A model generated the notes under the pieces. It searched no databases, was not told where the DNA came from, and was given only the letters and a program-made list of their open reading frames with translations. DNA of 51,603 bases, taken from NCBI GenBank assembly GCA_028867595.1, contig JAGWGB010000009.1, forward strand, positions 1-51,603, read 5' to 3'. Below, piece after piece: positions 1 to 51,603 of this stretch (position 1 is the first letter of the stretch; every line of letters starts with the position of its first letter). This stretch comes from Nitrososphaerota archaeon. GTDB lineage: Archaea > Thermoproteota > Nitrososphaeria > Nitrososphaerales > Nitrosopumilaceae. The position numbers were made by a program, and so were the translations under genes.

Positions 1-674
1 GAATAATAGCTGGTAACATTTTGATTAGTACTTTGGTTAACATTTAGTTGTGCAATTTGTTTTTCTGTAAAATCTTTTGCTCTTTCAGAATTTTTTTCTT
101 GTGCAGCTTCTGTTAGTGAATTATGTGTAGCAATTACAAAGTCATTTGCGCTTTGAACTTGTTTTGATGCATCGTCAAGGTTTCCTGAAGTTATGTCTTG
201 AGTTGCATTTTGAAGCATAACATCAAGGTTTGTAAAATTAATATCCAAATTATTTTGTAATGCAATAGACTTTAGAAGGTTCCCCATATTTCCTAGTCTA
301 ACTATTTCTCCCCGTAACTGCATGATTTCTGTTTTTTGTTGGTCATTTGCTGCTGTTGCGTTAAGTGCATTTATCTGATCATTTGTTTCCTTGAAAAACT
401 TCATGGCTGCAAGGAAGTGTTGCTTAGCTGAGCCAACATCTTGTTGGTCTACTGCCTGTGCCAATTCATCAGTTTCATTGGAACCTTGTTTGTAAAGCTG
501 GTTGATCTTGTCTGGAACATTATTAACTTGAGATATTGTAGCACCAAGGTTATCCCTAGCTTGGGTTGCAATATTGAGTAGAGTATCCAATTGTGGATCA
601 GCGTAAGATTTCAGTGGCATGCCAGAAATCATTGTTCCGACCAATAGCATCAATAGAATTGTTAGTACTTTCAT
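1..674 (-). CDS. Secreted helical protein, C-terminus cut by window edge
   Basis: The reverse strand is open from an ATG at 674 to the window start, so the 3' end lies outside. The N-terminus (MKVLTILLMLLVGTMISG) is a signal peptide ending near a SYADP cleavage-like site. The remaining roughly 200 residues are rich in Asn, Gln, Ala and Leu with heptad-like spacing, so I expect an exported alpha-helical or coiled-coil domain. Its ATG overlaps the TGA of the upstream membrane regulator (ATGA, 671-674), so the two are probably translationally coupled. I do not recognise the family. A role as partner or target of that regulator is inference from coupling only. Confidence 0.8.
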   Translation of the reverse strand, partial: MKVLTILLMLLVGTMISGMPLKSYADPQLDTLLNIATQARDNLGATISQVNNVPDKINQLYKQGSNETDELAQAVDQQDVGSAKQHFLAAMKFFKETNDQINALNATAANDQQKTEIMQLRGEIVRLGNMGNLLKSIALQNNLDINFTNLDVMLQNATQDITSGNLDDASKQVQSANDFVIATHNSLTEAAQEKNSERAKDFTEKQIAQLNVNQSTNQNVTSYY

Positions 675-1861
675 TGTTGATCCTCCTCAACTTTTAGTTT
701 TATGAGATTTTGCTGATCTACCTTTTCTATTTCAACAACCCCCTCCCTTTCTAATCGTTTTACTGCACGCCACATTGTAGTACGTGGTAAAAGGAATTTT
801 TTACGAAGTTCACTTTCAAAAACTTGCCCGCCTTTTTCAGATACAAATGCTACGATATCTTTGTCTTCTTGGCGCAGCTCTGGTTTGAGTCTAAAGATTG
901 TTTCTTTATCTGGAGGCATGTAGTCACTTTTTGGAATCTGAGGTATCGGTACTTCTTTTGCTGTTCTGCTTTTTCTTAGTAAAATGAATACAGTGGTTCC
1001 TGCCGCAGCAGCCCCACCTGCAATCAGAATTGGAGTTGTGTTATTGTCTGTAGAGGGTTTCGGTGTAGAAAGGACTGTTTGTTGTTCTTGTACAGCCAAG
1101 TTTTTAGCATTATTGGCCAGTGCTTCCGAATCAGAATATCTTCCTTGATTAAATGCTGTGTTTGCCTCATCGAGTTTTTCAGAAGCAAGAGGAGTCTTGA
1201 TACCCTCTGAATTTACTGTATTTATAAAATCTTGGGCTTTTTGAATTGCCAAAGTTGCAGTCTGGCTTGTACCTAATACTCCAAATACATAATTAATATC
1301 TGTAGGGCCACTTGAAAATGAGATCAGAGACTGACCATCTACAACTTGCAAATTTGTTGGGGTCGCACTCATGCCCACAATTACAGCATTTGCAGGTAAA
1401 AGTACAGAATAATCAGTAGGGGAATTCACATGAAATGTCCACGTCTTTCCATTTTTTGATACAAGATCAGATGTGTCATAATCCACCTTGATTGTAGATG
1501 CTCCAAGAGTTGCAATGTCTAAATTATTTGTGTTATCTTTGCTTGAAAGTAGTGTGCCATTCTGGTCTTGTATGACAAGGTTATCAGTAGTATTGCCATA
1601 TAGGCCAAGTATAAAATCAGGAGACTGAGGGTCAACATCAGTTTGATAGAAGACATGTGTAGTGCCATCGGCATAAATGGTGAACTCAAGTGCTTTAGTT
1701 GAGCTTAATGCGTACTGTATACAAGAGGAAAAGGCTAGTGTAAAAAGGCAGACTGCAATTATTGGTACCTTCAGCATTGCTGTCAAGATATAGGCAATCC
1801 TTACAAAAAGCATTGCTTCTGCTTGCGCTTCTGTTGGGATTGCCAGGGTTTCTGGATACAT
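671..1861 (-). CDS. Membrane-spanning one-component winged-helix regulator
   Basis: 396 residues from the longest start. A hydrophobic N-terminal segment (about residues 29-50) is followed by an Asn/Thr/Asp-rich extracytoplasmic region to about 270, a helical stretch (205-262), one transmembrane helix (about 277-295, ILIAGGAAAAGTTVFILL), a basic linker, and a C-terminal winged helix (about 330-392) with a clear recognition-helix pattern (LPRTTMWRAVKRLEREG). This is sensor outside, DNA-binding domain inside. The first 28 residues look unlike a signal peptide, so the true start may be Met17 or Met29 (1777). It lies 3 bases after a soluble winged-helix gene and overlaps the secreted protein downstream. 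Ligand and regulon are unknown. Confidence 0.8.
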   Translation of the reverse strand: MYPETLAIPTEAQAEAMLFVRIAYILTAMLKVPIIAVCLFTLAFSSCIQYALSSTKALEFTIYADGTTHVFYQTDVDPQSPDFILGLYGNTTDNLVIQDQNGTLLSSKDNTNNLDIATLGASTIKVDYDTSDLVSKNGKTWTFHVNSPTDYSVLLPANAVIVGMSATPTNLQVVDGQSLISFSSGPTDINYVFGVLGTSQTATLAIQKAQDFINTVNSEGIKTPLASEKLDEANTAFNQGRYSDSEALANNAKNLAVQEQQTVLSTPKPSTDNNTTPILIAGGAAAAGTTVFILLRKSRTAKEVPIPQIPKSDYMPPDKETIFRLKPELRQEDKDIVAFVSEKGGQVFESELRKKFLLPRTTMWRAVKRLEREGVVEIEKVDQQNLIKLKVEEDQQ

Positions 1862-1864
1862 TCT

Positions 1865-2152
1865 CTAGTACCTTAAATTAAGTCCCTGGACTACGCCCTG
1901 AAATCTCTGAAATTCCTGAAAGAATCTGATGCCTTTCTCTGTAATCCTAAACAGTCTGTTTCTGTCTGCCTTCATTGATTCTACCAATCCTGCGTCTATT
2001 AGCTTCTGGCATTTCTCTAAGACTGCATAGTGAGAAAGGTTCGCTCTTCTAGAAATAGCAGAGACTATCACTCCCTGTATTCCGCCATCCATGGTCACGC
2101 CAAGGATATCGGCGATTATGCCCATTTCCGACCTGTATTGTTGTTTTGACAT
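1865..2152 (-). CDS. Small winged-helix DNA-binding protein (HTH_45/ArnR-like)
   Basis: About 95 residues from the ATG at 2152; in-frame ATGs at 2158 and 2191 give longer forms. I prefer 2152 because a TATA-like TGATAAAACA on the reverse strand near 2173-2181 would place the transcript start on that codon. The sequence is a compact winged helix: helix 1 (RSEMGIIADIL), a recognition region (ISRRANLSHYAVLEKCQKL), a turn (GLVES) and a wing ending in ITEKGIRFFQEF. Archaea carry many such one-domain regulators. It is followed at once by the membrane-spanning regulator, so the two may act in one signalling unit; that is inference. Confidence 0.8.
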   Translation of the reverse strand: MSKQQYRSEMGIIADILGVTMDGGIQGVIVSAISRRANLSHYAVLEKCQKLIDAGLVESMKADRNRLFRITEKGIRFFQEFQRFQGVVQGLNLRY

Positions 2153-2301
2153 GTGCATCTTATAGAATCGATGTTTTATCAGGTACAGCATGAAACATCA
2201 CAGCGGAACGCCTAGCGGAACGGGTGTTTCATGCTTTGAAATAGTCAAAAATGTCACATTTACGAAGCGGGGGAGAAGGCGTTGTTGGAGTAAGTTGAAC
2301 A

Positions 2302-2310
2302 GATTTTATA
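2302..2310 (+). promoter_or_regulatory. TATA-like box of the TRAM gene
   Basis: GATTTTATA centred near 2306 predicts a transcript start near 2332. That lies inside the ATG-initiated reading frame but just upstream of a strong Shine-Dalgarno (AAGGAGGTG, 2337-2344) and a GTG at 2350. The box therefore helps to decide the start codon. Confidence 0.5.
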
Positions 2311-2349
2311 GGGTAATATCATATGCCTAGCAACAAAGGAGGTGCAACG

Positions 2350-2697
2350 GTGAGCTTTAACGACTCTGGTTTTGGAGAAAGTCCAAGACAGGGATACAAT
2401 GGTGGAAATAGAGGTTATGGTGGAGGTCGAAGATTCGGCGGCGGACGACGCTTCGGTGGAGGACGACGCTTTGATGATAACAGACCAAAACCAGTAGAAA
2501 CCGGTAAGGAATATGATGTATCCATAACAGAAATCAGCAGAAAGGGAGACGGTATCGCAAGAGTAGAAGGTTTTGTAATATTCGTCAAAGGTGGACAAGT
2601 AGGCCAGAACGCAAAAGTAAAGATTACGCAAGTTGGCGGACGCTTTGCTACTGCTGATCTAGTAGGCGAAGGAACCCCACAACCAGCAGCAGAATAA
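2350..2697 (+). CDS. TRAM-domain RNA-binding protein with RGG-like tail
   Basis: 115 residues from GTG 2350, or 124 from ATG 2323. The N-terminal half is a low-complexity Gly/Arg/Tyr segment with repeated GGGRRFGGGRRF units, like eukaryotic RGG boxes. The C-terminal half is a TRAM domain (VGKEYDVSITEISRKGDGI-type start, then FVIFVKGGQVGQ and KVKITQVG). Single-TRAM proteins in archaea bind RNA and can act as cold-shock-like RNA chaperones; that is family knowledge. I choose GTG 2350 because AAGGAGGTG lies 5 bases upstream of it and the TATA-like box at 2302-2310 would start transcription after the ATG. It is monocistronic, between two reverse-strand genes. Confidence 0.85.
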   Translation: MSFNDSGFGESPRQGYNGGNRGYGGGRRFGGGRRFGGGRRFDDNRPKPVETGKEYDVSITEISRKGDGIARVEGFVIFVKGGQVGQNAKVKITQVGGRFATADLVGEGTPQPAAE

Positions 2698-2729
2698 ACT
2701 GGTTGCCTAAAGGGGCATTCTTTGATTTC

Positions 2730-3113
2730 TTACAAATTACTAGTCTTCTTTTTTATCTTCTCTATAATTTCCAATTTTCTTGCTATATTCATTCTAGGTT
2801 CCATTGTAACATAGACTGTTTTATGCTTCGGATAGACAACTATTTGGGTGACCCTCTGACGTTCTATGTGTACATAATTGACAGGTCCTAGATTTTTATC
2901 GAACTGCTTGCGGATTTTTCTTCTTATGGCTACCTGTTTACAGAAATATTCTTCTTCCTTTTGTGATTTGAGGGATGTTTTGCCTTCTTTCATTATGGCT
3001 TCAGATATGTTTCCCTTAAGATCTATGATTGCAGCAAATCGCATCATCGGATCTAGTTCCAAGATATCCTCTACTATAGGTAGGAGATTTGTTTTGCGAT
3101 TGCTTTTTTCCAA
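2730..3113 (-). CDS. Conserved small thaumarchaeal-type protein
   Basis: 127 residues, mixed alpha/beta, with no signal peptide or membrane segment. The middle (MMRFAAIIDLKGNISEAIM) and the later strands (VTQIVVYPKHKTVYVTMEP) resemble the sheet of small roadblock/profilin-like folds, but no diagnostic motif is visible. The C-terminus is a Lys-rich helix. I believe similar proteins occur as small conserved hypotheticals in Nitrosopumilales (possibly the DUF6659 type), but I could not confirm this. It is convergent with the TRAM gene, 32 bases apart, and has its own upstream region. Confidence 0.75.
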   Translation of the reverse strand: MEKSNRKTNLLPIVEDILELDPMMRFAAIIDLKGNISEAIMKEGKTSLKSQKEEEYFCKQVAIRRKIRKQFDKNLGPVNYVHIERQRVTQIVVYPKHKTVYVTMEPRMNIARKLEIIEKIKKKTSNL

Positions 3114-3179
3114 TTAACGAAAAACAATGATTGGATTCTAAATATATCTTAGTTTATAGCAAAATGATCGCTGAATCTG

Positions 3180-3195
3180 GCCTAAAAAAGGCCTT
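3180..3195. terminator. GGCC-flanked hairpin, possible terminator
   Basis: GGCCTAAAAAAGGCC followed by TTTTCTC forms a small GC-clamped hairpin with a T-run on the + strand. It lies in the 159-base gap between the 2730-3113 gene and the coiled-coil gene. Its role is unclear because no + strand gene ends immediately before it. Confidence 0.25.
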
Positions 3196-3235
3196 TTCTC
3201 TGGTCTAACGACGAGTGAGTAATACATCTATTAAC

Positions 3236-3248
3236 TTTTTATATATTA
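3236..3248 (+). promoter_or_regulatory. TATA box of the coiled-coil gene
   Basis: TTTTTATATATTA centred near 3243, about 30 bases before the ATG at 3273. This is the normal archaeal spacing for a transcript with a leader of only a few bases. Confidence 0.6.
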
Positions 3249-3272
3249 CACATTACAGTAGTCATAAGCAAT

Positions 3273-3860
3273 ATGTTTGAAAAATTCCGAAAGAAAAAAG
3301 ACGAATTTAACCCAGATTCTACTAAAAAAGAAGATTTTACAACTACACAATATGAGCAGTCAGAAGAAAATGTAGAGGTTATCGAACAACCTAAACCAGA
3401 GCCAGCCAGGATAATTGAGCAACCTGCCCCTACTGAACAGGTAAAAATACCGGAACCTATGCAACAAAGAACAATGAGTGGTGAAGACATAGGAATTAGG
3501 GCTCTCATGGATAAACGAACCAAACTTGAAGAAGCAATTGATTACGTGGGCCTAATGATCAAGAATTTGAAGGATAAAAGAACCAATCTGGAAAAAAGTA
3601 TAGAGGACGAATCTGTAGACATTAAGAATCTCAAGGAGAAATTAGTTAAAGTCGGTCAGTATATTGAAGAGGAAAAACAGGGAATAAAAGCCCTTCAGCA
3701 GAAAAGAGGAGATGTAGAAAAAGAGGCAGATGATGTTGCAACAATTATCAATAATCTGCGTGAAAAGCTGCTTGGTATTGATAGAATTGTAAACGAAGAA
3801 GGCAATAAGATAGAAAAATTTAAAGATTCTAGACCTAGATCAGATTCTTCCTTCAGCTAG
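3273..3860 (+). CDS. Coiled-coil protein with acidic/proline linker
   Basis: 195 residues. A short basic N-terminus (MFEKFRKKKDEF) precedes an acidic, Pro/Gln-rich disordered stretch (about 15-70). The rest is a long charged coiled coil with three imperfect repeats of the type IKNLKDKRTNLEKSIEDE, IKNLKEKLVKVGQYIEEE and INNLREKLLGIDRIVNEE. There is no signal peptide or catalytic motif, so a cytoplasmic scaffold or adaptor is the most that can be inferred. The start is supported by the TATA box at 3236-3248. Its stop TAG shares the palindrome CTAG (3857-3860) with the stop of the convergent next gene. Confidence 0.8.
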   Translation: MFEKFRKKKDEFNPDSTKKEDFTTTQYEQSEENVEVIEQPKPEPARIIEQPAPTEQVKIPEPMQQRTMSGEDIGIRALMDKRTKLEEAIDYVGLMIKNLKDKRTNLEKSIEDESVDIKNLKEKLVKVGQYIEEEKQGIKALQQKRGDVEKEADDVATIINNLREKLLGIDRIVNEEGNKIEKFKDSRPRSDSSFS

Positions 3861-4237
3861 AAGGTAAAGCCTTCTTTCATAATGCTGTTTAGATTCTCTT
3901 TTATCTCTTCTTCTGATGACAGCGAGTCAAGATCTCTGATTAGAACTTCGGTTGCTAAACATTGGTTCTTTGAAAACTGATAATAACAATCTAATTTTTC
4001 CTGATAGGTTTTTGCGTTGTAATAGATGGTCCAGAAATTTTCTGTCGAATGTTGTACATAAAGCAGAAACTTTCGAATTACTGTCTCAATTTTAGGTGAT
4101 GGATTGTCTTTCATTAATCCAATTAAAATTTGCTCAAGTTTAGTATCTAAATTGGATTCGTAAATCAGTTGGTAAATTTCTGTATTATTTGTCACGATTG
4201 CTATACGTATCTGTATCATAAAAGCTTTCATAGACAA
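3857..4237 (-). CDS. Hypothetical alpha-helical protein
   Basis: 126 residues (or slightly fewer if Met3 or Met7 is the start), predicted all-helical with Tyr, Asn and Leu prominent and no membrane segment. I recognise no family motif. It converges on the coiled-coil gene with a four-base overlap of the stop codons. Upstream of it lies the 410-base gap that holds a structured RNA candidate transcribed in the opposite direction. Confidence 0.65.
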   Translation of the reverse strand: MSMKAFMIQIRIAIVTNNTEIYQLIYESNLDTKLEQILIGLMKDNPSPKIETVIRKFLLYVQHSTENFWTIYYNAKTYQEKLDCYYQFSKNQCLATEVLIRDLDSLSSEEEIKENLNSIMKEGFTF

Positions 4238-4319
4238 TTTTCAAGAAATTCCTTGTTACTATGTAACAACTTTAACTATTGTAAGAAATCAAAGATTTCA
4301 AATAGAAATTAGTCACAAT

Positions 4320-4330
4320 ACTTAAATAAT
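4320..4330 (+). promoter_or_regulatory. TATA-like box of the ncRNA candidate
   Basis: ACTTAAATAAT centred near 4325 lies about 23-27 bases before the GTCCCTGCC sequence where the GC-rich structured stretch begins. Position and sequence fit an archaeal core promoter. Confidence 0.5.
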
Positions 4331-4347
4331 TTGCATGCGTATTAATT

Positions 4348-4538
4348 GTCCCTGCCAAAGGAATATCCTCCCAAGACAGGCATCATGCAGCAAACATGTG
4401 ATACGGCCAAGGAGATCCCTTCCGTAAAAGCACCAAAGGAGAAATCCTAAGGAAATGATGACAATGGTCGTCATGTCTTTGAATGCGATGCATTCTCACA
4501 TGGCGTGTGAATCTCACACGTCTGCATGATAAAATTTT
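4348..4538 (+). ncRNA. Candidate structured non-coding RNA of about 190 nt
   Basis: No reading frame explains this GC-rich island in an AT-rich gap. Reading 5' to 3' I find consecutive hairpins: CCTG(4350)...CAGG(4377) enclosing AGGA-ATA-TCCT; ACGG(4403)...CCGT(4421) enclosing AAGG-AGATC-CCTT; AGGA-GAAA-TCCT with a GNRA loop (4437-4448); ATGAC...GTCAT (4457-4473); GAATGC-GAT-GCATTC (4481-4495); and CGTGTGA-ATC-TCACACG (4504-4520) flanked by CATG repeats. The T-run ATTTTTC (4533-4539) could end it. A TATA-like box lies at the right distance upstream. It does not show the conserved cores of SRP RNA, RNase P RNA or a C/D box pair that I can recognise, so the class is unknown. Confidence 0.6.
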
Positions 4539-4650
4539 TCCCAAATTACAGCAATATAAAAAAAGTCCAAACAGGTATATGAAATGAATAATTCAGTTGC
4601 TTGGCAAGCCTATAGTTAACTCATAATATGGCATTGGTGTAATTTTTTGA

Positions 4651-5919
4651 GTGCAGCCCATACAATCACAAAAGTGGATGTGGTATATTCTTCCAGGCCA
4701 GATTACCAATCAGGGTTTGAATATTGTAATTCCCTTGTATGTGATATTTTTAGGTGGAGGAATAGGAGAGGTTGCAATAATCACTGCTCTTCAGAATGCT
4801 ACAATAGCTGGTGGATCTATTTTTTGGGGTAAGATAATTGACAGGTTTCACACAAGACGGCTTATACTTTTGATATCGTTCTTTGTTGTTTTCCTATGTA
4901 GTCTTGAAATATACTTTACCACGTCAATCGGTATACTTTATTGTATTTCGCCCATACTTGGATTTTTTATTGTTGGTAGAAATCCTGTTACCCAGCTACT
5001 TGTGATGGAGTCTGTACAGAAGAACCTCTGGAGTTGGCTTTTTGCAAGAACATCAATAATTAGTACTCTTGGAATGTTGACCGCCATGGCAATTGGAACT
5101 GCCTTTAGTCATTATTTTGATTTAAGACCGTATTTTCTCATCTGCGCAGCGTCAAGTGGAGTAGCAATGATGCTTAGTATGATGGTCAAGGGGGCTAGAT
5201 TTCATATTGAACGAAGCAGTATAGCACATTCCATCCAGGGTTTACGTTATACTATAGGTCATCATCACTTTGTCTTCCCTAAAATTCCTGAGATTTATGA
5301 TTTCAAACACATAATTACAATATTTAGGGGAAAGATAAGTAATGAGATTGGAATTTTTTACATTGCAATTTTCTGCTTTAATCTTGGAAGTAATATGTAT
5401 TCAACAGCTTGGAGCCCTTTTCTCATAAGTCGTCATTTTTCAAATTCAGGCGTTTTTCTAAACTACCTAATTCAAACATCAACTATGTTACTCGTATTTT
5501 TTGTAGCACCAAAGATAATTTCCAAGATAGGAGAAGAACGATCTACTCTAGTAGCATTTATGCCTAGAATACTGGCCATAATAATTCCAGGTATTGCAGT
5601 TTCCATGATGATTGGAAGTTCTGGTACTGTATTAGCAATTATTTCATCCTGTCTTCTTGTGATCGGATTTTCTATTTTTAGCACATCAAGCTCTGTCATA
5701 TTTTTTAGAAGTATACCACAAGGGTTTGAAGGAAAATACCTAGGAGTTAATAGTGCTGTGACTGGAATTGGTGTTTTTACAGGTTCTCTTGCAACCGGCG
5801 AATTTACCAAGACATTTGGTTATTCAGTGTTGTTTTTTTCTTCTGCAGCAGTATTGGTTACTTCCCTAGTTTTATTTGCGGTATATTTCCGCTATAGACT
5901 ATCTCACAAGATAGCCTAG
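4651..5919 (+). CDS. MFS-type transporter, 12 membrane segments
   Basis: 422 residues with GTG as start. Hydrophobic segments fill most of the sequence, broken by a cytoplasmic loop near residues 185-225 (HIERSSIAHSIQGLRYTIGHHHF), as expected between the two six-helix halves of a major facilitator. The first loop has a motif A-like GKIIDRFHTRRL. The His-rich central loop (IGHHHFVFP) is a minor oddity. The substrate cannot be told from sequence. The end overlaps the convergent cdvB-like gene by CTAG (5916-5919). Other facilitator subgroups cannot be excluded, but the fold assignment is firm. Confidence 0.8.
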   Translation: MQPIQSQKWMWYILPGQITNQGLNIVIPLYVIFLGGGIGEVAIITALQNATIAGGSIFWGKIIDRFHTRRLILLISFFVVFLCSLEIYFTTSIGILYCISPILGFFIVGRNPVTQLLVMESVQKNLWSWLFARTSIISTLGMLTAMAIGTAFSHYFDLRPYFLICAASSGVAMMLSMMVKGARFHIERSSIAHSIQGLRYTIGHHHFVFPKIPEIYDFKHIITIFRGKISNEIGIFYIAIFCFNLGSNMYSTAWSPFLISRHFSNSGVFLNYLIQTSTMLLVFFVAPKIISKIGEERSTLVAFMPRILAIIIPGIAVSMMIGSSGTVLAIISSCLLVIGFSIFSTSSSVIFFRSIPQGFEGKYLGVNSAVTGIGVFTGSLATGEFTKTFGYSVLFFSSAAVLVTSLVLFAVYFRYRLSHKIA

Positions 5920-6554
5920 ATGTAGCGTGCAGAAGATGATTGGCCGCTTGCAGGCATTGAAGGCAGTTTGTCATTTACTGCTGCCTCTGCAACTGCTGCA
6001 GCTTCTTGAATGATCTTCTCTGATTCTTCATCAGTAACTCCAGAATCAATTCCAAAGTCGCCACCGTGGAACGTATCTGTCATTAATCCACTGAGCATAT
6101 CTGTCATTCCGGCTAGTTCACGATCTGCTTCAGGCATAAACTGTCCCAATGATGATCTAAGACTCTTCATCAAGCCAATTGTTGGCATGATTGTGACTAC
6201 TGTATCACCTAGATCATGGAAGGTGCTAAGTCTAAGCTCTATTTGCTCAAGTGCAATTCTAGCATTTCCGAGAAGTTTAGTAACTTTTCTAACTTCAGCT
6301 AATTCTTTTGATAAAACTCTACTCGCAGTAAGATCATGTTGTTGAGTAGCAACTACAATTCTTTTGAATAACTTTTCATCTCTTTGTTTTAATTTTGTAA
6401 TCATTCCATCAAGTTTTCCAATTTGGGTCTGCAGTCTTTTTACTGCCTGCTCCATTCTTGGCTTCAAAGGACCTTTTGGTCTAATCGCATCATTGATTCG
6501 TTCACCAACGCTTGGTGTCTGTGGTTTTTGCCAGTTATTAGCAAATGTTGTCAT
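5916..6554 (-). CDS. CdvB-type ESCRT-III (Snf7) cell-division protein
   Basis: 212 residues. After a short basic N-terminus (about 1-30, including RPKGPLKPRMEQAVKRLQTQI) comes the long antiparallel helical hairpin typical of Snf7/ESCRT-III proteins (helices across about 35-120), then an acidic C-terminal part (GIDSGVTDEESEKIIQEAAAVAEAA) like the autoinhibitory/MIM region. I do not see the C-terminal winged helix that Sulfolobus CdvB uses to bind CdvA, so it is closer to CdvB1/B2 paralogues. ESCRT-III filaments drive membrane constriction in thaumarchaeal division. A reverse-strand TATA (AAATTAATAATAG, 6573-6585) predicts a leaderless mRNA. It lies downstream of a C2H2 microprotein on the same strand. 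Confidence 0.85.
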   Translation of the reverse strand: MTTFANNWQKPQTPSVGERINDAIRPKGPLKPRMEQAVKRLQTQIGKLDGMITKLKQRDEKLFKRIVVATQQHDLTASRVLSKELAEVRKVTKLLGNARIALEQIELRLSTFHDLGDTVVTIMPTIGLMKSLRSSLGQFMPEADRELAGMTDMLSGLMTDTFHGGDFGIDSGVTDEESEKIIQEAAAVAEAAVNDKLPSMPASGQSSSARYI

Positions 6555-6572
6555 GCATACGACTGAAAAAAT

Positions 6573-6585
6573 CTATTATTAATTT
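6573..6585 (-). promoter_or_regulatory. TATA box of the cdvB-like gene
   Basis: AAATTAATAATAG on the reverse strand, centred about 25 bases before the ATG at 6554, so transcription should begin at or next to the start codon. Confidence 0.55.
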
Positions 6586-6632
6586 CAGGTGTAAAATGTG
6601 GTTCACAGTATACTAAATTTAGCTAACAAAAC

Positions 6633-6654
6633 CTTGTGCCTGAGAAGGCACAGG
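6633..6654. terminator. Strong hairpin between C2H2 gene and cdvB
   Basis: CTTGTGCC-TGAGAA-GGCACAGG gives an 8-bp stem with a six-base loop. It lies downstream of the C2H2 microprotein stop (6737) and upstream of the cdvB promoter. It could end the microprotein transcript or be a leader structure; no long T-run follows on the reverse strand. Confidence 0.3.
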
Positions 6655-6736
6655 CCTGTTTGATAGTGAAAAAATCAAAATTTTTGGATAACCTAATTTG
6701 GATATATCCTCGTACAATCACCAACACTACAGAGAT

Positions 6737-6847
6737 CTATTGCATTACTTGAATTGCAACGTTTCTCTGCGGATGGATTTTCTTTATGTGAATTGCAAGT
6801 GCACCGCTTGATGGTTGCGATTCACAGCAAAGTGGACATTTTTCCAT
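6737..6847 (-). CDS. 36-residue C2H2 zinc-finger microprotein
   Basis: An ATG at 6847 opens a 36-codon frame ending in TAG. It holds one complete classical zinc finger: Cys4-x2-Cys7-x12-His20-x4-His25 (MEKCPLCC ... LAIHIKKIHPQ). The four ligands and their spacing fit the C-x2-4-C-x12-H-x3-5-H consensus exactly. A reverse-strand TATA (CCTTAAATACATT, 6875-6887) lies about 35 bases upstream, giving a leader near 9 bases. Single-finger proteins of this size occur in archaea and may bind nucleic acid or protein. It sits 180 bases upstream of the cdvB-like gene on the same strand. Function and partner are unknown. Confidence 0.65.
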   Translation of the reverse strand: MEKCPLCCESQPSSGALAIHIKKIHPQRNVAIQVMQ

Positions 6848-6874
6848 TTTATTTATTGCCTGTCATCCAAAACT

Positions 6875-6887
6875 AATGTATTTAAGG
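6875..6887 (-). promoter_or_regulatory. TATA box of the C2H2 microprotein gene
   Basis: CCTTAAATACATT on the reverse strand, centred near 6882, predicting transcription from about 6856, shortly before the ATG at 6847. Confidence 0.5.
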
Positions 6888-7234
6888 TTTTGCTCAGACC
6901 GTTTTGACAACTTTTCAAACATCAATTTTTTGAAAATCTTTTTTTTGTTTCAGAAAGAATGAGACAAAAGATATTTTTTGAAAAAATAAAGCAAGTCAAA
7001 AGCTGTTCAGTCAAACAGAAAGTTATTTTCTAAATTCATATGGCAAAAATTTCGAAACTGTAGGTCTGGAACCAGGCTTTTTATGATTGATACATACAAT
7101 TCAAGTTTTCTCAGTAATTAAGGGAGAAAAAGTAAAAAAATTTAAATAATTCATAACTAAATTCAAGTTTTTTGAATTCCACTTATAGTTAAACCTTTTT
7201 ATTTATGTTAACCGAAATTCTTATAAGATATCAT

Positions 7235-8149
7235 ATGACTCGCGAATCGTTTGGTTCTGGCGGACGTTGTCCTCGATGTGGAAAAGGTCCGATGGTTACA
7301 GATAGCACTACAGGCGAAATGTTTTGTGGTGGATGCGGTTTTGTTATGACAGAACGTGTCGAAGAATCTGGACCAGAATGGAGATCATTTTCTAAGGAAG
7401 AGCATGAAGACCGCAGCAGAACAGGAACTCCAACATCACTTGCAATGCATGATATGGGATTGGCAACTATCATCGGCCCAGCAGACAAGGATGCATCAGG
7501 AAAACCACTTTCTGCATCTATGAAGAGCACTATTGAACGACTTAGAACATGGGATAGTAGAAGCCAAGTTCACGAACCAGTAGATAGAAACTTTAGACAG
7601 GCGTTCAGTGAGCTTGACAGATTAAAAGATAAGCTTGCATTGTCTGATGCAGTAATAGAAAAAACTGCCTATATCTATAGAAAAGCACTTGACAAAGGTC
7701 TTGTCAGAGGAAGATCAATTCCAGGATTAGTAGCTGCTGCACTCTATGCAGCATGTAGAGATACAGAAACTCCAAGAACTCTGACAGATGTAGCAAGTGG
7801 AATCAACATCAAAAGAAAAGATGTTGCCAGATGTTACAGGCTTTTGCTTAGAGAGCTTGATCTCAAGATGCCTGTGGTAGATCCAATAAAATGTGTGGCA
7901 AGAATTGCAAGTAAAGCAGGATTAAGTGAAAAAACAAAGCGAAAAGCTTTGCAAATTCTAAAAGATGCTGCAGAGATCGAAATTTCTGCAGGCAAAGACC
8001 CTATGGGACTTGCTGCTGCTGCATTGTATCTTTCTTGTGTGATGAACGGTGAAAATAAAACACAAAAAGATGTTGCACAGGCTGCTGGAGTAACGGAAGT
8101 AACAATACGAAATAGATACAAGGGATTAAAAGAGTCCCTAAAGCTCTAA
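7235..8149 (+). CDS. tfb: Transcription initiation factor TFB
   Basis: 304 residues from ATG 7235 (10 more from 7205). The N-terminal zinc ribbon is CPRC...CGGC with four Cys, followed by the B-finger/reader region (EWRSFSKEEHEDRSRTG). Two cyclin-fold repeats follow (about 115-205 and 209-300), each with the AAALYxAC / AAALYLSC helix. A C-terminal helix-turn-helix (TQKDVAQAAGVTEVTIRNRYKGL) would contact the BRE. TFB recruits RNA polymerase to TBP-bound promoters. I prefer 7235 because the start MTRESFGSGGRCPRCG is ribbon-proximal and a TTTTTATTTAT box lies near 7195-7205. Thaumarchaea usually carry several TFB paralogues; this one stands alone between long gaps. Confidence 0.95.
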   Translation: MTRESFGSGGRCPRCGKGPMVTDSTTGEMFCGGCGFVMTERVEESGPEWRSFSKEEHEDRSRTGTPTSLAMHDMGLATIIGPADKDASGKPLSASMKSTIERLRTWDSRSQVHEPVDRNFRQAFSELDRLKDKLALSDAVIEKTAYIYRKALDKGLVRGRSIPGLVAAALYAACRDTETPRTLTDVASGINIKRKDVARCYRLLLRELDLKMPVVDPIKCVARIASKAGLSEKTKRKALQILKDAAEIEISAGKDPMGLAAAALYLSCVMNGENKTQKDVAQAAGVTEVTIRNRYKGLKESLKL

Positions 8150-8275
8150 ATTTTTTTAAAATCAAATTTGTAATTGATATCTTTTACAGGCAAGAAAATA
8201 ACTTGTCAAAAAATTAATTGCAAGATGTTTACCAGGCAAATAAAGAATATTTGAAAAAGATTGTAAAACAAAGGG

Positions 8276-8356
8276 GCGTGGCCCCAGTCGCAGACATTTA
8301 GAGATTACCTCTTAGGTTCCGCCAGGCGGAATACATGCAAGTCTGCGAAGCCACGC
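8276..8356. repeat. Hairpin element 1, GCGTGGC/GCCACGC closing stem
   Basis: An 81-base palindromic structure. GCGTGGC (8276-8282) pairs with GCCACGC (8350-8356); inside it CGCAGAC (8289-8295) pairs with GTCTGCG (8341-8347); inside that AGAG-ATTAC-CTCT (8300-8312) and a 7-bp hairpin TTCCGCC-A-GGCGGAA (8317-8331) form side arms. No reading frame covers it. The same closing stem and a TACATG motif recur in the element at 17943-18029, so this looks like a dispersed structured repeat or a non-coding RNA family. It lies 127 bases after the TFB stop. Strand is undecided. Confidence 0.6.
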
Positions 8357-8539
8357 TTATCTGGCAGTAGATTTTACATCTTTCTGCATCAATTCATATA
8401 GAAGCTCAAAGTATTTATGACTTTATATGTATTTTTTAATATTTTAAAGGATAATTATCAAATTTATTAAAATATAATTTATCCAATATGCAACTTACAA
8501 ACTAGATATTCCAATATTTATAAAAATTCAAAAAATAAC

Positions 8540-8656
8540 TTGGCCGAAGACAAAACCACTAGTGTAATTTTAGGTGCTTACGATATTATAGATCAAATAA
8601 CTCTGCAAATAATTGATAAGGTCTTCCTGTCTAATGCATTTGTTTTTATGATTTAA
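8540..8656 (+). CDS. Possible 38-residue ORF with TTG start
   Basis: A TTG at 8540 opens 38 codons ending in TAA. The product is MAEDKTTSVILGAYDIIDQ-like at its start and becomes hydrophobic at the end (FLSNAFVFMI). A TATA-like TTTATAAAA lies around 8517-8525, slightly closer than ideal. No motif is recognisable. The rest of the 560-base gap is AT-rich apart from the hairpin element. This may be chance or a gene remnant. Confidence 0.2.
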   Translation: MAEDKTTSVILGAYDIIDQITLQIIDKVFLSNAFVFMI

Positions 8657-8711
8657 CGGAGAAACCATATTCTAAATAAACATATAACATTTAAAACAAA
8701 ATTCTAGATAA

Positions 8712-9452
8712 ATGAAACTAGCAGGCAAAGTAGCATTAGTAACAGGTGGCAGTAGAGGAATAGGAAAAGCTACAGCTAAAATTTTTGCGAAAGAAGGCGC
8801 AAGTGTTATAATTACAGCAAAAGATGATGTCAAACTTCAATCTACGGCTAGCGAATTAGGAGTAATTGGTTTTGCTGGAGATATTAGAAAAATGGAAGAT
8901 GTTGAAGAAGTTGTGAAGAAAACCTTGGCTAAATTTTCCAAAATAGACATACTGGTAAACAATGCAGGCATATTTCCAAAGACATGGCCACTACATGAGA
9001 CTCCTGAAGAGAAATGGACTGAAGTAGTTGACATAAACTTGACCGGACAATATCGTTTTACAAAGGCAGTTATTCCGCACATGATGAAAAATGGCGGATG
9101 CATAGTAAACGTTTCATCAGATGCAGGACTCAAGTCATTTGAAAATTTTGAAGCAGATTCATATTCAGCCACAAAAGCCGCCTTGATTCACCTAACTAAA
9201 GCATGGGCAATAGAATATGCCAAATGCAAGATACGCGTAAATTGTGTCTGCCCAGGTATTGTCGAGACAGATATGACTAAACCTTACCTTAGAACAGAGG
9301 CAGATAGAGACATGGCTGTGGCCGAACATCCAATGGGAAGGATCGGCAGCCCAGAAGACGTTGCAAAGGCCATACTATATTTTGCAACAGAGGATTCATC
9401 ATGGATTACAGGCGCCATATTACCAGTAGACGGCGGCATATCAGTAAAGTAA
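8712..9452 (+). CDS. Short-chain dehydrogenase/reductase (FabG-like)
   Basis: 246 residues, the usual length for a classical SDR. The cofactor motif TGGSRGIG is at 11-18, NNAG at 83-86, and the catalytic tetrad is Asn110, Ser136, Tyr151 and Lys155 (YSATK). The C-terminal PGIVETDM and GRIGSPEDVA segments match FabG-type enzymes. These are NAD(P)H-dependent oxidoreductases of the cytosol. The residue after beta-2 is not the acidic one typical of NAD specificity, so NADP is possible. The substrate cannot be assigned: 3-oxoacyl reduction is the family default, but archaea often use these proteins elsewhere. A two-helix membrane protein follows on the same strand. Confidence 0.9.
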   Translation: MKLAGKVALVTGGSRGIGKATAKIFAKEGASVIITAKDDVKLQSTASELGVIGFAGDIRKMEDVEEVVKKTLAKFSKIDILVNNAGIFPKTWPLHETPEEKWTEVVDINLTGQYRFTKAVIPHMMKNGGCIVNVSSDAGLKSFENFEADSYSATKAALIHLTKAWAIEYAKCKIRVNCVCPGIVETDMTKPYLRTEADRDMAVAEHPMGRIGSPEDVAKAILYFATEDSSWITGAILPVDGGISVK

Positions 9453-9494
9453 TCAGCCATACAAAATTAATAGAACCACCAAATTACTCAGGGC

Positions 9495-9719
9495 ATGGAT
9501 CCTAAAAGAAAGCGATCACTTAAGATAATTATCATATTAGCAATTGTCTGGTTTGCTGCAGCATTGCCGGTGCCATTTATGGGCGCAAATCCTGATCCTC
9601 AACATCCAGAACAATACAAGACGTACCTCGAGATTGCAGGCATAGTTTCCATTCCCTTCATAGCCATGGGAGTTGTCTGGACGCTAAAGCCTGAGCTTGC
9701 AACTAGAGGCTCTAGCTAA
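9495..9719 (+). CDS. Small two-helix membrane protein
   Basis: 74 residues. A basic N-terminus (MDPKRKRSLK) is followed by a transmembrane helix (IIIILAIVWFAAALPVPFMG), a short polar loop with DPQHPEQYKTY, and a second helix (IAGIVSIPFIAMGVVWTL). The positive-inside rule puts the N-terminus in the cytosol. Small membrane proteins of this kind are common in thaumarchaea and mostly uncharacterised. It follows the SDR gene by 42 bases, possibly as one transcript. Its stop overlaps the stop of the convergent CARF gene by eight bases (CTAGCTAA). Confidence 0.75.
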   Translation: MDPKRKRSLKIIIILAIVWFAAALPVPFMGANPDPQHPEQYKTYLEIAGIVSIPFIAMGVVWTLKPELATRGSS

Positions 9720-10452
9720 GAAACTCAACTGCACCGTTGCCTTCTGAAGTAATTTTTATCCAGCGCGTCCTGCCTATTCTTTCAACCTCAATGAATTTCC
9801 AGTCATTCAAAAGCGGCTGGATTATATTTTTGTCAAGACTTGCAAACCTAGCTTGCTGAAAATTTTCTTCTTTAGCATTTACCACAATTAGTTTTTTCTC
9901 TTCTGCAAGTTTTGCCATTTCTTTTTTCGTGATTTTACCGCCATGTTGTTTTATTATTTTTAATGCTTGAACTAAAGCAGGTTTTGGTGTATGAATTTCA
10001 TATGCAGGAAGTTTGACTACAGTCTTTAATCCAGAAGAAAGTTGTTCTCCTTTTACGCTAGAATAGTTTTCTGGTTCTGCATAATATGGTGTAAGTTTTG
10101 CCTTCCCTTGAAACATCATGCAAGCCATCATACATGCAATTGCCTGAATTTTTGAACCTGAAGAACAGTTTATGAATATGTCATTGTTTTGTTCTTTTTC
10201 TACAATGTCTCTGACTGATTTTAGTATCTTGAAAAGATCGAACCTATCAGAATATTCGATATGAACTTCAATCTTTTCTTTTTTCAATTGTGTCCTTATC
10301 TTTTCCATGTATCCTTGTGCCCTGTCCTTTGTGGGTTCACCGTGCATCAAAAGCCAAACTCTGTCTGCCTTCATCTGCCTTGCTGGAATGGCAATTCTGT
10401 CTATCTCAAAACCTACAGGGGCAATATGTACTCGGAGATTTACAATACTCAT
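9712..10452 (-). CDS. CARF-domain winged-helix regulator (HFX_2341/DUF6293-like)
   Basis: 246 residues from ATG 10452 (253 from 10473). The N-terminal Rossmann-like domain begins VNLRVHIAPVGFEIDRI and carries the CARF signature INCSSGSKIQAIACM (about residue 101 of the longer form), the loop that binds cyclic oligoadenylate in CRISPR-associated CARF proteins. The C-terminal third is a winged helix (GGKITKKEMAKLAEE, then a basic wing VERIGRTRWIKI). This fits the archaeal CARF-HTH regulators found outside CRISPR loci. No cas gene or repeat array lies in the window, so the ligand is an open question. A TATA-like ATTATATATCATC on the reverse strand near 10482-10494 favours the 10452 start. Confidence 0.8.
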   Translation of the reverse strand: MSIVNLRVHIAPVGFEIDRIAIPARQMKADRVWLLMHGEPTKDRAQGYMEKIRTQLKKEKIEVHIEYSDRFDLFKILKSVRDIVEKEQNNDIFINCSSGSKIQAIACMMACMMFQGKAKLTPYYAEPENYSSVKGEQLSSGLKTVVKLPAYEIHTPKPALVQALKIIKQHGGKITKKEMAKLAEEKKLIVVNAKEENFQQARFASLDKNIIQPLLNDWKFIEVERIGRTRWIKITSEGNGAVEFLS

Positions 10453-10485
10453 GATATTATGTATAGTTTGCATACTAAGATGATG

Positions 10486-10496
10486 ATATATAATAA
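10486..10496. promoter_or_regulatory. Shared divergent TATA-like region
   Basis: ATATATAATAA centred near 10490 is TATA-like on both strands. On the + strand it is 28 bases before the ATG of a 25-codon ORF at 10518; on the reverse strand it is 36 bases before the preferred CARF start at 10452. Confidence 0.4.
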
Positions 10497-10517
10497 TTGT
10501 GATTTCATACCTACATC

Positions 10518-10595
10518 ATGCAACAAAAATACAAACTAGACCAAAATGAAAACTCGTTTTATCCTAAGGTAAAATCGATCTTTGAAGACAACTAG
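10518..10595 (+). CDS. Possible 25-residue leaderless microprotein
   Basis: ATG 10518 to TAG 10595 encodes a charged, Tyr/Phe-containing peptide (MQQKYKLDQNENSFYPKV, then KSIFEDN). Two independent features favour translation: a TATA-like box at 10486-10496 predicts transcription from about 10516, and its stop codon interlocks with that of the convergent hemerythrin gene in CTAG (10592-10595), the arrangement used by several real gene pairs in this window. No domain is recognisable in so short a sequence, and a chance ORF is still possible. Confidence 0.35.
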   Translation: MQQKYKLDQNENSFYPKVKSIFEDN

Positions 10596-11134
10596 CTCTT
10601 CATCCATTCAGTCTGTTCAAGATAATCTATTGATTTGATCATCTCATCAATCTTTGTTGTAACAGCACTAACCGCACGAAACTCTTCATACATCAATTTT
10701 TCTTCTTCAGGAGATAGCACATCCTTTTCAGCAATATCAAAAAACTTGTCTTCCTTTGCCATGTGATCATTTAGATATATTGCATAAGTTTTAAGAAATC
10801 TTGCCACGGGTTCACTTCCATTTTCCCCGGATTTCCATTTCTGCAAATATTTTGAAATGTTGCTTGCAATGCGACGGCTAAATTCATGTTCTATCATAAA
10901 TGCCCGTATCTCTTCTTTTAAAGAACCATAACTTCCAACGCAAGGAAAGTATGCGTCTTCTTCTCTTGAATAATGAATAGTATCAAGGAATTCGGACATT
11001 ATCGTAACCATCTTTTCTAAATCAGAAAAGGGTATGTCTAATCCAGCATAGAGTCGCATATAGCATCGAATAATGATTTTTTCGAGACGACGCATTTGTA
11101 CATGTTCATTTCGCAGTGTATTTGTGGCACTCAT
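10592..11134 (-). CDS. Hemerythrin HHE-domain protein
   Basis: 180 residues, a four-helix-bundle length. Candidate di-iron ligands are present in order: His11 (RNEHVQM), His54 with Glu58 (HYSREED), His83 (IEHEFSRR) and His124 with Glu128 (NDHMAKEDKFF). This matches the H-HxxxE-H-HxxxE/D pattern of HHE proteins, which sense or bind oxygen, NO or iron, or repair FeS clusters. There is no signal peptide, so it should be cytosolic. The gene follows a phosphoesterase on the same strand by six bases, suggesting a two-gene operon, but a joint role is not evident. Confidence 0.88.
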   Translation of the reverse strand: MSATNTLRNEHVQMRRLEKIIIRCYMRLYAGLDIPFSDLEKMVTIMSEFLDTIHYSREEDAYFPCVGSYGSLKEEIRAFMIEHEFSRRIASNISKYLQKWKSGENGSEPVARFLKTYAIYLNDHMAKEDKFFDIAEKDVLSPEEEKLMYEEFRAVSAVTTKIDEMIKSIDYLEQTEWMKS

Positions 11135-11140
11135 GTTTAA

Positions 11141-11983
11141 TTAGTCCGTTGGATATATTGCAAACAAGATTACTTTTTTTGTATCATGTTGAACGATAGC
11201 AAAATGAGGAACTTCAGAATCTTTTACATAATGTCCCTCAGGCCCACCTATCCCCAATCTTATAAGATAATTGTTGGAAGAGTTGATTTCAATTTCCTTT
11301 CTTTCAAGTATATGGCCTGAGATTTTTTCTTTTATGGGTTTAAGATCTGGATAAAGACGATGAATAATACCATCTTGCATTATAGCCTCTTCCTGATGTT
11401 GATGCCCACACAGAATAATATGATTTTTCACGTGCTTTCTAGCTTCGTCAAAAGCAGAGGACGCTTTGTAGTGATATCCAGCATAAGTGAAGAACTCAAA
11501 GTCTTCCGCTGTCAGTCTCTGCCAGGACCTTTGATATAGCCAAGAGTCATTTTGAGCATTTTTTGGAGTTATGTTTTTAGGGTCAAGTGGACCTCCGTGT
11601 ACACAAAAAAGGCCATATTTTTTATCGATAAACTCTTGGTTGCCAAAGGTACCATCTTTGTTTTCTTTGAAAAATGACATGTCTTCTGAGTTTAGTTTTG
11701 CATGGGCATCCATGCTTTCAAGTGAACTTGCACTAACAAGGCGATTGTACAAAAATCCTTCATCATGATTGCCCATAACAGAATAGAGAGGATATGATTC
11801 CTGAAGTGATTTTAGTCTTGAAAGTACTTCCTTTGGATGTACTCCTCTCTCTAAAATATCGCCTAGATTTATTATTCGAGAAAACTCGCCGTATCTCTTT
11901 TTGAATTCCTGGCTTGATACCATGCCAAGGATTGTATCCAAAGCATCAATGTCTGCGTGAATATCAGAAAAAACTAGATCCAA
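11141..11983 (-). CDS. Calcineurin-like metallophosphoesterase
   Basis: 280 residues. All metallophosphoesterase blocks are visible: Asp7-x-His9 (FSDIHAD), GDxxxRG at 41-47 (GDILERG), GNHD at 71-74, His129 in VHGG, and GHQH at 193-196. The order and spacing match PPP-like protein phosphatases and diadenosine tetraphosphatase-type enzymes, which use two metal ions to hydrolyse phosphoesters. The substrate cannot be told. It is the first gene of a pair with the hemerythrin. The C-terminus (about 225-280) is an extra beta-rich extension that ends FAIVQHDTKKVILFAIYP. Confidence 0.85.
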   Translation of the reverse strand: MDLVFSDIHADIDALDTILGMVSSQEFKKRYGEFSRIINLGDILERGVHPKEVLSRLKSLQESYPLYSVMGNHDEGFLYNRLVSASSLESMDAHAKLNSEDMSFFKENKDGTFGNQEFIDKKYGLFCVHGGPLDPKNITPKNAQNDSWLYQRSWQRLTAEDFEFFTYAGYHYKASSAFDEARKHVKNHIILCGHQHQEEAIMQDGIIHRLYPDLKPIKEKISGHILERKEIEINSSNNYLIRLGIGGPEGHYVKDSEVPHFAIVQHDTKKVILFAIYPTD

Positions 11984-12004
11984 TAGACTAGTTTGAAACT
12001 TGAC

Positions 12005-13096
12005 CTAATTTGTAACTTTTCGTGCATGTCTTACAGCATAAACGCTTCCACCTATCGCAGAAGTGGCACCACCTATAGACGCAATAATTGTGATCATGGA
12101 CCACATGTTATTTTGTGGATTTGTGTTAGTTTGAACTTGGTTGACAGAGGCCTGCTGTGGTGATGAATCTGTTTTATATGGTGTAAGAGATTCTGCTGTT
12201 TGTACATCTGTAATTGCGGGTTGTTGTGTAGACTGTGATGGTTGTTGTGTTGTTTGTGGCGATTGTTGGGCATTGAACTGTTGAGATGCCTTTTGTATTC
12301 CCTCTTGAATTTGTTGCATCTCATCTGGAACTGGTGCGCCCATCTGGTGTGGAAGCTTGCCAATTGTCGCCATTGCCTGCCTTATCTCCTCTGAATTCCA
12401 TCCAAGTGCAGATAGTTTGCCGTAAAAAACTGACTCGCTTATCTGCCCATTTTGATATGCTTGTATGATTGAATTACCATTGTCAGTCTCTTGTGGCGTA
12501 GCAGGTGGAGAACCTGGTGTGACCGTAAATTGCACTGTTTTTACAATATAGTTTATCTGTGGAGCGTTCTCCTCTGCCCAGCCAAATTTAATGTCATATG
12601 TGCCAATAGGCTGGTCTTTTGTGTTACATAATGTGGAATATCTTTCAAGAGTCTTACCATTTACTACAACATCACATACAGAATTTTCAAAACCATCAAG
12701 GTAGGTAGGATTGGGGTTTGTTGTACTAAATAGTGAAAAGGTGACTGTCCTGTCTGCAAAGTCGTGATTTACTGCTTCGTCATGAGTATAAATTGGAAAA
12801 CAGTCTTGGCCTCCACACTGACTCTGCGGAGTTACTCCAAATGGCTGTGAAAATGGTAGATAAATGTAAAGATCATGATATGGATAGGATTCTTTTGAAA
12901 TGTCTGGAATGTTTGATACTGTTATTGTGATCTGAGTTCCAGGAGGACCTGATGTTGGCGATATGGTAACTTGTGGGCTTGCCAAAGTGCTTAGATCCGA
13001 TGTTGCATATACGGAATTTAGAAGTGGTAGGACCATTACCCCCACCAACGCAAAAATGGCAAATCTTTTCAATTCTAAAGAAAAATTTCGTTTCAT
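12005..13096 (-). CDS. Secreted, C-terminally anchored Ig-like protein
   Basis: 363 residues. A signal peptide (FAIFALVGVMVLPLLNSVYA, about 12-31) is followed by a beta-rich domain opening with TISPTSGPPGTQITITV, the pattern of IPT/Ig-like domains, and containing four Cys (near QCGGQDCF, VCDVV and LCNTK) that could form disulfides outside the cell. A helical segment (about 205-270), a Gln/Ser/Thr-rich linker (about 270-325) and a C-terminal membrane helix (MITIIASIGGATSAIGGSVYA) with a basic tail complete it. This is a cell-surface protein tethered from its C-terminus. Ligand and role are unknown. Confidence 0.8.
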   Translation of the reverse strand: MKRNFSLELKRFAIFALVGVMVLPLLNSVYATSDLSTLASPQVTISPTSGPPGTQITITVSNIPDISKESYPYHDLYIYLPFSQPFGVTPQSQCGGQDCFPIYTHDEAVNHDFADRTVTFSLFSTTNPNPTYLDGFENSVCDVVVNGKTLERYSTLCNTKDQPIGTYDIKFGWAEENAPQINYIVKTVQFTVTPGSPPATPQETDNGNSIIQAYQNGQISESVFYGKLSALGWNSEEIRQAMATIGKLPHQMGAPVPDEMQQIQEGIQKASQQFNAQQSPQTTQQPSQSTQQPAITDVQTAESLTPYKTDSSPQQASVNQVQTNTNPQNNMWSMITIIASIGGATSAIGGSVYAVRHARKVTN

Positions 13097-13158
13097 AACT
13101 AATAAGACTTGGGAAGAAGTTATCAGCGAGAATCTTCTATACTAGTCACAAGAGTTTT

Positions 13159-14085
13159 TCATATCTCGCTTTCTATCTTTAGGATGGAATTTTTTGGAAG
13201 CTGCAAATCTCGGAATGTATCTGGATTGATTATCTTGGATAATATTTCAAGTCCGACAACGGTTCTTGGTCCTGGTTTGCTAAAGTACTCGTTTGCATTT
13301 ACTGCATAAACTTCACTTTGTTTTACTGCTCTTAGCGACTTCCACTGTTTCTTGTCTGCAATTCGCTCATATTCTTGCATGATTCGTTTTATATCAAAAC
13401 CACAAGGCATGAGCACAATTATGTCTGGGTCAAACTTGATTATCTCATCAAATTCCATTCTTCGCGAACTTTCTCCCGTTGTACTTATTCCATTGATTCC
13501 TCCTGCAATCTCGACCATCTGCGGAACCCAGTGACCTGCTGTAAATAACGGATCAAGCCACTCTATGCAGAGAACCTTTGGTCTTGCTCCCTTGGGTATA
13601 TTATGGATGGTCTTGATTCTTTTTCTCAAGCCTGCTACATACTCGTTTGCTCTAGCTAGCTTGCCAACCTTTTTTCCAATCTCTACTATGTTGTCAAGTA
13701 TATCGTCAAGGGTTCTTGGGTCAAGTATTAGGACCTCGGGCTTGCCTCCAAGTATTGTGACTGCCTTGTTGATCTCTTTTGTAAAAGGCGAGCAGACCTC
13801 GCAGATTCCTTGCGCAACAATAAGATCAGGATTTGCTTTTTTTAGTACCTGTTCGTCTAGCACGTAAATATCCTTGCCTGATTTCATCAGGTCTACAACC
13901 TTGCTGTCAATCTCTCGGCTTGACATCTTCTGTGGATCAAAGACTGAATGGATTACTCTGGGCTTGGTCTTTGCTGCAGTAGGATAGTTGCATTCGTGTG
14001 TTACTGCCAGCACTTGATCTCCTACTCCAAGGTCGTACAGAATTTCTGTGGCACTTGGGAGAAATGAGACTATACGGTTTGACAT
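13159..14085 (-). CDS. BtuF-like periplasmic-binding-fold protein without signal peptide
   Basis: 308 residues of the helical-backbone solute-binding fold (class III): MSNRIVSFLPSATEILYDLG at the start, then VTHECNYP, PDLIVAQGICEVC, and a second lobe with AGGINGISTTGESSR. These motifs match cobalamin/corrinoid-binding BtuF-type proteins. The N-terminus begins directly with the first beta strand: there is no signal peptide or lipobox, and no permease or ATPase gene is next to it. It may bind corrinoid in the cytosol, or be exported in an unknown way; both are inference. CbiE, a cobamide biosynthesis enzyme, occurs elsewhere in this window. It is transcribed away from prs. Confidence 0.8.
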   Translation of the reverse strand: MSNRIVSFLPSATEILYDLGVGDQVLAVTHECNYPTAAKTKPRVIHSVFDPQKMSSREIDSKVVDLMKSGKDIYVLDEQVLKKANPDLIVAQGICEVCSPFTKEINKAVTILGGKPEVLILDPRTLDDILDNIVEIGKKVGKLARANEYVAGLRKRIKTIHNIPKGARPKVLCIEWLDPLFTAGHWVPQMVEIAGGINGISTTGESSRRMEFDEIIKFDPDIIVLMPCGFDIKRIMQEYERIADKKQWKSLRAVKQSEVYAVNANEYFSKPGPRTVVGLEILSKIINPDTFRDLQLPKNSILKIESEI

Positions 14086-14220
14086 GCGATTCTGGTATTA
14101 TGATTCCTTTAAACGTCTTTTGTAAATTGTTGTTATAATAAATGGAAATAAATGGTAAAAATTTTGAGTTTGAAGAATTAGGTTTTATATCCACTAAACT
14201 CGAACGAAATAAAGGGAATC

Positions 14221-14266
14221 TAACTATTTGCAAACCTCTCAAGAGAACCTAACTAAGAAATAGTTA
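14221..14266. repeat. Inverted repeat upstream of prs
   Basis: TAACTATTT (14221-14229) is the exact reverse complement of AAATAGTTA (14258-14266), and the loop contains the palindrome TCTCAAGAGA (14237-14246). A TATA-like GTTTTATATCC near 14183-14193 would place both in a prs leader of about 130 bases. It could be an RNA structure or an operator. Confidence 0.35.
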
Positions 14267-14340
14267 AACTTTTTAGAATTAGAGAATGGATGTTCACACT
14301 CCCTCAAAACTTAAGAATAGCCCACGAGTCGTCAACTCTG

Positions 14341-15216
14341 ATGACAAGCTTTACAGTTCTAGGAGGACCATCGTCTGAACAGCTTGCAAGAAAGGTAGCA
14401 TCAAAATTAAATTCAAAATACATTGGCTGCCAACTACGACTCTTCCCAGATGGTGAAAGCAAGATTACACTGAATGGCAAACCTAAAGGAAGAATAATCG
14501 TGGTACAATCTGTCTATCCACCTGTTGATTCCAACCTTGTTCGTGCCTTGGCTATAATATCGCAAGCCAAGAAATATTCGTCTCATGTTTATGCTGTCAT
14601 ACCCTACATGGGATATGCAAGGCAAGACAGAGAGTTCCTCTCAGGCGAGGTAGTTACAATGTCACTTGTGACAAAGATGCTAAAGACTGCTGGAGCTTCA
14701 AAGATAGTTGTAGTTGACATACACAGTATGATGGCATTAAAGCACTTTACAATTCCTGCAAAAAATGTCAGTGCAATAGAGGAGCTTGTAAAATATTTTA
14801 AAAAATTACATCTCAAAGATCCTCTAGTGGTATCACCTGACATGGGAGGTATTGAACGGGCAAAAAACTTTGCAAATCTCTTAGGTGTCGATTACATTGC
14901 ACTAGAAAAACACAGGGATAGAAAGACAGGCGAAGTTGCAATAAAATCATCAGAGCATCATGAGGTCAGAGGAAGAGACCTAATTTTGGTTGACGATATG
15001 ATTTCTACAGGAGGTAGTATAGTAAAGGCTGCCGAGTTTTTAAAAAGACAAAAATGTGGCAAAATCTATGCATCATGTACACATGCACTTTTGATTGGAG
15101 ATGCAGAAAAACGAATCAGAAAAGCTGGTGTTACAAAGATAATTTCCACAAATACCATACCAGGCAAGACAAGCATCATTGATGTCTCACCTGTTATAGT
15201 CAAGGCAATTAGCTGA
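14341..15216 (+). CDS. prs: Ribose-phosphate pyrophosphokinase (PRPP synthase)
   Basis: 291 residues from ATG 14341, whose product begins MTSFTVLGGPSSEQLARKV as in the family; the longer frame from 14290 adds 17 atypical residues. Key motifs are the flexible-loop region YMGYARQDREF, a metal-binding VVDIHS, SPDMGG, and the PRPP loop VDDMISTGGS. The enzyme makes PRPP from ribose 5-phosphate and ATP for nucleotide and histidine synthesis. It is the first gene of a tight operon with a tRNA methyltransferase, RNase Z and a sirtuin; the next ATG follows its stop with no gap. A leader with an inverted repeat precedes it. Confidence 0.93.
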   Translation: MTSFTVLGGPSSEQLARKVASKLNSKYIGCQLRLFPDGESKITLNGKPKGRIIVVQSVYPPVDSNLVRALAIISQAKKYSSHVYAVIPYMGYARQDREFLSGEVVTMSLVTKMLKTAGASKIVVVDIHSMMALKHFTIPAKNVSAIEELVKYFKKLHLKDPLVVSPDMGGIERAKNFANLLGVDYIALEKHRDRKTGEVAIKSSEHHEVRGRDLILVDDMISTGGSIVKAAEFLKRQKCGKIYASCTHALLIGDAEKRIRKAGVTKIISTNTIPGKTSIIDVSPVIVKAIS

Positions 15217-16152
15217 ATGTTGCAGAATTTCTTTGTATTATCTGGTGAACAGATAGAGCTTGCAAAAGATGAAATTATTTCGATATCAAAAAGCTATGAC
15301 AGCAATACTGAACATGAATCAGAATCAAGACTGGTCATAACAAAATCTAATGCATCCTTTGAGAAGATAGTCAAGAGAGCTGCTTTTGTCAAGGTTGCAG
15401 GAAATATTTCTAGTGTATTTGATGATGTAAACAAAATTGAACTAGAGATCCCAAGACCAGATGCGTTTGCTTGCAGGACAATCAATCTCTCTTCAAAAAA
15501 AGTAGACGGTGTAGCATTAGAAAGAGAAGCTGGAGCAATACTCAAGAAAAAATGGAGCTCGAAAGTTTCTCTTTCCAACCCCTCTCTCACAGTATACCTT
15601 ATCCTAACAGATACTAAGAGATACATTGGCTATTCAGATATGCCAGTTGAACCAAAAAGGCCAGAAAAGATATTCAAGTATCCACATGAACTTGAATGGA
15701 AGCTTGCAAGATGCATGGTAAATCTATCAAGTCTAAGAGAAGGCCAGACCCTCTGTGATCCGTTTTGTGGAACAGGTACCATATTGCTTGAAGCAGAATC
15801 CATGGGAATACATTCTGTAGGAATCGATTTTGATGAAAAAATGTGCAACATCTCGGAAAAAAACTTGGTACAAAACGGATACGAATCAAGAATAATCAAC
15901 TCATCTTTTGACTATATCCAAAAGATCAAAGATGACATTGATGCAGTAGTTACTGATGTGCCATATGGCACTGCCTCAAGATCCTCTGCATCACCAAAAA
16001 AGCTAATTCAAGATTTTATCTCCATATTACCAAAGAAGAAGAGATTGGTAATGGTATACAAGAAAGGAATGGATATTGATGAGCTTGGCAAAGCAAAGAA
16101 ATACGAGGTATACCGACATAAGAGCCTCACAAGGGTGATTGCAGTAAGATGA
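15217..16152 (+). CDS. tRNA (guanine-N2)-methyltransferase, TrmG10/Trm11-like
   Basis: 311 residues. The N-terminal half fits a THUMP-type RNA-binding region (about 1-150; FAVxV-like strands and YIGYSDMP before the linker). The C-terminal half is a Rossmann methyltransferase with motif [15 protein letters not shown] (about residue 181) and the catalytic motif [10 protein letters not shown] (about 246), the variant of the D/N-PP-Y box with Val in place of the first Pro. Enzymes of this type methylate N2 of G10 in tRNA. The Val substitution is unusual but retains Asp, Pro and Tyr. It abuts prs and overlaps RNase Z by ATGA. Confidence 0.88.
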
Positions 16153-17048
16153 AATTGGTATTTTTGGGAACATCGGCCGCCCAGCCAACAGCAGAGCGCG
16201 GCATGACATGCATATGTCTTGTATTGGACAAGGAGATTCTGATGTTTGATGCAGGAGAGGGCGCACAGATTGCATTCCAAAAGGTCAAGCTTGGATGGAA
16301 CAAAAAGATTAGGATCTTTGTCACACACCTACACGGAGACCACTGTGTTGGAATACTTGGTCTATTGCAGACAATGTCACTTCAAAACAGAACAGAATCA
16401 GTTGACATATTTGGCCCTCAAGGAATTGACGAATTTCTTGCAGCAAACCTCAAGATACTCAACTTTGGCCTCACTTTTCCCGTTAGAGTAATGAGAATAA
16501 AGGAGGGTCTAGTCTATGACGACCCTGCATACACAATTCACGTATGTGAAGCAGAGCATTCCATTCCAGCCTATTCCTATCTATTTACTGAAAAGGACAA
16601 GCCAGGCAAGTTCTACCCTGAGAAGGCAAGAAACCTAGGTGTTGCAGAAGGAAAACTTTGGCATGAACTCCAGCAGGGCAATGAGGTAAAGATTGGAGAC
16701 AAGACTGTAAAGCCATCAGATGTTATGGGTGAGAAGAGAAAGGGACGAAAGATAGGCATATCTGGTGATACCAGGCCTACGTCAAAGCTTGAGGAATTCT
16801 TCAAAGATTGCGATTACATGACATTTGATTCCACATATTCTGATTCCCTACGTGACAAGGCAAAAGAAAATTATCACTCTACTGCAAAGGAAGCTGCAGA
16901 GCTTGCAAAAAAGGCAAATGTATCAAACTTGATCTTAACACACTTTTCTGCAAGATATGATGATGCAGAGGAGCTGGTAAAAGAAGCGAAGACCATACAT
17001 GGTTCTGTGACTGCCGCAAAGGATCTTCTAGAGATAGAGATCAAGTGA
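16149..17048 (+). CDS. rnz: Ribonuclease Z (tRNA 3' endonuclease)
   Basis: 299 residues, the short RNase Z form. The metallo-beta-lactamase core shows [10 protein letters not shown] at the start, the His motif THLHGDH (His60, His62, Asp64, His65), a later metal-binding His in [19 protein letters not shown], and the C-terminal LTHFSARY. The exosite arm region (about 150-200; [15 protein letters not shown]) is present. The enzyme cleaves the 3' trailer from tRNA precursors. The gene overlaps the methyltransferase by four bases and is followed one base later by the sirtuin, so tRNA maturation is the clear theme of the middle of this operon. Confidence 0.95.
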
Positions 17049-17049
17049 T

Positions 17050-17769
17050 ATGTTTGATATAATTGCGGATAGGTTACGTCAAGCAGAAAAGATTGTTTTT
17101 GTTACAGGAGCAGGCATATCACAAGAAAGCGGAATACCAACATTCCGAGGAAAAGATGGTCTGTGGAGGAAATATGATGCTATGAAGCTTGCAACAATAG
17201 AGGCGTTCTATGAAAACCCTAAACTCGTGTGGGAATGGTATGAGGAACGAAGAAACAACATCATGGCTGCAAAACCAAACGCAGGTCATCTTGCCATATC
17301 AGAGCTTGAAAAATTAAAGTCCGTTCATGTATTGACACAAAATATAGATGGTTTACATCAAAGAGCTGGAAGTACCCAAGTTTACGAACTTCATGGAAGC
17401 ATCATTACAATCAAGTGTACTGTATGTGATTTCAAAGATATTATAACAACAAGTTTTTCACAACTTCCACCAATTTGCAAATGTGGGAATATCTTGAGGC
17501 CTGATGTTGTATGGTTTGGAGAACCACTACCCCAAGATATTTGGCAAGATGCAATGCAGCAAGCAAGCTCTTGTGATGTCATGGTAGTTGTTGGTACCTC
17601 TCTTGCTGTATCTCCTGCAAACCTATTACCTGTGTATGCAAAACAAAATGGAGCAACTCTTGTCGAAGTAAATCCAGAGGAAACTTTGATGTCGGCAGAC
17701 ATGGATCTGTCCATTCGGTCCTCTGCCGCAAAGGCTCTGCCCAACCTGCTTGCCGTCTTTCAGCGGTAA
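17050..17769 (+). CDS. Sir2-family NAD-dependent protein deacylase
   Basis: 239 residues. NAD-binding motifs are GAGISQESGIPTFRG (about 20-34), TQNIDGLHQRAG (96-107) and the general-base His115 in YELHGS. The zinc site is Cys123-x2-Cys126 and Cys143-x-Cys145, so the second pair is C-x-C rather than C-x2-C. GTSLAVSPA and EVNPEET near the C-terminus complete the Rossmann half. Sirtuins remove acyl groups from lysines, in archaea notably from chromatin protein Alba and metabolic enzymes. It is the last gene of the prs operon; a hairpin element lies 174 bases downstream. Confidence 0.93.
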   Translation: MFDIIADRLRQAEKIVFVTGAGISQESGIPTFRGKDGLWRKYDAMKLATIEAFYENPKLVWEWYEERRNNIMAAKPNAGHLAISELEKLKSVHVLTQNIDGLHQRAGSTQVYELHGSIITIKCTVCDFKDIITTSFSQLPPICKCGNILRPDVVWFGEPLPQDIWQDAMQQASSCDVMVVVGTSLAVSPANLLPVYAKQNGATLVEVNPEETLMSADMDLSIRSSAAKALPNLLAVFQR

Positions 17770-17942
17770 TTTTGTTAAAATCCTTCAAAAAACATGGACA
17801 ATGTTTGCACTAAATTATCAAATATGAACAAATTATTTTTGAAAAATCACATTTCAAGTGTGATAATTATAACTAATTGTTAAATATGATGAAAACATAC
17901 AATAATTAATGAAAATATACGCAAATTCTGGCGACTGAATTT

Positions 17943-18029
17943 GCGTGGCTCTGCGAAAAAGAGTACATGGTAGAGCGCACAAAGGTGCGCGAGTGGCAAG
18001 AGAATGCTTTTGCCTATACAGAGCCACGC
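17943..18029. repeat. Hairpin element 2, GCGTGGCTCTG/CAGAGCCACGC closing stem
   Basis: An 87-base structure closed by a perfect 11-bp stem (17943-17953 with 18019-18029). Inside are three arms: TAC-ATG-GTA (17964-17972), GCGCAC-AAAG-GTGCGC (17975-17990), and GGCAAGAG-AATG-CTTTTGCC (17995-18014, one G.T pair). The layout is cloverleaf-like but has no tRNA consensus. Its outer seven base pairs are identical to those of the element at 8276-8356. It sits between convergent genes (sirtuin and UPF0201), a spot without coding sequence. Both a mobile repeat and a structured RNA remain possible. Confidence 0.6.
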
Positions 18030-18098
18030 CATCAAACCCTTTCTGATTTTTCTACGAAATTGATACGACGGAAAGTTTTGCAATGAGATTGTTGGTAA

Positions 18099-18512
18099 CT
18101 ATTCAATAAATTCTGGAGCAAGCCAGTCAGCGATCTTTTCTATATTTTTTGAGTGCAGAATCACCTTAATTGGACCCAATGGCGACTCTTCTGCTTCATC
18201 ACAAATGGCTATGACATCCACAAATGCAGCCTGTTTATTGAGATAAAACCAAGTAGTATCATCATCTGTGTTAAATCTCATCTGCCTTCTGTAAACTCTG
18301 TTTACTTTACGTTTACGTATAGTCTCACGAATTTTTGAAAGAGAATTCAGGTCTCTTGAGACAGCCTTTATGCTTCCTTCTTTGTATTCATAGCTTGCAT
18401 CAAGAATTACATTTGATATTGCAGTCCTGATCTTTTCAGGGTCTTCAGATGGGCTGACTGCCGCATATGCTTCTATCTTGCATGCAATATTAGGTGCGTT
18501 CACTGCATCCAA
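18099..18512 (-). CDS. UPF0201-type RNA-binding-fold protein
   Basis: 137 residues with a beta-alpha-beta start (IACKIEAYAAVSPSEDPEKIRTAISNVI) and the later conserved FYLNKQAAFVDVIAI and SPLGPIKV stretches, which I recognise as the archaeal UPF0201/RNA_binding family. These are small proteins of L5-like fold, function unproven. The frame overlaps the stop of the upstream kinase-like gene by 13 bases; a GTG at codon 4 would give the common GTGA overlap instead. Pairing with UPF0200 is a known archaeal gene order and suggests a shared process. Confidence 0.8.
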   Translation of the reverse strand: MDAVNAPNIACKIEAYAAVSPSEDPEKIRTAISNVILDASYEYKEGSIKAVSRDLNSLSKIRETIRKRKVNRVYRRQMRFNTDDDTTWFYLNKQAAFVDVIAICDEAEESPLGPIKVILHSKNIEKIADWLAPEFIE

Positions 18513-19045
18513 CCTTTAATGATGTTATAGGCATTATCTACAAGCTGTTGTATTGTCAAGTTGTTGTTTGAGATTGTTTCATCGGCAAGTGCAATAGATT
18601 CACTCATTCCAACTCCAATTTCTCTTGAATCTCTTTTTGAAAAATCTTCTCTATCAGAGGGAGCATCTGACCTGCTTCGTCCTGTCAGAAACTTGAATCT
18701 AGTATCTCCTGATGCATGAATTGCAAGAATTTTCACTATACCAATTTTTTTTAACACATTAACCTCTGCAAGCGATCTTACACCGTCAATGAGAATTACA
18801 TCTGACTTTGAGTTTAGTATCTGATCTTTAATCAGATCAGCTACTGCTCCTTGACCGTTCTTTTCTCGGAGTTCAAGCATAAGCTTCCCTAGATTTTCTC
18901 CTGTAGGGTCAATCTTTCTTCTTGCCGCCTCTGCCCTTACAGCATCACCCATAGTTATTTTATCAAATCCCTTTGATCGGAGGGCCTCAGCTATTGTGGT
19001 CTTGCCTGCTCCTGGCATACCAGTTAAACAAACGATAAGTTTCAT
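18500..19045 (-). CDS. UPF0200-type P-loop kinase-like protein
   Basis: 181 residues from Met6 of the longest frame (MKLIVCLTGMPGAGKTT), because the P-loop normally follows the first strand directly. Walker A is GMPGAGKTT; ILIDGVRSLAEV is the Walker B-like segment; TGRSRSDAP with DREDFSKRDSREIGVG forms the lid region. The fold resembles dephospho-CoA kinase and adenylate kinase-like enzymes. The physiological substrate of the family is unproven. The gene overlaps UPF0201 downstream and diverges from the ThpR operon with a 75-base shared upstream region. Confidence 0.85.
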   Translation of the reverse strand: MKLIVCLTGMPGAGKTTIAEALRSKGFDKITMGDAVRAEAARRKIDPTGENLGKLMLELREKNGQGAVADLIKDQILNSKSDVILIDGVRSLAEVNVLKKIGIVKILAIHASGDTRFKFLTGRSRSDAPSDREDFSKRDSREIGVGMSESIALADETISNNNLTIQQLVDNAYNIIKGWMQ

Positions 19046-19120
19046 CAAAGTCAGACTCATTCTACCAGTCTATCAAGCTACCGGAAATCATTATAGACTG
19101 CTTGGACTTGAATTCATTAG

Positions 19121-19660
19121 ATGCGTACATTTGTGGCAGTTGAGGTATCAAATAAAGAAACGTTGGACTTGATTGCAAAATTACAGACTGATTTACAGAT
19201 AAAGGCAAGTCCGGTAGGTAAACAAAATATGCATTTTACATTGCTTTTTCTAGGTGAGATAGAGGAAAAAATGGTAGAAGATGTAAAAAAGGCTCTTTCC
19301 AGCATTGCTTTTCAGCCCATACCTACAAGGTTTACTCAACTTGGCGCATTTCCCAATCCCAAATTTCCAAGGGTAATTTGGATAGGAGTGGATGAAACTG
19401 CTGCAACACAGTTAGTGAAACTTGCCAATCAGGTTGAGCAAAAGCTTGCACCTCTTGGATTCAAGCAAGACAAGCCCTTCAAGCCTCATCTTACCATATT
19501 TAGAGTGAAAAGAAAGGAAGACGACATTTCAGGCAAGATTGCAAAATTTAGCAATGTAAATCTGGGAACAGATACTTTGACTGAACTCAAGTTCAAACAA
19601 AGCGTCTTAACTTCAAATGGGCCGATATATTCTGATTTATTGGTGGTAAAGGCAGCATGA
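19121..19660 (+). CDS. thpR: RNA 2',3'-cyclic phosphodiesterase (LigT/ThpR family)
   Basis: 179 residues, the normal size. The two catalytic HxTx motifs are His38-Phe-Thr40 (NMHFTLLFLG) and His123-Leu-Thr125 (KPHLTIFRVK). The first strand is MRTFVAVEVSN, typical of the family. The enzyme opens 2',3'-cyclic phosphates on RNA ends and can join tRNA halves in vitro. It heads a five-gene chain, and its stop overlaps the ATG of the CCA-adding enzyme (ATGA, 19657-19660), which fits a role in tRNA end metabolism. Confidence 0.92.
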   Translation: MRTFVAVEVSNKETLDLIAKLQTDLQIKASPVGKQNMHFTLLFLGEIEEKMVEDVKKALSSIAFQPIPTRFTQLGAFPNPKFPRVIWIGVDETAATQLVKLANQVEQKLAPLGFKQDKPFKPHLTIFRVKRKEDDISGKIAKFSNVNLGTDTLTELKFKQSVLTSNGPIYSDLLVVKAA

Positions 19661-20985
19661 ATCGCGTCTTAGAGCAGGCAAAGAAGATCTCAATTCCTAC
19701 AAGAAAGGAAGAGGAAAAGACAAGGCAGCTTGCAGATTTCCTTTTGAAAAAAGTAAAGGATGAAGCTACCAAATACCCTCAAGTAGTAAGTGTTGAGCTT
19801 GGCGGATCCTTTGCAAAGGGAACATGGCTTGGCCAAATGGACTTTGATATATTTGTCAAGCTAAAAACTGACACGGATGAAAAAAGTTTTGAAGAGATTG
19901 GGAAAAACATTGGTTTTGACTCGATGAAGAATTTCAAACCTCATGTCAGATATTCTGAGCATCCATATGTTGAGGCAGAAATTAAAGGAACTAGGGTAAA
20001 TGTTGTTCCTTGTTATAATGTAGAAAAGGGTCAGTGGAAGAGCGCTGCAGATAGATCACCATTCCATACAAAATTTGTCCTTGAAACATTTGATGACACC
20101 AAGAAAAACGAAGTTAGATTATTGAAGAAATTTTTGAAAGGCGTTGGGATTTATGGTGCCGAGATTGCAAAAGAGAGCTTTGGAGGATATGTTGCAGAAG
20201 TTCTTATACACAACTATGGAAGCTTTTTGGGGGTTATTGAGGCTGCATCCAACTTTACTCAGGGACAAGAGATTGGAAATCCTAGTAAAAAATTTGAAAC
20301 GGCTCTAGTTCTAATTGATCCCATAGATAGTAATAGAAATTTAGGCACTGCCATCTCTGCACAAAATGTAGCAAAGTTTATTCTTGCTGCAAGAGCATTT
20401 TTGAAAAAACCGTCAATGACATTCTTTGTTGGAAAACAAAGTAAACTCAATAGAAAAATTTTGAAAAATGTTCTAATTGTAAGGTTTACCTACAAATGGC
20501 GAAGTCCTGACATAATTTGGGGACAGGTAAAGCGCGGCACTACTTCTCTTGCGGGACAGCTTGAGCTTGGAGGATTTGAAGTCATACGTAAAACTTCCAT
20601 AACAGATGAAACATCAGAGGCTGCTATGCTTTTCTTTTTACGTCTTCCCATAATTGAAAAATTTGTTGTAAAAAATGGACCAGAGGTTTACAGAAAGTCA
20701 GACTCGGAGAGCTTTGTTTTAAAAAATTCAAAGAACATTATGACCTGGGTTGATGATGACGGGCGGATATTATCAATGCAGCAAAGAGAGTTACATGATG
20801 CAAAAAAGTTTCTAGAACATCTACTAAAAAATCCAATGCACGCAGGTATCCCTAGCGGCATAATACCAGATATCAAGCGTAGTTCTAGGGTATTGTACGG
20901 TGACCAGCCACTAAGCAAATCCATTAAAAAGGCACTGGCTGACGTTACCTCTACTGATGGACTCGTTTTCAGTACCAGTAAGTAA
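19657..20985 (+). CDS. cca: CCA tRNA nucleotidyltransferase, archaeal class I
   Basis: 442 residues, the archaeal size. The nucleotidyltransferase motif GGSFAKGTWLGQMDFDIFV (about 49-67) supplies the metal-binding carboxylates of DFD. The middle (VVPCYNVEKGQWKSAADRSP, YGAEIAKESFGGYVAEVLI) matches the archaeal neck and body domains, and the C-terminal tail domain follows. The enzyme adds or repairs the 3' CCA of tRNAs using CTP and ATP without a nucleic acid template. It overlaps ThpR by four bases and the following kinase by 29 bases, so expression of the three is probably coupled. Confidence 0.95.
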   Translation: MNRVLEQAKKISIPTRKEEEKTRQLADFLLKKVKDEATKYPQVVSVELGGSFAKGTWLGQMDFDIFVKLKTDTDEKSFEEIGKNIGFDSMKNFKPHVRYSEHPYVEAEIKGTRVNVVPCYNVEKGQWKSAADRSPFHTKFVLETFDDTKKNEVRLLKKFLKGVGIYGAEIAKESFGGYVAEVLIHNYGSFLGVIEAASNFTQGQEIGNPSKKFETALVLIDPIDSNRNLGTAISAQNVAKFILAARAFLKKPSMTFFVGKQSKLNRKILKNVLIVRFTYKWRSPDIIWGQVKRGTTSLAGQLELGGFEVIRKTSITDETSEAAMLFFLRLPIIEKFVVKNGPEVYRKSDSESFVLKNSKNIMTWVDDDGRILSMQQRELHDAKKFLEHLLKNPMHAGIPSGIIPDIKRSSRVLYGDQPLSKSIKKALADVTSTDGLVFSTSK

Positions 20986-21724
20986 GCTAGGTCAAGAACC
21001 ATACTCTCACATTCTGGGATATCCCAAGGCTACAAAGAAAGAGCTAGCAAAACGAGTCTCGGAGCTAAAAAAACTTGGAATAAAGAGCGTTACATTTTCT
21101 GGCCATACCATCCTAAACAATATCCCAGTCCTAGGCAAAGGCTACGTGGGTGTTGTGGTGTTATCAAAACTAGGCAAGAACAAGGTTGCACTGAAGATAC
21201 GCAGGATAGATTCTAGCAGAGATGAGATGGAAAGCGAAGCAAAACTTCTAAAGTTTGCAAACCAAGTAAATGTTGGTCCCAAAGTAATCAAAAGTAGTAA
21301 AAATTTCATAGTAATGGATTACGTAGAAGGAAAAAAAATAATTGACTGGGTAGGAGAACTGAAAGGTAAAGGTAGTGCTGCTAAACTCAAAACCGTTGTA
21401 CGCAAAATTCTAGAGGATTGTTATAGCTTGGACAAGGCACATCTTGATCATGGAGAGCTAAGCTATATACACAAACATGTCATTGTTGGAAGATCTCCAT
21501 GCATAATTGATTTTGAAAGTTCAAGTGTAAACAGAAGGACATCTAATGTTACCTCGGCAACACAAGGAATCTTCATTGGCTCCGGTCTTTCAAACATTGT
21601 TAAAAAAATTATTAAAGTTCCAAATAGAAAACAGATGATAGAATCTCTGAAAAAATACAAGCACAACCAGTCTCGCGAGAACTTTGATGACATACTGGGA
21701 ATTTTGAGGTTGAACAAGGCTTGA
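20957..21724 (+). CDS. RIO/Bud32-like atypical protein kinase
   Basis: 255 residues. A glycine-loop-like GKGYVGVVVLSK is followed by the ATP-binding Lys in KVALKIRR, a hinge with FIVMDYVEGKKI, a catalytic-loop-like LDHGELSYIHKHVIV and a metal-binding Asp in IIDFESSS (replacing DFG). This is the compact pattern of archaeal lipopolysaccharide-kinase/RIO/Bud32-like kinases. The start overlaps the end of cca by 29 bases; a later start is possible, but residues SHILGYPKATKKELAKRV look like real protein. The stop overlaps the TTG of the CDF gene (TTGA). A role linked to tRNA processing is inferred from context only. Confidence 0.78.
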   Translation: MDSFSVPVSKLGQEPYSHILGYPKATKKELAKRVSELKKLGIKSVTFSGHTILNNIPVLGKGYVGVVVLSKLGKNKVALKIRRIDSSRDEMESEAKLLKFANQVNVGPKVIKSSKNFIVMDYVEGKKIIDWVGELKGKGSAAKLKTVVRKILEDCYSLDKAHLDHGELSYIHKHVIVGRSPCIIDFESSSVNRRTSNVTSATQGIFIGSGLSNIVKKIIKVPNRKQMIESLKKYKHNQSRENFDDILGILRLNKA

Positions 21725-23079
21725 GTTTGTATGACATCAAAGCAAATGCGCTAAAAATTTCTCTAGGGATAATACTTTCTGCTTTTGTAGTCGAACTTTT
21801 CATCGGGATCTTTTCAAACAGTCTTGCACTAGTTACTGATAGTGTTCATGCAGTGCTAGACTCTGTCGTCACTGCAATACTGCTTCTAACTGCAAGATGG
21901 GCTGCAAAACCTCCTGATAGGGAACACACCTATGGACATGGCAAGATAGAGACTATGGGAAGCTTTGTTGGAGGCATCATAATACTCATCATATCTTGCT
22001 TTTTCATCTTTGAAGCAATATCGCGATTACAAGAACCGCGCCCCGAAGTGGTGCCTGGTATGATGGCTATAGGTGCTGCAGTTTACACGTTATGCTCAGA
22101 TGTAGCAAGGATTGGAATTTTGGGCAAGACACTGAAGAAGGCGGAAGGTTCTGGGCTTAGAGTGGACTTTTATCATGCATTCATGGACATGGGTTCTACA
22201 TCTGTAGCACTTGTAGGCATAGTGCTTGTCATGGTTGGATTCTACCAAGGCGACTTTATTGCCGCGTTGATATTAGGAATACTTCTTGCAATATTGAGTC
22301 TGAAGCTTATTTACAGAAATGCAATGGATCTGACTGATGCTGTTCCTGAAAGTATGGTAAAAACAGTTCGCGACATTGTCAATAGTACAGAAGGGGTAAT
22401 GAAGACAGAATCTGTGCAGATGCGCAAATCTGGAAGCGATGTTTTTGCCGAGGTCACAATATCTCTGAAAGGCACTTCAAGTTTTGAAGAAGCTCATAAG
22501 ATAAGTGCAAACGTAGAAAAAAACATCCGAGATAACATTGCAAATAGTAAGGTTACAGTACATTTTGAACCCACTTGGAAAGATGTACCAGTTGATTACA
22601 TAGTTAGTAATGCAGCATTGTTAGTTCCTGGGGTCAAAGACATACACAATGTCAGTTATTCCACTGCAAAGGATGGGATCTTTATCAGCTTGCATGTGAT
22701 GGTAGATAGAAACATGTCACTTGAAGAAGCCCACAAAGTTTCAGATGAGATAGAAGATAAGATAAAAAAATCTGTAGATAATGTAAACCACATTACGATT
22801 CACCTTGAACCACACGTATCAATTCCAAAAAGTATACCTGTTGAAGATCTTACAATTGAGGAACAAGTTTCCAACATTATCAAGGAATATCCAAGTGTCA
22901 AAAGGATAGGACGAGTAATTACATTCCAATTACAAGATATCTTCAAGGTAGACATTGATTGTTCTTTTGATGGCAAGTTAACAATAGAGCAAGTCCATGA
23001 TATTATTTCTGAAATAGAATACAAGATCAAGAACCAAATTAAAAATGCCATAGTAACCATACACCCTGAGCCAAACTGA
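21721..23079 (+). CDS. Cation diffusion facilitator with three cytosolic domains
   Basis: 452 residues with TTG start. The first 205 residues hold six membrane helices with the CDF metal-site patterns TDSVHAVLDS and YHAFMD, so a divalent metal (Zn, Fe, Mn or Co) is exported in exchange for protons. The cytosolic part is unusual: instead of one ZT_dimer domain it has three tandem copies (about 210-283, 292-367 and 376-452), each ending in a strand such as VTVHFEPT, ITIHLEPH or VTIHPEP. Typical CDF proteins are about 300 residues. It overlaps the kinase gene by four bases and is followed one base later by an AlkA-like gene. Confidence 0.9.
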   Translation: MSLYDIKANALKISLGIILSAFVVELFIGIFSNSLALVTDSVHAVLDSVVTAILLLTARWAAKPPDREHTYGHGKIETMGSFVGGIIILIISCFFIFEAISRLQEPRPEVVPGMMAIGAAVYTLCSDVARIGILGKTLKKAEGSGLRVDFYHAFMDMGSTSVALVGIVLVMVGFYQGDFIAALILGILLAILSLKLIYRNAMDLTDAVPESMVKTVRDIVNSTEGVMKTESVQMRKSGSDVFAEVTISLKGTSSFEEAHKISANVEKNIRDNIANSKVTVHFEPTWKDVPVDYIVSNAALLVPGVKDIHNVSYSTAKDGIFISLHVMVDRNMSLEEAHKVSDEIEDKIKKSVDNVNHITIHLEPHVSIPKSIPVEDLTIEEQVSNIIKEYPSVKRIGRVITFQLQDIFKVDIDCSFDGKLTIEQVHDIISEIEYKIKNQIKNAIVTIHPEPN

Positions 23080-23080
23080 C

Positions 23081-23689
23081 ATGACAGAACATGATGGAGT
23101 AAGGTTTCTCAAAAGAGACCCCAAGATGAGAAAAATCATAGCAATCGTAGGAGATTACACACTAAAGAAAAGAAGTCATCACTTTGCAGTCTTGGTTGAA
23201 TCCATAATATCACAGCAGCTTGCAACTAGGGCAGCAGAGGTAATCTTTCGTAGATTCAAGGACCTTTATCCCACATTTCCAACTGCAGCTGAGGTTCTTG
23301 CTACAAAAAAATCAAAGCTCCGCTCAGTAGGGCTCTCAAGCATGAAGATAGAGTATCTTAAGGACTTGGCAAGACATGTAGACCAAGGCAAGATCAGACT
23401 AAGAACGATATCAAAGATGACTGATGAGGAAGTGGTCTCACATCTAACACAGGTGAAAGGAATAGGCAGATGGACAGCAGAGATGTTTCTCATTTTTTCA
23501 CTCAACCGACAGGATGTATTGCCTGTTCATGATCTTGGCTTGCAAAAGGGTGTACAAATGGCATTTTCATTGGATGAACTTCCAAAGCCAAGTGAGGTTG
23601 AGAAAATAGGCGCGAGATGGAAGCCATATCGAAGTATAGCAACGTGGTATCTCTGGAAGAGTCTTCAAAAATTCGACAAAATAGGATGA
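23081..23689 (+). CDS. AlkA-like 3-methyladenine DNA glycosylase
   Basis: 202 residues of the HhH-GPD superfamily, lacking the N-terminal domain of E. coli AlkA. SIISQQLATRAAEVIF is the characteristic helix; the hairpin-helix-hairpin is VKGIGRWTAEMFLIF (about 124-138) and the catalytic Asp follows in LPVHDLGLQ (about 150). WKPYRSIATWYLW matches the C-terminal helix of AlkA enzymes. There are no FeS cysteines as in MutY/Nth. The enzyme excises alkylated bases. It is the last member of the ThpR chain, starting one base after the CDF stop. Confidence 0.92.
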   Translation: MTEHDGVRFLKRDPKMRKIIAIVGDYTLKKRSHHFAVLVESIISQQLATRAAEVIFRRFKDLYPTFPTAAEVLATKKSKLRSVGLSSMKIEYLKDLARHVDQGKIRLRTISKMTDEEVVSHLTQVKGIGRWTAEMFLIFSLNRQDVLPVHDLGLQKGVQMAFSLDELPKPSEVEKIGARWKPYRSIATWYLWKSLQKFDKIG

Positions 23690-23714
23690 TCTTATTAGGA
23701 AGAATGAACATTAG

Positions 23715-23990
23715 TATGGCACGGCGTCGATCAATCCTGATGCAGAGGAGGCCATACGACGTAGAGCCGAGTTCTACACTAGTGATACTGTAGATAATTT
23801 TATCAAAAAACATGGAGTACCAAAGACTAGAGTTGCAATGCAAAATTTGGTGGCTCTTGCAAACGGAAAAGCTAATGCAGATAAAGATATGACAGAGGTC
23901 TATAGTTACGTCTATTTTCAGACTCATTCTCAGCAAATAAATGTCAGAGATAAAGCAAATGGAAAATTAATTGTATCAATTAGAAAATAA
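23715..23990 (+). CDS. Small protein frame with no canonical start codon
   Basis: From the codon after a TAG (23712-23714) to TAA at 23988-23990, 91 codons are open and read as a plausible soluble protein: YGTASINPDAEEAIRRRAEF, then YTSDTVDNFIKKHGVP, a helix VAMQNLVALANGKANADKD and a basic C-terminus. No ATG, GTG or TTG occurs in frame before codon 43. An ATG at 23716 is in another frame and reaches a stop after 25 codons; one added base just after it would give MGTASINPDAEEAIRRR. A TATA-like TCTTATTAGG near 23689 suits a start at this spot. It may be a real gene with an assembly indel, a recent frameshift, or an unusual start. Confidence 0.5.
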   Translation, partial: YGTASINPDAEEAIRRRAEFYTSDTVDNFIKKHGVPKTRVAMQNLVALANGKANADKDMTEVYSYVYFQTHSQQINVRDKANGKLIVSIRK

Positions 23991-24101
23991 TGTACAGAAT
24001 AATAGTATTGTATCTTAAAAGCTAGCAAGAACATCGTGTTGAATAATTCCAATGAGTTAAGTAGGTACCAGTCTAGCACAATTTCATAAACCTGAGAAAA
24101 A

Positions 24102-25799
24102 ATGAGTAATGTTTTAGAATATTTCCCAGAAGAATTCAAACCAAGACAAATACAAAAAGACATACTACACTTGATAGAAGAACAACTCAAGTCTGGCTAC
24201 AAGATTGTAGTGCTTTCCGCACCTACAGGAGTTGGAAAATCCCTCATTGCGGCAACATTAGCAAAATACTATGGAAAGTCATTTGTCATTACTGCTTCAA
24301 AACAACTTCAAGACCAGTATTCAAAAGACCTCAAGTTCTTCAATCCCGCCAAGGGAAAATCTAATTTTGCTTGTCTCAAGCTTATGGATCATCAGGGGAT
24401 ACCAAAAACAGAGACCAAAAGAGCAGTCCAAAAGGGACTGACGTGTGAAAAGGGATTGTGTGAAGAAACTGTAAAAATCAAAGGAAAGGAGGTCAAAGAG
24501 TTTTGCAAGTTCAAGCCTAGAATTGGAGAGCTTGAACCAAACTCCAAGAATCCTTATTGTTTTTACTATGAACAAAAGTACCGCGCATTAGTTTCTGACC
24601 ATTCGATCTGGAATTATGCAGCATATTTCCAGTTGATGAGGTTTGGAAAAAAGGTTTATTCAGATTACATCAATAAACCGATTGCAATATTTGATGAAGC
24701 CCACAAGATAGAGGACCAAATAATTCAGTTCATTGGCATTGATATCTATAGTACGCACATAACAGAATGCGGTATTGATATCAAAAGTTACTCACTTGAT
24801 GACGTTGATCTTGTAATTCAATTACTTGATGACCTTGCAAGGTCATATTCTAAGCAGATCAAAGATTTGGAAGAAAGCAGAGCATTTCAAATAAACCCAG
24901 ATTACATCTCACTTGCTAGGCTTGAATCACGTTACGAAAGAATGTCAAATGCCAAGGTAGAGTTAGAATTAAACAAGGAAAATTTTGTCATAAATGACCC
25001 CTACTTTGATGAGAGAGGAAACCTGAGATCTTTATCTATCAAACCTCTTGACATTTCAAAGTATGTCAAGACATTTTTTGATGTTGACGCTCAGCTGTTC
25101 ATGTCTGCCACTATTGATAAGGCAAGTTTTTGCGAAAATACGGGTCTTGACCCTTCAAAGGTTGCGTTTGTCGATACGCCAAAATCACCATTTCCTCCAG
25201 ACAAAAGAAGAATCAACTTTCTCAATATCAGAAAGCTTAGCTATTCAGCAAGCTGGAATGACGAGCGTGCAGTAATATCAAAGATTGATGAGATTTTGTC
25301 TGAACACCAGAATGAACGAGGTCTCATACTTACTTCGTCAGAAAAACGTTGCATAGATATTCGTAACAATCTTTCCGAGAAAAATAAACGACGAATTAGG
25401 ATTTGTCATAGCAGAAATGAGAATGGTATGACGCAAGATGAGATAATTCAAGAGCACGCGATGGACAAAAGTGGTGTATTATTGTCATCGTCATTGTGGG
25501 AGGGGGTTGACCTCAAAGATGATCTGTCCAGATTCCAGATTATAGCAAAGGCCCCGTATCCTAACCTGAGTGAAAAGCGAACTAAGATCAAGATGCAAAA
25601 GTTTCCATTGTGGTACAAATCTCAAACACTTGTGAAACTATTACAGGGATTTGGTAGGTCTATTAGAAATGAAGAAGATTGGGCAGTAACATATGTGCTT
25701 GATGAGGCAGCAAACGATTTGCTATACCAATGCAAGTCAATGGTTCCTAAAGCATATTATGATGTTTTAGGATTTCCAAGCTACAGAGAATCTGCATGA
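24102..25799 (+). CDS. XPD/DinG-like FeS DNA helicase (superfamily 2)
   Basis: 565 residues, near XPD/DinG size. Motif I is SAPTGVGKS (about 40-48) and motif II is IFDEAHK (about 198-204). Between them four Cys (in FACLKLMD, TCEKGLCEE, FCKFKP and PYCFYYEQ; five candidates in all) match the FeS-cluster domain. Motifs V-VI appear late as SSSLWEGVDLKDD and QGFGRSIRNEED, with the finger-like Arg. Such helicases unwind DNA 5' to 3' in repair. It is monocistronic, downstream of the startless small gene. Whether it is the XPD orthologue or a DinG-like paralogue cannot be settled here. Confidence 0.88.
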   Translation: MSNVLEYFPEEFKPRQIQKDILHLIEEQLKSGYKIVVLSAPTGVGKSLIAATLAKYYGKSFVITASKQLQDQYSKDLKFFNPAKGKSNFACLKLMDHQGIPKTETKRAVQKGLTCEKGLCEETVKIKGKEVKEFCKFKPRIGELEPNSKNPYCFYYEQKYRALVSDHSIWNYAAYFQLMRFGKKVYSDYINKPIAIFDEAHKIEDQIIQFIGIDIYSTHITECGIDIKSYSLDDVDLVIQLLDDLARSYSKQIKDLEESRAFQINPDYISLARLESRYERMSNAKVELELNKENFVINDPYFDERGNLRSLSIKPLDISKYVKTFFDVDAQLFMSATIDKASFCENTGLDPSKVAFVDTPKSPFPPDKRRINFLNIRKLSYSASWNDERAVISKIDEILSEHQNERGLILTSSEKRCIDIRNNLSEKNKRRIRICHSRNENGMTQDEIIQEHAMDKSGVLLSSSLWEGVDLKDDLSRFQIIAKAPYPNLSEKRTKIKMQKFPLWYKSQTLVKLLQGFGRSIRNEEDWAVTYVLDEAANDLLYQCKSMVPKAYYDVLGFPSYRESA

Positions 25800-25825
25800 A
25801 ATTCATACTTGTCTAAAAAGAAAAA

Positions 25826-26131
25826 CTAGCACGCGATCTCTTGAATTGGGTTTTCGAGTTCTGTCAGTGTAAACACAAACCGTGACCCCTCAAACTCTGT
25901 TGTTCCCTCTCGTTCCCAGTTTACCTGATAGGTCTTTGTTGCGTGTCCTCCAACTATTGCAATAGTCTTGGGTACTGCAGCATACAGCTTTTCGACCTTG
26001 TCCTTATCGCGTGTCATAAGAAGGGATCTTCGTCTCTTCATGAGATACTTGATTGCCACGTTCTTGTGTTGGTGGCCTTCTACCTCTATCTTCTCATTGC
26101 CGAGATCTATGGTAAATTTCCTTTTTCCCAT
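25826..26131 (-). CDS. Hypothetical small basic protein
   Basis: 101 residues. It starts with MGKRKFTIDLGNEKIEVEGH, continues with a basic helix (AIKYLMKRRRSLLMTRDKDK), and ends with beta-rich sequence (VNWEREGTTEFEGSRFVF) and a C-terminal Cys. No family is recognised; an alpha/beta fold with a basic helix could bind nucleic acid, but no motif proves it. It is convergent with the helicase, 26 bases apart, and lies upstream of tRNA-Pro on the same strand sense. Confidence 0.65.
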   Translation of the reverse strand: MGKRKFTIDLGNEKIEVEGHQHKNVAIKYLMKRRRSLLMTRDKDKVEKLYAAVPKTIAIVGGHATKTYQVNWEREGTTEFEGSRFVFTLTELENPIQEIAC

Positions 26132-26222
26132 GTCTATCTAAACGGTAATTTTCCTCAAAAGACGGGTTGACAAAATGACATTAGCTTCTGCATTGAAAAT
26201 TATGACAAACTTCATGAGACAA

Positions 26223-26299
26223 TGGTGGGACCGGCCGGACTTGAACCGGCGACCTCTAGCACCCCAGGCTAGCATCATACCAAGCTAGACTACGGTCCC
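26223..26299 (-). tRNA. tRNA-Pro (anticodon GGG), CCA encoded
   Basis: The reverse strand folds as a complete tRNA: acceptor GGGACCG with CGGTCCC, D arm containing AGCTTGGTA, anticodon stem CTAGC-CTGGGGT-GCTAG with GGG at 34-36, variable AGGTC, T arm GCCGG-TTCAAGT-CCGGC, discriminator A and an encoded CCA. GGG reads proline codons CCC and CCU. No intron is present. A reverse-strand TATA (CCATTTAATAATTT) lies at 26321-26334, about 28 bases upstream of the 5' end. The CCA is genomically encoded even though a CCA-adding enzyme gene lies 5 kb away. Confidence 0.95.
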
Positions 26300-26320
26300 T
26301 CAAGTTGCTGGCCAGTAATG

Positions 26321-26334
26321 AAATTATTAAATGG
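26321..26334 (-). promoter_or_regulatory. TATA box of tRNA-Pro
   Basis: CCATTTAATAATTT on the reverse strand, centred about 28 bases upstream of the mature 5' end of the tRNA. Confidence 0.6.
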
Positions 26335-26355
26335 TAGGATCAGATCTGGAAATAC

Positions 26356-27486
26356 TCAGAGCCACTTTTCTAGTCGTTCTTTTTCAAATTTTTCCTTCTC
26401 TAAGAAATAATCAGGCGTTGGAGATTTTAGTTCAGTCACAGGTGAGGGGTCAGCATACATATCTACTCTGATGTATCCAGCAGTTTTCTTTCCTGTCTCA
26501 AGATAACATCCTCCTTTCCCATCAAAGATTGCATTTTCTGTTTCTTTTTTTATCTTTGAAATGATGTTCCTTGCAACAGCAGCTCCTTCGCCCTCAGCAA
26601 ATATTCCAGCCTTTGGTACAGCAATCTTGTCTGTTACCATTATTTGGTTTACATCACCTATTGCGTAAACATTATCAGTTTTAGTTTTGCAAGTTCTGTC
26701 TACTTCAATAAATTTACCTGGTTGGGCAAGCCCGCAATCGATTGTAACAAGTGGTACTTTGTGTGGAGGCACTGTGATTAGCAGATCAAAATTGGTCTCT
26801 CCTGATTCAAACTTGAGTTTGTTTTGTTCAACAGCTACAGTCTTGTGGTTTCCATGAAATTCAATATTCTTTGATCTCAGAATTTGTAGTATTTCCTCGC
26901 TCACCTGAGGCCCTCCAGCTGGAAGCGTAATTGGAGTAGGGCTGTAAAAATCCATTTGTATAGAATTACTGGTTCCTGTCTCCTCAAGGACTGATCTTAT
27001 CAAAAGTGCTGCCTCGTATGGTGCAGGTGGACACTTGTATGGAAGTCCGGTGATGGCAATAGCTATCTTGCCTGATTGTATTCTGCGAATAGCATCGCGA
27101 ATCTTTGGGACATCGTTTAGGTCATACAACACTAGACTGTTCTCTTTTAGACCTGGAATCTGCTCTGGTGCAAGCTCAACTCCTAGTGCAACTATTAGAT
27201 AGTCATAGTGTAATCTACGATAACTTGTTCTGACTATTTTGTTTTCCAAGTCTATTTTGGTTACATTTTCATTGATGAATTCAATTCCTTTTTTTGTAAT
27301 ATTTGTAAGAGACCGTTTTGAGGTTTCAAACTCTCTTGAGCCTGCAATCATCCAAAGTTTGACAAGATCCATCATAAACCAGTCTTTTTTATCTACAATT
27401 GTGATTCTGGTATCTTGAGTAAGATTTTCTCGTAGCTCATTTGCAGCCGAAAGGCCACCAAATCCTCCGCCTAAAATTACTATATT
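26356..27486 (-). CDS. FAD-dependent NDH-2/SQR-like oxidoreductase, start unresolved
   Basis: From the first in-frame ATG (27375) the product has 339 residues, but the same frame continues upstream to 27486 and encodes the FAD-binding fold that the short form lacks: NIVILGGGFGGLSAANELR and then a second strand ITIVDKK. The rest (LHYDYLIVALGVELAP, ITGLPYKCPPAPYEAALL, VYAIGDVNQI) matches pyridine-nucleotide-disulfide oxidoreductases of the NDH-2/sulfide:quinone reductase type, which pass electrons to quinones at the membrane. ITGLPYKCP carries a Cys as in SQR-like enzymes. No ATG, GTG or TTG precedes NIVILGGG in frame; a TTG at 27503 would reach it if the AAA at 27485-27487 were one base longer. 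It follows the SDR gene closely. Confidence 0.8.
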   Translation of the reverse strand, partial: NIVILGGGFGGLSAANELRENLTQDTRITIVDKKDWFMMDLVKLWMIAGSREFETSKRSLTNITKKGIEFINENVTKIDLENKIVRTSYRRLHYDYLIVALGVELAPEQIPGLKENSLVLYDLNDVPKIRDAIRRIQSGKIAIAITGLPYKCPPAPYEAALLIRSVLEETGTSNSIQMDFYSPTPITLPAGGPQVSEEILQILRSKNIEFHGNHKTVAVEQNKLKFESGETNFDLLITVPPHKVPLVTIDCGLAQPGKFIEVDRTCKTKTDNVYAIGDVNQIMVTDKIAVPKAGIFAEGEGAAVARNIISKIKKETENAIFDGKGGCYLETGKKTAGYIRVDMYADPSPVTELKSPTPDYFLEKEKFEKERLEKWL

Positions 27487-27511
27487 TGTTGGCCTAATAC
27501 CAAGGCACCTC

Positions 27512-28252
27512 TTATCTTTCTTGAGTTGTCGGCCTTATTGTTATCTCGTTTACATTCATGTGTGAAGGGGATTCTATTGCAAACAATATTGAATTTGCAA
27601 TATCTTCTGATTTGAGCGCCTGCATGGTTTTGGTAGATTTTACAAATGCTTCAAGTGATTTATCAGTAATTGTATTTGTGAGTTCAGTATCAACCACTCC
27701 TGGCTCAATTGTTGTGACTCGTATGTTATTTCTTGCTGAAAGTTCCTGACGTAGTCCTTCACTGAATGCTCTTACGGCATATTTTGTAGCACAATATACA
27801 CTTCCTGCGGGAAATACGACTCTTCCTGCAATTGATGAGATGTTTACTATGTGGCCAGAATTTTGCTTGAGTAAATGAGGGATTGCAGCTGCAGTACAAT
27901 ACAGCACACCTTTTATGTTTACGTCAACCATTTTTTCCCATTCATCCACTTTGAGATTTTTTACAAAACTCAATGGCATCAAGCCGGCATTGTTAACTAG
28001 AATATCAATTCTGTTCCATTTTTTTATTGCAGCATCAATTAGATTTTCACAATCACTGCGTTTTGTTACATCACATGTAACTGTAATACATTCGCCTCCA
28101 ATTTTTTCAATTTCTTTTTGTAGTTGGTCTAACTTGTCTTTTCTTCGTGCAGCTGCCACAACTTTGGCTCCTGCTTTTGCAATTGCCAAAGCAGTAGCAT
28201 AGCCAATTCCGCTGCTTGCACCAGTTACTACAGCAACATTTCCCTTTATCAT
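27512..28252 (-). CDS. Short-chain dehydrogenase/reductase (YdfG-like)
   Basis: 246 residues from the ATG at 28252 (MIKGNVAVVTGASSGIG; four more from 28264). The motifs are TGASSGIG, NNAG, the catalytic Ser in NISSIAG, and YCATK. VNIKGVLYCTAAAIPHL and EPGVVDTELT are typical of the YdfG/serine dehydrogenase-like subgroup of classical SDRs. The basic residues after beta-2 (AARRKDK) suggest NADPH. The substrate is not predictable. It is upstream of the FAD oxidoreductase with about a 10-25 base gap, so the two may be cotranscribed. Confidence 0.88.
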   Translation of the reverse strand: MIKGNVAVVTGASSGIGYATALAIAKAGAKVVAAARRKDKLDQLQKEIEKIGGECITVTCDVTKRSDCENLIDAAIKKWNRIDILVNNAGLMPLSFVKNLKVDEWEKMVDVNIKGVLYCTAAAIPHLLKQNSGHIVNISSIAGRVVFPAGSVYCATKYAVRAFSEGLRQELSARNNIRVTTIEPGVVDTELTNTITDKSLEAFVKSTKTMQALKSEDIANSILFAIESPSHMNVNEITIRPTTQER

Positions 28253-28372
28253 ATTAGAAATCATTTTTCAAAAGAGGTTTTTGCTTAATTAAGTCTTGTC
28301 AATTAATTCCAATAATTATAGGGATTAACTTTGTTTCTTAACATTGATTTAGGATCAAGTGCGATTAAAATT

Positions 28373-28600
28373 ATGGAAACTGTTGATTGCGCATACTGCG
28401 GAGAAAAAACTGATCTTCCTTTCCAGTGTAACTATTGCAGTGACAAGTTTTGTGCAGAACATAGATTACCAGAGGATCATAGATGTGTCAAGCTACACCA
28501 GATCAGAACAAAGCGGTTTGGAGAAAATAAAGTTCAAAGAAGAAGTGGTATTGGAAGACAGGGTTTTATGAAGCGAGTTTTAGGCAAGTTTGGTCAGTAA
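28373..28600 (+). CDS. AN1-type zinc-finger protein
   Basis: 75 residues from ATG 28373; a TTG at 28331 would add 14 residues that look unlike the family. The zinc finger is complete: CAYC, then QCNYC, FCAEH, and DHRC, which gives the C-x2-C...C-x2-C-x4-C-x2-H-x5-H-x-C order of AN1 domains and its two zinc ions. The tail is basic (KRFGENKVQRRSGIGRQGF), so nucleic-acid or ribosome contact is possible. In eukaryotes AN1 proteins link to ubiquitin and Cdc48; a Cdc48 homologue lies at the right end of this window, but no direct link is shown. Its stop overlaps the convergent gene by seven bases. Confidence 0.85.
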   Translation: METVDCAYCGEKTDLPFQCNYCSDKFCAEHRLPEDHRCVKLHQIRTKRFGENKVQRRSGIGRQGFMKRVLGKFGQ

Positions 28601-28866
28601 AGAGCTTTTTGCGGGTTAAGTTTTGATACTTTTGCCTGATAGAATAAAGCAATTGCCAATGCTAACAATACACCAGCAGTAAGCCAGTGAGCTACATGCA
28701 TGAGAAGATAAGCTACTCCAAATCCGATGCAGGATATGGCCTGAGTTAAGAGTTTAATCCAGTTAGGTATCTTGGCAGCTCTGCTGACCATTTCTATAAT
28801 AAACAATGCTGCAACAGGATAGATTATTATCTCAAAGTAGACGTCAAGGTCTATGCCGTTATGCAT
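28594..28866 (-). CDS. Small membrane protein, three helices
   Basis: 90 residues with hydrophobic segments at about 10-28 (YFEIIIYPVAALFIIEMV), 38-58 (LLTQAISCIGFGVAYLL) and 60-78 (HWLTAGVLLALAIALFY), and a basic C-terminus. No family motif is visible. It converges on the AN1 gene with a seven-base overlap and precedes the GINS gene's end on the same strand, 28 bases away. Confidence 0.7.
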   Translation of the reverse strand: MHNGIDLDVYFEIIIYPVAALFIIEMVSRAAKIPNWIKLLTQAISCIGFGVAYLLMHVAHWLTAGVLLALAIALFYQAKVSKLNPQKALY

Positions 28867-28894
28867 ATGATATTACCTAACAGTTGCCCAATTT

Positions 28895-29452
28895 TTAGTC
28901 TTCCCAACTTATCTTCACTGCCACCTTTTTTGCAATCAATGCACGCGCATTCTCAAATGGCAATGTTGCAACGTCTTCAGCTTCAAACGGACCATATGTC
29001 TGAAGATCCGTTCCTACAATTTGGTCTATTGATTTGAGAAACCTTACAACAATAGTCCTAGACCTGTGGTTTTTTGCTACAGTTTCAAGAAGTTTTAATC
29101 TTCCATTTAGTGTGGCAGAAAGAATAGTTTCTTTTCTTTGTCTTAGTTCATCTTCAGAATCAAGAATGAATCTTTCTTCGTCAAGAAGATTTGAATAGTC
29201 AAGTTCTTCAAAACCAATTGCCTTTTCAATTCTAATTTTTAAGAGAAGTGATGTCATGTCAGTTATCATTTTTACAAGCGAGTCCTTGATCTTGGACTCT
29301 ACCCCATCATAATCTTGATTTTTCAAATTTCCAAGAAATTCTGCGATGTTGTTGTATAGTTTAGAATCTAACTCTTGTACTGAATCATTTTCTACTTCTC
29401 GGAGAAGCAGTGCATACAGTGAATTTGCATCAATTTTTTTTGTTTCTGACAT
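28895..29452 (-). CDS. GINS complex subunit (Gins51/Sld5-like)
   Basis: 185 residues. The N-terminal helical A domain (about 1-125) contains paired helices ending in RKETILSATLNGRLKLLETV; the C-terminal B domain is the small beta module TYGPFEAEDVATLPFENARALIAKKVAVKI, a close match to the archaeal Gins51 tail. GINS joins Mcm and the Cdc45/RecJ homologue in the CMG replicative helicase. A-then-B domain order marks Gins51 rather than Gins23. The gene diverges from glutamine synthetase and lies about 12 kb from the candidate origin. Confidence 0.85.
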   Translation of the reverse strand: MSETKKIDANSLYALLLREVENDSVQELDSKLYNNIAEFLGNLKNQDYDGVESKIKDSLVKMITDMTSLLLKIRIEKAIGFEELDYSNLLDEERFILDSEDELRQRKETILSATLNGRLKLLETVAKNHRSRTIVVRFLKSIDQIVGTDLQTYGPFEAEDVATLPFENARALIAKKVAVKISWED

Positions 29453-29487
29453 TTACATACCCAACAATACTTAAATCATAGACACCT

Positions 29488-30972
29488 ATGTTTTATGATC
29501 AAGGTGCAAAATTGCCATATAAAGTGATTGGTGGGGAGCCAGTATCAACTTCGTACTCTGCTGATGAGGTTTTTGCAAAAATAAAACACGACCAGATAAA
29601 ATTCATCGATTTACAGTTTACAGGTCTTAGAGGAAGGTTTCATCACACAACAATTTCAGCTAATTTGTTTACTCCCCAGCAAATGCAAGATGGTTTACCA
29701 AAGCTAGACGGTTCTTCAATTGTGGGATTTGCTTCCATACAGGATTCTGACATGGTACTAAAACCAGATCCCAACACATATGCAGTAATTCCATGGATGA
29801 CAAATTCCAAGACGGCCAGACTGATATGTGACGTATATTGGGGCTGGGGAAAGGGCAGGTTGGAAGCTGATCCCAGAGGGATAGCTCAAAAGGCAGAAAA
29901 GTATCTCACCACGCAAGGTTTTGACTCTAGCTATTGGGGTCCAGAAGTAGAGTTTTTTGTTTTTGATAGAATTCAGTGGGATGTCTTGACTCCATACAAA
30001 GGTCAGTCATATTCAATCGAGTCAAAGGAGGCACCATGGAACCAAGAAGGAAAGGGATACCCAATGGCATTGAAGAAGGGATACTATCCCAGTACTCCTG
30101 CTGACACTCTTACAGAATATAGAAATGATTGTGTCGAATGCTTGAATGAATATTTTGGAATCTTGTGTGACAATCATCATCACGAGGTAGCAACCGCAGG
30201 ACAATGTGAAATTGATATTAGATATGATACTTTGACTAATGCTGCAGACGGTGCACAAACTTACAAGTATGTCGTAAGAAACATCGCAACAAAATATGAC
30301 AAGGTGGCCACTATGATGCCAAAACCAATTTCCATGGATGCAGGTTCTGGAATGCATACTAATGTGAGCCTATGGAAGGACGGCAAGAACATGTTTTATG
30401 ATAAAGACGACAAAGAGGAAATAAGCCAAGCTGCAAGATATTATTGCGGAGGAATTATGAATCATGCAAGAGCATTATCTGCAATTGTTGCACCTACAAC
30501 AAATTCTTATCACAGGTTGGTTCCTGGATATGAAGCTCCTGTGTATATAGCATGGAGTGCAAGCAACAGATCTGCAATAATTAGAATTCCGGCCCATTTC
30601 AAGGGAGAAAGATTTTCCAAGATAAAGAGGTTAGAGTTTAGAGCACCTGACCCGTCATCAAATCCATATCTTGTATTTGCTGCAGTTCTTGCTGCAGGAC
30701 TTGATGGAATCAAAAAGAAGACAGACCCGGGAGATCCAGTAAATGAGGATATTTACAAGATGACCAAGACTCAACGAGATGCAAAAGGAATAAAGGATTT
30801 GCCAGGTACATTAGGAGAGGCACTTGATGAGCTTGAGAGCGACAGAAAGTTTCTCAATCCAATATTTTCAAACGATACAATAGACAAGATAATTGAGATA
30901 GAGAGGGCAGATGATCATGAAATTTCAATAAGACCCCATCCTCATGAGTTTTATCTTTATTTTGATATCTAG
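29488..30972 (+). CDS. glnA: Glutamine synthetase type I
   Basis: 494 residues. IKFIDLQFTGLRGRFHHTTI marks the beta-grasp N-domain. Catalytic signatures follow: YWGPEVEFFVFD (metal-binding Glu), GSGMHTNVSLW, the ATP-binding loop PTTNSYHRLVPGYEAPVY, SNRSAIIRIP and KRLEFRAPDPSSNPYLVFAA. The enzyme fixes ammonia into glutamate with ATP, central in an ammonia-oxidising organism. About 20 N-terminal residues precede the usual start of the family, and a TACTTAAATC box at 29467-29476 is too close to ATG 29488, so a later start (for example GTG 29524) is possible. It converges by CTAG with the next gene. Confidence 0.95.
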   Translation: MFYDQGAKLPYKVIGGEPVSTSYSADEVFAKIKHDQIKFIDLQFTGLRGRFHHTTISANLFTPQQMQDGLPKLDGSSIVGFASIQDSDMVLKPDPNTYAVIPWMTNSKTARLICDVYWGWGKGRLEADPRGIAQKAEKYLTTQGFDSSYWGPEVEFFVFDRIQWDVLTPYKGQSYSIESKEAPWNQEGKGYPMALKKGYYPSTPADTLTEYRNDCVECLNEYFGILCDNHHHEVATAGQCEIDIRYDTLTNAADGAQTYKYVVRNIATKYDKVATMMPKPISMDAGSGMHTNVSLWKDGKNMFYDKDDKEEISQAARYYCGGIMNHARALSAIVAPTTNSYHRLVPGYEAPVYIAWSASNRSAIIRIPAHFKGERFSKIKRLEFRAPDPSSNPYLVFAAVLAAGLDGIKKKTDPGDPVNEDIYKMTKTQRDAKGIKDLPGTLGEALDELESDRKFLNPIFSNDTIDKIIEIERADDHEISIRPHPHEFYLYFDI

Positions 30973-31247
30973 ACTCTACCTATTACTGCGTATACCAAGA
31001 ACAAGGCTGCTGCCATAAGAGCAAGGCCCATAATGAGATAGGCCTGTCTATGCTTATCGCCAGTTCCCCCTTTGTAAAGAGATACTGCTCCTGCTAGACC
31101 TATGAAGAGAACTAGTGTTCCTACTACAACTGGATCCCAAGCACTATGAGTAATGACTGGATAAAAGACTCCAGAAAGCAACGCAAAAAAGACAATCAGA
31201 TAGATGTATTTTGCGCCAGCTAAAATTTTGTTGCTGCCCAGCTGCAT
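30969..31247 (-). CDS. Small three-helix membrane protein
   Basis: 92 residues with three hydrophobic segments (YIYLIVFFALLSGVFYPV, VVVGTLVLFIGLAGAVSLY, and YLIMGLALMAAALFLVYAVI) separated by short loops, one of them basic (KGGTGDKHRQ). No domain is recognised. Its stop codon interlocks with that of glnA in CTAG (30969-30972). It is the only reverse-strand gene between glnA and the thermosome, 49 bases downstream of the latter's stop. Confidence 0.72.
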   Translation of the reverse strand: MQLGSNKILAGAKYIYLIVFFALLSGVFYPVITHSAWDPVVVGTLVLFIGLAGAVSLYKGGTGDKHRQAYLIMGLALMAAALFLVYAVIGRV

Positions 31248-31296
31248 AGAATTGCCTATCTGTACTAGTCAAATAAACTTTGAGAAGATGGATTGT

Positions 31297-32982
31297 TTAT
31301 TCCATGCCCATAGGTGGCATACCCATACCACCCATGCCGCCCATTCCTTCCATACCGCCCATACCGCCGCCCATTCCAGGTGGAGGTCCACCGGCACCTT
31401 TGGCCACTGCAATTACATCATCAATTCTTAGAATCATAGATGCGGCTTCTGTTGCTGATGAAATTATCTGGTTTTTAACTGATAACGGTTCAAAAACATC
31501 TGTAGCATGCATGCTAGCTACTTGGCCTTTCATAACATCAATGCCAGTCCATTTGTTTCCTTTGAGTTGTTTTGATCGTAATGAAGCAAGAGTGTCTATT
31601 GGATCCATTCCAGCATTCTCTGCAAGCGTGATTGGAATTACCTCAAGAGAATCTGCAAATTTTTCTACTGCTAGTTGTTCTCGTCCTTCAAGTGATTTTG
31701 CCCATTCTCGTAATTTTGTTGCTGCATAAGTTTCTGGAGCACCGCCACCAGCTACAATCATGGGGTTTTCCATTACATCTTTGACAACCATTAATGCGTC
31801 ATGAACAGATCTCTCAACTTCGTCAACAACTCTCTGAGATCCTCCTCTAACAAGAAGTGTTACGGCCTTTGGATGTTTGCATCCCTCAACAAAGACCCAT
31901 CTGTCAGTCTCTACCTTTCGTTCTTCTACTATTTCAGCAATGCCAAGATCTTTTTCAAAAAGATCATCAAGATTTGTTATTATTCTTGCGCCAGTTGCTT
32001 TTGCAAGCTTTGCCATATCACTTTCTTTTACCCTTCTAACTGTAAGAATTCCAGCCTTTGCTAGATAGTGTTGAGCCATGTCATCAATGCCCTTCTGACA
32101 AAACAGAACATTGGCACTAGATGCAATGACTTTGTCAACCATGTTTTTGATCATTCTGTTTTCTTCATCAAGAAATGACTTCATCTGTTGTGGATTTTGG
32201 ATATTTATCTTGGCATCAAATTCTGTTTTATCAATCTCAAGTGCATTGTTGATTATAGCAATCTTTGCCTTCTCAATCTTCTTTGGCATTCCGCTGTGTA
32301 CTACTTCTTTGTCAAGTACTATTCCCTTAGTAAAGATAGAATCTTTGATAGAGCCGCCTGCCTTCTTTTCCACCTTGATGTCATCAATATCTACTTGATA
32401 ACCATCGTCAGTTTTTTCTGCAACAGCTACTACTGCCTTTACTATCATATCTGCCAAGTTTGCAGAGTCTCTTCTGACAAGTTTTGTTTGCATTGATGTT
32501 CTTGCTATTCTCTCAAGTACATCTTTGTCAGTTGCAGTAACCTTGTCTGCTATCTTTGCCAAGAACTCTTTTGCTTTCTGAGCAGCCTTTCTATAACCAT
32601 CAACTATTATTGTTGGATGAACATCTTGTAAAATGAGAGATTCGGCGTTCTCCAAGAGCGAACCAGCTAGGACCACAGCAGATGTTGTTCCGTCCCCAAC
32701 TTCATTGTCGGTTGCCTTTGATATTTCGACCAACATCTTTGCAGCTGGGTGCTGGACATCAATCTCTTTTAGAATTGTAGCACCATCATTTGTAATTGTA
32801 ACATCACCTAAAGAATCAACAAGCATCTTGTCCATTCCTCTTGGACCAAGGCTAGTATGAACAATTTCAGCGATCAGTTTTGCGGCTGTAATATTGTTTT
32901 TTTGAGCATCCCGACCCTTAGTCTGGCTTGCGCCCTCTTTTAGTATGACAACAGGAATTCCTCCTGCAGAAGCTTGAGACAT
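31297..32982 (-). CDS. thsA: Thermosome (group II chaperonin) subunit
   Basis: 561 residues, full length. The ATP site shows [12 protein letters not shown] (about 44-55), [11 protein letters not shown] and [13 protein letters not shown] (about 96-108), and the later AGGGAPE. The C-terminus is the Gly/Met-rich tail (repeats of GGM) that fills the chaperonin cavity. Thermosomes are two stacked rings that fold proteins with ATP and a built-in lid. The subunit letter is not certain because thaumarchaea carry one or more paralogues. A reverse-strand box (CATAAAGAAT near 33010-33020) lies upstream. It diverges from glyA. Confidence 0.95.
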
Positions 32983-33064
32983 GTTTTAGCTGAGGCCAAT
33001 TTTCCCTTATTATTCTTTATGTAGGCCAAAGCAGATGGAATTAAATTTTTGATGATAGTTAACG

Positions 33065-33076
33065 ATATTTTAAATT
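33065..33076 (+). promoter_or_regulatory. TATA box of glyA
   Basis: GATATTTTAAAT-like sequence centred near 33071, 26-28 bases before ATG 33099, so the mRNA should be leaderless or nearly so. Confidence 0.55.
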
Positions 33077-33098
33077 AGGAAAACTGGTCGAACAAGGC

Positions 33099-34421
33099 AT
33101 GTCACGCACTTCTCCACGTGTTGCTTACAAGGAAGTACTTTCTATGCTCAAGACACATAACCAATGGTTTGCAGATTCGATTCCGCTAATTGCAAGCGAG
33201 AATATCCCAAGTCCGGCAGTTAGAGAAGCAACTATTTCGGACTTTGCAAATAGATATGCGGAAGGTTGGCCCGGAGAACGGGTGTATGCGGGATGCATCT
33301 ACATTGACAAGGTGGAGTTCAAGTGTATGGAACTTGCCCAAAAGCTATTCAAGGCAGAGTTTGTGGATGTAAGGCCAATTTCGGGTGTTGTCGCTAACTT
33401 GGCAATCTATTCTGCATTTACCAATCCAGGTGATGTAATGCTTGCACCGTCTATTCCCTCAGGTGGGCACATATCACATGGTAAAAAAGAACATGCTGGC
33501 ACGGCAGGACTTGTACATGGATTAGACATAGAGTTCTATCCATTTGATGCAGAAGAAATGTCAATTGATGTGGATAAGACAAAGCAGAAGGTGCAGGAAC
33601 TAGAAAAGGCAGGCAGGATTCCAAAACTTGCAATGTTTGGAGGTTCGGTCTTTTTGTTCCCTCATCCAGTAAAGGAACTTGCTGATTTTCTGAAAAGTTA
33701 CAAGATGTTTGTAAATTATGACGGTGCCCATGTGGCAGGACTTATTGCAGGAGGTCAATTCCAAGATCCGCTCAGGGAAGGTGCTGATGCAATGACTATG
33801 AGTACTCATAAGACTTTGTTTGGTCCTCAGGGAGGGATGATCTGTTCATTTAACAAGTATGGGGATGAGATCAAAAGGGCAACATTTCCAGGTATGACAA
33901 GCAATCACCATTTGCATCACATGGCAGGAAAGGCCATTGCATTTGCAGAAATGTTGGAATTTGGCAAAAAGTATGCAGTGCAAGTAGTCAAGAATGCAAA
34001 AGCTTTAGCAGAAGATCTAAGCTCAGCAGGTTTTACAGTGCTTGGTGAAAAACGAGGATTTACAAAATCACATCAAATTGTAGTAAATGTTCTTTCATTT
34101 GGTGATGGGGGAACAATTGAGGCTGATCTAGAAAAGGCAAACATTATCGTAAACAGACAGCTTATTCCAGGAGACATCAAGGCTGGACGTAACTACTTCC
34201 ATCCAGGTGGCATGCGACTTGGAGTTTCTGAATTAACAAGACTTGGAATGAAAGAATCGGAAATGAAACAAGTTGCAGAGTTTATCAAGAGTGTAGTGGT
34301 AGATAAAAAAGACAAGAAAAAAATTGCAAAAGAGGTAAAACATTTCAGGAAGAAATTCCAAAAGGTCCGCTATTGCTTTGAAAGCAAGATGGGCGGATAT
34401 GATTATGTCAAGCTTCGTTAG
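33099..34421 (+). CDS. glyA: Serine hydroxymethyltransferase
   Basis: 440 residues. The fold-type I PLP enzyme features are visible: LIASENIPSPAVREA near the N-terminus, YAEGWPGERVYAGC, the cofactor Asp/His region VNYDGAHVAGLIAGGQF, and the Schiff-base Lys in MSTHKTLFGPQGG (about residue 237). The enzyme converts serine and a pterin or folate carrier to glycine and a one-carbon unit. The C-terminal tail (about 405-440; EVKHFRKKFQKVRYCFESK) is basic. It overlaps the convergent DP2 stop by TTAG. Confidence 0.95.
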   Translation: MSRTSPRVAYKEVLSMLKTHNQWFADSIPLIASENIPSPAVREATISDFANRYAEGWPGERVYAGCIYIDKVEFKCMELAQKLFKAEFVDVRPISGVVANLAIYSAFTNPGDVMLAPSIPSGGHISHGKKEHAGTAGLVHGLDIEFYPFDAEEMSIDVDKTKQKVQELEKAGRIPKLAMFGGSVFLFPHPVKELADFLKSYKMFVNYDGAHVAGLIAGGQFQDPLREGADAMTMSTHKTLFGPQGGMICSFNKYGDEIKRATFPGMTSNHHLHHMAGKAIAFAEMLEFGKKYAVQVVKNAKALAEDLSSAGFTVLGEKRGFTKSHQIVVNVLSFGDGGTIEADLEKANIIVNRQLIPGDIKAGRNYFHPGGMRLGVSELTRLGMKESEMKQVAEFIKSVVVDKKDKKKIAKEVKHFRKKFQKVRYCFESKMGGYDYVKLR

Positions 34422-37400
34422 GCATAATCTGTAAGCAATGCCTGACTACCATCTTCTTTGCCAAATACAAGTTCAAGCTCATCTAGTAAAGAGAGAACTC
34501 TACCTTTCAGGTATGGTTCAATCCTGTACTTGCCAAGCATTCTTCTTGCCAGTTTGAGATATTTCTGGACAGATGGTCTTGTCATTGTTTGAATTAGCTT
34601 GTTTTGGCATTCTAGACATTTTCCTGCTAGTGGAACGCGCCTATAGCTTGCACCGCATGATGTACACCTAAACGACTGGCCAGAATATGCCCTTAGGTTT
34701 CCCATAATGTCAGGCAAGAGATGCGTAGTCATAACCATAGATACTACCTCACTTGGATCTACTGCGTTGATTATGTCAGCAGTTCTAATTTGCATGTCAA
34801 GTTTTTCAAGAACTGATCCCAATGTAGAATACGCACTGCGAGATTTTGATGTAGTAAGAGTGCTAGTGCTATGTGTAAATCCATAACCGTAGAATTGCTT
34901 TTCAGTCTCCAGCCTTGATTTTAGAATTTCAACTCCTTTAATCTCACTTGCCTTTTCTTTTTGTATCGTAGCTTGGAAAAATGACAAAGGGTAACTGGTT
35001 ACCAATTCAAAGTTGTGGGCTTGTCTTTGGACCTCTTGTGGTATAACAATTGGCTGTACAAGTAATGGTGCATCCATCAGCCCACCAATTCTGTCAGACA
35101 GGAATAGTCTTGAAAAATTGAGCAAGCTGTCCATCAGTAGCATGATCGAGTCTGCATCACCGTCTGCATCTCTTCTTTTTGCCGAGTGCCATACTGCAGT
35201 ACCAAGACAGACTTGGGTGTCTGTATATCCAATTATCCTTCCTACAATGCCAACAGAAGTGTGTGGCGCAAGGCCAATAATTAGATGGCCAACTAGGTTA
35301 TCCGTATTTTTTACGTTATAGTATGGAGGATGGCCAAATAATTTTGCAAGTTCTTTATCAAGATACTGACAAACAAGTACAAGACTGTCACCGCATTCTT
35401 TTGGAATGATAACATCTTGGGTTTTTAGCTCAACTAGCTGATCTTGGTTTTCAAGTGGCTTGCCGTTTATGTCATGTGTATATCCAAGTTCGACAAGCTT
35501 TTCAGGTGTTGTACCAATCCAAGAAGGCTTGAAATGAGAAAGGGGTGCATTGGTTGCATCAAATCTAATAGTGCCGTCTTTGAATACATTGAGGTTCAAG
35601 CTTTGTCGTATGAGTCCTTTCTCCATTGGTTCGGGGACTCTATCTTGGTTGATTAGCTCCTTTACTCCCTTGAATGGTTCTTGGGCACGAATACCTGTTC
35701 TTTCCTGAGCAGAATAGAGTAGTTCTTTGAGAGGAAATGCACGATATGAATGAGCAAATGCTTTGACCTTACATTTGGGACAGCGTGATTCTTCTAGTTC
35801 ACTACGGCATTTTGGGCAGATAAATATCGTGACAGTTTTTGTTTTGCACCGTGGGCACACTATACTAATTGAGGGCAGATTGCAGTTTTTGCACGTCCTG
35901 TTGTTGATGTTACAGTAAAAGTTTGGCTGTTTTGATGCCTTGAGAAGGTCACGAGACGCGCCTCCCTTACTTCCCACAGGAAATAGTGTGTGCACTGGTG
36001 GCTTCATCTTTCGGAGTGCTGCTTTTTCAGGTCTACCAACTCTTACACCTATAGCAGTAGAAAACTTGGGCATTATCTTGATTCCAGATGATATTGAGAT
36101 TATCTCTGGAACAGACATCGTCTTGTCAAGTTGGATAGGTTTTCTAAAAAGCAGGTGGAAGAAAATTTTTGCTTCTGTGTCTTTTAGCATGATTGTACCA
36201 TCTACTAACTCGTGTGGGACGCCAAGTTTTTCCAGAATTTCTTTTGTAGTTACGGGATAAACTACAAGTTCAGATTCTTGCTTGATTGGGATAAGGAGTT
36301 TTTCTAGCTCGTCTGCAGTTATTTGGTCCCAATAGTATAGATAATGTGGATGAAGGCCTATTCCAAAATTAAGCGATATTCTAAATGCTTCCTCAAGATC
36401 AGGTATTTTATCCGTATAACTTAGCAGCTCAAGATCACTTGGCTCATATTTTGCAACCTTTTCCTTTAGCTCCTCAATCCAGAACTCTTCTACATACCCA
36501 GTGGGTACAAGTTCGGCATTGTTCTCAAGAAAATCACCATAGCTTATGAGAATGTCTCCAAGATGCAGAATTTTTTCAATGTGTGGCTTTAGATGAATTC
36601 CATGTGCAGTATCTCGTATCTTAACCACATTTCCGTTATCTAACCTGACAATTGGAGTATCAATCGAGTCAACAAATGCAATGGTTGCAGCTTTTCCCGG
36701 TATATCGAGTTTGATTTGGGTGCCTACTGCTATTACATGATCTAAAATCTCTGCAACAACTGGATGTATTCCAATAGATGCAAAGCCTGTATTGCATGCG
36801 CGCCCATATCGGAGCCTGAATCCACCGAGTTTTTTTGGCATTGAGAGAACTGACCTGCCTGTAATTACTTCCCTCATCCTATGGGCTGCTGCATCCTCAT
36901 CTCCTGTCTGAATAGCACCTTTTAGGTCCTTGAGCCATTCCCAGCCATCTAGCTTGAACAAATCAATCAGTTTTAGCAGCTTGCGGGATCTGCCAATGAG
37001 ACCATCATTGAGTACACGAAGTGCCCCGCCCCTGACTCGGTTTGTGCTTATTCTTGTCATGTTTCTATGGCTTACAATCTCAACTAGGTCGGTATCTATG
37101 CCGTCAAGCTCAACTGCTAGATTAGAAATGACTGTGACCACATCTTCGTCTGGAACATGGAACTGAAAGCTTCCTACCTCCCTTTCATACAGACGTAATT
37201 CTTCTACAAATCGACCTGTTTCATCATCGTAAGAGTTTGCCTTGTACGTGCCAAGTCCGGCAATCTTGCGCACATGGTCTGCAATAAGCATTGTAGATGC
37301 GGCTTCAGTTCCTCCTGCGGAGCGTATTGGTCCTGCAAATGAGACAGAGAGATATTCAGAGCCGTCTGCATTCTTCTTTATCTTAACCTCACTTATTCCC

Positions 37401-37792
37401 TGAAGCGGCGCTATGGTTACACCTTCTGTAACTATTGCCAGCCCGACACGTACAGCCAGATCAAGTTTTTCTTGAAGCGTTGTATCAGGGCCTGAATACT
37501 TGCCTTGTGCTATCTCTTCTGCTAGTTTGAGTGCTGCAAGCTCCTTTGTTGTTGTCTGAATGAGTTTTCTGAGGTTTTCTGTGACATCGATATCGTGCAT
37601 TTTTGATACACGATCAGATAGGTCAAATGCTATCTTGGGCTCCACCATCCCGGAAGAATCACAAAGGGTAGATTTGGCAGCTGCTGCCTTTTCAAAGACA
37701 ATAAAGACCTCATTGGATATTGTTTTGTAATAATCAAAATATGACTCTGGCATTGGGACCTCTTTGAGTCTCAATGCTACGTTTTCAGACAT
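34418..37792 (-). CDS. polC: DNA polymerase D large subunit (DP2)
   Basis: 1124 residues, full length and without an intein. The two-barrel catalytic core carries the invariant acidic motif AKRRDADGDADSIML (about residues 868-882). A Cys-rich zinc region (about 630-675; CNINNRTCKNC, IVCPRCK, FICPKCRSELEESRCPKCK) and a C-terminal zinc site (RCTSCGA...KCLECQ, about 1040-1062) are intact. The very C-terminus would carry a PCNA- and DP1-contact region. PolD is the replicative polymerase of most archaea outside Crenarchaeota. The gene begins one base after GGGP synthase and lies about 3 kb from the origin region. Confidence 0.97.
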   Translation of the reverse strand: MSENVALRLKEVPMPESYFDYYKTISNEVFIVFEKAAAAKSTLCDSSGMVEPKIAFDLSDRVSKMHDIDVTENLRKLIQTTTKELAALKLAEEIAQGKYSGPDTTLQEKLDLAVRVGLAIVTEGVTIAPLQGISEVKIKKNADGSEYLSVSFAGPIRSAGGTEAASTMLIADHVRKIAGLGTYKANSYDDETGRFVEELRLYEREVGSFQFHVPDEDVVTVISNLAVELDGIDTDLVEIVSHRNMTRISTNRVRGGALRVLNDGLIGRSRKLLKLIDLFKLDGWEWLKDLKGAIQTGDEDAAAHRMREVITGRSVLSMPKKLGGFRLRYGRACNTGFASIGIHPVVAEILDHVIAVGTQIKLDIPGKAATIAFVDSIDTPIVRLDNGNVVKIRDTAHGIHLKPHIEKILHLGDILISYGDFLENNAELVPTGYVEEFWIEELKEKVAKYEPSDLELLSYTDKIPDLEEAFRISLNFGIGLHPHYLYYWDQITADELEKLLIPIKQESELVVYPVTTKEILEKLGVPHELVDGTIMLKDTEAKIFFHLLFRKPIQLDKTMSVPEIISISSGIKIMPKFSTAIGVRVGRPEKAALRKMKPPVHTLFPVGSKGGASRDLLKASKQPNFYCNINNRTCKNCNLPSISIVCPRCKTKTVTIFICPKCRSELEESRCPKCKVKAFAHSYRAFPLKELLYSAQERTGIRAQEPFKGVKELINQDRVPEPMEKGLIRQSLNLNVFKDGTIRFDATNAPLSHFKPSWIGTTPEKLVELGYTHDINGKPLENQDQLVELKTQDVIIPKECGDSLVLVCQYLDKELAKLFGHPPYYNVKNTDNLVGHLIIGLAPHTSVGIVGRIIGYTDTQVCLGTAVWHSAKRRDADGDADSIMLLMDSLLNFSRLFLSDRIGGLMDAPLLVQPIVIPQEVQRQAHNFELVTSYPLSFFQATIQKEKASEIKGVEILKSRLETEKQFYGYGFTHSTSTLTTSKSRSAYSTLGSVLEKLDMQIRTADIINAVDPSEVVSMVMTTHLLPDIMGNLRAYSGQSFRCTSCGASYRRVPLAGKCLECQNKLIQTMTRPSVQKYLKLARRMLGKYRIEPYLKGRVLSLLDELELVFGKEDGSQALLTDYA

Positions 37793-37793
37793 G

Positions 37794-38543
37794 TTACTTC
37801 CTTACGGACTGGATGGTTTTTACGATATCGGCTATGGTTTTGAAACTTCCACCTTTTTCTATAAAGGTGCCAATCACTATGGCGTCTGCACCTGCCTTTA
37901 CAATTGCAGCGGCAGTCTGGGCATTCTTAATTCCACCACCTACTATGAGAAATCCCTTGAAGAGTTTCCGAACGGCTGCCACCATCTCTGGCCTGACATT
38001 TGATTTTGCGCCAGAGCCTGCTTCAAGATATACAAACCTCATTCCCATAAACTGTGCAGACAAGGCATACATTGCAGCCAAACTTGGCTTGTCAAAGGGT
38101 ATGGTTCTTGCAGAACCGACATGCCATACTGTTGTTCCTTCACCAATTATGATATAGGCTGTGGGTAGTGGCTCCAGTCTAAATTTAAGTACGTTTGGGG
38201 CTCCCAATGCCTGAGCTTGAGAGATGAAATATGGATTGTCAGAGTTCAAAAGTGAACTAAATAATATCGCATCCGCCCCAGGAACAACACCTGTAACATT
38301 TCCTGGAAAGAGAATTACGGGGATCTTGACAGATTTTTTGATATCTTTTACTGTATCTGCCATGGTCATTTGATCTGTTGCAGACGAGCCGCCAACTAGT
38401 ATGACTGAGGCACCATTTTTTTCGGCTTCTTTTGCAAGTGTTGATGCAGATTGAGTTCCGTTGTTTTCTGAATCAATTAATACGAAAAGTAATGCTCCTT
38501 TGTTCTTTCTTGAGGTCGTAAGATAATTTTCTACATTTTGCAT
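37794..38543 (-). CDS. Geranylgeranylglyceryl phosphate synthase
   Basis: 249 residues of TIM-barrel fold. Motifs include VLIDSENNGTQSASTLAKEA, the substrate-binding SATDQMT, VILFPGNVTGVVPGADAILFSSLLNSD, the PLPTAYIIIGEG strand, YLEAGSGA, and VGGGIKNAQTAAAIVKAGADAIVIGT at the phosphate site. The enzyme joins geranylgeranyl diphosphate to sn-glycerol 1-phosphate, the first step of archaeal ether lipid synthesis. Archaeal GGGPS gene next to DP2 in one transcript is a notable pairing here. TATA-like sequence TAGCTATAAACC is upstream on the reverse strand, although close to the ATG. Confidence 0.93.
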   Translation of the reverse strand: MQNVENYLTTSRKNKGALLFVLIDSENNGTQSASTLAKEAEKNGASVILVGGSSATDQMTMADTVKDIKKSVKIPVILFPGNVTGVVPGADAILFSSLLNSDNPYFISQAQALGAPNVLKFRLEPLPTAYIIIGEGTTVWHVGSARTIPFDKPSLAAMYALSAQFMGMRFVYLEAGSGAKSNVRPEMVAAVRKLFKGFLIVGGGIKNAQTAAAIVKAGADAIVIGTFIEKGGSFKTIADIVKTIQSVRK

Positions 38544-38577
38544 ATGACTGGTTTATAGCTATTCGTTAAAAGTTTAA

Positions 38578-38970
38578 TTGAATCAAGCTATACAAATCTG
38601 TATAGCTTTGAGCAACCTTCCAGAAGATAATTTGAATAATATAATAAGGCAAATTATAAAAAAATCATTATTTACAGAGCGCCAAATTGAAATTATTTTA
38701 AAAAGGCGGAACCTAATGGAGCGCCAGTTTAGCATAAGCAAAGGGGCTTTCTACAGACAAGTTAGTCAGTGTCAGGAAAAGTTTGAGGCCTTGTGTTACT
38801 CATGGATATTACTCAAGGCCATAGGAGTCATTCGTGAAGAGGATATTGATGTGATAAATCGTCTCTCAGAGCAGGTTTCTGTGATAAAAAACAGTGATGT
38901 TTTCCCCGAACGCGAGGAACAAGTCGTGACTGTGATACAAGAGCTACTAAAACGAATGTCTAAACTGTGA
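38578..38970 (+). CDS. Putative small DNA-binding regulator
   Basis: 130 residues from TTG 38578, or 120 from TTG 38608. The middle (SLFTERQIEIILKRRNL, then SISKGAFYRQVSQCQEKFEALCYS) resembles a helix-turn-helix with a following dimerisation helix; the C-terminus is another amphipathic helix. Similar small proteins seem common in thaumarchaea, but I cannot name a family. A perfect 9-bp inverted repeat at 38585-38608 lies within the first codons of the long form and just before the second TTG, so the later start with the repeat as operator is attractive. It diverges from GGGP synthase. Confidence 0.65.
   Translation: MNQAIQICIALSNLPEDNLNNIIRQIIKKSLFTERQIEIILKRRNLMERQFSISKGAFYRQVSQCQEKFEALCYSWILLKAIGVIREEDIDVINRLSEQVSVIKNSDVFPEREEQVVTVIQELLKRMSKL
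38585..38608. promoter_or_regulatory. Perfect inverted repeat, candidate operator
   Basis: AAGCTATAC (38585-38593), a six-base spacer AAATCT, and GTATAGCTT (38600-38608) form a perfect 9-bp dyad in the divergent region between GGGP synthase and a putative small regulator. The dyad size fits a dimeric HTH protein; autoregulation is a guess. Confidence 0.45.
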
Positions 38971-39040
38971 TTTTCCGTGATTAGGCGTGCTTTGCATGGG
39001 CAATTCGTGATAAAATGTGTTCGTGATTGATGTGTATTGT

Positions 39041-39055
39041 GTAAAATTATTTTAC
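39041..39055. promoter_or_regulatory. GTAAAATTATTTTAC palindrome
   Basis: A perfect 7-bp dyad around a central T, 39 bases before the likely start of the membrane-tethered winged-helix gene. Its AT-rich core could serve as TATA box, operator or both. Three CGTGAT repeats (38976, 39006, 39022) lie just upstream. Confidence 0.45.
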
Positions 39056-39093
39056 TCAAACATGATAAATCACATTGGTAATGTTATGTAGTG

Positions 39094-39645
39094 ATGTTAG
39101 TAGACATTGATGTAGGGATGATTCTAGGTGTGATAGCGTCATTTGTGATTGGCCTTGCAAGCATAATTGTCTATAACAAGATCAAGCCACGCCTAGGTTC
39201 ACAGACAAATGAATTAAAAATTTTGGTAGAACGTGTACAATATTATGAAAATCTACTAATTGATATGAAAATTAGGCTAGATTCATTAGAATTAGTTAAA
39301 GAATCTGAAGAACCTATCCAGGCACAAATTCCAAAGCCAAAGGAGCAGAAATACGAGCCAGAGGTAGTAGCTGAGGTAAAAGAAGAGAAGGTTAAGGAGC
39401 GAACACATAACATGAATTTTGGAAGTGCGACAGAGTATGTGTTGAGATTAATCACAGAAAAGCCTATGACATCACGTGACATACAGGTCACAATAGGAAG
39501 AACCCGAGAGCACACATCACGGATGATGAAAAAGTTGTTTGAAGAAGGTCTGGTCGAACGAAATATGCAGACAAAGCCATTTACTTACAAGATTACAGAA
39601 AAAGGCCTTACCAGGATAGGGGTTCTAAAGGCTCCAACAACATGA
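39094..39645 (+). CDS. Membrane-tethered winged-helix regulator
   Basis: 183 residues from ATG 39094 (GTG 39091 adds one). One N-terminal membrane helix (MILGVIASFVIGLASIIVY, about 9-27) is followed by a coiled coil (about 38-65), a Pro/Glu/Lys linker (66-108) and a C-terminal winged helix (ATEYVLRLITEKPMTSRDI, recognition helix RTREHTSRMMKKLFEEG, wing FTYKITEKG). The anchor would place the DNA-binding domain at the inner membrane face. There is no extracellular sensor domain. A palindrome and CGTGAT repeats upstream suggest autoregulation, which is inference. Confidence 0.78.
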   Translation: MLVDIDVGMILGVIASFVIGLASIIVYNKIKPRLGSQTNELKILVERVQYYENLLIDMKIRLDSLELVKESEEPIQAQIPKPKEQKYEPEVVAEVKEEKVKERTHNMNFGSATEYVLRLITEKPMTSRDIQVTIGRTREHTSRMMKKLFEEGLVERNMQTKPFTYKITEKGLTRIGVLKAPTT

Positions 39646-39833
39646 TGGTTGACCAAGTCCATTGAAATCAATTCATAGTTTCCAATGCACTTGATCTTTG
39701 GTTTTTTAGTTATTTTTCTGGTTGTTAGATGATTTGTCAGGTCAATTTTCCCTCCAAAATAAGAAAAATTAGCATAAATTATTAATTCTTTTTTATAATA
39801 AAATCTTAAATTCATGAATTTATAATACGAAGC

Positions 39834-39989
39834 ATGTCAGAGACAGAACAGCTCATAAAAATAACATCTGCCGGTACAATATCAATTCCCAAGGACTTTA
39901 GAAGGTATCTAGACCTACAAAAAGGAGATTATGTTAAGGTCCTAGTTGAAGGGGATCGTTTAGTGATTAAAAAGGCAATAATTTCCTAA
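39834..39989 (+). CDS. AbrB/SpoVT-like swapped-hairpin DNA-binding protein
   Basis: 51 residues: MSETEQLIKITSAGTISIP, then KDFRRYLDLQKGDYVKVLVEGDRL. The pattern K-T-G-x-I-x-I-P-K-x-R-x-L-x-L-x-x-G-D is that of AbrB/MazE transcription factors, which dimerise to form a swapped-hairpin barrel. It stands alone, without a toxin gene beside it, so a simple regulator is likelier than an antitoxin. A TATA-like TTTTTTATAATAAAA (39787-39801) lies upstream. Its stop overlaps the next, convergent gene by CTAA (39986-39989). Confidence 0.8.
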   Translation: MSETEQLIKITSAGTISIPKDFRRYLDLQKGDYVKVLVEGDRLVIKKAIIS

Positions 39990-40381
39990 GTTGTGTTTCT
40001 TTCTCTTTGGGCTAGCTTGAGAATCTGGTAGTTCCATTCTTTGCCCTTTCTCTCCCTACCTACCTTGCCTTTAAGGGCAAATCTAGAGAGATATGTTGAG
40101 ATTATGCTTAGTTTGATGGGTTCTTCGTATTCATCCTCATATTTTTCAAGGATCATGTTAGAGGTGAACTTTCCTAATGGATAGTATTTGTCTACTATGC
40201 CCCAGATCTTGGCCCCAATAGAATCTAATTGTGCCGATTCTTCAGGCTCTTCAATATTCATCAAATCCATTAATTCGAATATCTTTAGCATCTTGTCACG
40301 GGTAACATTGCCTTCCAGGCTAAAGTTGTATTTGGCACCATCCGTATCTTCCAAGTCTATTCGTATTCGTTTTCGGGCCAT
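39986..40381 (-). CDS. Conserved small protein beside the origin
   Basis: 131 residues from ATG 40381 (MARKRIRIDLEDTDGAKYNF; the longer frame from 40423 adds 14 unlikely residues). A beta-rich start is followed by helices (NVTRDKMLKIFELMDLM) and a segment resembling a winged helix (FTSNMILEKYEDEYEEPIKLSIISTYLSRFALKGKVGRER split over two elements). The C-terminus is basic. Location next to oriC and cdc6, transcribed away from them, hints at a DNA-related role, but I know no function for the family. Confidence 0.72.
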   Translation of the reverse strand: MARKRIRIDLEDTDGAKYNFSLEGNVTRDKMLKIFELMDLMNIEEPEESAQLDSIGAKIWGIVDKYYPLGKFTSNMILEKYEDEYEEPIKLSIISTYLSRFALKGKVGRERKGKEWNYQILKLAQRERNTT

Positions 40382-40540
40382 TGTGATCGATCCGGTTAAC
40401 ACCTTAACACTTGAACAGATCAAAGAAGAATTGTTAACAAGTGGGTTTGTTAACGTTCACTGCGTAACTCACGAACAGCCCTATTCCCAACCTTAACAGT
40501 CTAGGTTGGATTTCAGGTCTGCCCATGCCTAAAATCATGC

Positions 40541-40561
40541 CTGGAGTGGAAATTAAGGGGT
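40541..40561 (+). repeat. Origin recognition box ORB1
   Basis: 21-bp copy with the core GAGTGGAAATTAAGGGG. It differs from ORB2 at two positions, has the same orientation, and lies 61 bases from it start to start. Confidence 0.75.
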
Positions 40562-40601
40562 ATCCTGGGCATATTAACAATGTTAAGAGCCAAATTCACG
40601 C

Positions 40602-40622
40602 CTAGAGTGGAAATAAAGGGGT
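40602..40622 (+). repeat. Origin recognition box ORB2
   Basis: 21-bp copy with the core GAGTGGAAATAAAGGGG, the closest of the three to the published archaeal ORB pattern as I remember it. Confidence 0.75.
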
Positions 40623-40695
40623 CATTTTCGGCCTTTTCCTGCTCCAAGTTAACATTATGTTCACTAGTTGTTAACTTCAACTTAGGAAGACCCAC

Positions 40696-40716
40696 ACACC
40701 TTTCCTTCCACTCTAG
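40696..40716 (-). repeat. Origin recognition box ORB3, inverted
   Basis: Reverse-strand copy with core GAGTGGAAGGAAAGGTG; it faces ORB1 and ORB2 and borders the AT-rich tract. The G-string is interrupted by T. Confidence 0.7.
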
Positions 40717-40717
40717 C

Positions 40718-40770
40718 TTTTTTTAAAAAATTTTTTTTAAGAAAATAAAAATAATTAATGATATACTAAA
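40718..40770. other. AT-rich duplex-unwinding candidate
   Basis: A run of T and A (TTTTTTTAAAAAATTTTTTT-like) continuing into AAAATAAAAATAATTAATG, with only a few G or C in about 50 bases, between ORB3 and cdc6. Confidence 0.55.
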
Positions 40771-40820
40771 TTTGAATTAGTTATTCTGTTCTAATCTGAT
40801 TAGTATGGTAGAGTCCATAT

Positions 40821-42059
40821 GTGGACAGAGAAGAAATGGTGGTGTGTGGGTTAGTGAAAGATCCTATAGATAAATTATTAGACGATGCAGCAAGTGGCAA
40901 ATCTCTATTCAAAAACAGAGAAGTACTTCACTTTACTTTCATGCCAGATTTGGTATTGCATAGAGATGACGAACAGAAAAAAGTTACTCAATCACTCATA
41001 CCATTACTGAAAAGAGCAAGACCATCTAATTTACTGATATACGGAAAGCCTGGTACAGGCAAGACTTTGGTTGTAAAAAAAGTACTAGGTAAAATACAGG
41101 AACGGGTTAAAGACGGCTCATTTCCAATTCAACTACTTTACGCAAATGCAAAAGAGGAGACCACATTGTATGGCCTATTGGTAAAGTTTGGCCGTCAGTT
41201 AGGACTTGCATCACAAAAAGAGTTGCCGACAACTGGCTTGTCAATCAGTGAGGTTTTCAATAGATTGATTGCAGCAATAGAGAAGAACACACTCAATACG
41301 GTTTTTGTGGTCGATGAGATTGACTATCTGGCAGAACTTGTATCAAAAACAGGAAAAGATGTCTTTTATTCATTAACAAGAGCAAACGAGAGACTAAAGA
41401 AAGGCTCACTGACACTCATTGGAATATCAAACGACCTAACATTCAAGGAAAGGCTAGACCCAAGAGTCCTAAGCAGCCTAAGTGAGGAAGAGATTGTCTT
41501 TACCAACTATACAGTTAACCAGATTAAGGAAATCCTAACAGAGAGAATCAAAGAAGCTTTTATTCCAAATGTCGTAGATCAGGCGGCCTTGAACCTATGT
41601 GCAGCCATGTCAGGTCAAGAACATGGTGATGCAAGGCGTGCAATTGACCTGCTTCGTGTAGCAGGAGAGATAGCAGAACGCGAACAAGCCGATATGGTAA
41701 AAGAAGACCATATTCGCCGAGCCTCACTGAAGATGGAAGAGGACAAGGAGACCACCGCCCTTAATTCATATCCACTCCATGAAAAACTGCTTATCCTTGC
41801 AGTAATGAAGGCAAATGGAAGCACTACAGGCGAGATATACCAATCCTACAAGAATCTTTGCAAGACCACAAGACAGAAAGAACTCACACAACGGCGAGTT
41901 ACACAAATGCTAAGTGAGATTGAGATGACCGGATTAATCTCAGGCAAAATAATACATCAAGGCATGCATGGACGAACAAAAAAGTTTGCTTTGACACTAA
42001 ACCCCGAGACTGTAAAAAAGGCGTTCAAAGAAGACTTGGTCTTGGAAGATCTTCTGTAA
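40821..42059 (+). CDS. cdc6: Orc1/Cdc6 replication initiator
   Basis: 412 residues with GTG start (ATG at 40836 is the alternative). AAA+ motifs: Walker A GKPGTGKTLVV (about 75-85), Walker B VFVVDEIDY (about 161-169), sensor 1 LIGISND and sensor 2 HGDARRAIDLLR. The C-terminal winged helix (about 310-412; TTGEIYQSYKNLC, RVTQMLSEIEMTGLISGK) should bind the ORB repeats upstream. The protein marks origins and loads Mcm. Placement beside the origin is the archaeal norm. Its end is one base from the convergent DP1 stop. Confidence 0.97.
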   Translation: MDREEMVVCGLVKDPIDKLLDDAASGKSLFKNREVLHFTFMPDLVLHRDDEQKKVTQSLIPLLKRARPSNLLIYGKPGTGKTLVVKKVLGKIQERVKDGSFPIQLLYANAKEETTLYGLLVKFGRQLGLASQKELPTTGLSISEVFNRLIAAIEKNTLNTVFVVDEIDYLAELVSKTGKDVFYSLTRANERLKKGSLTLIGISNDLTFKERLDPRVLSSLSEEEIVFTNYTVNQIKEILTERIKEAFIPNVVDQAALNLCAAMSGQEHGDARRAIDLLRVAGEIAEREQADMVKEDHIRRASLKMEEDKETTALNSYPLHEKLLILAVMKANGSTTGEIYQSYKNLCKTTRQKELTQRRVTQMLSEIEMTGLISGKIIHQGMHGRTKKFALTLNPETVKKAFKEDLVLEDLL

Positions 42060-42060
42060 C

Positions 42061-43488
42061 TTAAGCTGTTTCAGTAAAGTCTTTTGTAAAAACCTTCATT
42101 GTAGCCAAGTTGACAATGATAGCTATTCCCGGAGTTGGGGTGATGCCAACACTTGCCTGATAGCCTGTTTGACTTTGCCAAGCTCCAGAGTTGACAATCA
42201 ATGTTCCTTTGTACATATCAAGGTCAACCACATGAACATGACCAGAATGAAAAATATCTGGAACTTCATTTATCACCATAAAGTCTTCACGCTCTGGAGC
42301 AATTGGAGTTCGCTTTCCGTAAATTGGACTAAGATGCCTTGTTTTCAATAATGCACGCATGGCTTTTGCCGGTTGTGCGTAGCTTAAGCCAGGAGTGGTT
42401 CCAACCACGTCATCAAGGCTCTGGCCATGAAACATCAATACCTTTACTCCATTAAGATCTAAAAACGCAGGATTTCCTAACATGAAAAAATTCTCTCTAT
42501 TCCACAAACTCATGTTGTGTTTTTCTGGTATGGCAGGCTGTGGAAGGGCTCTTCTGCCAGGATCATGGTTCCCGGGAATTATGAAAGTCTTGATGTGTTT
42601 TGGAACTTTGTCAAGCATTTGAGCTGCCTTTGCCATCTGTTCATCAATATCAGTCAAGAGTAGCTCCTTGTCTTGGTTTGGAAAGATGCCAACCCCATCG
42701 ATTACATCCCCACATATCAAAAGAAATCGAACCTTTCTTGCTATCGGATCAGGGCTTGAAAGCCATGAGATAAACTCTGCAAATTCTTTTTCCATAAAAT
42801 ACTTGCTACCAATGTGAATGTCAGATATCAAAACTGCATACGTCTCAGTTTTTGAGCGATTCGATATGTGGTCTGGAATATCCGGCACCACAAGCTCCTT
42901 TACAATAAACCCGCCATTCTTGCCGTTTGTAATGCCTGCCATTACAAATTGGTCCATCAAGAGCGAGTTTGCAGTCTCTTGCAATTCTTGGTTGAATACT
43001 AACATTTCAAGAGAGCCTGTAGGATCATCTATCACAAGTTTGGTGACATCTCGCTCACTTTTTCTATCCATTAAAAGACCTGCAACAAAAGTTTCCTCGC
43101 CTAACTTACCTCCAGTCACATTGCTAATTGATGTAAGCTTTTTTGCCTGAGACCTTTGCATCATTATTTTAAGCAATTTCGAATACCTATCAGAAAATAA
43201 AGTCATAAAACCGTCTATCCCTTCTGCAGAAGTGACTTTCTTCGAAGGATCAAACAGTATGGTATGTTTGTCTTCTACACTTCCATCCACTTCTGACTCT
43301 ACGAACATTTTGAGGTCGCTCTGGTTTATCAAAAACAAATTTTGTTTGGCTTTTTCGCGAATAACTTGCTTGATTATATTCTGAAGTTCGTTTACATCTA
43401 TCCTCTCTAAAATTCTAAAGGCATCCGGATGAATCTGAAATCCCTTGCTTAACGCATATGTTATTGCAGAGGATACCTCTTCTTTCAC
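42061..43488 (-). CDS. polB: DNA polymerase D small subunit (DP1)
   Basis: 475 residues. The C-terminal two thirds are a calcineurin-like phosphoesterase with intact motifs: ISDIHIGS, CGDVIDGVG, IPGNHDPGRR, FHGQSLDD, and SGHVHVVD. In PolD this gives the 3'-5' proofreading exonuclease. An OB-fold lies before it (about 130-210; VAGLLMDRKSERDVTKLVIDD), and the N-terminus is a helical domain. DP1 pairs with DP2, encoded about 5 kb to the left on the same strand. It is convergent with cdc6 with a one-base gap. Confidence 0.95.
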   Translation of the reverse strand: MKEEVSSAITYALSKGFQIHPDAFRILERIDVNELQNIIKQVIREKAKQNLFLINQSDLKMFVESEVDGSVEDKHTILFDPSKKVTSAEGIDGFMTLFSDRYSKLLKIMMQRSQAKKLTSISNVTGGKLGEETFVAGLLMDRKSERDVTKLVIDDPTGSLEMLVFNQELQETANSLLMDQFVMAGITNGKNGGFIVKELVVPDIPDHISNRSKTETYAVLISDIHIGSKYFMEKEFAEFISWLSSPDPIARKVRFLLICGDVIDGVGIFPNQDKELLLTDIDEQMAKAAQMLDKVPKHIKTFIIPGNHDPGRRALPQPAIPEKHNMSLWNRENFFMLGNPAFLDLNGVKVLMFHGQSLDDVVGTTPGLSYAQPAKAMRALLKTRHLSPIYGKRTPIAPEREDFMVINEVPDIFHSGHVHVVDLDMYKGTLIVNSGAWQSQTGYQASVGITPTPGIAIIVNLATMKVFTKDFTETA

Positions 43489-43563
43489 AAACTGTCATAA
43501 TATAGCTTTTAATTAAATCTGTTCAGACTGTCAACCCTCAAATAACTCCTCAAAACAAATTCG

Positions 43564-44106
43564 TTGTTGGCAAAAAAAAGAGTTCTAGTATTTTTGATTT
43601 TTATTGGAATATTTTCAACTGCATATTCAATAGGTAGTGCAAGCAACATGTCAGAGCAAGATTCCAAGTCATTTATCAAAGAGTTTGAGCAAGCCGTAGA
43701 AGGGATTGATGCAATAGGAATTTTTACACATAATGCATCCGTCGCACTTCCAATGTTTATACCAGGCTTTGGTATGGCTTGGGGATCTTTTGCTGCATGG
43801 TCAACTGGTCTAGCATTCAAAGCTCTCGTATCGACCACGCCAGCACTTGCAAAACTTCCACCACTTGCCATCATCTACCTCTCACCTTTTGGTGTAATGG
43901 AACTCATTGCTTACTCTATTGGAATGTCTCGAAGCTTTTTACTCATCAGTATAATTCTTAAAAGGAAAACCAGTCTTAAAGAAGAGATACGTCCAACTGC
44001 AATTGAAATTGGAATTGTAATTGGCTTGTTACTTGCTGCAGCGTTTATTGAATATGCTATGATCCAAGAATTTGGATCCTCACTAGTTCATCCAAAATCG
44101 CACTAG
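43564..44106 (+). CDS. SpoIIM/DUF95-like membrane protein
   Basis: 180 residues from a TTG (43564 or 43567). Hydrophobic segments lie at about 6-24 (VLVFLIFIGIFSTAYSIG), 55-85 (VALPMFIPGFGMAWGSFAAWS), 97-125 and 145-170. IFTHNASVALPMFIPGFG and LPPLAIIYLSPFGVMELIAY match the stage II sporulation protein M family as found outside sporulating bacteria. Function in archaea is unknown, with membrane fission suggested for bacterial relatives. It is divergent from DP1. Confidence 0.78.
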   Translation: MLAKKRVLVFLIFIGIFSTAYSIGSASNMSEQDSKSFIKEFEQAVEGIDAIGIFTHNASVALPMFIPGFGMAWGSFAAWSTGLAFKALVSTTPALAKLPPLAIIYLSPFGVMELIAYSIGMSRSFLLISIILKRKTSLKEEIRPTAIEIGIVIGLLLAAAFIEYAMIQEFGSSLVHPKSH

Positions 44107-44222
44107 ATTCATTTTTATTTTTATCATAAAATAACTGGAAAGACAATCAAACGGGAATTGCCTAATTGCGTTGTTAAATTATACCTACTGATTAAATACG
44201 AGTTTTTGGGTTAGCTAATCAA

Positions 44223-45905
44223 ATGGCATATCGTTTCTTGCCCCTAATGGCAATTGCTGGACTTTTGATTATATTCTGTTTACCTCATAATGCATATTCA
44301 GATTTTTCATCTAATAACAAATATCTAATACAAGCGACAGGTTTTGTGGCGGGAACGCAAGATGTCCTTGATTCCACATTTGATATACAACTAACCACAG
44401 GTACTCAAAGTGGTACCAGCATACTTTCTACACTGGATAACAGTCTTGTTACAATTAGTGGCGATAGCTATCTTAATACCGGCAATTGGACCGTGACTCT
44501 GCTGCGAGATGGAAAATATCTTTTGCTTCAAGGCAATGCGGTAGATCAACGCGGAAACACCCTACAACTTAACCTCTTTGGAAGACAGATAGACAGCACT
44601 CAAAACGGCATAGTTTACAGCATTACTGGTAAAATTACAGGCTCAGAAACCTTTCGAGTTATTTACAGTGCAAAAGCAACTATATCTGGATCATCTACCA
44701 CTCAGACATCAACTTCACAAACACAACAAAATCAACCTACAAATGTTGTAAGAATAAACATAGTTGCTGGAGCATCAAACAGTAACAATCAACTTTTCTT
44801 TTCTCCATCATTTTCTAATGTACCTCCTGGAACTACAATAATTTGGACCAACAATGACAGTGTACCTCATCAAATAATGAGTGGAGTAGCATCAGCCACT
44901 GGAATAAACGGTTCTGCTCCAAAACTTGCCCCTGATGGAATGATTAACAGCGGAATCATTGCACCTGGAAAATCTTTTCAATATACAATAACTAATTTTA
45001 ATTCTCAAACCTATCTTAGCCCCGCAGCAGCACAATATCTGAATTTACCACAAGAACAAACAGCCGGAGACATTACTTTCTTTGACCCAACTTATACTTG
45101 GATGTTAGGAGTGATAAGTCCGTCTTCGGTTTCTGCAACTCCAACCATGACAACCCAGATCAACATATTACAAGGCGCAGCCACTGCCACAAATACTCTA
45201 TTCCTATCTCCCTCTTCTGTACAGATTACACCTGGCTCAACAGTTATTTGGAAAAATAATGATTCTGTAGCACATAGAATTTTGAGCGGTCAATCAAAAC
45301 TAGTAACAACTGGAAGCCGTGGAGTTTCAGTTGTCACAGCACCCTCATTCACACCTGATGGAAGAATAGATAGTGGGATGATAGCTCCAGGCCAAACCTT
45401 TCAGTACACAGTATCCAGCCTTGGTGTATTCTCATTTTACGATCCTTCTAATACATGGATAAACGGAAACATTATTTCAGTTTCACAAATATCCAAAACA
45501 CCTCCAGTACAAGTAAGCATTCTACCCGGTTCATCCCTAGCTCAAGGATCTGCCTCACAACAAAATCTGAACTATGTGAATGGATATTATTCACCTGACC
45601 AAATCCAGATCTCTCCTGGAACTACAATAATTTGGACAAACAATGACAGCATTGCACATTCAATATTTAGCGGAACTGCCACATTTAGTACAACTAACCC
45701 ATATGTTCCCGATGGCAAAATAAAAAGCGGCATGATAGCTCCGGGCCAGACCTTTGAGGTCACCATCAATGACACGGGAATGATAAGATTCTACGATCCT
45801 TCCTATACTTGGATGAATGGCATAATCGTATCGCTTCCAACCACACAAAATCACGTCTACAACAACACTCCACCAAGCAATCTGATCACTCCCACACTTC
45901 ACTAG
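44223..45905 (+). CDS. Secreted protein with three cupredoxin-like domains lacking copper ligands
   Basis: 560 residues. A signal peptide (FLPLMAIAGLLIIFCLPHNAYS, about 5-26) is followed by a beta-rich N-terminal domain (30-155), a Ser/Thr/Gln linker and three tandem repeats. Each has the plastocyanin-like strand W(T/K)NNDS-x2-H and closes with F(F/Y)DP-x2-TW(M/I)-x-G (FFDPTYTWMLG, FYDPSNTWING, FYDPSYTWMNG). In type 1 copper proteins this last loop carries Cys, His and Met ligands; here Asp and a non-His residue replace Cys and His in all three. Only the first His remains. It is therefore a cupredoxin fold probably without blue copper. Thaumarchaea have many true copper cupredoxins, so loss in all repeats is notable. 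Confidence 0.82.
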   Translation: MAYRFLPLMAIAGLLIIFCLPHNAYSDFSSNNKYLIQATGFVAGTQDVLDSTFDIQLTTGTQSGTSILSTLDNSLVTISGDSYLNTGNWTVTLLRDGKYLLLQGNAVDQRGNTLQLNLFGRQIDSTQNGIVYSITGKITGSETFRVIYSAKATISGSSTTQTSTSQTQQNQPTNVVRINIVAGASNSNNQLFFSPSFSNVPPGTTIIWTNNDSVPHQIMSGVASATGINGSAPKLAPDGMINSGIIAPGKSFQYTITNFNSQTYLSPAAAQYLNLPQEQTAGDITFFDPTYTWMLGVISPSSVSATPTMTTQINILQGAATATNTLFLSPSSVQITPGSTVIWKNNDSVAHRILSGQSKLVTTGSRGVSVVTAPSFTPDGRIDSGMIAPGQTFQYTVSSLGVFSFYDPSNTWINGNIISVSQISKTPPVQVSILPGSSLAQGSASQQNLNYVNGYYSPDQIQISPGTTIIWTNNDSIAHSIFSGTATFSTTNPYVPDGKIKSGMIAPGQTFEVTINDTGMIRFYDPSYTWMNGIIVSLPTTQNHVYNNTPPSNLITPTLH

Positions 45906-45907
45906 AA

Positions 45908-46609
45908 TTATCTAAAATTGATATACGATTCTAGTTTTGTCTGATCAAAAACCATTACGGAAAGATCAGAGAACTGTCTTCCTTCCAAATCTTTTACTGT
46001 TCCTACAAAATGCGTTTCATTTTCAGTTGTGAGAAATTCAAAGACATGCACATTCATCTTCATGGTATCAAATCCATGATTTTTCAAATACAGCGCAATT
46101 TCTGACTGCATAAAGTGCTTTGAAGGCTCCTTAGGCCAAGGTCTAGGCACAAGCACCACACTTAATCCATCTATCAATGCTTTTTGGAGTTCAAGCTTTT
46201 TTTCTTCTATGCTAGTTGAAATGTGCATGGTTATGACCCTGCTTTTGTCTAGTGGCACTCTTGCCTTTGATGCTGCAACCTGTATCGAGCTTATGCCCGG
46301 AATCACTTGAACATCTCCAAAAATTTCAATTAATCTATCAACTACTTCAGATTCAGAAAAATTCACATCTCCAGTAAATGGTACTACACATGTTTTATTT
46401 CCAATAGACTTGGCAACCTTCTGATAAACTTCTTCTTGATTCTGCATTGTAATTTCATGAATCTCTTTGCCTTTGATTAGCTCCTCTATTGTCTTGAGTG
46501 TGTACTTGTAGCCTATCACTATATCGCAATTTGTAACAATTTCCTTAACAATATCTGTAACGTACTTTGGTGAGCCAGGTCCTACCCCAACTGCAAAAAC
46601 CTTTCCCAT
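45908..46609 (-). CDS. cbiE: Cobalt-precorrin-7 C5-methyltransferase (CbiE)
   Basis: 233 residues from ATG 46609 (MGKVFAVGVGPGSPKYVT; eight more from 46633). The tetrapyrrole methylase motifs are the N-terminal VGVGPGSP, the VIPGISSIQVAASKA strand-loop, the VPFTGDVNFSES segment and the C-terminal VLVPRPWP. CbiE uses S-adenosylmethionine to methylate the corrin ring during cobalamin synthesis, which AOA carry out. No other cobamide gene lies beside it. A different member of the methylase family cannot be fully excluded. The end is two bases from the convergent cupredoxin-like gene. Confidence 0.85.
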   Translation of the reverse strand: MGKVFAVGVGPGSPKYVTDIVKEIVTNCDIVIGYKYTLKTIEELIKGKEIHEITMQNQEEVYQKVAKSIGNKTCVVPFTGDVNFSESEVVDRLIEIFGDVQVIPGISSIQVAASKARVPLDKSRVITMHISTSIEEKKLELQKALIDGLSVVLVPRPWPKEPSKHFMQSEIALYLKNHGFDTMKMNVHVFEFLTTENETHFVGTVKDLEGRQFSDLSVMVFDQTKLESYINFR

Positions 46610-46661
46610 TAGAACATCTCTTGCAATGTTCAATATAATTCACGATTTAAAATCGCAATTA

Positions 46662-46671
46662 GCTTTTATTT
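46662..46671 (+). promoter_or_regulatory. TATA box setting a leaderless TTG start
   Basis: GCTTTTATTT centred near 46667, 26 bases before the TTG at 46693, so transcription should begin at the TTG itself. Confidence 0.5.
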
Positions 46672-46692
46672 GCCAATAGAGTTCTTTCATTA

Positions 46693-47385
46693 TTGAACAG
46701 TAGGATAACTATCTCGATCTCTTTCTTTTTACTTTTAGTTACTCTTGTCCCAAATTCCTTTGCAAGCACACAAAATTCTACACTGGACTCACAAGGCAAC
46801 TATGCAAATCCCTCCCTTGGGGTAACATTTCAGGCCCCTGCTGGATGGACAGTTCAAGAACCAAAAAATTCACAACCTGGAGCGCCTGACATTGCAGTAA
46901 TAGCTCCTTATTCAAATGGATTCACCGCTTCAATTTCATTTAGCGTTGAGAAAGCAAATGGAACATCACTTGATAATTATTTTGAAAATAAAAAAAGCCA
47001 GCTTGTGTCTAGCGACAAACTAAATGACATAACGCTTTTGTCAGAGCAGGATGATACCATAAATGGCATTGCTGCAAAAACATTGCTGCTTGAGGAAAAT
47101 TTTACTTCACAAGGCAATAGCAATGCAATAAAATTCAAACAATATATTGTATTGGCAAATGAAAAATTTTATACAATAACATATGCAAATCTTGCAAGCA
47201 ATTTTGATTCCGATCTGCCAAATTATGAACAAGTACTAAACTCCATTAAATTTGAAAACACTGACATGTCATTCCTGTTTGATTATGTTTCAATCGGTAT
47301 AGTGGGAGGCGCTTTAGTAGTGGGTGCAGCAATTGCAATTAGAAGAAGGAAGAGCCATTCACAAAAAGATCGCAGTGTAGCATAA
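46693..47385 (+). CDS. Exported, membrane-anchored PsbP-like protein
   Basis: 230 residues from TTG 46693. A signal peptide (ITISISFFLLLVTLVPNSFAS, about 5-25) is followed by a PsbP/DUF1795-like domain (about 35-190; NPSLGVTFQAPAGWTVQEP at its start and YEQVLNSIKFEN at its end) and a C-terminal membrane helix (SIGIVGGALVVGAAIAI) with a basic tail RRRKSHSQKDR. The sequence is therefore outside the cell with a C-terminal anchor. Such proteins are frequent in thaumarchaea and have no known role. The TATA box at 46662-46671 supports the TTG start. Confidence 0.8.
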   Translation: MNSRITISISFFLLLVTLVPNSFASTQNSTLDSQGNYANPSLGVTFQAPAGWTVQEPKNSQPGAPDIAVIAPYSNGFTASISFSVEKANGTSLDNYFENKKSQLVSSDKLNDITLLSEQDDTINGIAAKTLLLEENFTSQGNSNAIKFKQYIVLANEKFYTITYANLASNFDSDLPNYEQVLNSIKFENTDMSFLFDYVSIGIVGGALVVGAAIAIRRRKSHSQKDRSVA

Positions 47386-47495
47386 AGATCTGACAACCTT
47401 TTCTATAATAGACAATTGTAGTAAATGAAATGAGCCTCAAACCTACCCACGAACTATTATAAATATAACTCTGAGAATTTTTGCTTTTTCAAAGA

Positions 47496-47861
47496 ATGGA
47501 GAGAAAGATAAAATACAGTGATTTAGAGAACTATAGTATGAAGAAGGAGTATATTGTAGTAAGAATTGAAGGTTCTCCAGACGGTGCACCATACGTGGTA
47601 GTTTCATTGTCTTCTTCAAAGGATTTCAAAGAACAAAATACTACTCCAATGTCTCCCTTTGGCTCCGGTGTTATGGGATTTACCAATATGGATGACATGA
47701 TAAAAGGCCTTAACAAAATGTTAGCAGGCGGAGGAATGGGCGGCATGGGTAGTGGAATTACCTCAATTAAACTAGACATGCATGAATACAAAGAGCTAAA
47801 CCTATCTGTGGGCGATAAGGTATATCTCGAACTAACAAGAGCCGAGTCTCTTGGAATTTAA
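47496..47861 (+). CDS. Small protein with Gly/Met-rich loop
   Basis: 121 residues from ATG 47496; ATG 47538 and TTG 47481 are the alternatives. A TTATAAATATAA box near 47457-47467 supports 47496, but GATAAAATAC (47508-47517) is ideally spaced for a leaderless 47538 start, so two transcripts are possible. The protein has a beta-rich N-half (MKKEYIVVRIEGSPDGAPYVV), a disordered middle with MLAGGGMGGMGSG, and a beta C-half (ITSIKLDMHEYKELNLSVGD). The Gly/Met segment recalls the thermosome tail in composition, but no homology is claimed. Family unknown. Confidence 0.72.
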   Translation: MERKIKYSDLENYSMKKEYIVVRIEGSPDGAPYVVVSLSSSKDFKEQNTTPMSPFGSGVMGFTNMDDMIKGLNKMLAGGGMGGMGSGITSIKLDMHEYKELNLSVGDKVYLELTRAESLGI

Positions 47862-47863
47862 GA

Positions 47864-48532
47864 CTAGTTTTGCCTAGAAATTTCACTACGTAGTATTTCA
47901 TACGCTTTTGCAGCGTCTTTTTCATGCAATACTAGAACAATGTTATCCTGCCCGAAAAAGGCATTGACAAGCTCAATTCCGCTATTGTGGAGAATCTCTG
48001 ATACATGCGATACGACGTCTGGGCTATTTTCAGACTGTGACATGCTGATGCTTATCTTTGCAAGCCCAGACTGGAAAAAATTCTTGTGCGAGGAAAATGA
48101 CTCAAGCAACTTCCTGACATCGCTGATGTCTTCAGTCAGGAACCTAAAAGAGTCTGTAAGCCTGAAGAATTCATAATCTGGGTCTATTCGAGTAAAACTA
48201 TCCATCAATGAAACTGCATCTTTCATTTCAAAATCCTGGGAAGAGAACTTGATATCTAAAATTCCATCAGTAAGTGATAATCTGGCGTTTTTTAATACGG
48301 GATCATTTTGTACGTCATCTTTTTTCTCAAAAGAATCTGCGTATCTCTTGATTGCTACCACAATCGTGTTAAGATTTACAGGACCCCCGACTTGGACCTC
48401 GACCTCCTTTTGGATCTTTACAGCAAGCGCTGTATAGTTTACCAAATCCATCTTTATACAGTCATAAATTGACCTATTTCTTGTGATAATCTCTCGTACT
48501 GCATCAGGAACAGAGAGGTTGGCCGCTCGCAT
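47864..48532 (-). CDS. ACT-domain-like regulatory protein
   Basis: 222 residues. The N-terminal part (about 1-75) is helical with a possible winged-helix flavour (SVPDAVREIITRNRSIYDCI). The C-terminal part has an ACT-like strand-helix pattern (GLAKISISMSQSENSPDVVSHVSEILHNSGIELVNAF split over two elements, then NIVLVLHEKDAAKAYEIL), as in aspartate-kinase regulators. No catalytic site is seen, so a regulator or sensor of a small ligand is likely. Two bases separate its stop from that of the convergent Gly/Met-rich gene. Confidence 0.7.
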   Translation of the reverse strand: MRAANLSVPDAVREIITRNRSIYDCIKMDLVNYTALAVKIQKEVEVQVGGPVNLNTIVVAIKRYADSFEKKDDVQNDPVLKNARLSLTDGILDIKFSSQDFEMKDAVSLMDSFTRIDPDYEFFRLTDSFRFLTEDISDVRKLLESFSSHKNFFQSGLAKISISMSQSENSPDVVSHVSEILHNSGIELVNAFFGQDNIVLVLHEKDAAKAYEILRSEISRQN

Positions 48533-48596
48533 AGGGAAACTTATGGTTGTCAGCTATATTAGTTTATGTAAGAATTTACTCTATTTTTCCCTTAAA

Positions 48597-48608
48597 CTTT
48601 ATATAATG
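48597..48608 (+). promoter_or_regulatory. TATA box of hsp20
   Basis: CTTTATATAATG centred near 48602, 25 bases before ATG 48627, a textbook spacing for a leaderless archaeal transcript. Confidence 0.65.
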
Positions 48609-48626
48609 TCATAACTATTACAGTCT

Positions 48627-49142
48627 ATGGATAAATATGACATAACCGAATGGGATGAGTTTGATGGACTCTTCCAAAGAATGATGCGACCTTTCAAAGA
48701 ACTGGACGATGTATGGAATGAAATGAAAGACTCAGCTAACATGCATACATCTGGCCCATACTATTACGGATATTCTGTAACAATAGGTCCAGATGGTAAG
48801 CCAGTGGTAAAAGAATATGGAAACGTTAGAGAAAACCTTCTTCCAACTGCAGAAACAAGAGAACCTTTTGTAGATGTCATCGTAGATGATAAGGAAAAGC
48901 TACTCAAGGTTGTAGCCGAGATGCCCGGAGTAGAAAAGAACGACATCAAGATCGAAGTATTGGGGCGCACCGTTTTGCTAGATGCAGAACGTGGAGAAAG
49001 GAAGTATCATACCAAAATACCCATCAAACAAAAAGTAGATGAAAATTCTGTCAAGGCAACCTATGCCAACGGAATTCTTGAAGTGAGATTCAATCTAAAG
49101 GAAGAGGAACGACCTAAAGGAAAAAAGGTGGAGGTCGAATAA
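48627..49142 (+). CDS. Small heat-shock protein (Hsp20/alpha-crystallin)
   Basis: 171 residues. An N-terminal region with WDEFDGLFQRMMRPFKELDD is followed by the alpha-crystallin domain (about 85-165; PFVDVIVDDKEKLLKVVAEM, PGVEKNDIKIEVLGRTVLL, and the characteristic GILEVRFNL motif near the end). The short basic tail lacks an I-x-I/V motif but has PKGKKVEVE. Small heat-shock proteins hold unfolding proteins until ATP-dependent chaperones act. The gene has a strong TATA box and lies 27 bases before cdc48, probably in the same transcript. Confidence 0.93.
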   Translation: MDKYDITEWDEFDGLFQRMMRPFKELDDVWNEMKDSANMHTSGPYYYGYSVTIGPDGKPVVKEYGNVRENLLPTAETREPFVDVIVDDKEKLLKVVAEMPGVEKNDIKIEVLGRTVLLDAERGERKYHTKIPIKQKVDENSVKATYANGILEVRFNLKEEERPKGKKVEVE

Positions 49143-49169
49143 ATCCACTTTTTTTATGGTGATAAGATT

Positions 49170-51311
49170 ATGAGTGAAATTACATTAAAAATTGCAGAGG
49201 CGTCGCAAAGACACGTAGGAAAAGGAATTGCTGTAGTTGATCCAAAGATTGTAGAAGATAACAATTGGGAAGCAGGCAACATTTTGGAACTGGCAGGAAA
49301 TAGGAAAAGTCACATCAAGCTGTGGCCAGGTTCTATCGAAGAATATGGTACTGGAATAATAAAGATAGATGGAATTACAAGACAAAACATCGGTGCTGGC
49401 ATAGGCGAAAAAATTTCTGTAAAAAAAGTTGATGCAAAAGAAGCGGAACAAGTGACAGTTTCTCCAATTGAAAAGCTAAGTTCTGAAGGCTTGCAGGAAT
49501 ACATGCAAGCAAACTACATGGGGCATGTACTGACTGCAGGAGATACGCTCATGGTAACTACACAGCTTGGCGGAAAGACTCAGCTTGTAGTAACTAACAC
49601 TGCGCCATCTGGAAAACCTGTCATGGTTACAGCTCAGACACAATTCAAACTAGGCTCTATTACCAAGACCGTTGACAACTCTGTTCCTAGAGTTACATAT
49701 GACGACTTGGGAGGTCTTAAAAACGAGGTACAAAAAATCCGTGAAATGGTTGAATTGCCCATGAGACATCCTGAATTATTTGAAAAACTTGGAGTTGAAG
49801 CACCAAAAGGTGTTATGTTGTATGGCCCACCGGGAACAGGAAAGACACTGCTTGCCAAAGCAGTAGCAGGAGAAACCAACTCTCACTTTCTTTCAATTAG
49901 CGGTCCTGAGATAATGGGCAAGTTCTATGGCGAAAGTGAAGAGAGACTGCGTGAGCTATTCAAACAGGCAGAAGAAAACTCACCAAGCATAGTATTCATA
50001 GATGAGATCGACTCTATTGCACCCAAGCGGGAAGAAGTAACAGGCGAGGTTGAAAAAAGAATTGTATCGCAATTATTGACATTAATGGACGGAATGAAAT
50101 CAAGAGGCAAAGTTGTAGTAATTGCAGCTACCAATAGACCCGACTCGATTGATCCAGCTCTGAGAAGACCGGGTAGATTTGACAGAGAAATTGAGATAGG
50201 AATCCCAGACAACGTTGGAAGAAAAGAGATACTTGACATTCACACCAGAGGCATGCCGCTTGAAGAAAAAGTAAACCTGGAACAAATTGCCAAGGTAACT
50301 CACGGTTTTGTAGGAGCTGACCTTGAAGTTCTTGCAAAAGAAGCTGCAATGAGATCTTTGAGAAGGATATTGCCCGACATTGATCTGAAAGAAGAAAAGA
50401 TTCCGGCAGAAGTTTTGCAAAAGATAGTGATAACTGAAAGCGACTTTAAAGATGCGCTAAAAGAAGTAAGACCATCTGCATTACGCGAAGTTCTAGTCCA
50501 AGTACCCAACATCACATGGGAAGACGTTGGTGGTTTAGAATCATTAAAGAATGAACTTCATGAGGCAGTAGAATGGCCACTAAAACACAAAGAAGCATTT
50601 GAACACGCTGATGTCAAATCTCCAAAGGGAATTCTTTTGTATGGCCCGCCAGGCACTGGAAAAACTTTGATCGCAAAGGCAGTTGCGCATACAACAGAAT
50701 CTAACTTTATCAGTATCAAGGGACCGGAATTGCTCTCAAAATGGGTTGGAGAATCAGAAAAAGGAGTACGCGAGGTCTTCAGAAAAGCGCGTCAAGCATC
50801 ACCTTGCATTATATTTCTTGATGAGATGGATGCACTTGCACCTAGTAGAAGCTCTGGAAGCTCAGACTCACATGTAACAGAAAGAATTGTCTCTCAACTT
50901 TTGACTGAGATTGATGGTCTTGAAGAACTACATGATGTGTTAGTGATTGGAGCAACTAATAGGGTAGACCTGATAGATAGCGCACTGCTCAGACCGGGAA
51001 GATTTGACAGAATAATTGAAGTACCAAAACCAGATTCAAAGGGACGCCAAAACATATTTGAAATACACACAAAAAAGAAGCCACTTGCAAGCAGTATAGA
51101 CTTTGCAAAACTTGTAGAGATGACTGATGGGTTTAGTGGCGCAGAGATTGAGGGTGTTTGCAACAGGGCAGCAATGAGTGCAATAAGGAGATATGTTGAC
51201 AGGAAAGAAAAGTCTGTCAAATCGATAAAGATAACACAAGAAGACTTTGAAAATGCAATCAAGAAACTGCAACCAGAAAAAATCAAACCGCAACATGCCA
51301 TCACATCATAA
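49170..51311 (+). CDS. Cdc48/p97/VAT-type AAA+ ATPase
   Basis: 713 residues. An N-domain (about 1-185; double-psi barrel with [18 protein letters not shown]) is followed by two AAA modules. D1: Walker [12 protein letters not shown] (about 218-228), Walker [13 protein letters not shown] (about 273-284). D2: Walker [12 protein letters not shown] (about 491-501), Walker [13 protein letters not shown] (about 545-556), each with a GRFDR arginine region. The protein unfolds and extracts substrates, feeding the archaeal proteasome. The C-terminus (PQHAITS) has no HbYX motif. Coupling to hsp20 suggests a disaggregation or proteolysis unit. Confidence 0.96.
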
Positions 51312-51324
51312 CTTATATGATTAA

Positions 51325-51603
51325 ATGAAGAAAATATCGATGACGACAAAAGAAGCAATTCTTTATCAAAAACTGCCAAATGATAAGGTAAGATGTACGG
51401 CATGTGCTAGATACTGTGAGATTGGAAAAGATCAGATTGGTCTTTGCGGCATTCGATCAAACATCAATGGTAAGCTCAATCTTTTGGTATATGGCAAGGT
51501 AATAACCGGTCATGTAGATCCAATTGAGAAAAAACCTGTAACCCACTACAGACCTGGGTCGAGCATATTCTCTATTGCAACCACAGGCTGTAACTGGCTT
51601 TGT
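51325..51603 (+). CDS. amrS: AmmeMemoRadiSam radical SAM enzyme, 3' end cut
   Basis: 93 codons from ATG 51325 (or M6 at 51340) to the window edge. The start matches AmmeMemoRadiSam radical SAM proteins: an N-terminal Cys cluster CTACARYC...GLCGIRSN, then KKPVTHYRPGS and the beginning of the FeS-binding loop GCNWLC. The window ends before the third Cys of the C-x3-C-x2-C motif. Its usual partners (AmmeMemoRadiSam proteins A and B) would be outside. It follows cdc48 by 13 bases. Confidence 0.88.
   Translation, partial: MKKISMTTKEAILYQKLPNDKVRCTACARYCEIGKDQIGLCGIRSNINGKLNLLVYGKVITGHVDPIEKKPVTHYRPGSSIFSIATTGCNWLC

Follow-up and report, generated by a model that had tools for sequence, protein, structure and literature searches.

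A probable replication origin beside orc1/cdc6 in a Candidatus Nitrosotalea-type archaeon, with an interleaved array of TTAAC half-sites

In the stretch of DNA analysed here (51,603 nt, hereafter the window), an orc1/cdc6 gene and a gene for a small winged-helix protein are divergently oriented, and the region between them carries ORB boxes, an array of TTAAC half-sites that interleave with the ORBs, and an AT-rich tract. The features, in window coordinates, are as follows.

39986..40381, minus strand: gene for an uncharacterised winged-helix protein of 131 aa, divergent from cdc6 across the probable origin; candidate binder of the array
40383..40466, no strand: left conserved block, GATCGATC...GTTAAC...CTTGAACAGATCA...GTTAAC-N10-GTTAAC...TTCACTGC
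40395..40454, no strand: left part of the array, with GTTAAC at 40395, TTAAC at 40404 and GTTAAC-N10-GTTAAC at 40433-40454
40493..40497, plus strand: TTAAC half-site, recognised by sequence and conserved position
40541..40561, plus strand: ORB1, CTGGAGTGGAAATTAAGGGGT, a perfect fit to the ORB pattern
40574..40587, no strand: inverted pair between ORB1 and ORB2, TTAACAATGTTAAG, with ~0.97 mean column conservation within the genus
40602..40622, plus strand: ORB2, CTAGAGTGGAAATAAAGGGGT, 61 bp from ORB1, a perfect fit to the ORB pattern
40648..40675, no strand: TTAAC half-sites that lie between ORB2 and ORB3, with 11-bp phasing in the family consensus
40696..40716, minus strand: ORB3, CTAGAGTGGAAGGAAAGGTGT, inverted, with a conserved GGTGTGTGGG tail
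40717..40800, no strand: AT-rich tract, by composition a candidate unwinding element and probably the cdc6 promoter region
40765-40781, no strand: conserved dyad in the AT-rich tract, ACTAAATTTGAATTAGT, pattern ACTAAATTTG(A/G)(A/T)TTAGT
~40827..40850, plus strand: ORB4, AGAGAAGAAATGGTGGTGTGTGGG, degenerate in the window and a clear ORB in sister genera
40857..42059, plus strand: gene for the Orc1/Cdc6 initiator, with GTG 40857 taken as the start in place of GTG 40821

The preliminary description of this DNA had named Orc1/Cdc6 as the neighbour of the repeats, an assignment confirmed by matches of the gene product to Pfam Cdc6_lid and Cdc6_C and to NCBIfam TIGR02928; a single copy of the gene was found in the genome, adjacent to the ORBs. 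In the longest ORF, the first in-frame start is GTG 40821, which overlaps ORB4. However, in most Nitrosotalea relatives the codon aligned with GTG 40857 is an ATG, and the genes of two relatives (L054 and L055) begin well downstream of the ORB4 element; GTG 40857, and not GTG 40821, is therefore probably the true start. The Cdc6 protein is 96% identical to those of the nearest MAGs and 87-88% identical to that of N. devanaterra, and among named records, Candidatus Nitrosotalea genomes and MAGs related to them are the closest. Both PolD subunits are encoded farther out (34418-37792 and 42061-43488), the small-subunit gene and cdc6 being syntenic neighbours. Synteny with the origin is seen in nearly all family loci for an AbrB/MazE-type protein of 51 aa (39834-39989) and for a second winged-helix protein (39091-39645) that is probably membrane-anchored. 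N. devanaterra also has a second Orc1/Cdc6 paralogue, 32% identical (L149; G008 118300-120650), which was considered as the mark of another origin and rejected, there being no ORB or GTTAAC upstream of it. No paralogue of this type was found in the 170-contig draft to which the window belongs, and since that draft has about 97% completeness, another cdc6 or origin could be missing from it.

Three 21-bp ORB-like repeats, two direct and one inverted, had been reported at this locus, and they are present as described and at a frequency beyond that expected from shuffled sequence. With up to three mismatches allowed, the ORB pattern has three matches in the window, as compared with a mean of 0.03 in dinucleotide shuffles of the window, none of which reached three in 100 trials. 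The boxes carry the TGGAAA core and G-string, and occur in both orientations at the locus, as is characteristic of Orc1/Cdc6-ORB origins. The earlier count of three is one short, as it leaves out the degenerate ORB4 at ~40827-40850, and the TTAAC/GTTAAC array at 40395-40675 had likewise gone unremarked in the preliminary description. In sister genera, a further direct ORB is found near the cdc6 start, of which the window version is the degenerate ORB4, and the GGTGTGTGGG tail is also kept at ORB4 in the Nitrosotalea alignment. A search for further ORBs, as the preliminary description had suggested, was run on the whole draft genome (1.68 Mb, 170 contigs), where ORB1 and ORB2 are the only perfect matches. 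Relaxing the search to three mismatches gave 18 matches, versus 12 for a reversed-pattern control, and the looser matches are therefore mostly attributable to chance. The two best off-locus matches, C98:384 and C11:28555 (1 and 2 mismatches), have no cdc6 alongside and were treated as chance occurrences; one of the two falls within an apparently coding stretch, and the other at a gene end.

The origin prediction was, according to the preliminary description, to be refuted if close relatives did not conserve the 21-mers, and the comparison ran to the contrary. When 98 loci of the family, representing about 20 genera, were set to a shared coordinate in which ORB1 is zero, the ORB1-ORB2 pair was present in 97, always 61 or 62 bp apart; in most loci an inverted ORB3 lies at a distance of about 140-158 bp from ORB1. 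In most other families of the order, a tandem pair of ORBs of the CTCCAGTGGAAATAAAGGGGT type, about 60-64 bp apart, stands upstream of cdc6. Conserved ORBs at a fixed geometry are found both within the family and in other families of the order; outside the family, one locus (L144) showed no ORBs. In the complete genome of N. devanaterra, the ORB pair is unique. Nucleotide skew was followed in two genomes. In a complete relative of 1.232 Mb with cdc6 at position 322 (G019), the minima of cumulative GC, AT and purine skew all fall at 613.0 kb within the 800 kb covered, and the point opposite the origin, at 616.1 kb, is ~3 kb away; the pattern fits one origin at the cdc6 locus. The skew of N. devanaterra is noisy, with the origin bin ranked 226th of 361 for GC and 175th for MK, and does not single out the locus. 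The right-hand replication arm of G019 (leading strand; 0-800 kb) has a negative GC skew, contrary to the bacterial norm.

The region 40395-40675 contains 14 TTAAC/GTTAA half-sites in 281 bp, versus at most three elsewhere in the window, and the complete N. devanaterra genome has 12 half-sites at the origin versus at most six anywhere else in 1.8 Mb. Relative to ORB1, the half-sites are positioned at -146, -138, -108, -92, -49, +33, +42, +107, +118 and +129, and these positions are fixed within 1-2 bp across the family (about 20 genera). Of 24 genomes, 20 have the spaced pair GTTAAC-N10-GTTAAC at the origin, as judged by comparing its places with those of cdc6, and the pair occurs just twice elsewhere. 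Conservation of the TTAACAATGTTAA element within the genus matches that of the ORBs (about 0.97 mean column), whereas the bases between elements drop to 0.5-0.7. The array is found in the Nitrosopumilaceae and, in part, in three other families (f2, f3 and f7), while most of the remaining families have the same ORBs without it. Given that most ORB-bearing families are without the array, it seems either to have been added to an older ORB origin in particular lineages, or to be ancestral and lost in the others. A search of the open literature, the original N. maritimus origin-mapping paper (Pelve et al. 2013) aside, found no description of a TTAAC array or of a cdc6-linked wHTH gene.

The leftmost half-sites lie in the left conserved block, of which a second, inverted copy (GATCGATC ... 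GTTAAC) is found beyond the AT tract in L054 and L055 (L055:4830-5000; upstream of cdc6 in L054), with weaker copies in several other loci. Because the inverted copy stands across the AT tract, the left block is taken to be a DNA element rather than coding sequence. The inverted copy makes the origin a quasi-palindrome in L054 and L055. A coding reading of the block, as part of a plus-strand ORF at 40188-40496, was rejected since the frame is broken by single-base gaps in relatives, and a search of the block for structured RNA gave no Rfam match up to E = 1. The AT-rich tract, which had also been reported to lie next to the repeats, is real: 64 of the 70 bases at 40718-40787 are A or T, a value that is the joint highest for any 70-mer of the window, and in composition it corresponds to the AT-rich element that stands beside the ORBs at Orc1/Cdc6-ORB origins. 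The conserved dyad within the tract may represent a cdc6 promoter or operator element.

In the case of the divergent winged-helix gene, its position opposite cdc6 at the origin was conserved in 97 of 97 family loci tested. A profile of the protein matches 80 of the 81 class genomes, with one copy in nearly all of them, and 91 of 151 in a sample of the phylum, 25 of these 151 being Nitrosopumilaceae. Outside the order, a divergent winged-helix/cdc6 pair 0.3-0.9 kb apart is present in 8 of 11 class genomes and 19 of 42 phylum genomes, and so extends to other classes of Thermoproteota, all of these genomes chosen for having the winged-helix gene and with places compared by hand. For the 131-aa protein, no Pfam or NCBIfam family scored above threshold, and comparisons meant to name it by sequence gave only sub-threshold matches to repressor families. 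The AlphaFold2 model has a confident C-terminal winged helix, with a pLDDT of about 90 over residues 60-120, and a less certain beta-beta-alpha segment ahead of it; Foldseek matches are to generic winged-helix repressors, with none below E = 0.001. We tentatively regard this protein as the leading candidate for a binder of the TTAAC array. Counter to this assignment, the relative L114 keeps the protein while most array sites are lost, and GTTAAC clusters are missing from several families of the order that have the protein.

On the basis of sequence, 40383-40857 is very probably oriC, the origin from which the chromosome of a Candidatus Nitrosotalea-type archaeon is replicated. This interpretation, which the preliminary description had put forward, is supported by perfect ORBs that are unique in the genome, by their fixed geometry in the family, by the single adjacent cdc6 and by the layout in N. 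maritimus. For the latter, a relative genome of 1,645,259 bp (G046), which we take to be that of N. maritimus SCM1, has at its end the winged-helix gene, the GTTAAC pair, ORB1, ORB2 and ORB3 in the same order, with cdc6 then at position 137. The N. maritimus oriC shares with the window the winged-helix gene, the GTTAAC pair, the inverted ORB3 and cdc6, and its ORB1 and ORB2 are 62 bp apart, whereas the spacer sequences have diverged. Because G046, if it is N. maritimus with its single mapped origin, has these elements in the same order, the predicted origin is of a known kind, namely the archaeal Orc1/Cdc6-ORB origin (oriC1 type), and a Nitrosopumilaceae oriC. The N. maritimus origin is single and was mapped experimentally (PMC4010727, PMC5333045).

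What seems to be new at this otherwise known type of origin, judged from its sequence elements, is the second array together with its candidate binder. In Sulfolobus, a second motif, ucm, is bound by UBP and is required for origin activity, with ubp said to have been acquired recently in Desulfurococcales and Sulfolobales, and the authors raise the question of ucm/UBP analogues in other lineages (PMC12141716). The Sulfolobus oriC1 (Orc1-1, ORB1-3) is similar to the window in that ORBs lie by cdc6, an inverted ORB pair and an AT-rich element are present, and a second motif accompanies them (PMC12141716). However, ucm is one 11-bp site in the DUE, whereas the TTAAC half-sites are many and spread across the ORB cluster, and the neighbouring gene in the window encodes a winged-helix protein. 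The array is a candidate analogue of ucm in role, not in sequence. The oriC1 of Haloarcula hispanica also has an extra cis element in register with the ORBs, there affecting firing (PMC4010727), but this element is an enhancer formed by a G-rich inverted repeat inside each ORB, in contrast to the A/T-rich TTAAC sites that lie between or beside the ORBs of the window. For Nitrosocaldus cavascurensis, the origin is a prediction used to set the chromosome start, and no extra array was found described in the portions of PMC5797428 that concern it.

It is very improbable that the repeats act solely as operators through which the divergent cdc6 and winged-helix genes regulate themselves, with replication starting elsewhere. 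Every element lies between the two divergent genes, and the left TTAAC sites, which are 14-70 bp upstream of the winged-helix start codon, could regulate transcription; however, the distance of the GTTAAC pair is held more tightly to ORB1 (SD 0.73 bp) than to that start codon (SD 1.49 bp), and the ORB consensus is the general archaeal Orc1 site. Moreover, the skew turns opposite the locus in one complete relative (G019, 800 kb covered), and the locus corresponds to the N. maritimus cdc6 region (PMC4010727). A narrower form of this reading accepts the ORBs as a true origin, but has the TTAAC array function as a transcriptional operator, for autoregulation of the winged-helix gene and perhaps also of cdc6, independently of origin function. 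This is a possibility of some standing, given the closeness of the array to the winged-helix gene, the predicted winged-helix fold of the neighbouring product, and the arrangement of half-sites in inverted pairs, as for dimeric repressors. On the other hand, the sites extend across the ORB cluster, as far as about 290 bp from the start of the winged-helix gene, and their register with the ORBs is kept across about 20 genera.

The register also argues against the array being a partition site of the centromere type, at which a segregation protein would bind close to the origin, as a centromere needs no exact register with ORBs. The winged-helix protein AspA of pNOB8, which binds a palindrome upstream of its own gene (PMC5120986), is among the fold matches, but the match is generic (E about 0.02), the fold matches as a whole are not specific, and no ParA/SegA gene is present among the neighbouring genes examined; a partition site is thus unlikely. 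We also consider it rather unlikely that Orc1/Cdc6 itself makes further contacts at the extra sites, or that these are a methylation target, instead of sites for a second protein. They are interleaved with the ORBs, and GTTAAC is palindromic, as are the GATC sites in the left block, yet TTAAC is unlike the ORB core, families with the same ORBs are without the array, and a strict methylation target is improbable because many of the half-sites are not GTTAAC.

An origin role for the TTAAC array is quite plausible, if somewhat short of probable. At the predicted origin, Orc1/Cdc6 from the adjoining gene would bind ORB1-ORB4 with a defined polarity and, following the Sulfolobus precedent, the inverted ORBs and the AT-rich tract would direct MCM loading and strand opening, with two forks leaving the origin. 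The TTAAC/GTTAAC half-sites, in register with the ORBs, would most likely be sites of a second sequence-specific protein, one that may join the same nucleoprotein complex and help or gate initiation. More speculatively, in ammonia-oxidising archaea the winged-helix protein encoded opposite cdc6 might bind the phased TTAAC array and build a fixed-geometry initiation complex with Orc1/Cdc6, in which case it would represent a functional analogue of UBP/ucm of independent origin.

The Nitrososphaerota are among the most abundant archaea on Earth and, to our knowledge, the origin elements from which their replication is initiated have hardly been studied. The layout of the ORBs provides a ready set of predicted Cdc6 sites, and the precisely spaced TTAAC set, beside the gene for an unstudied DNA-binding protein, points to a candidate second origin factor.
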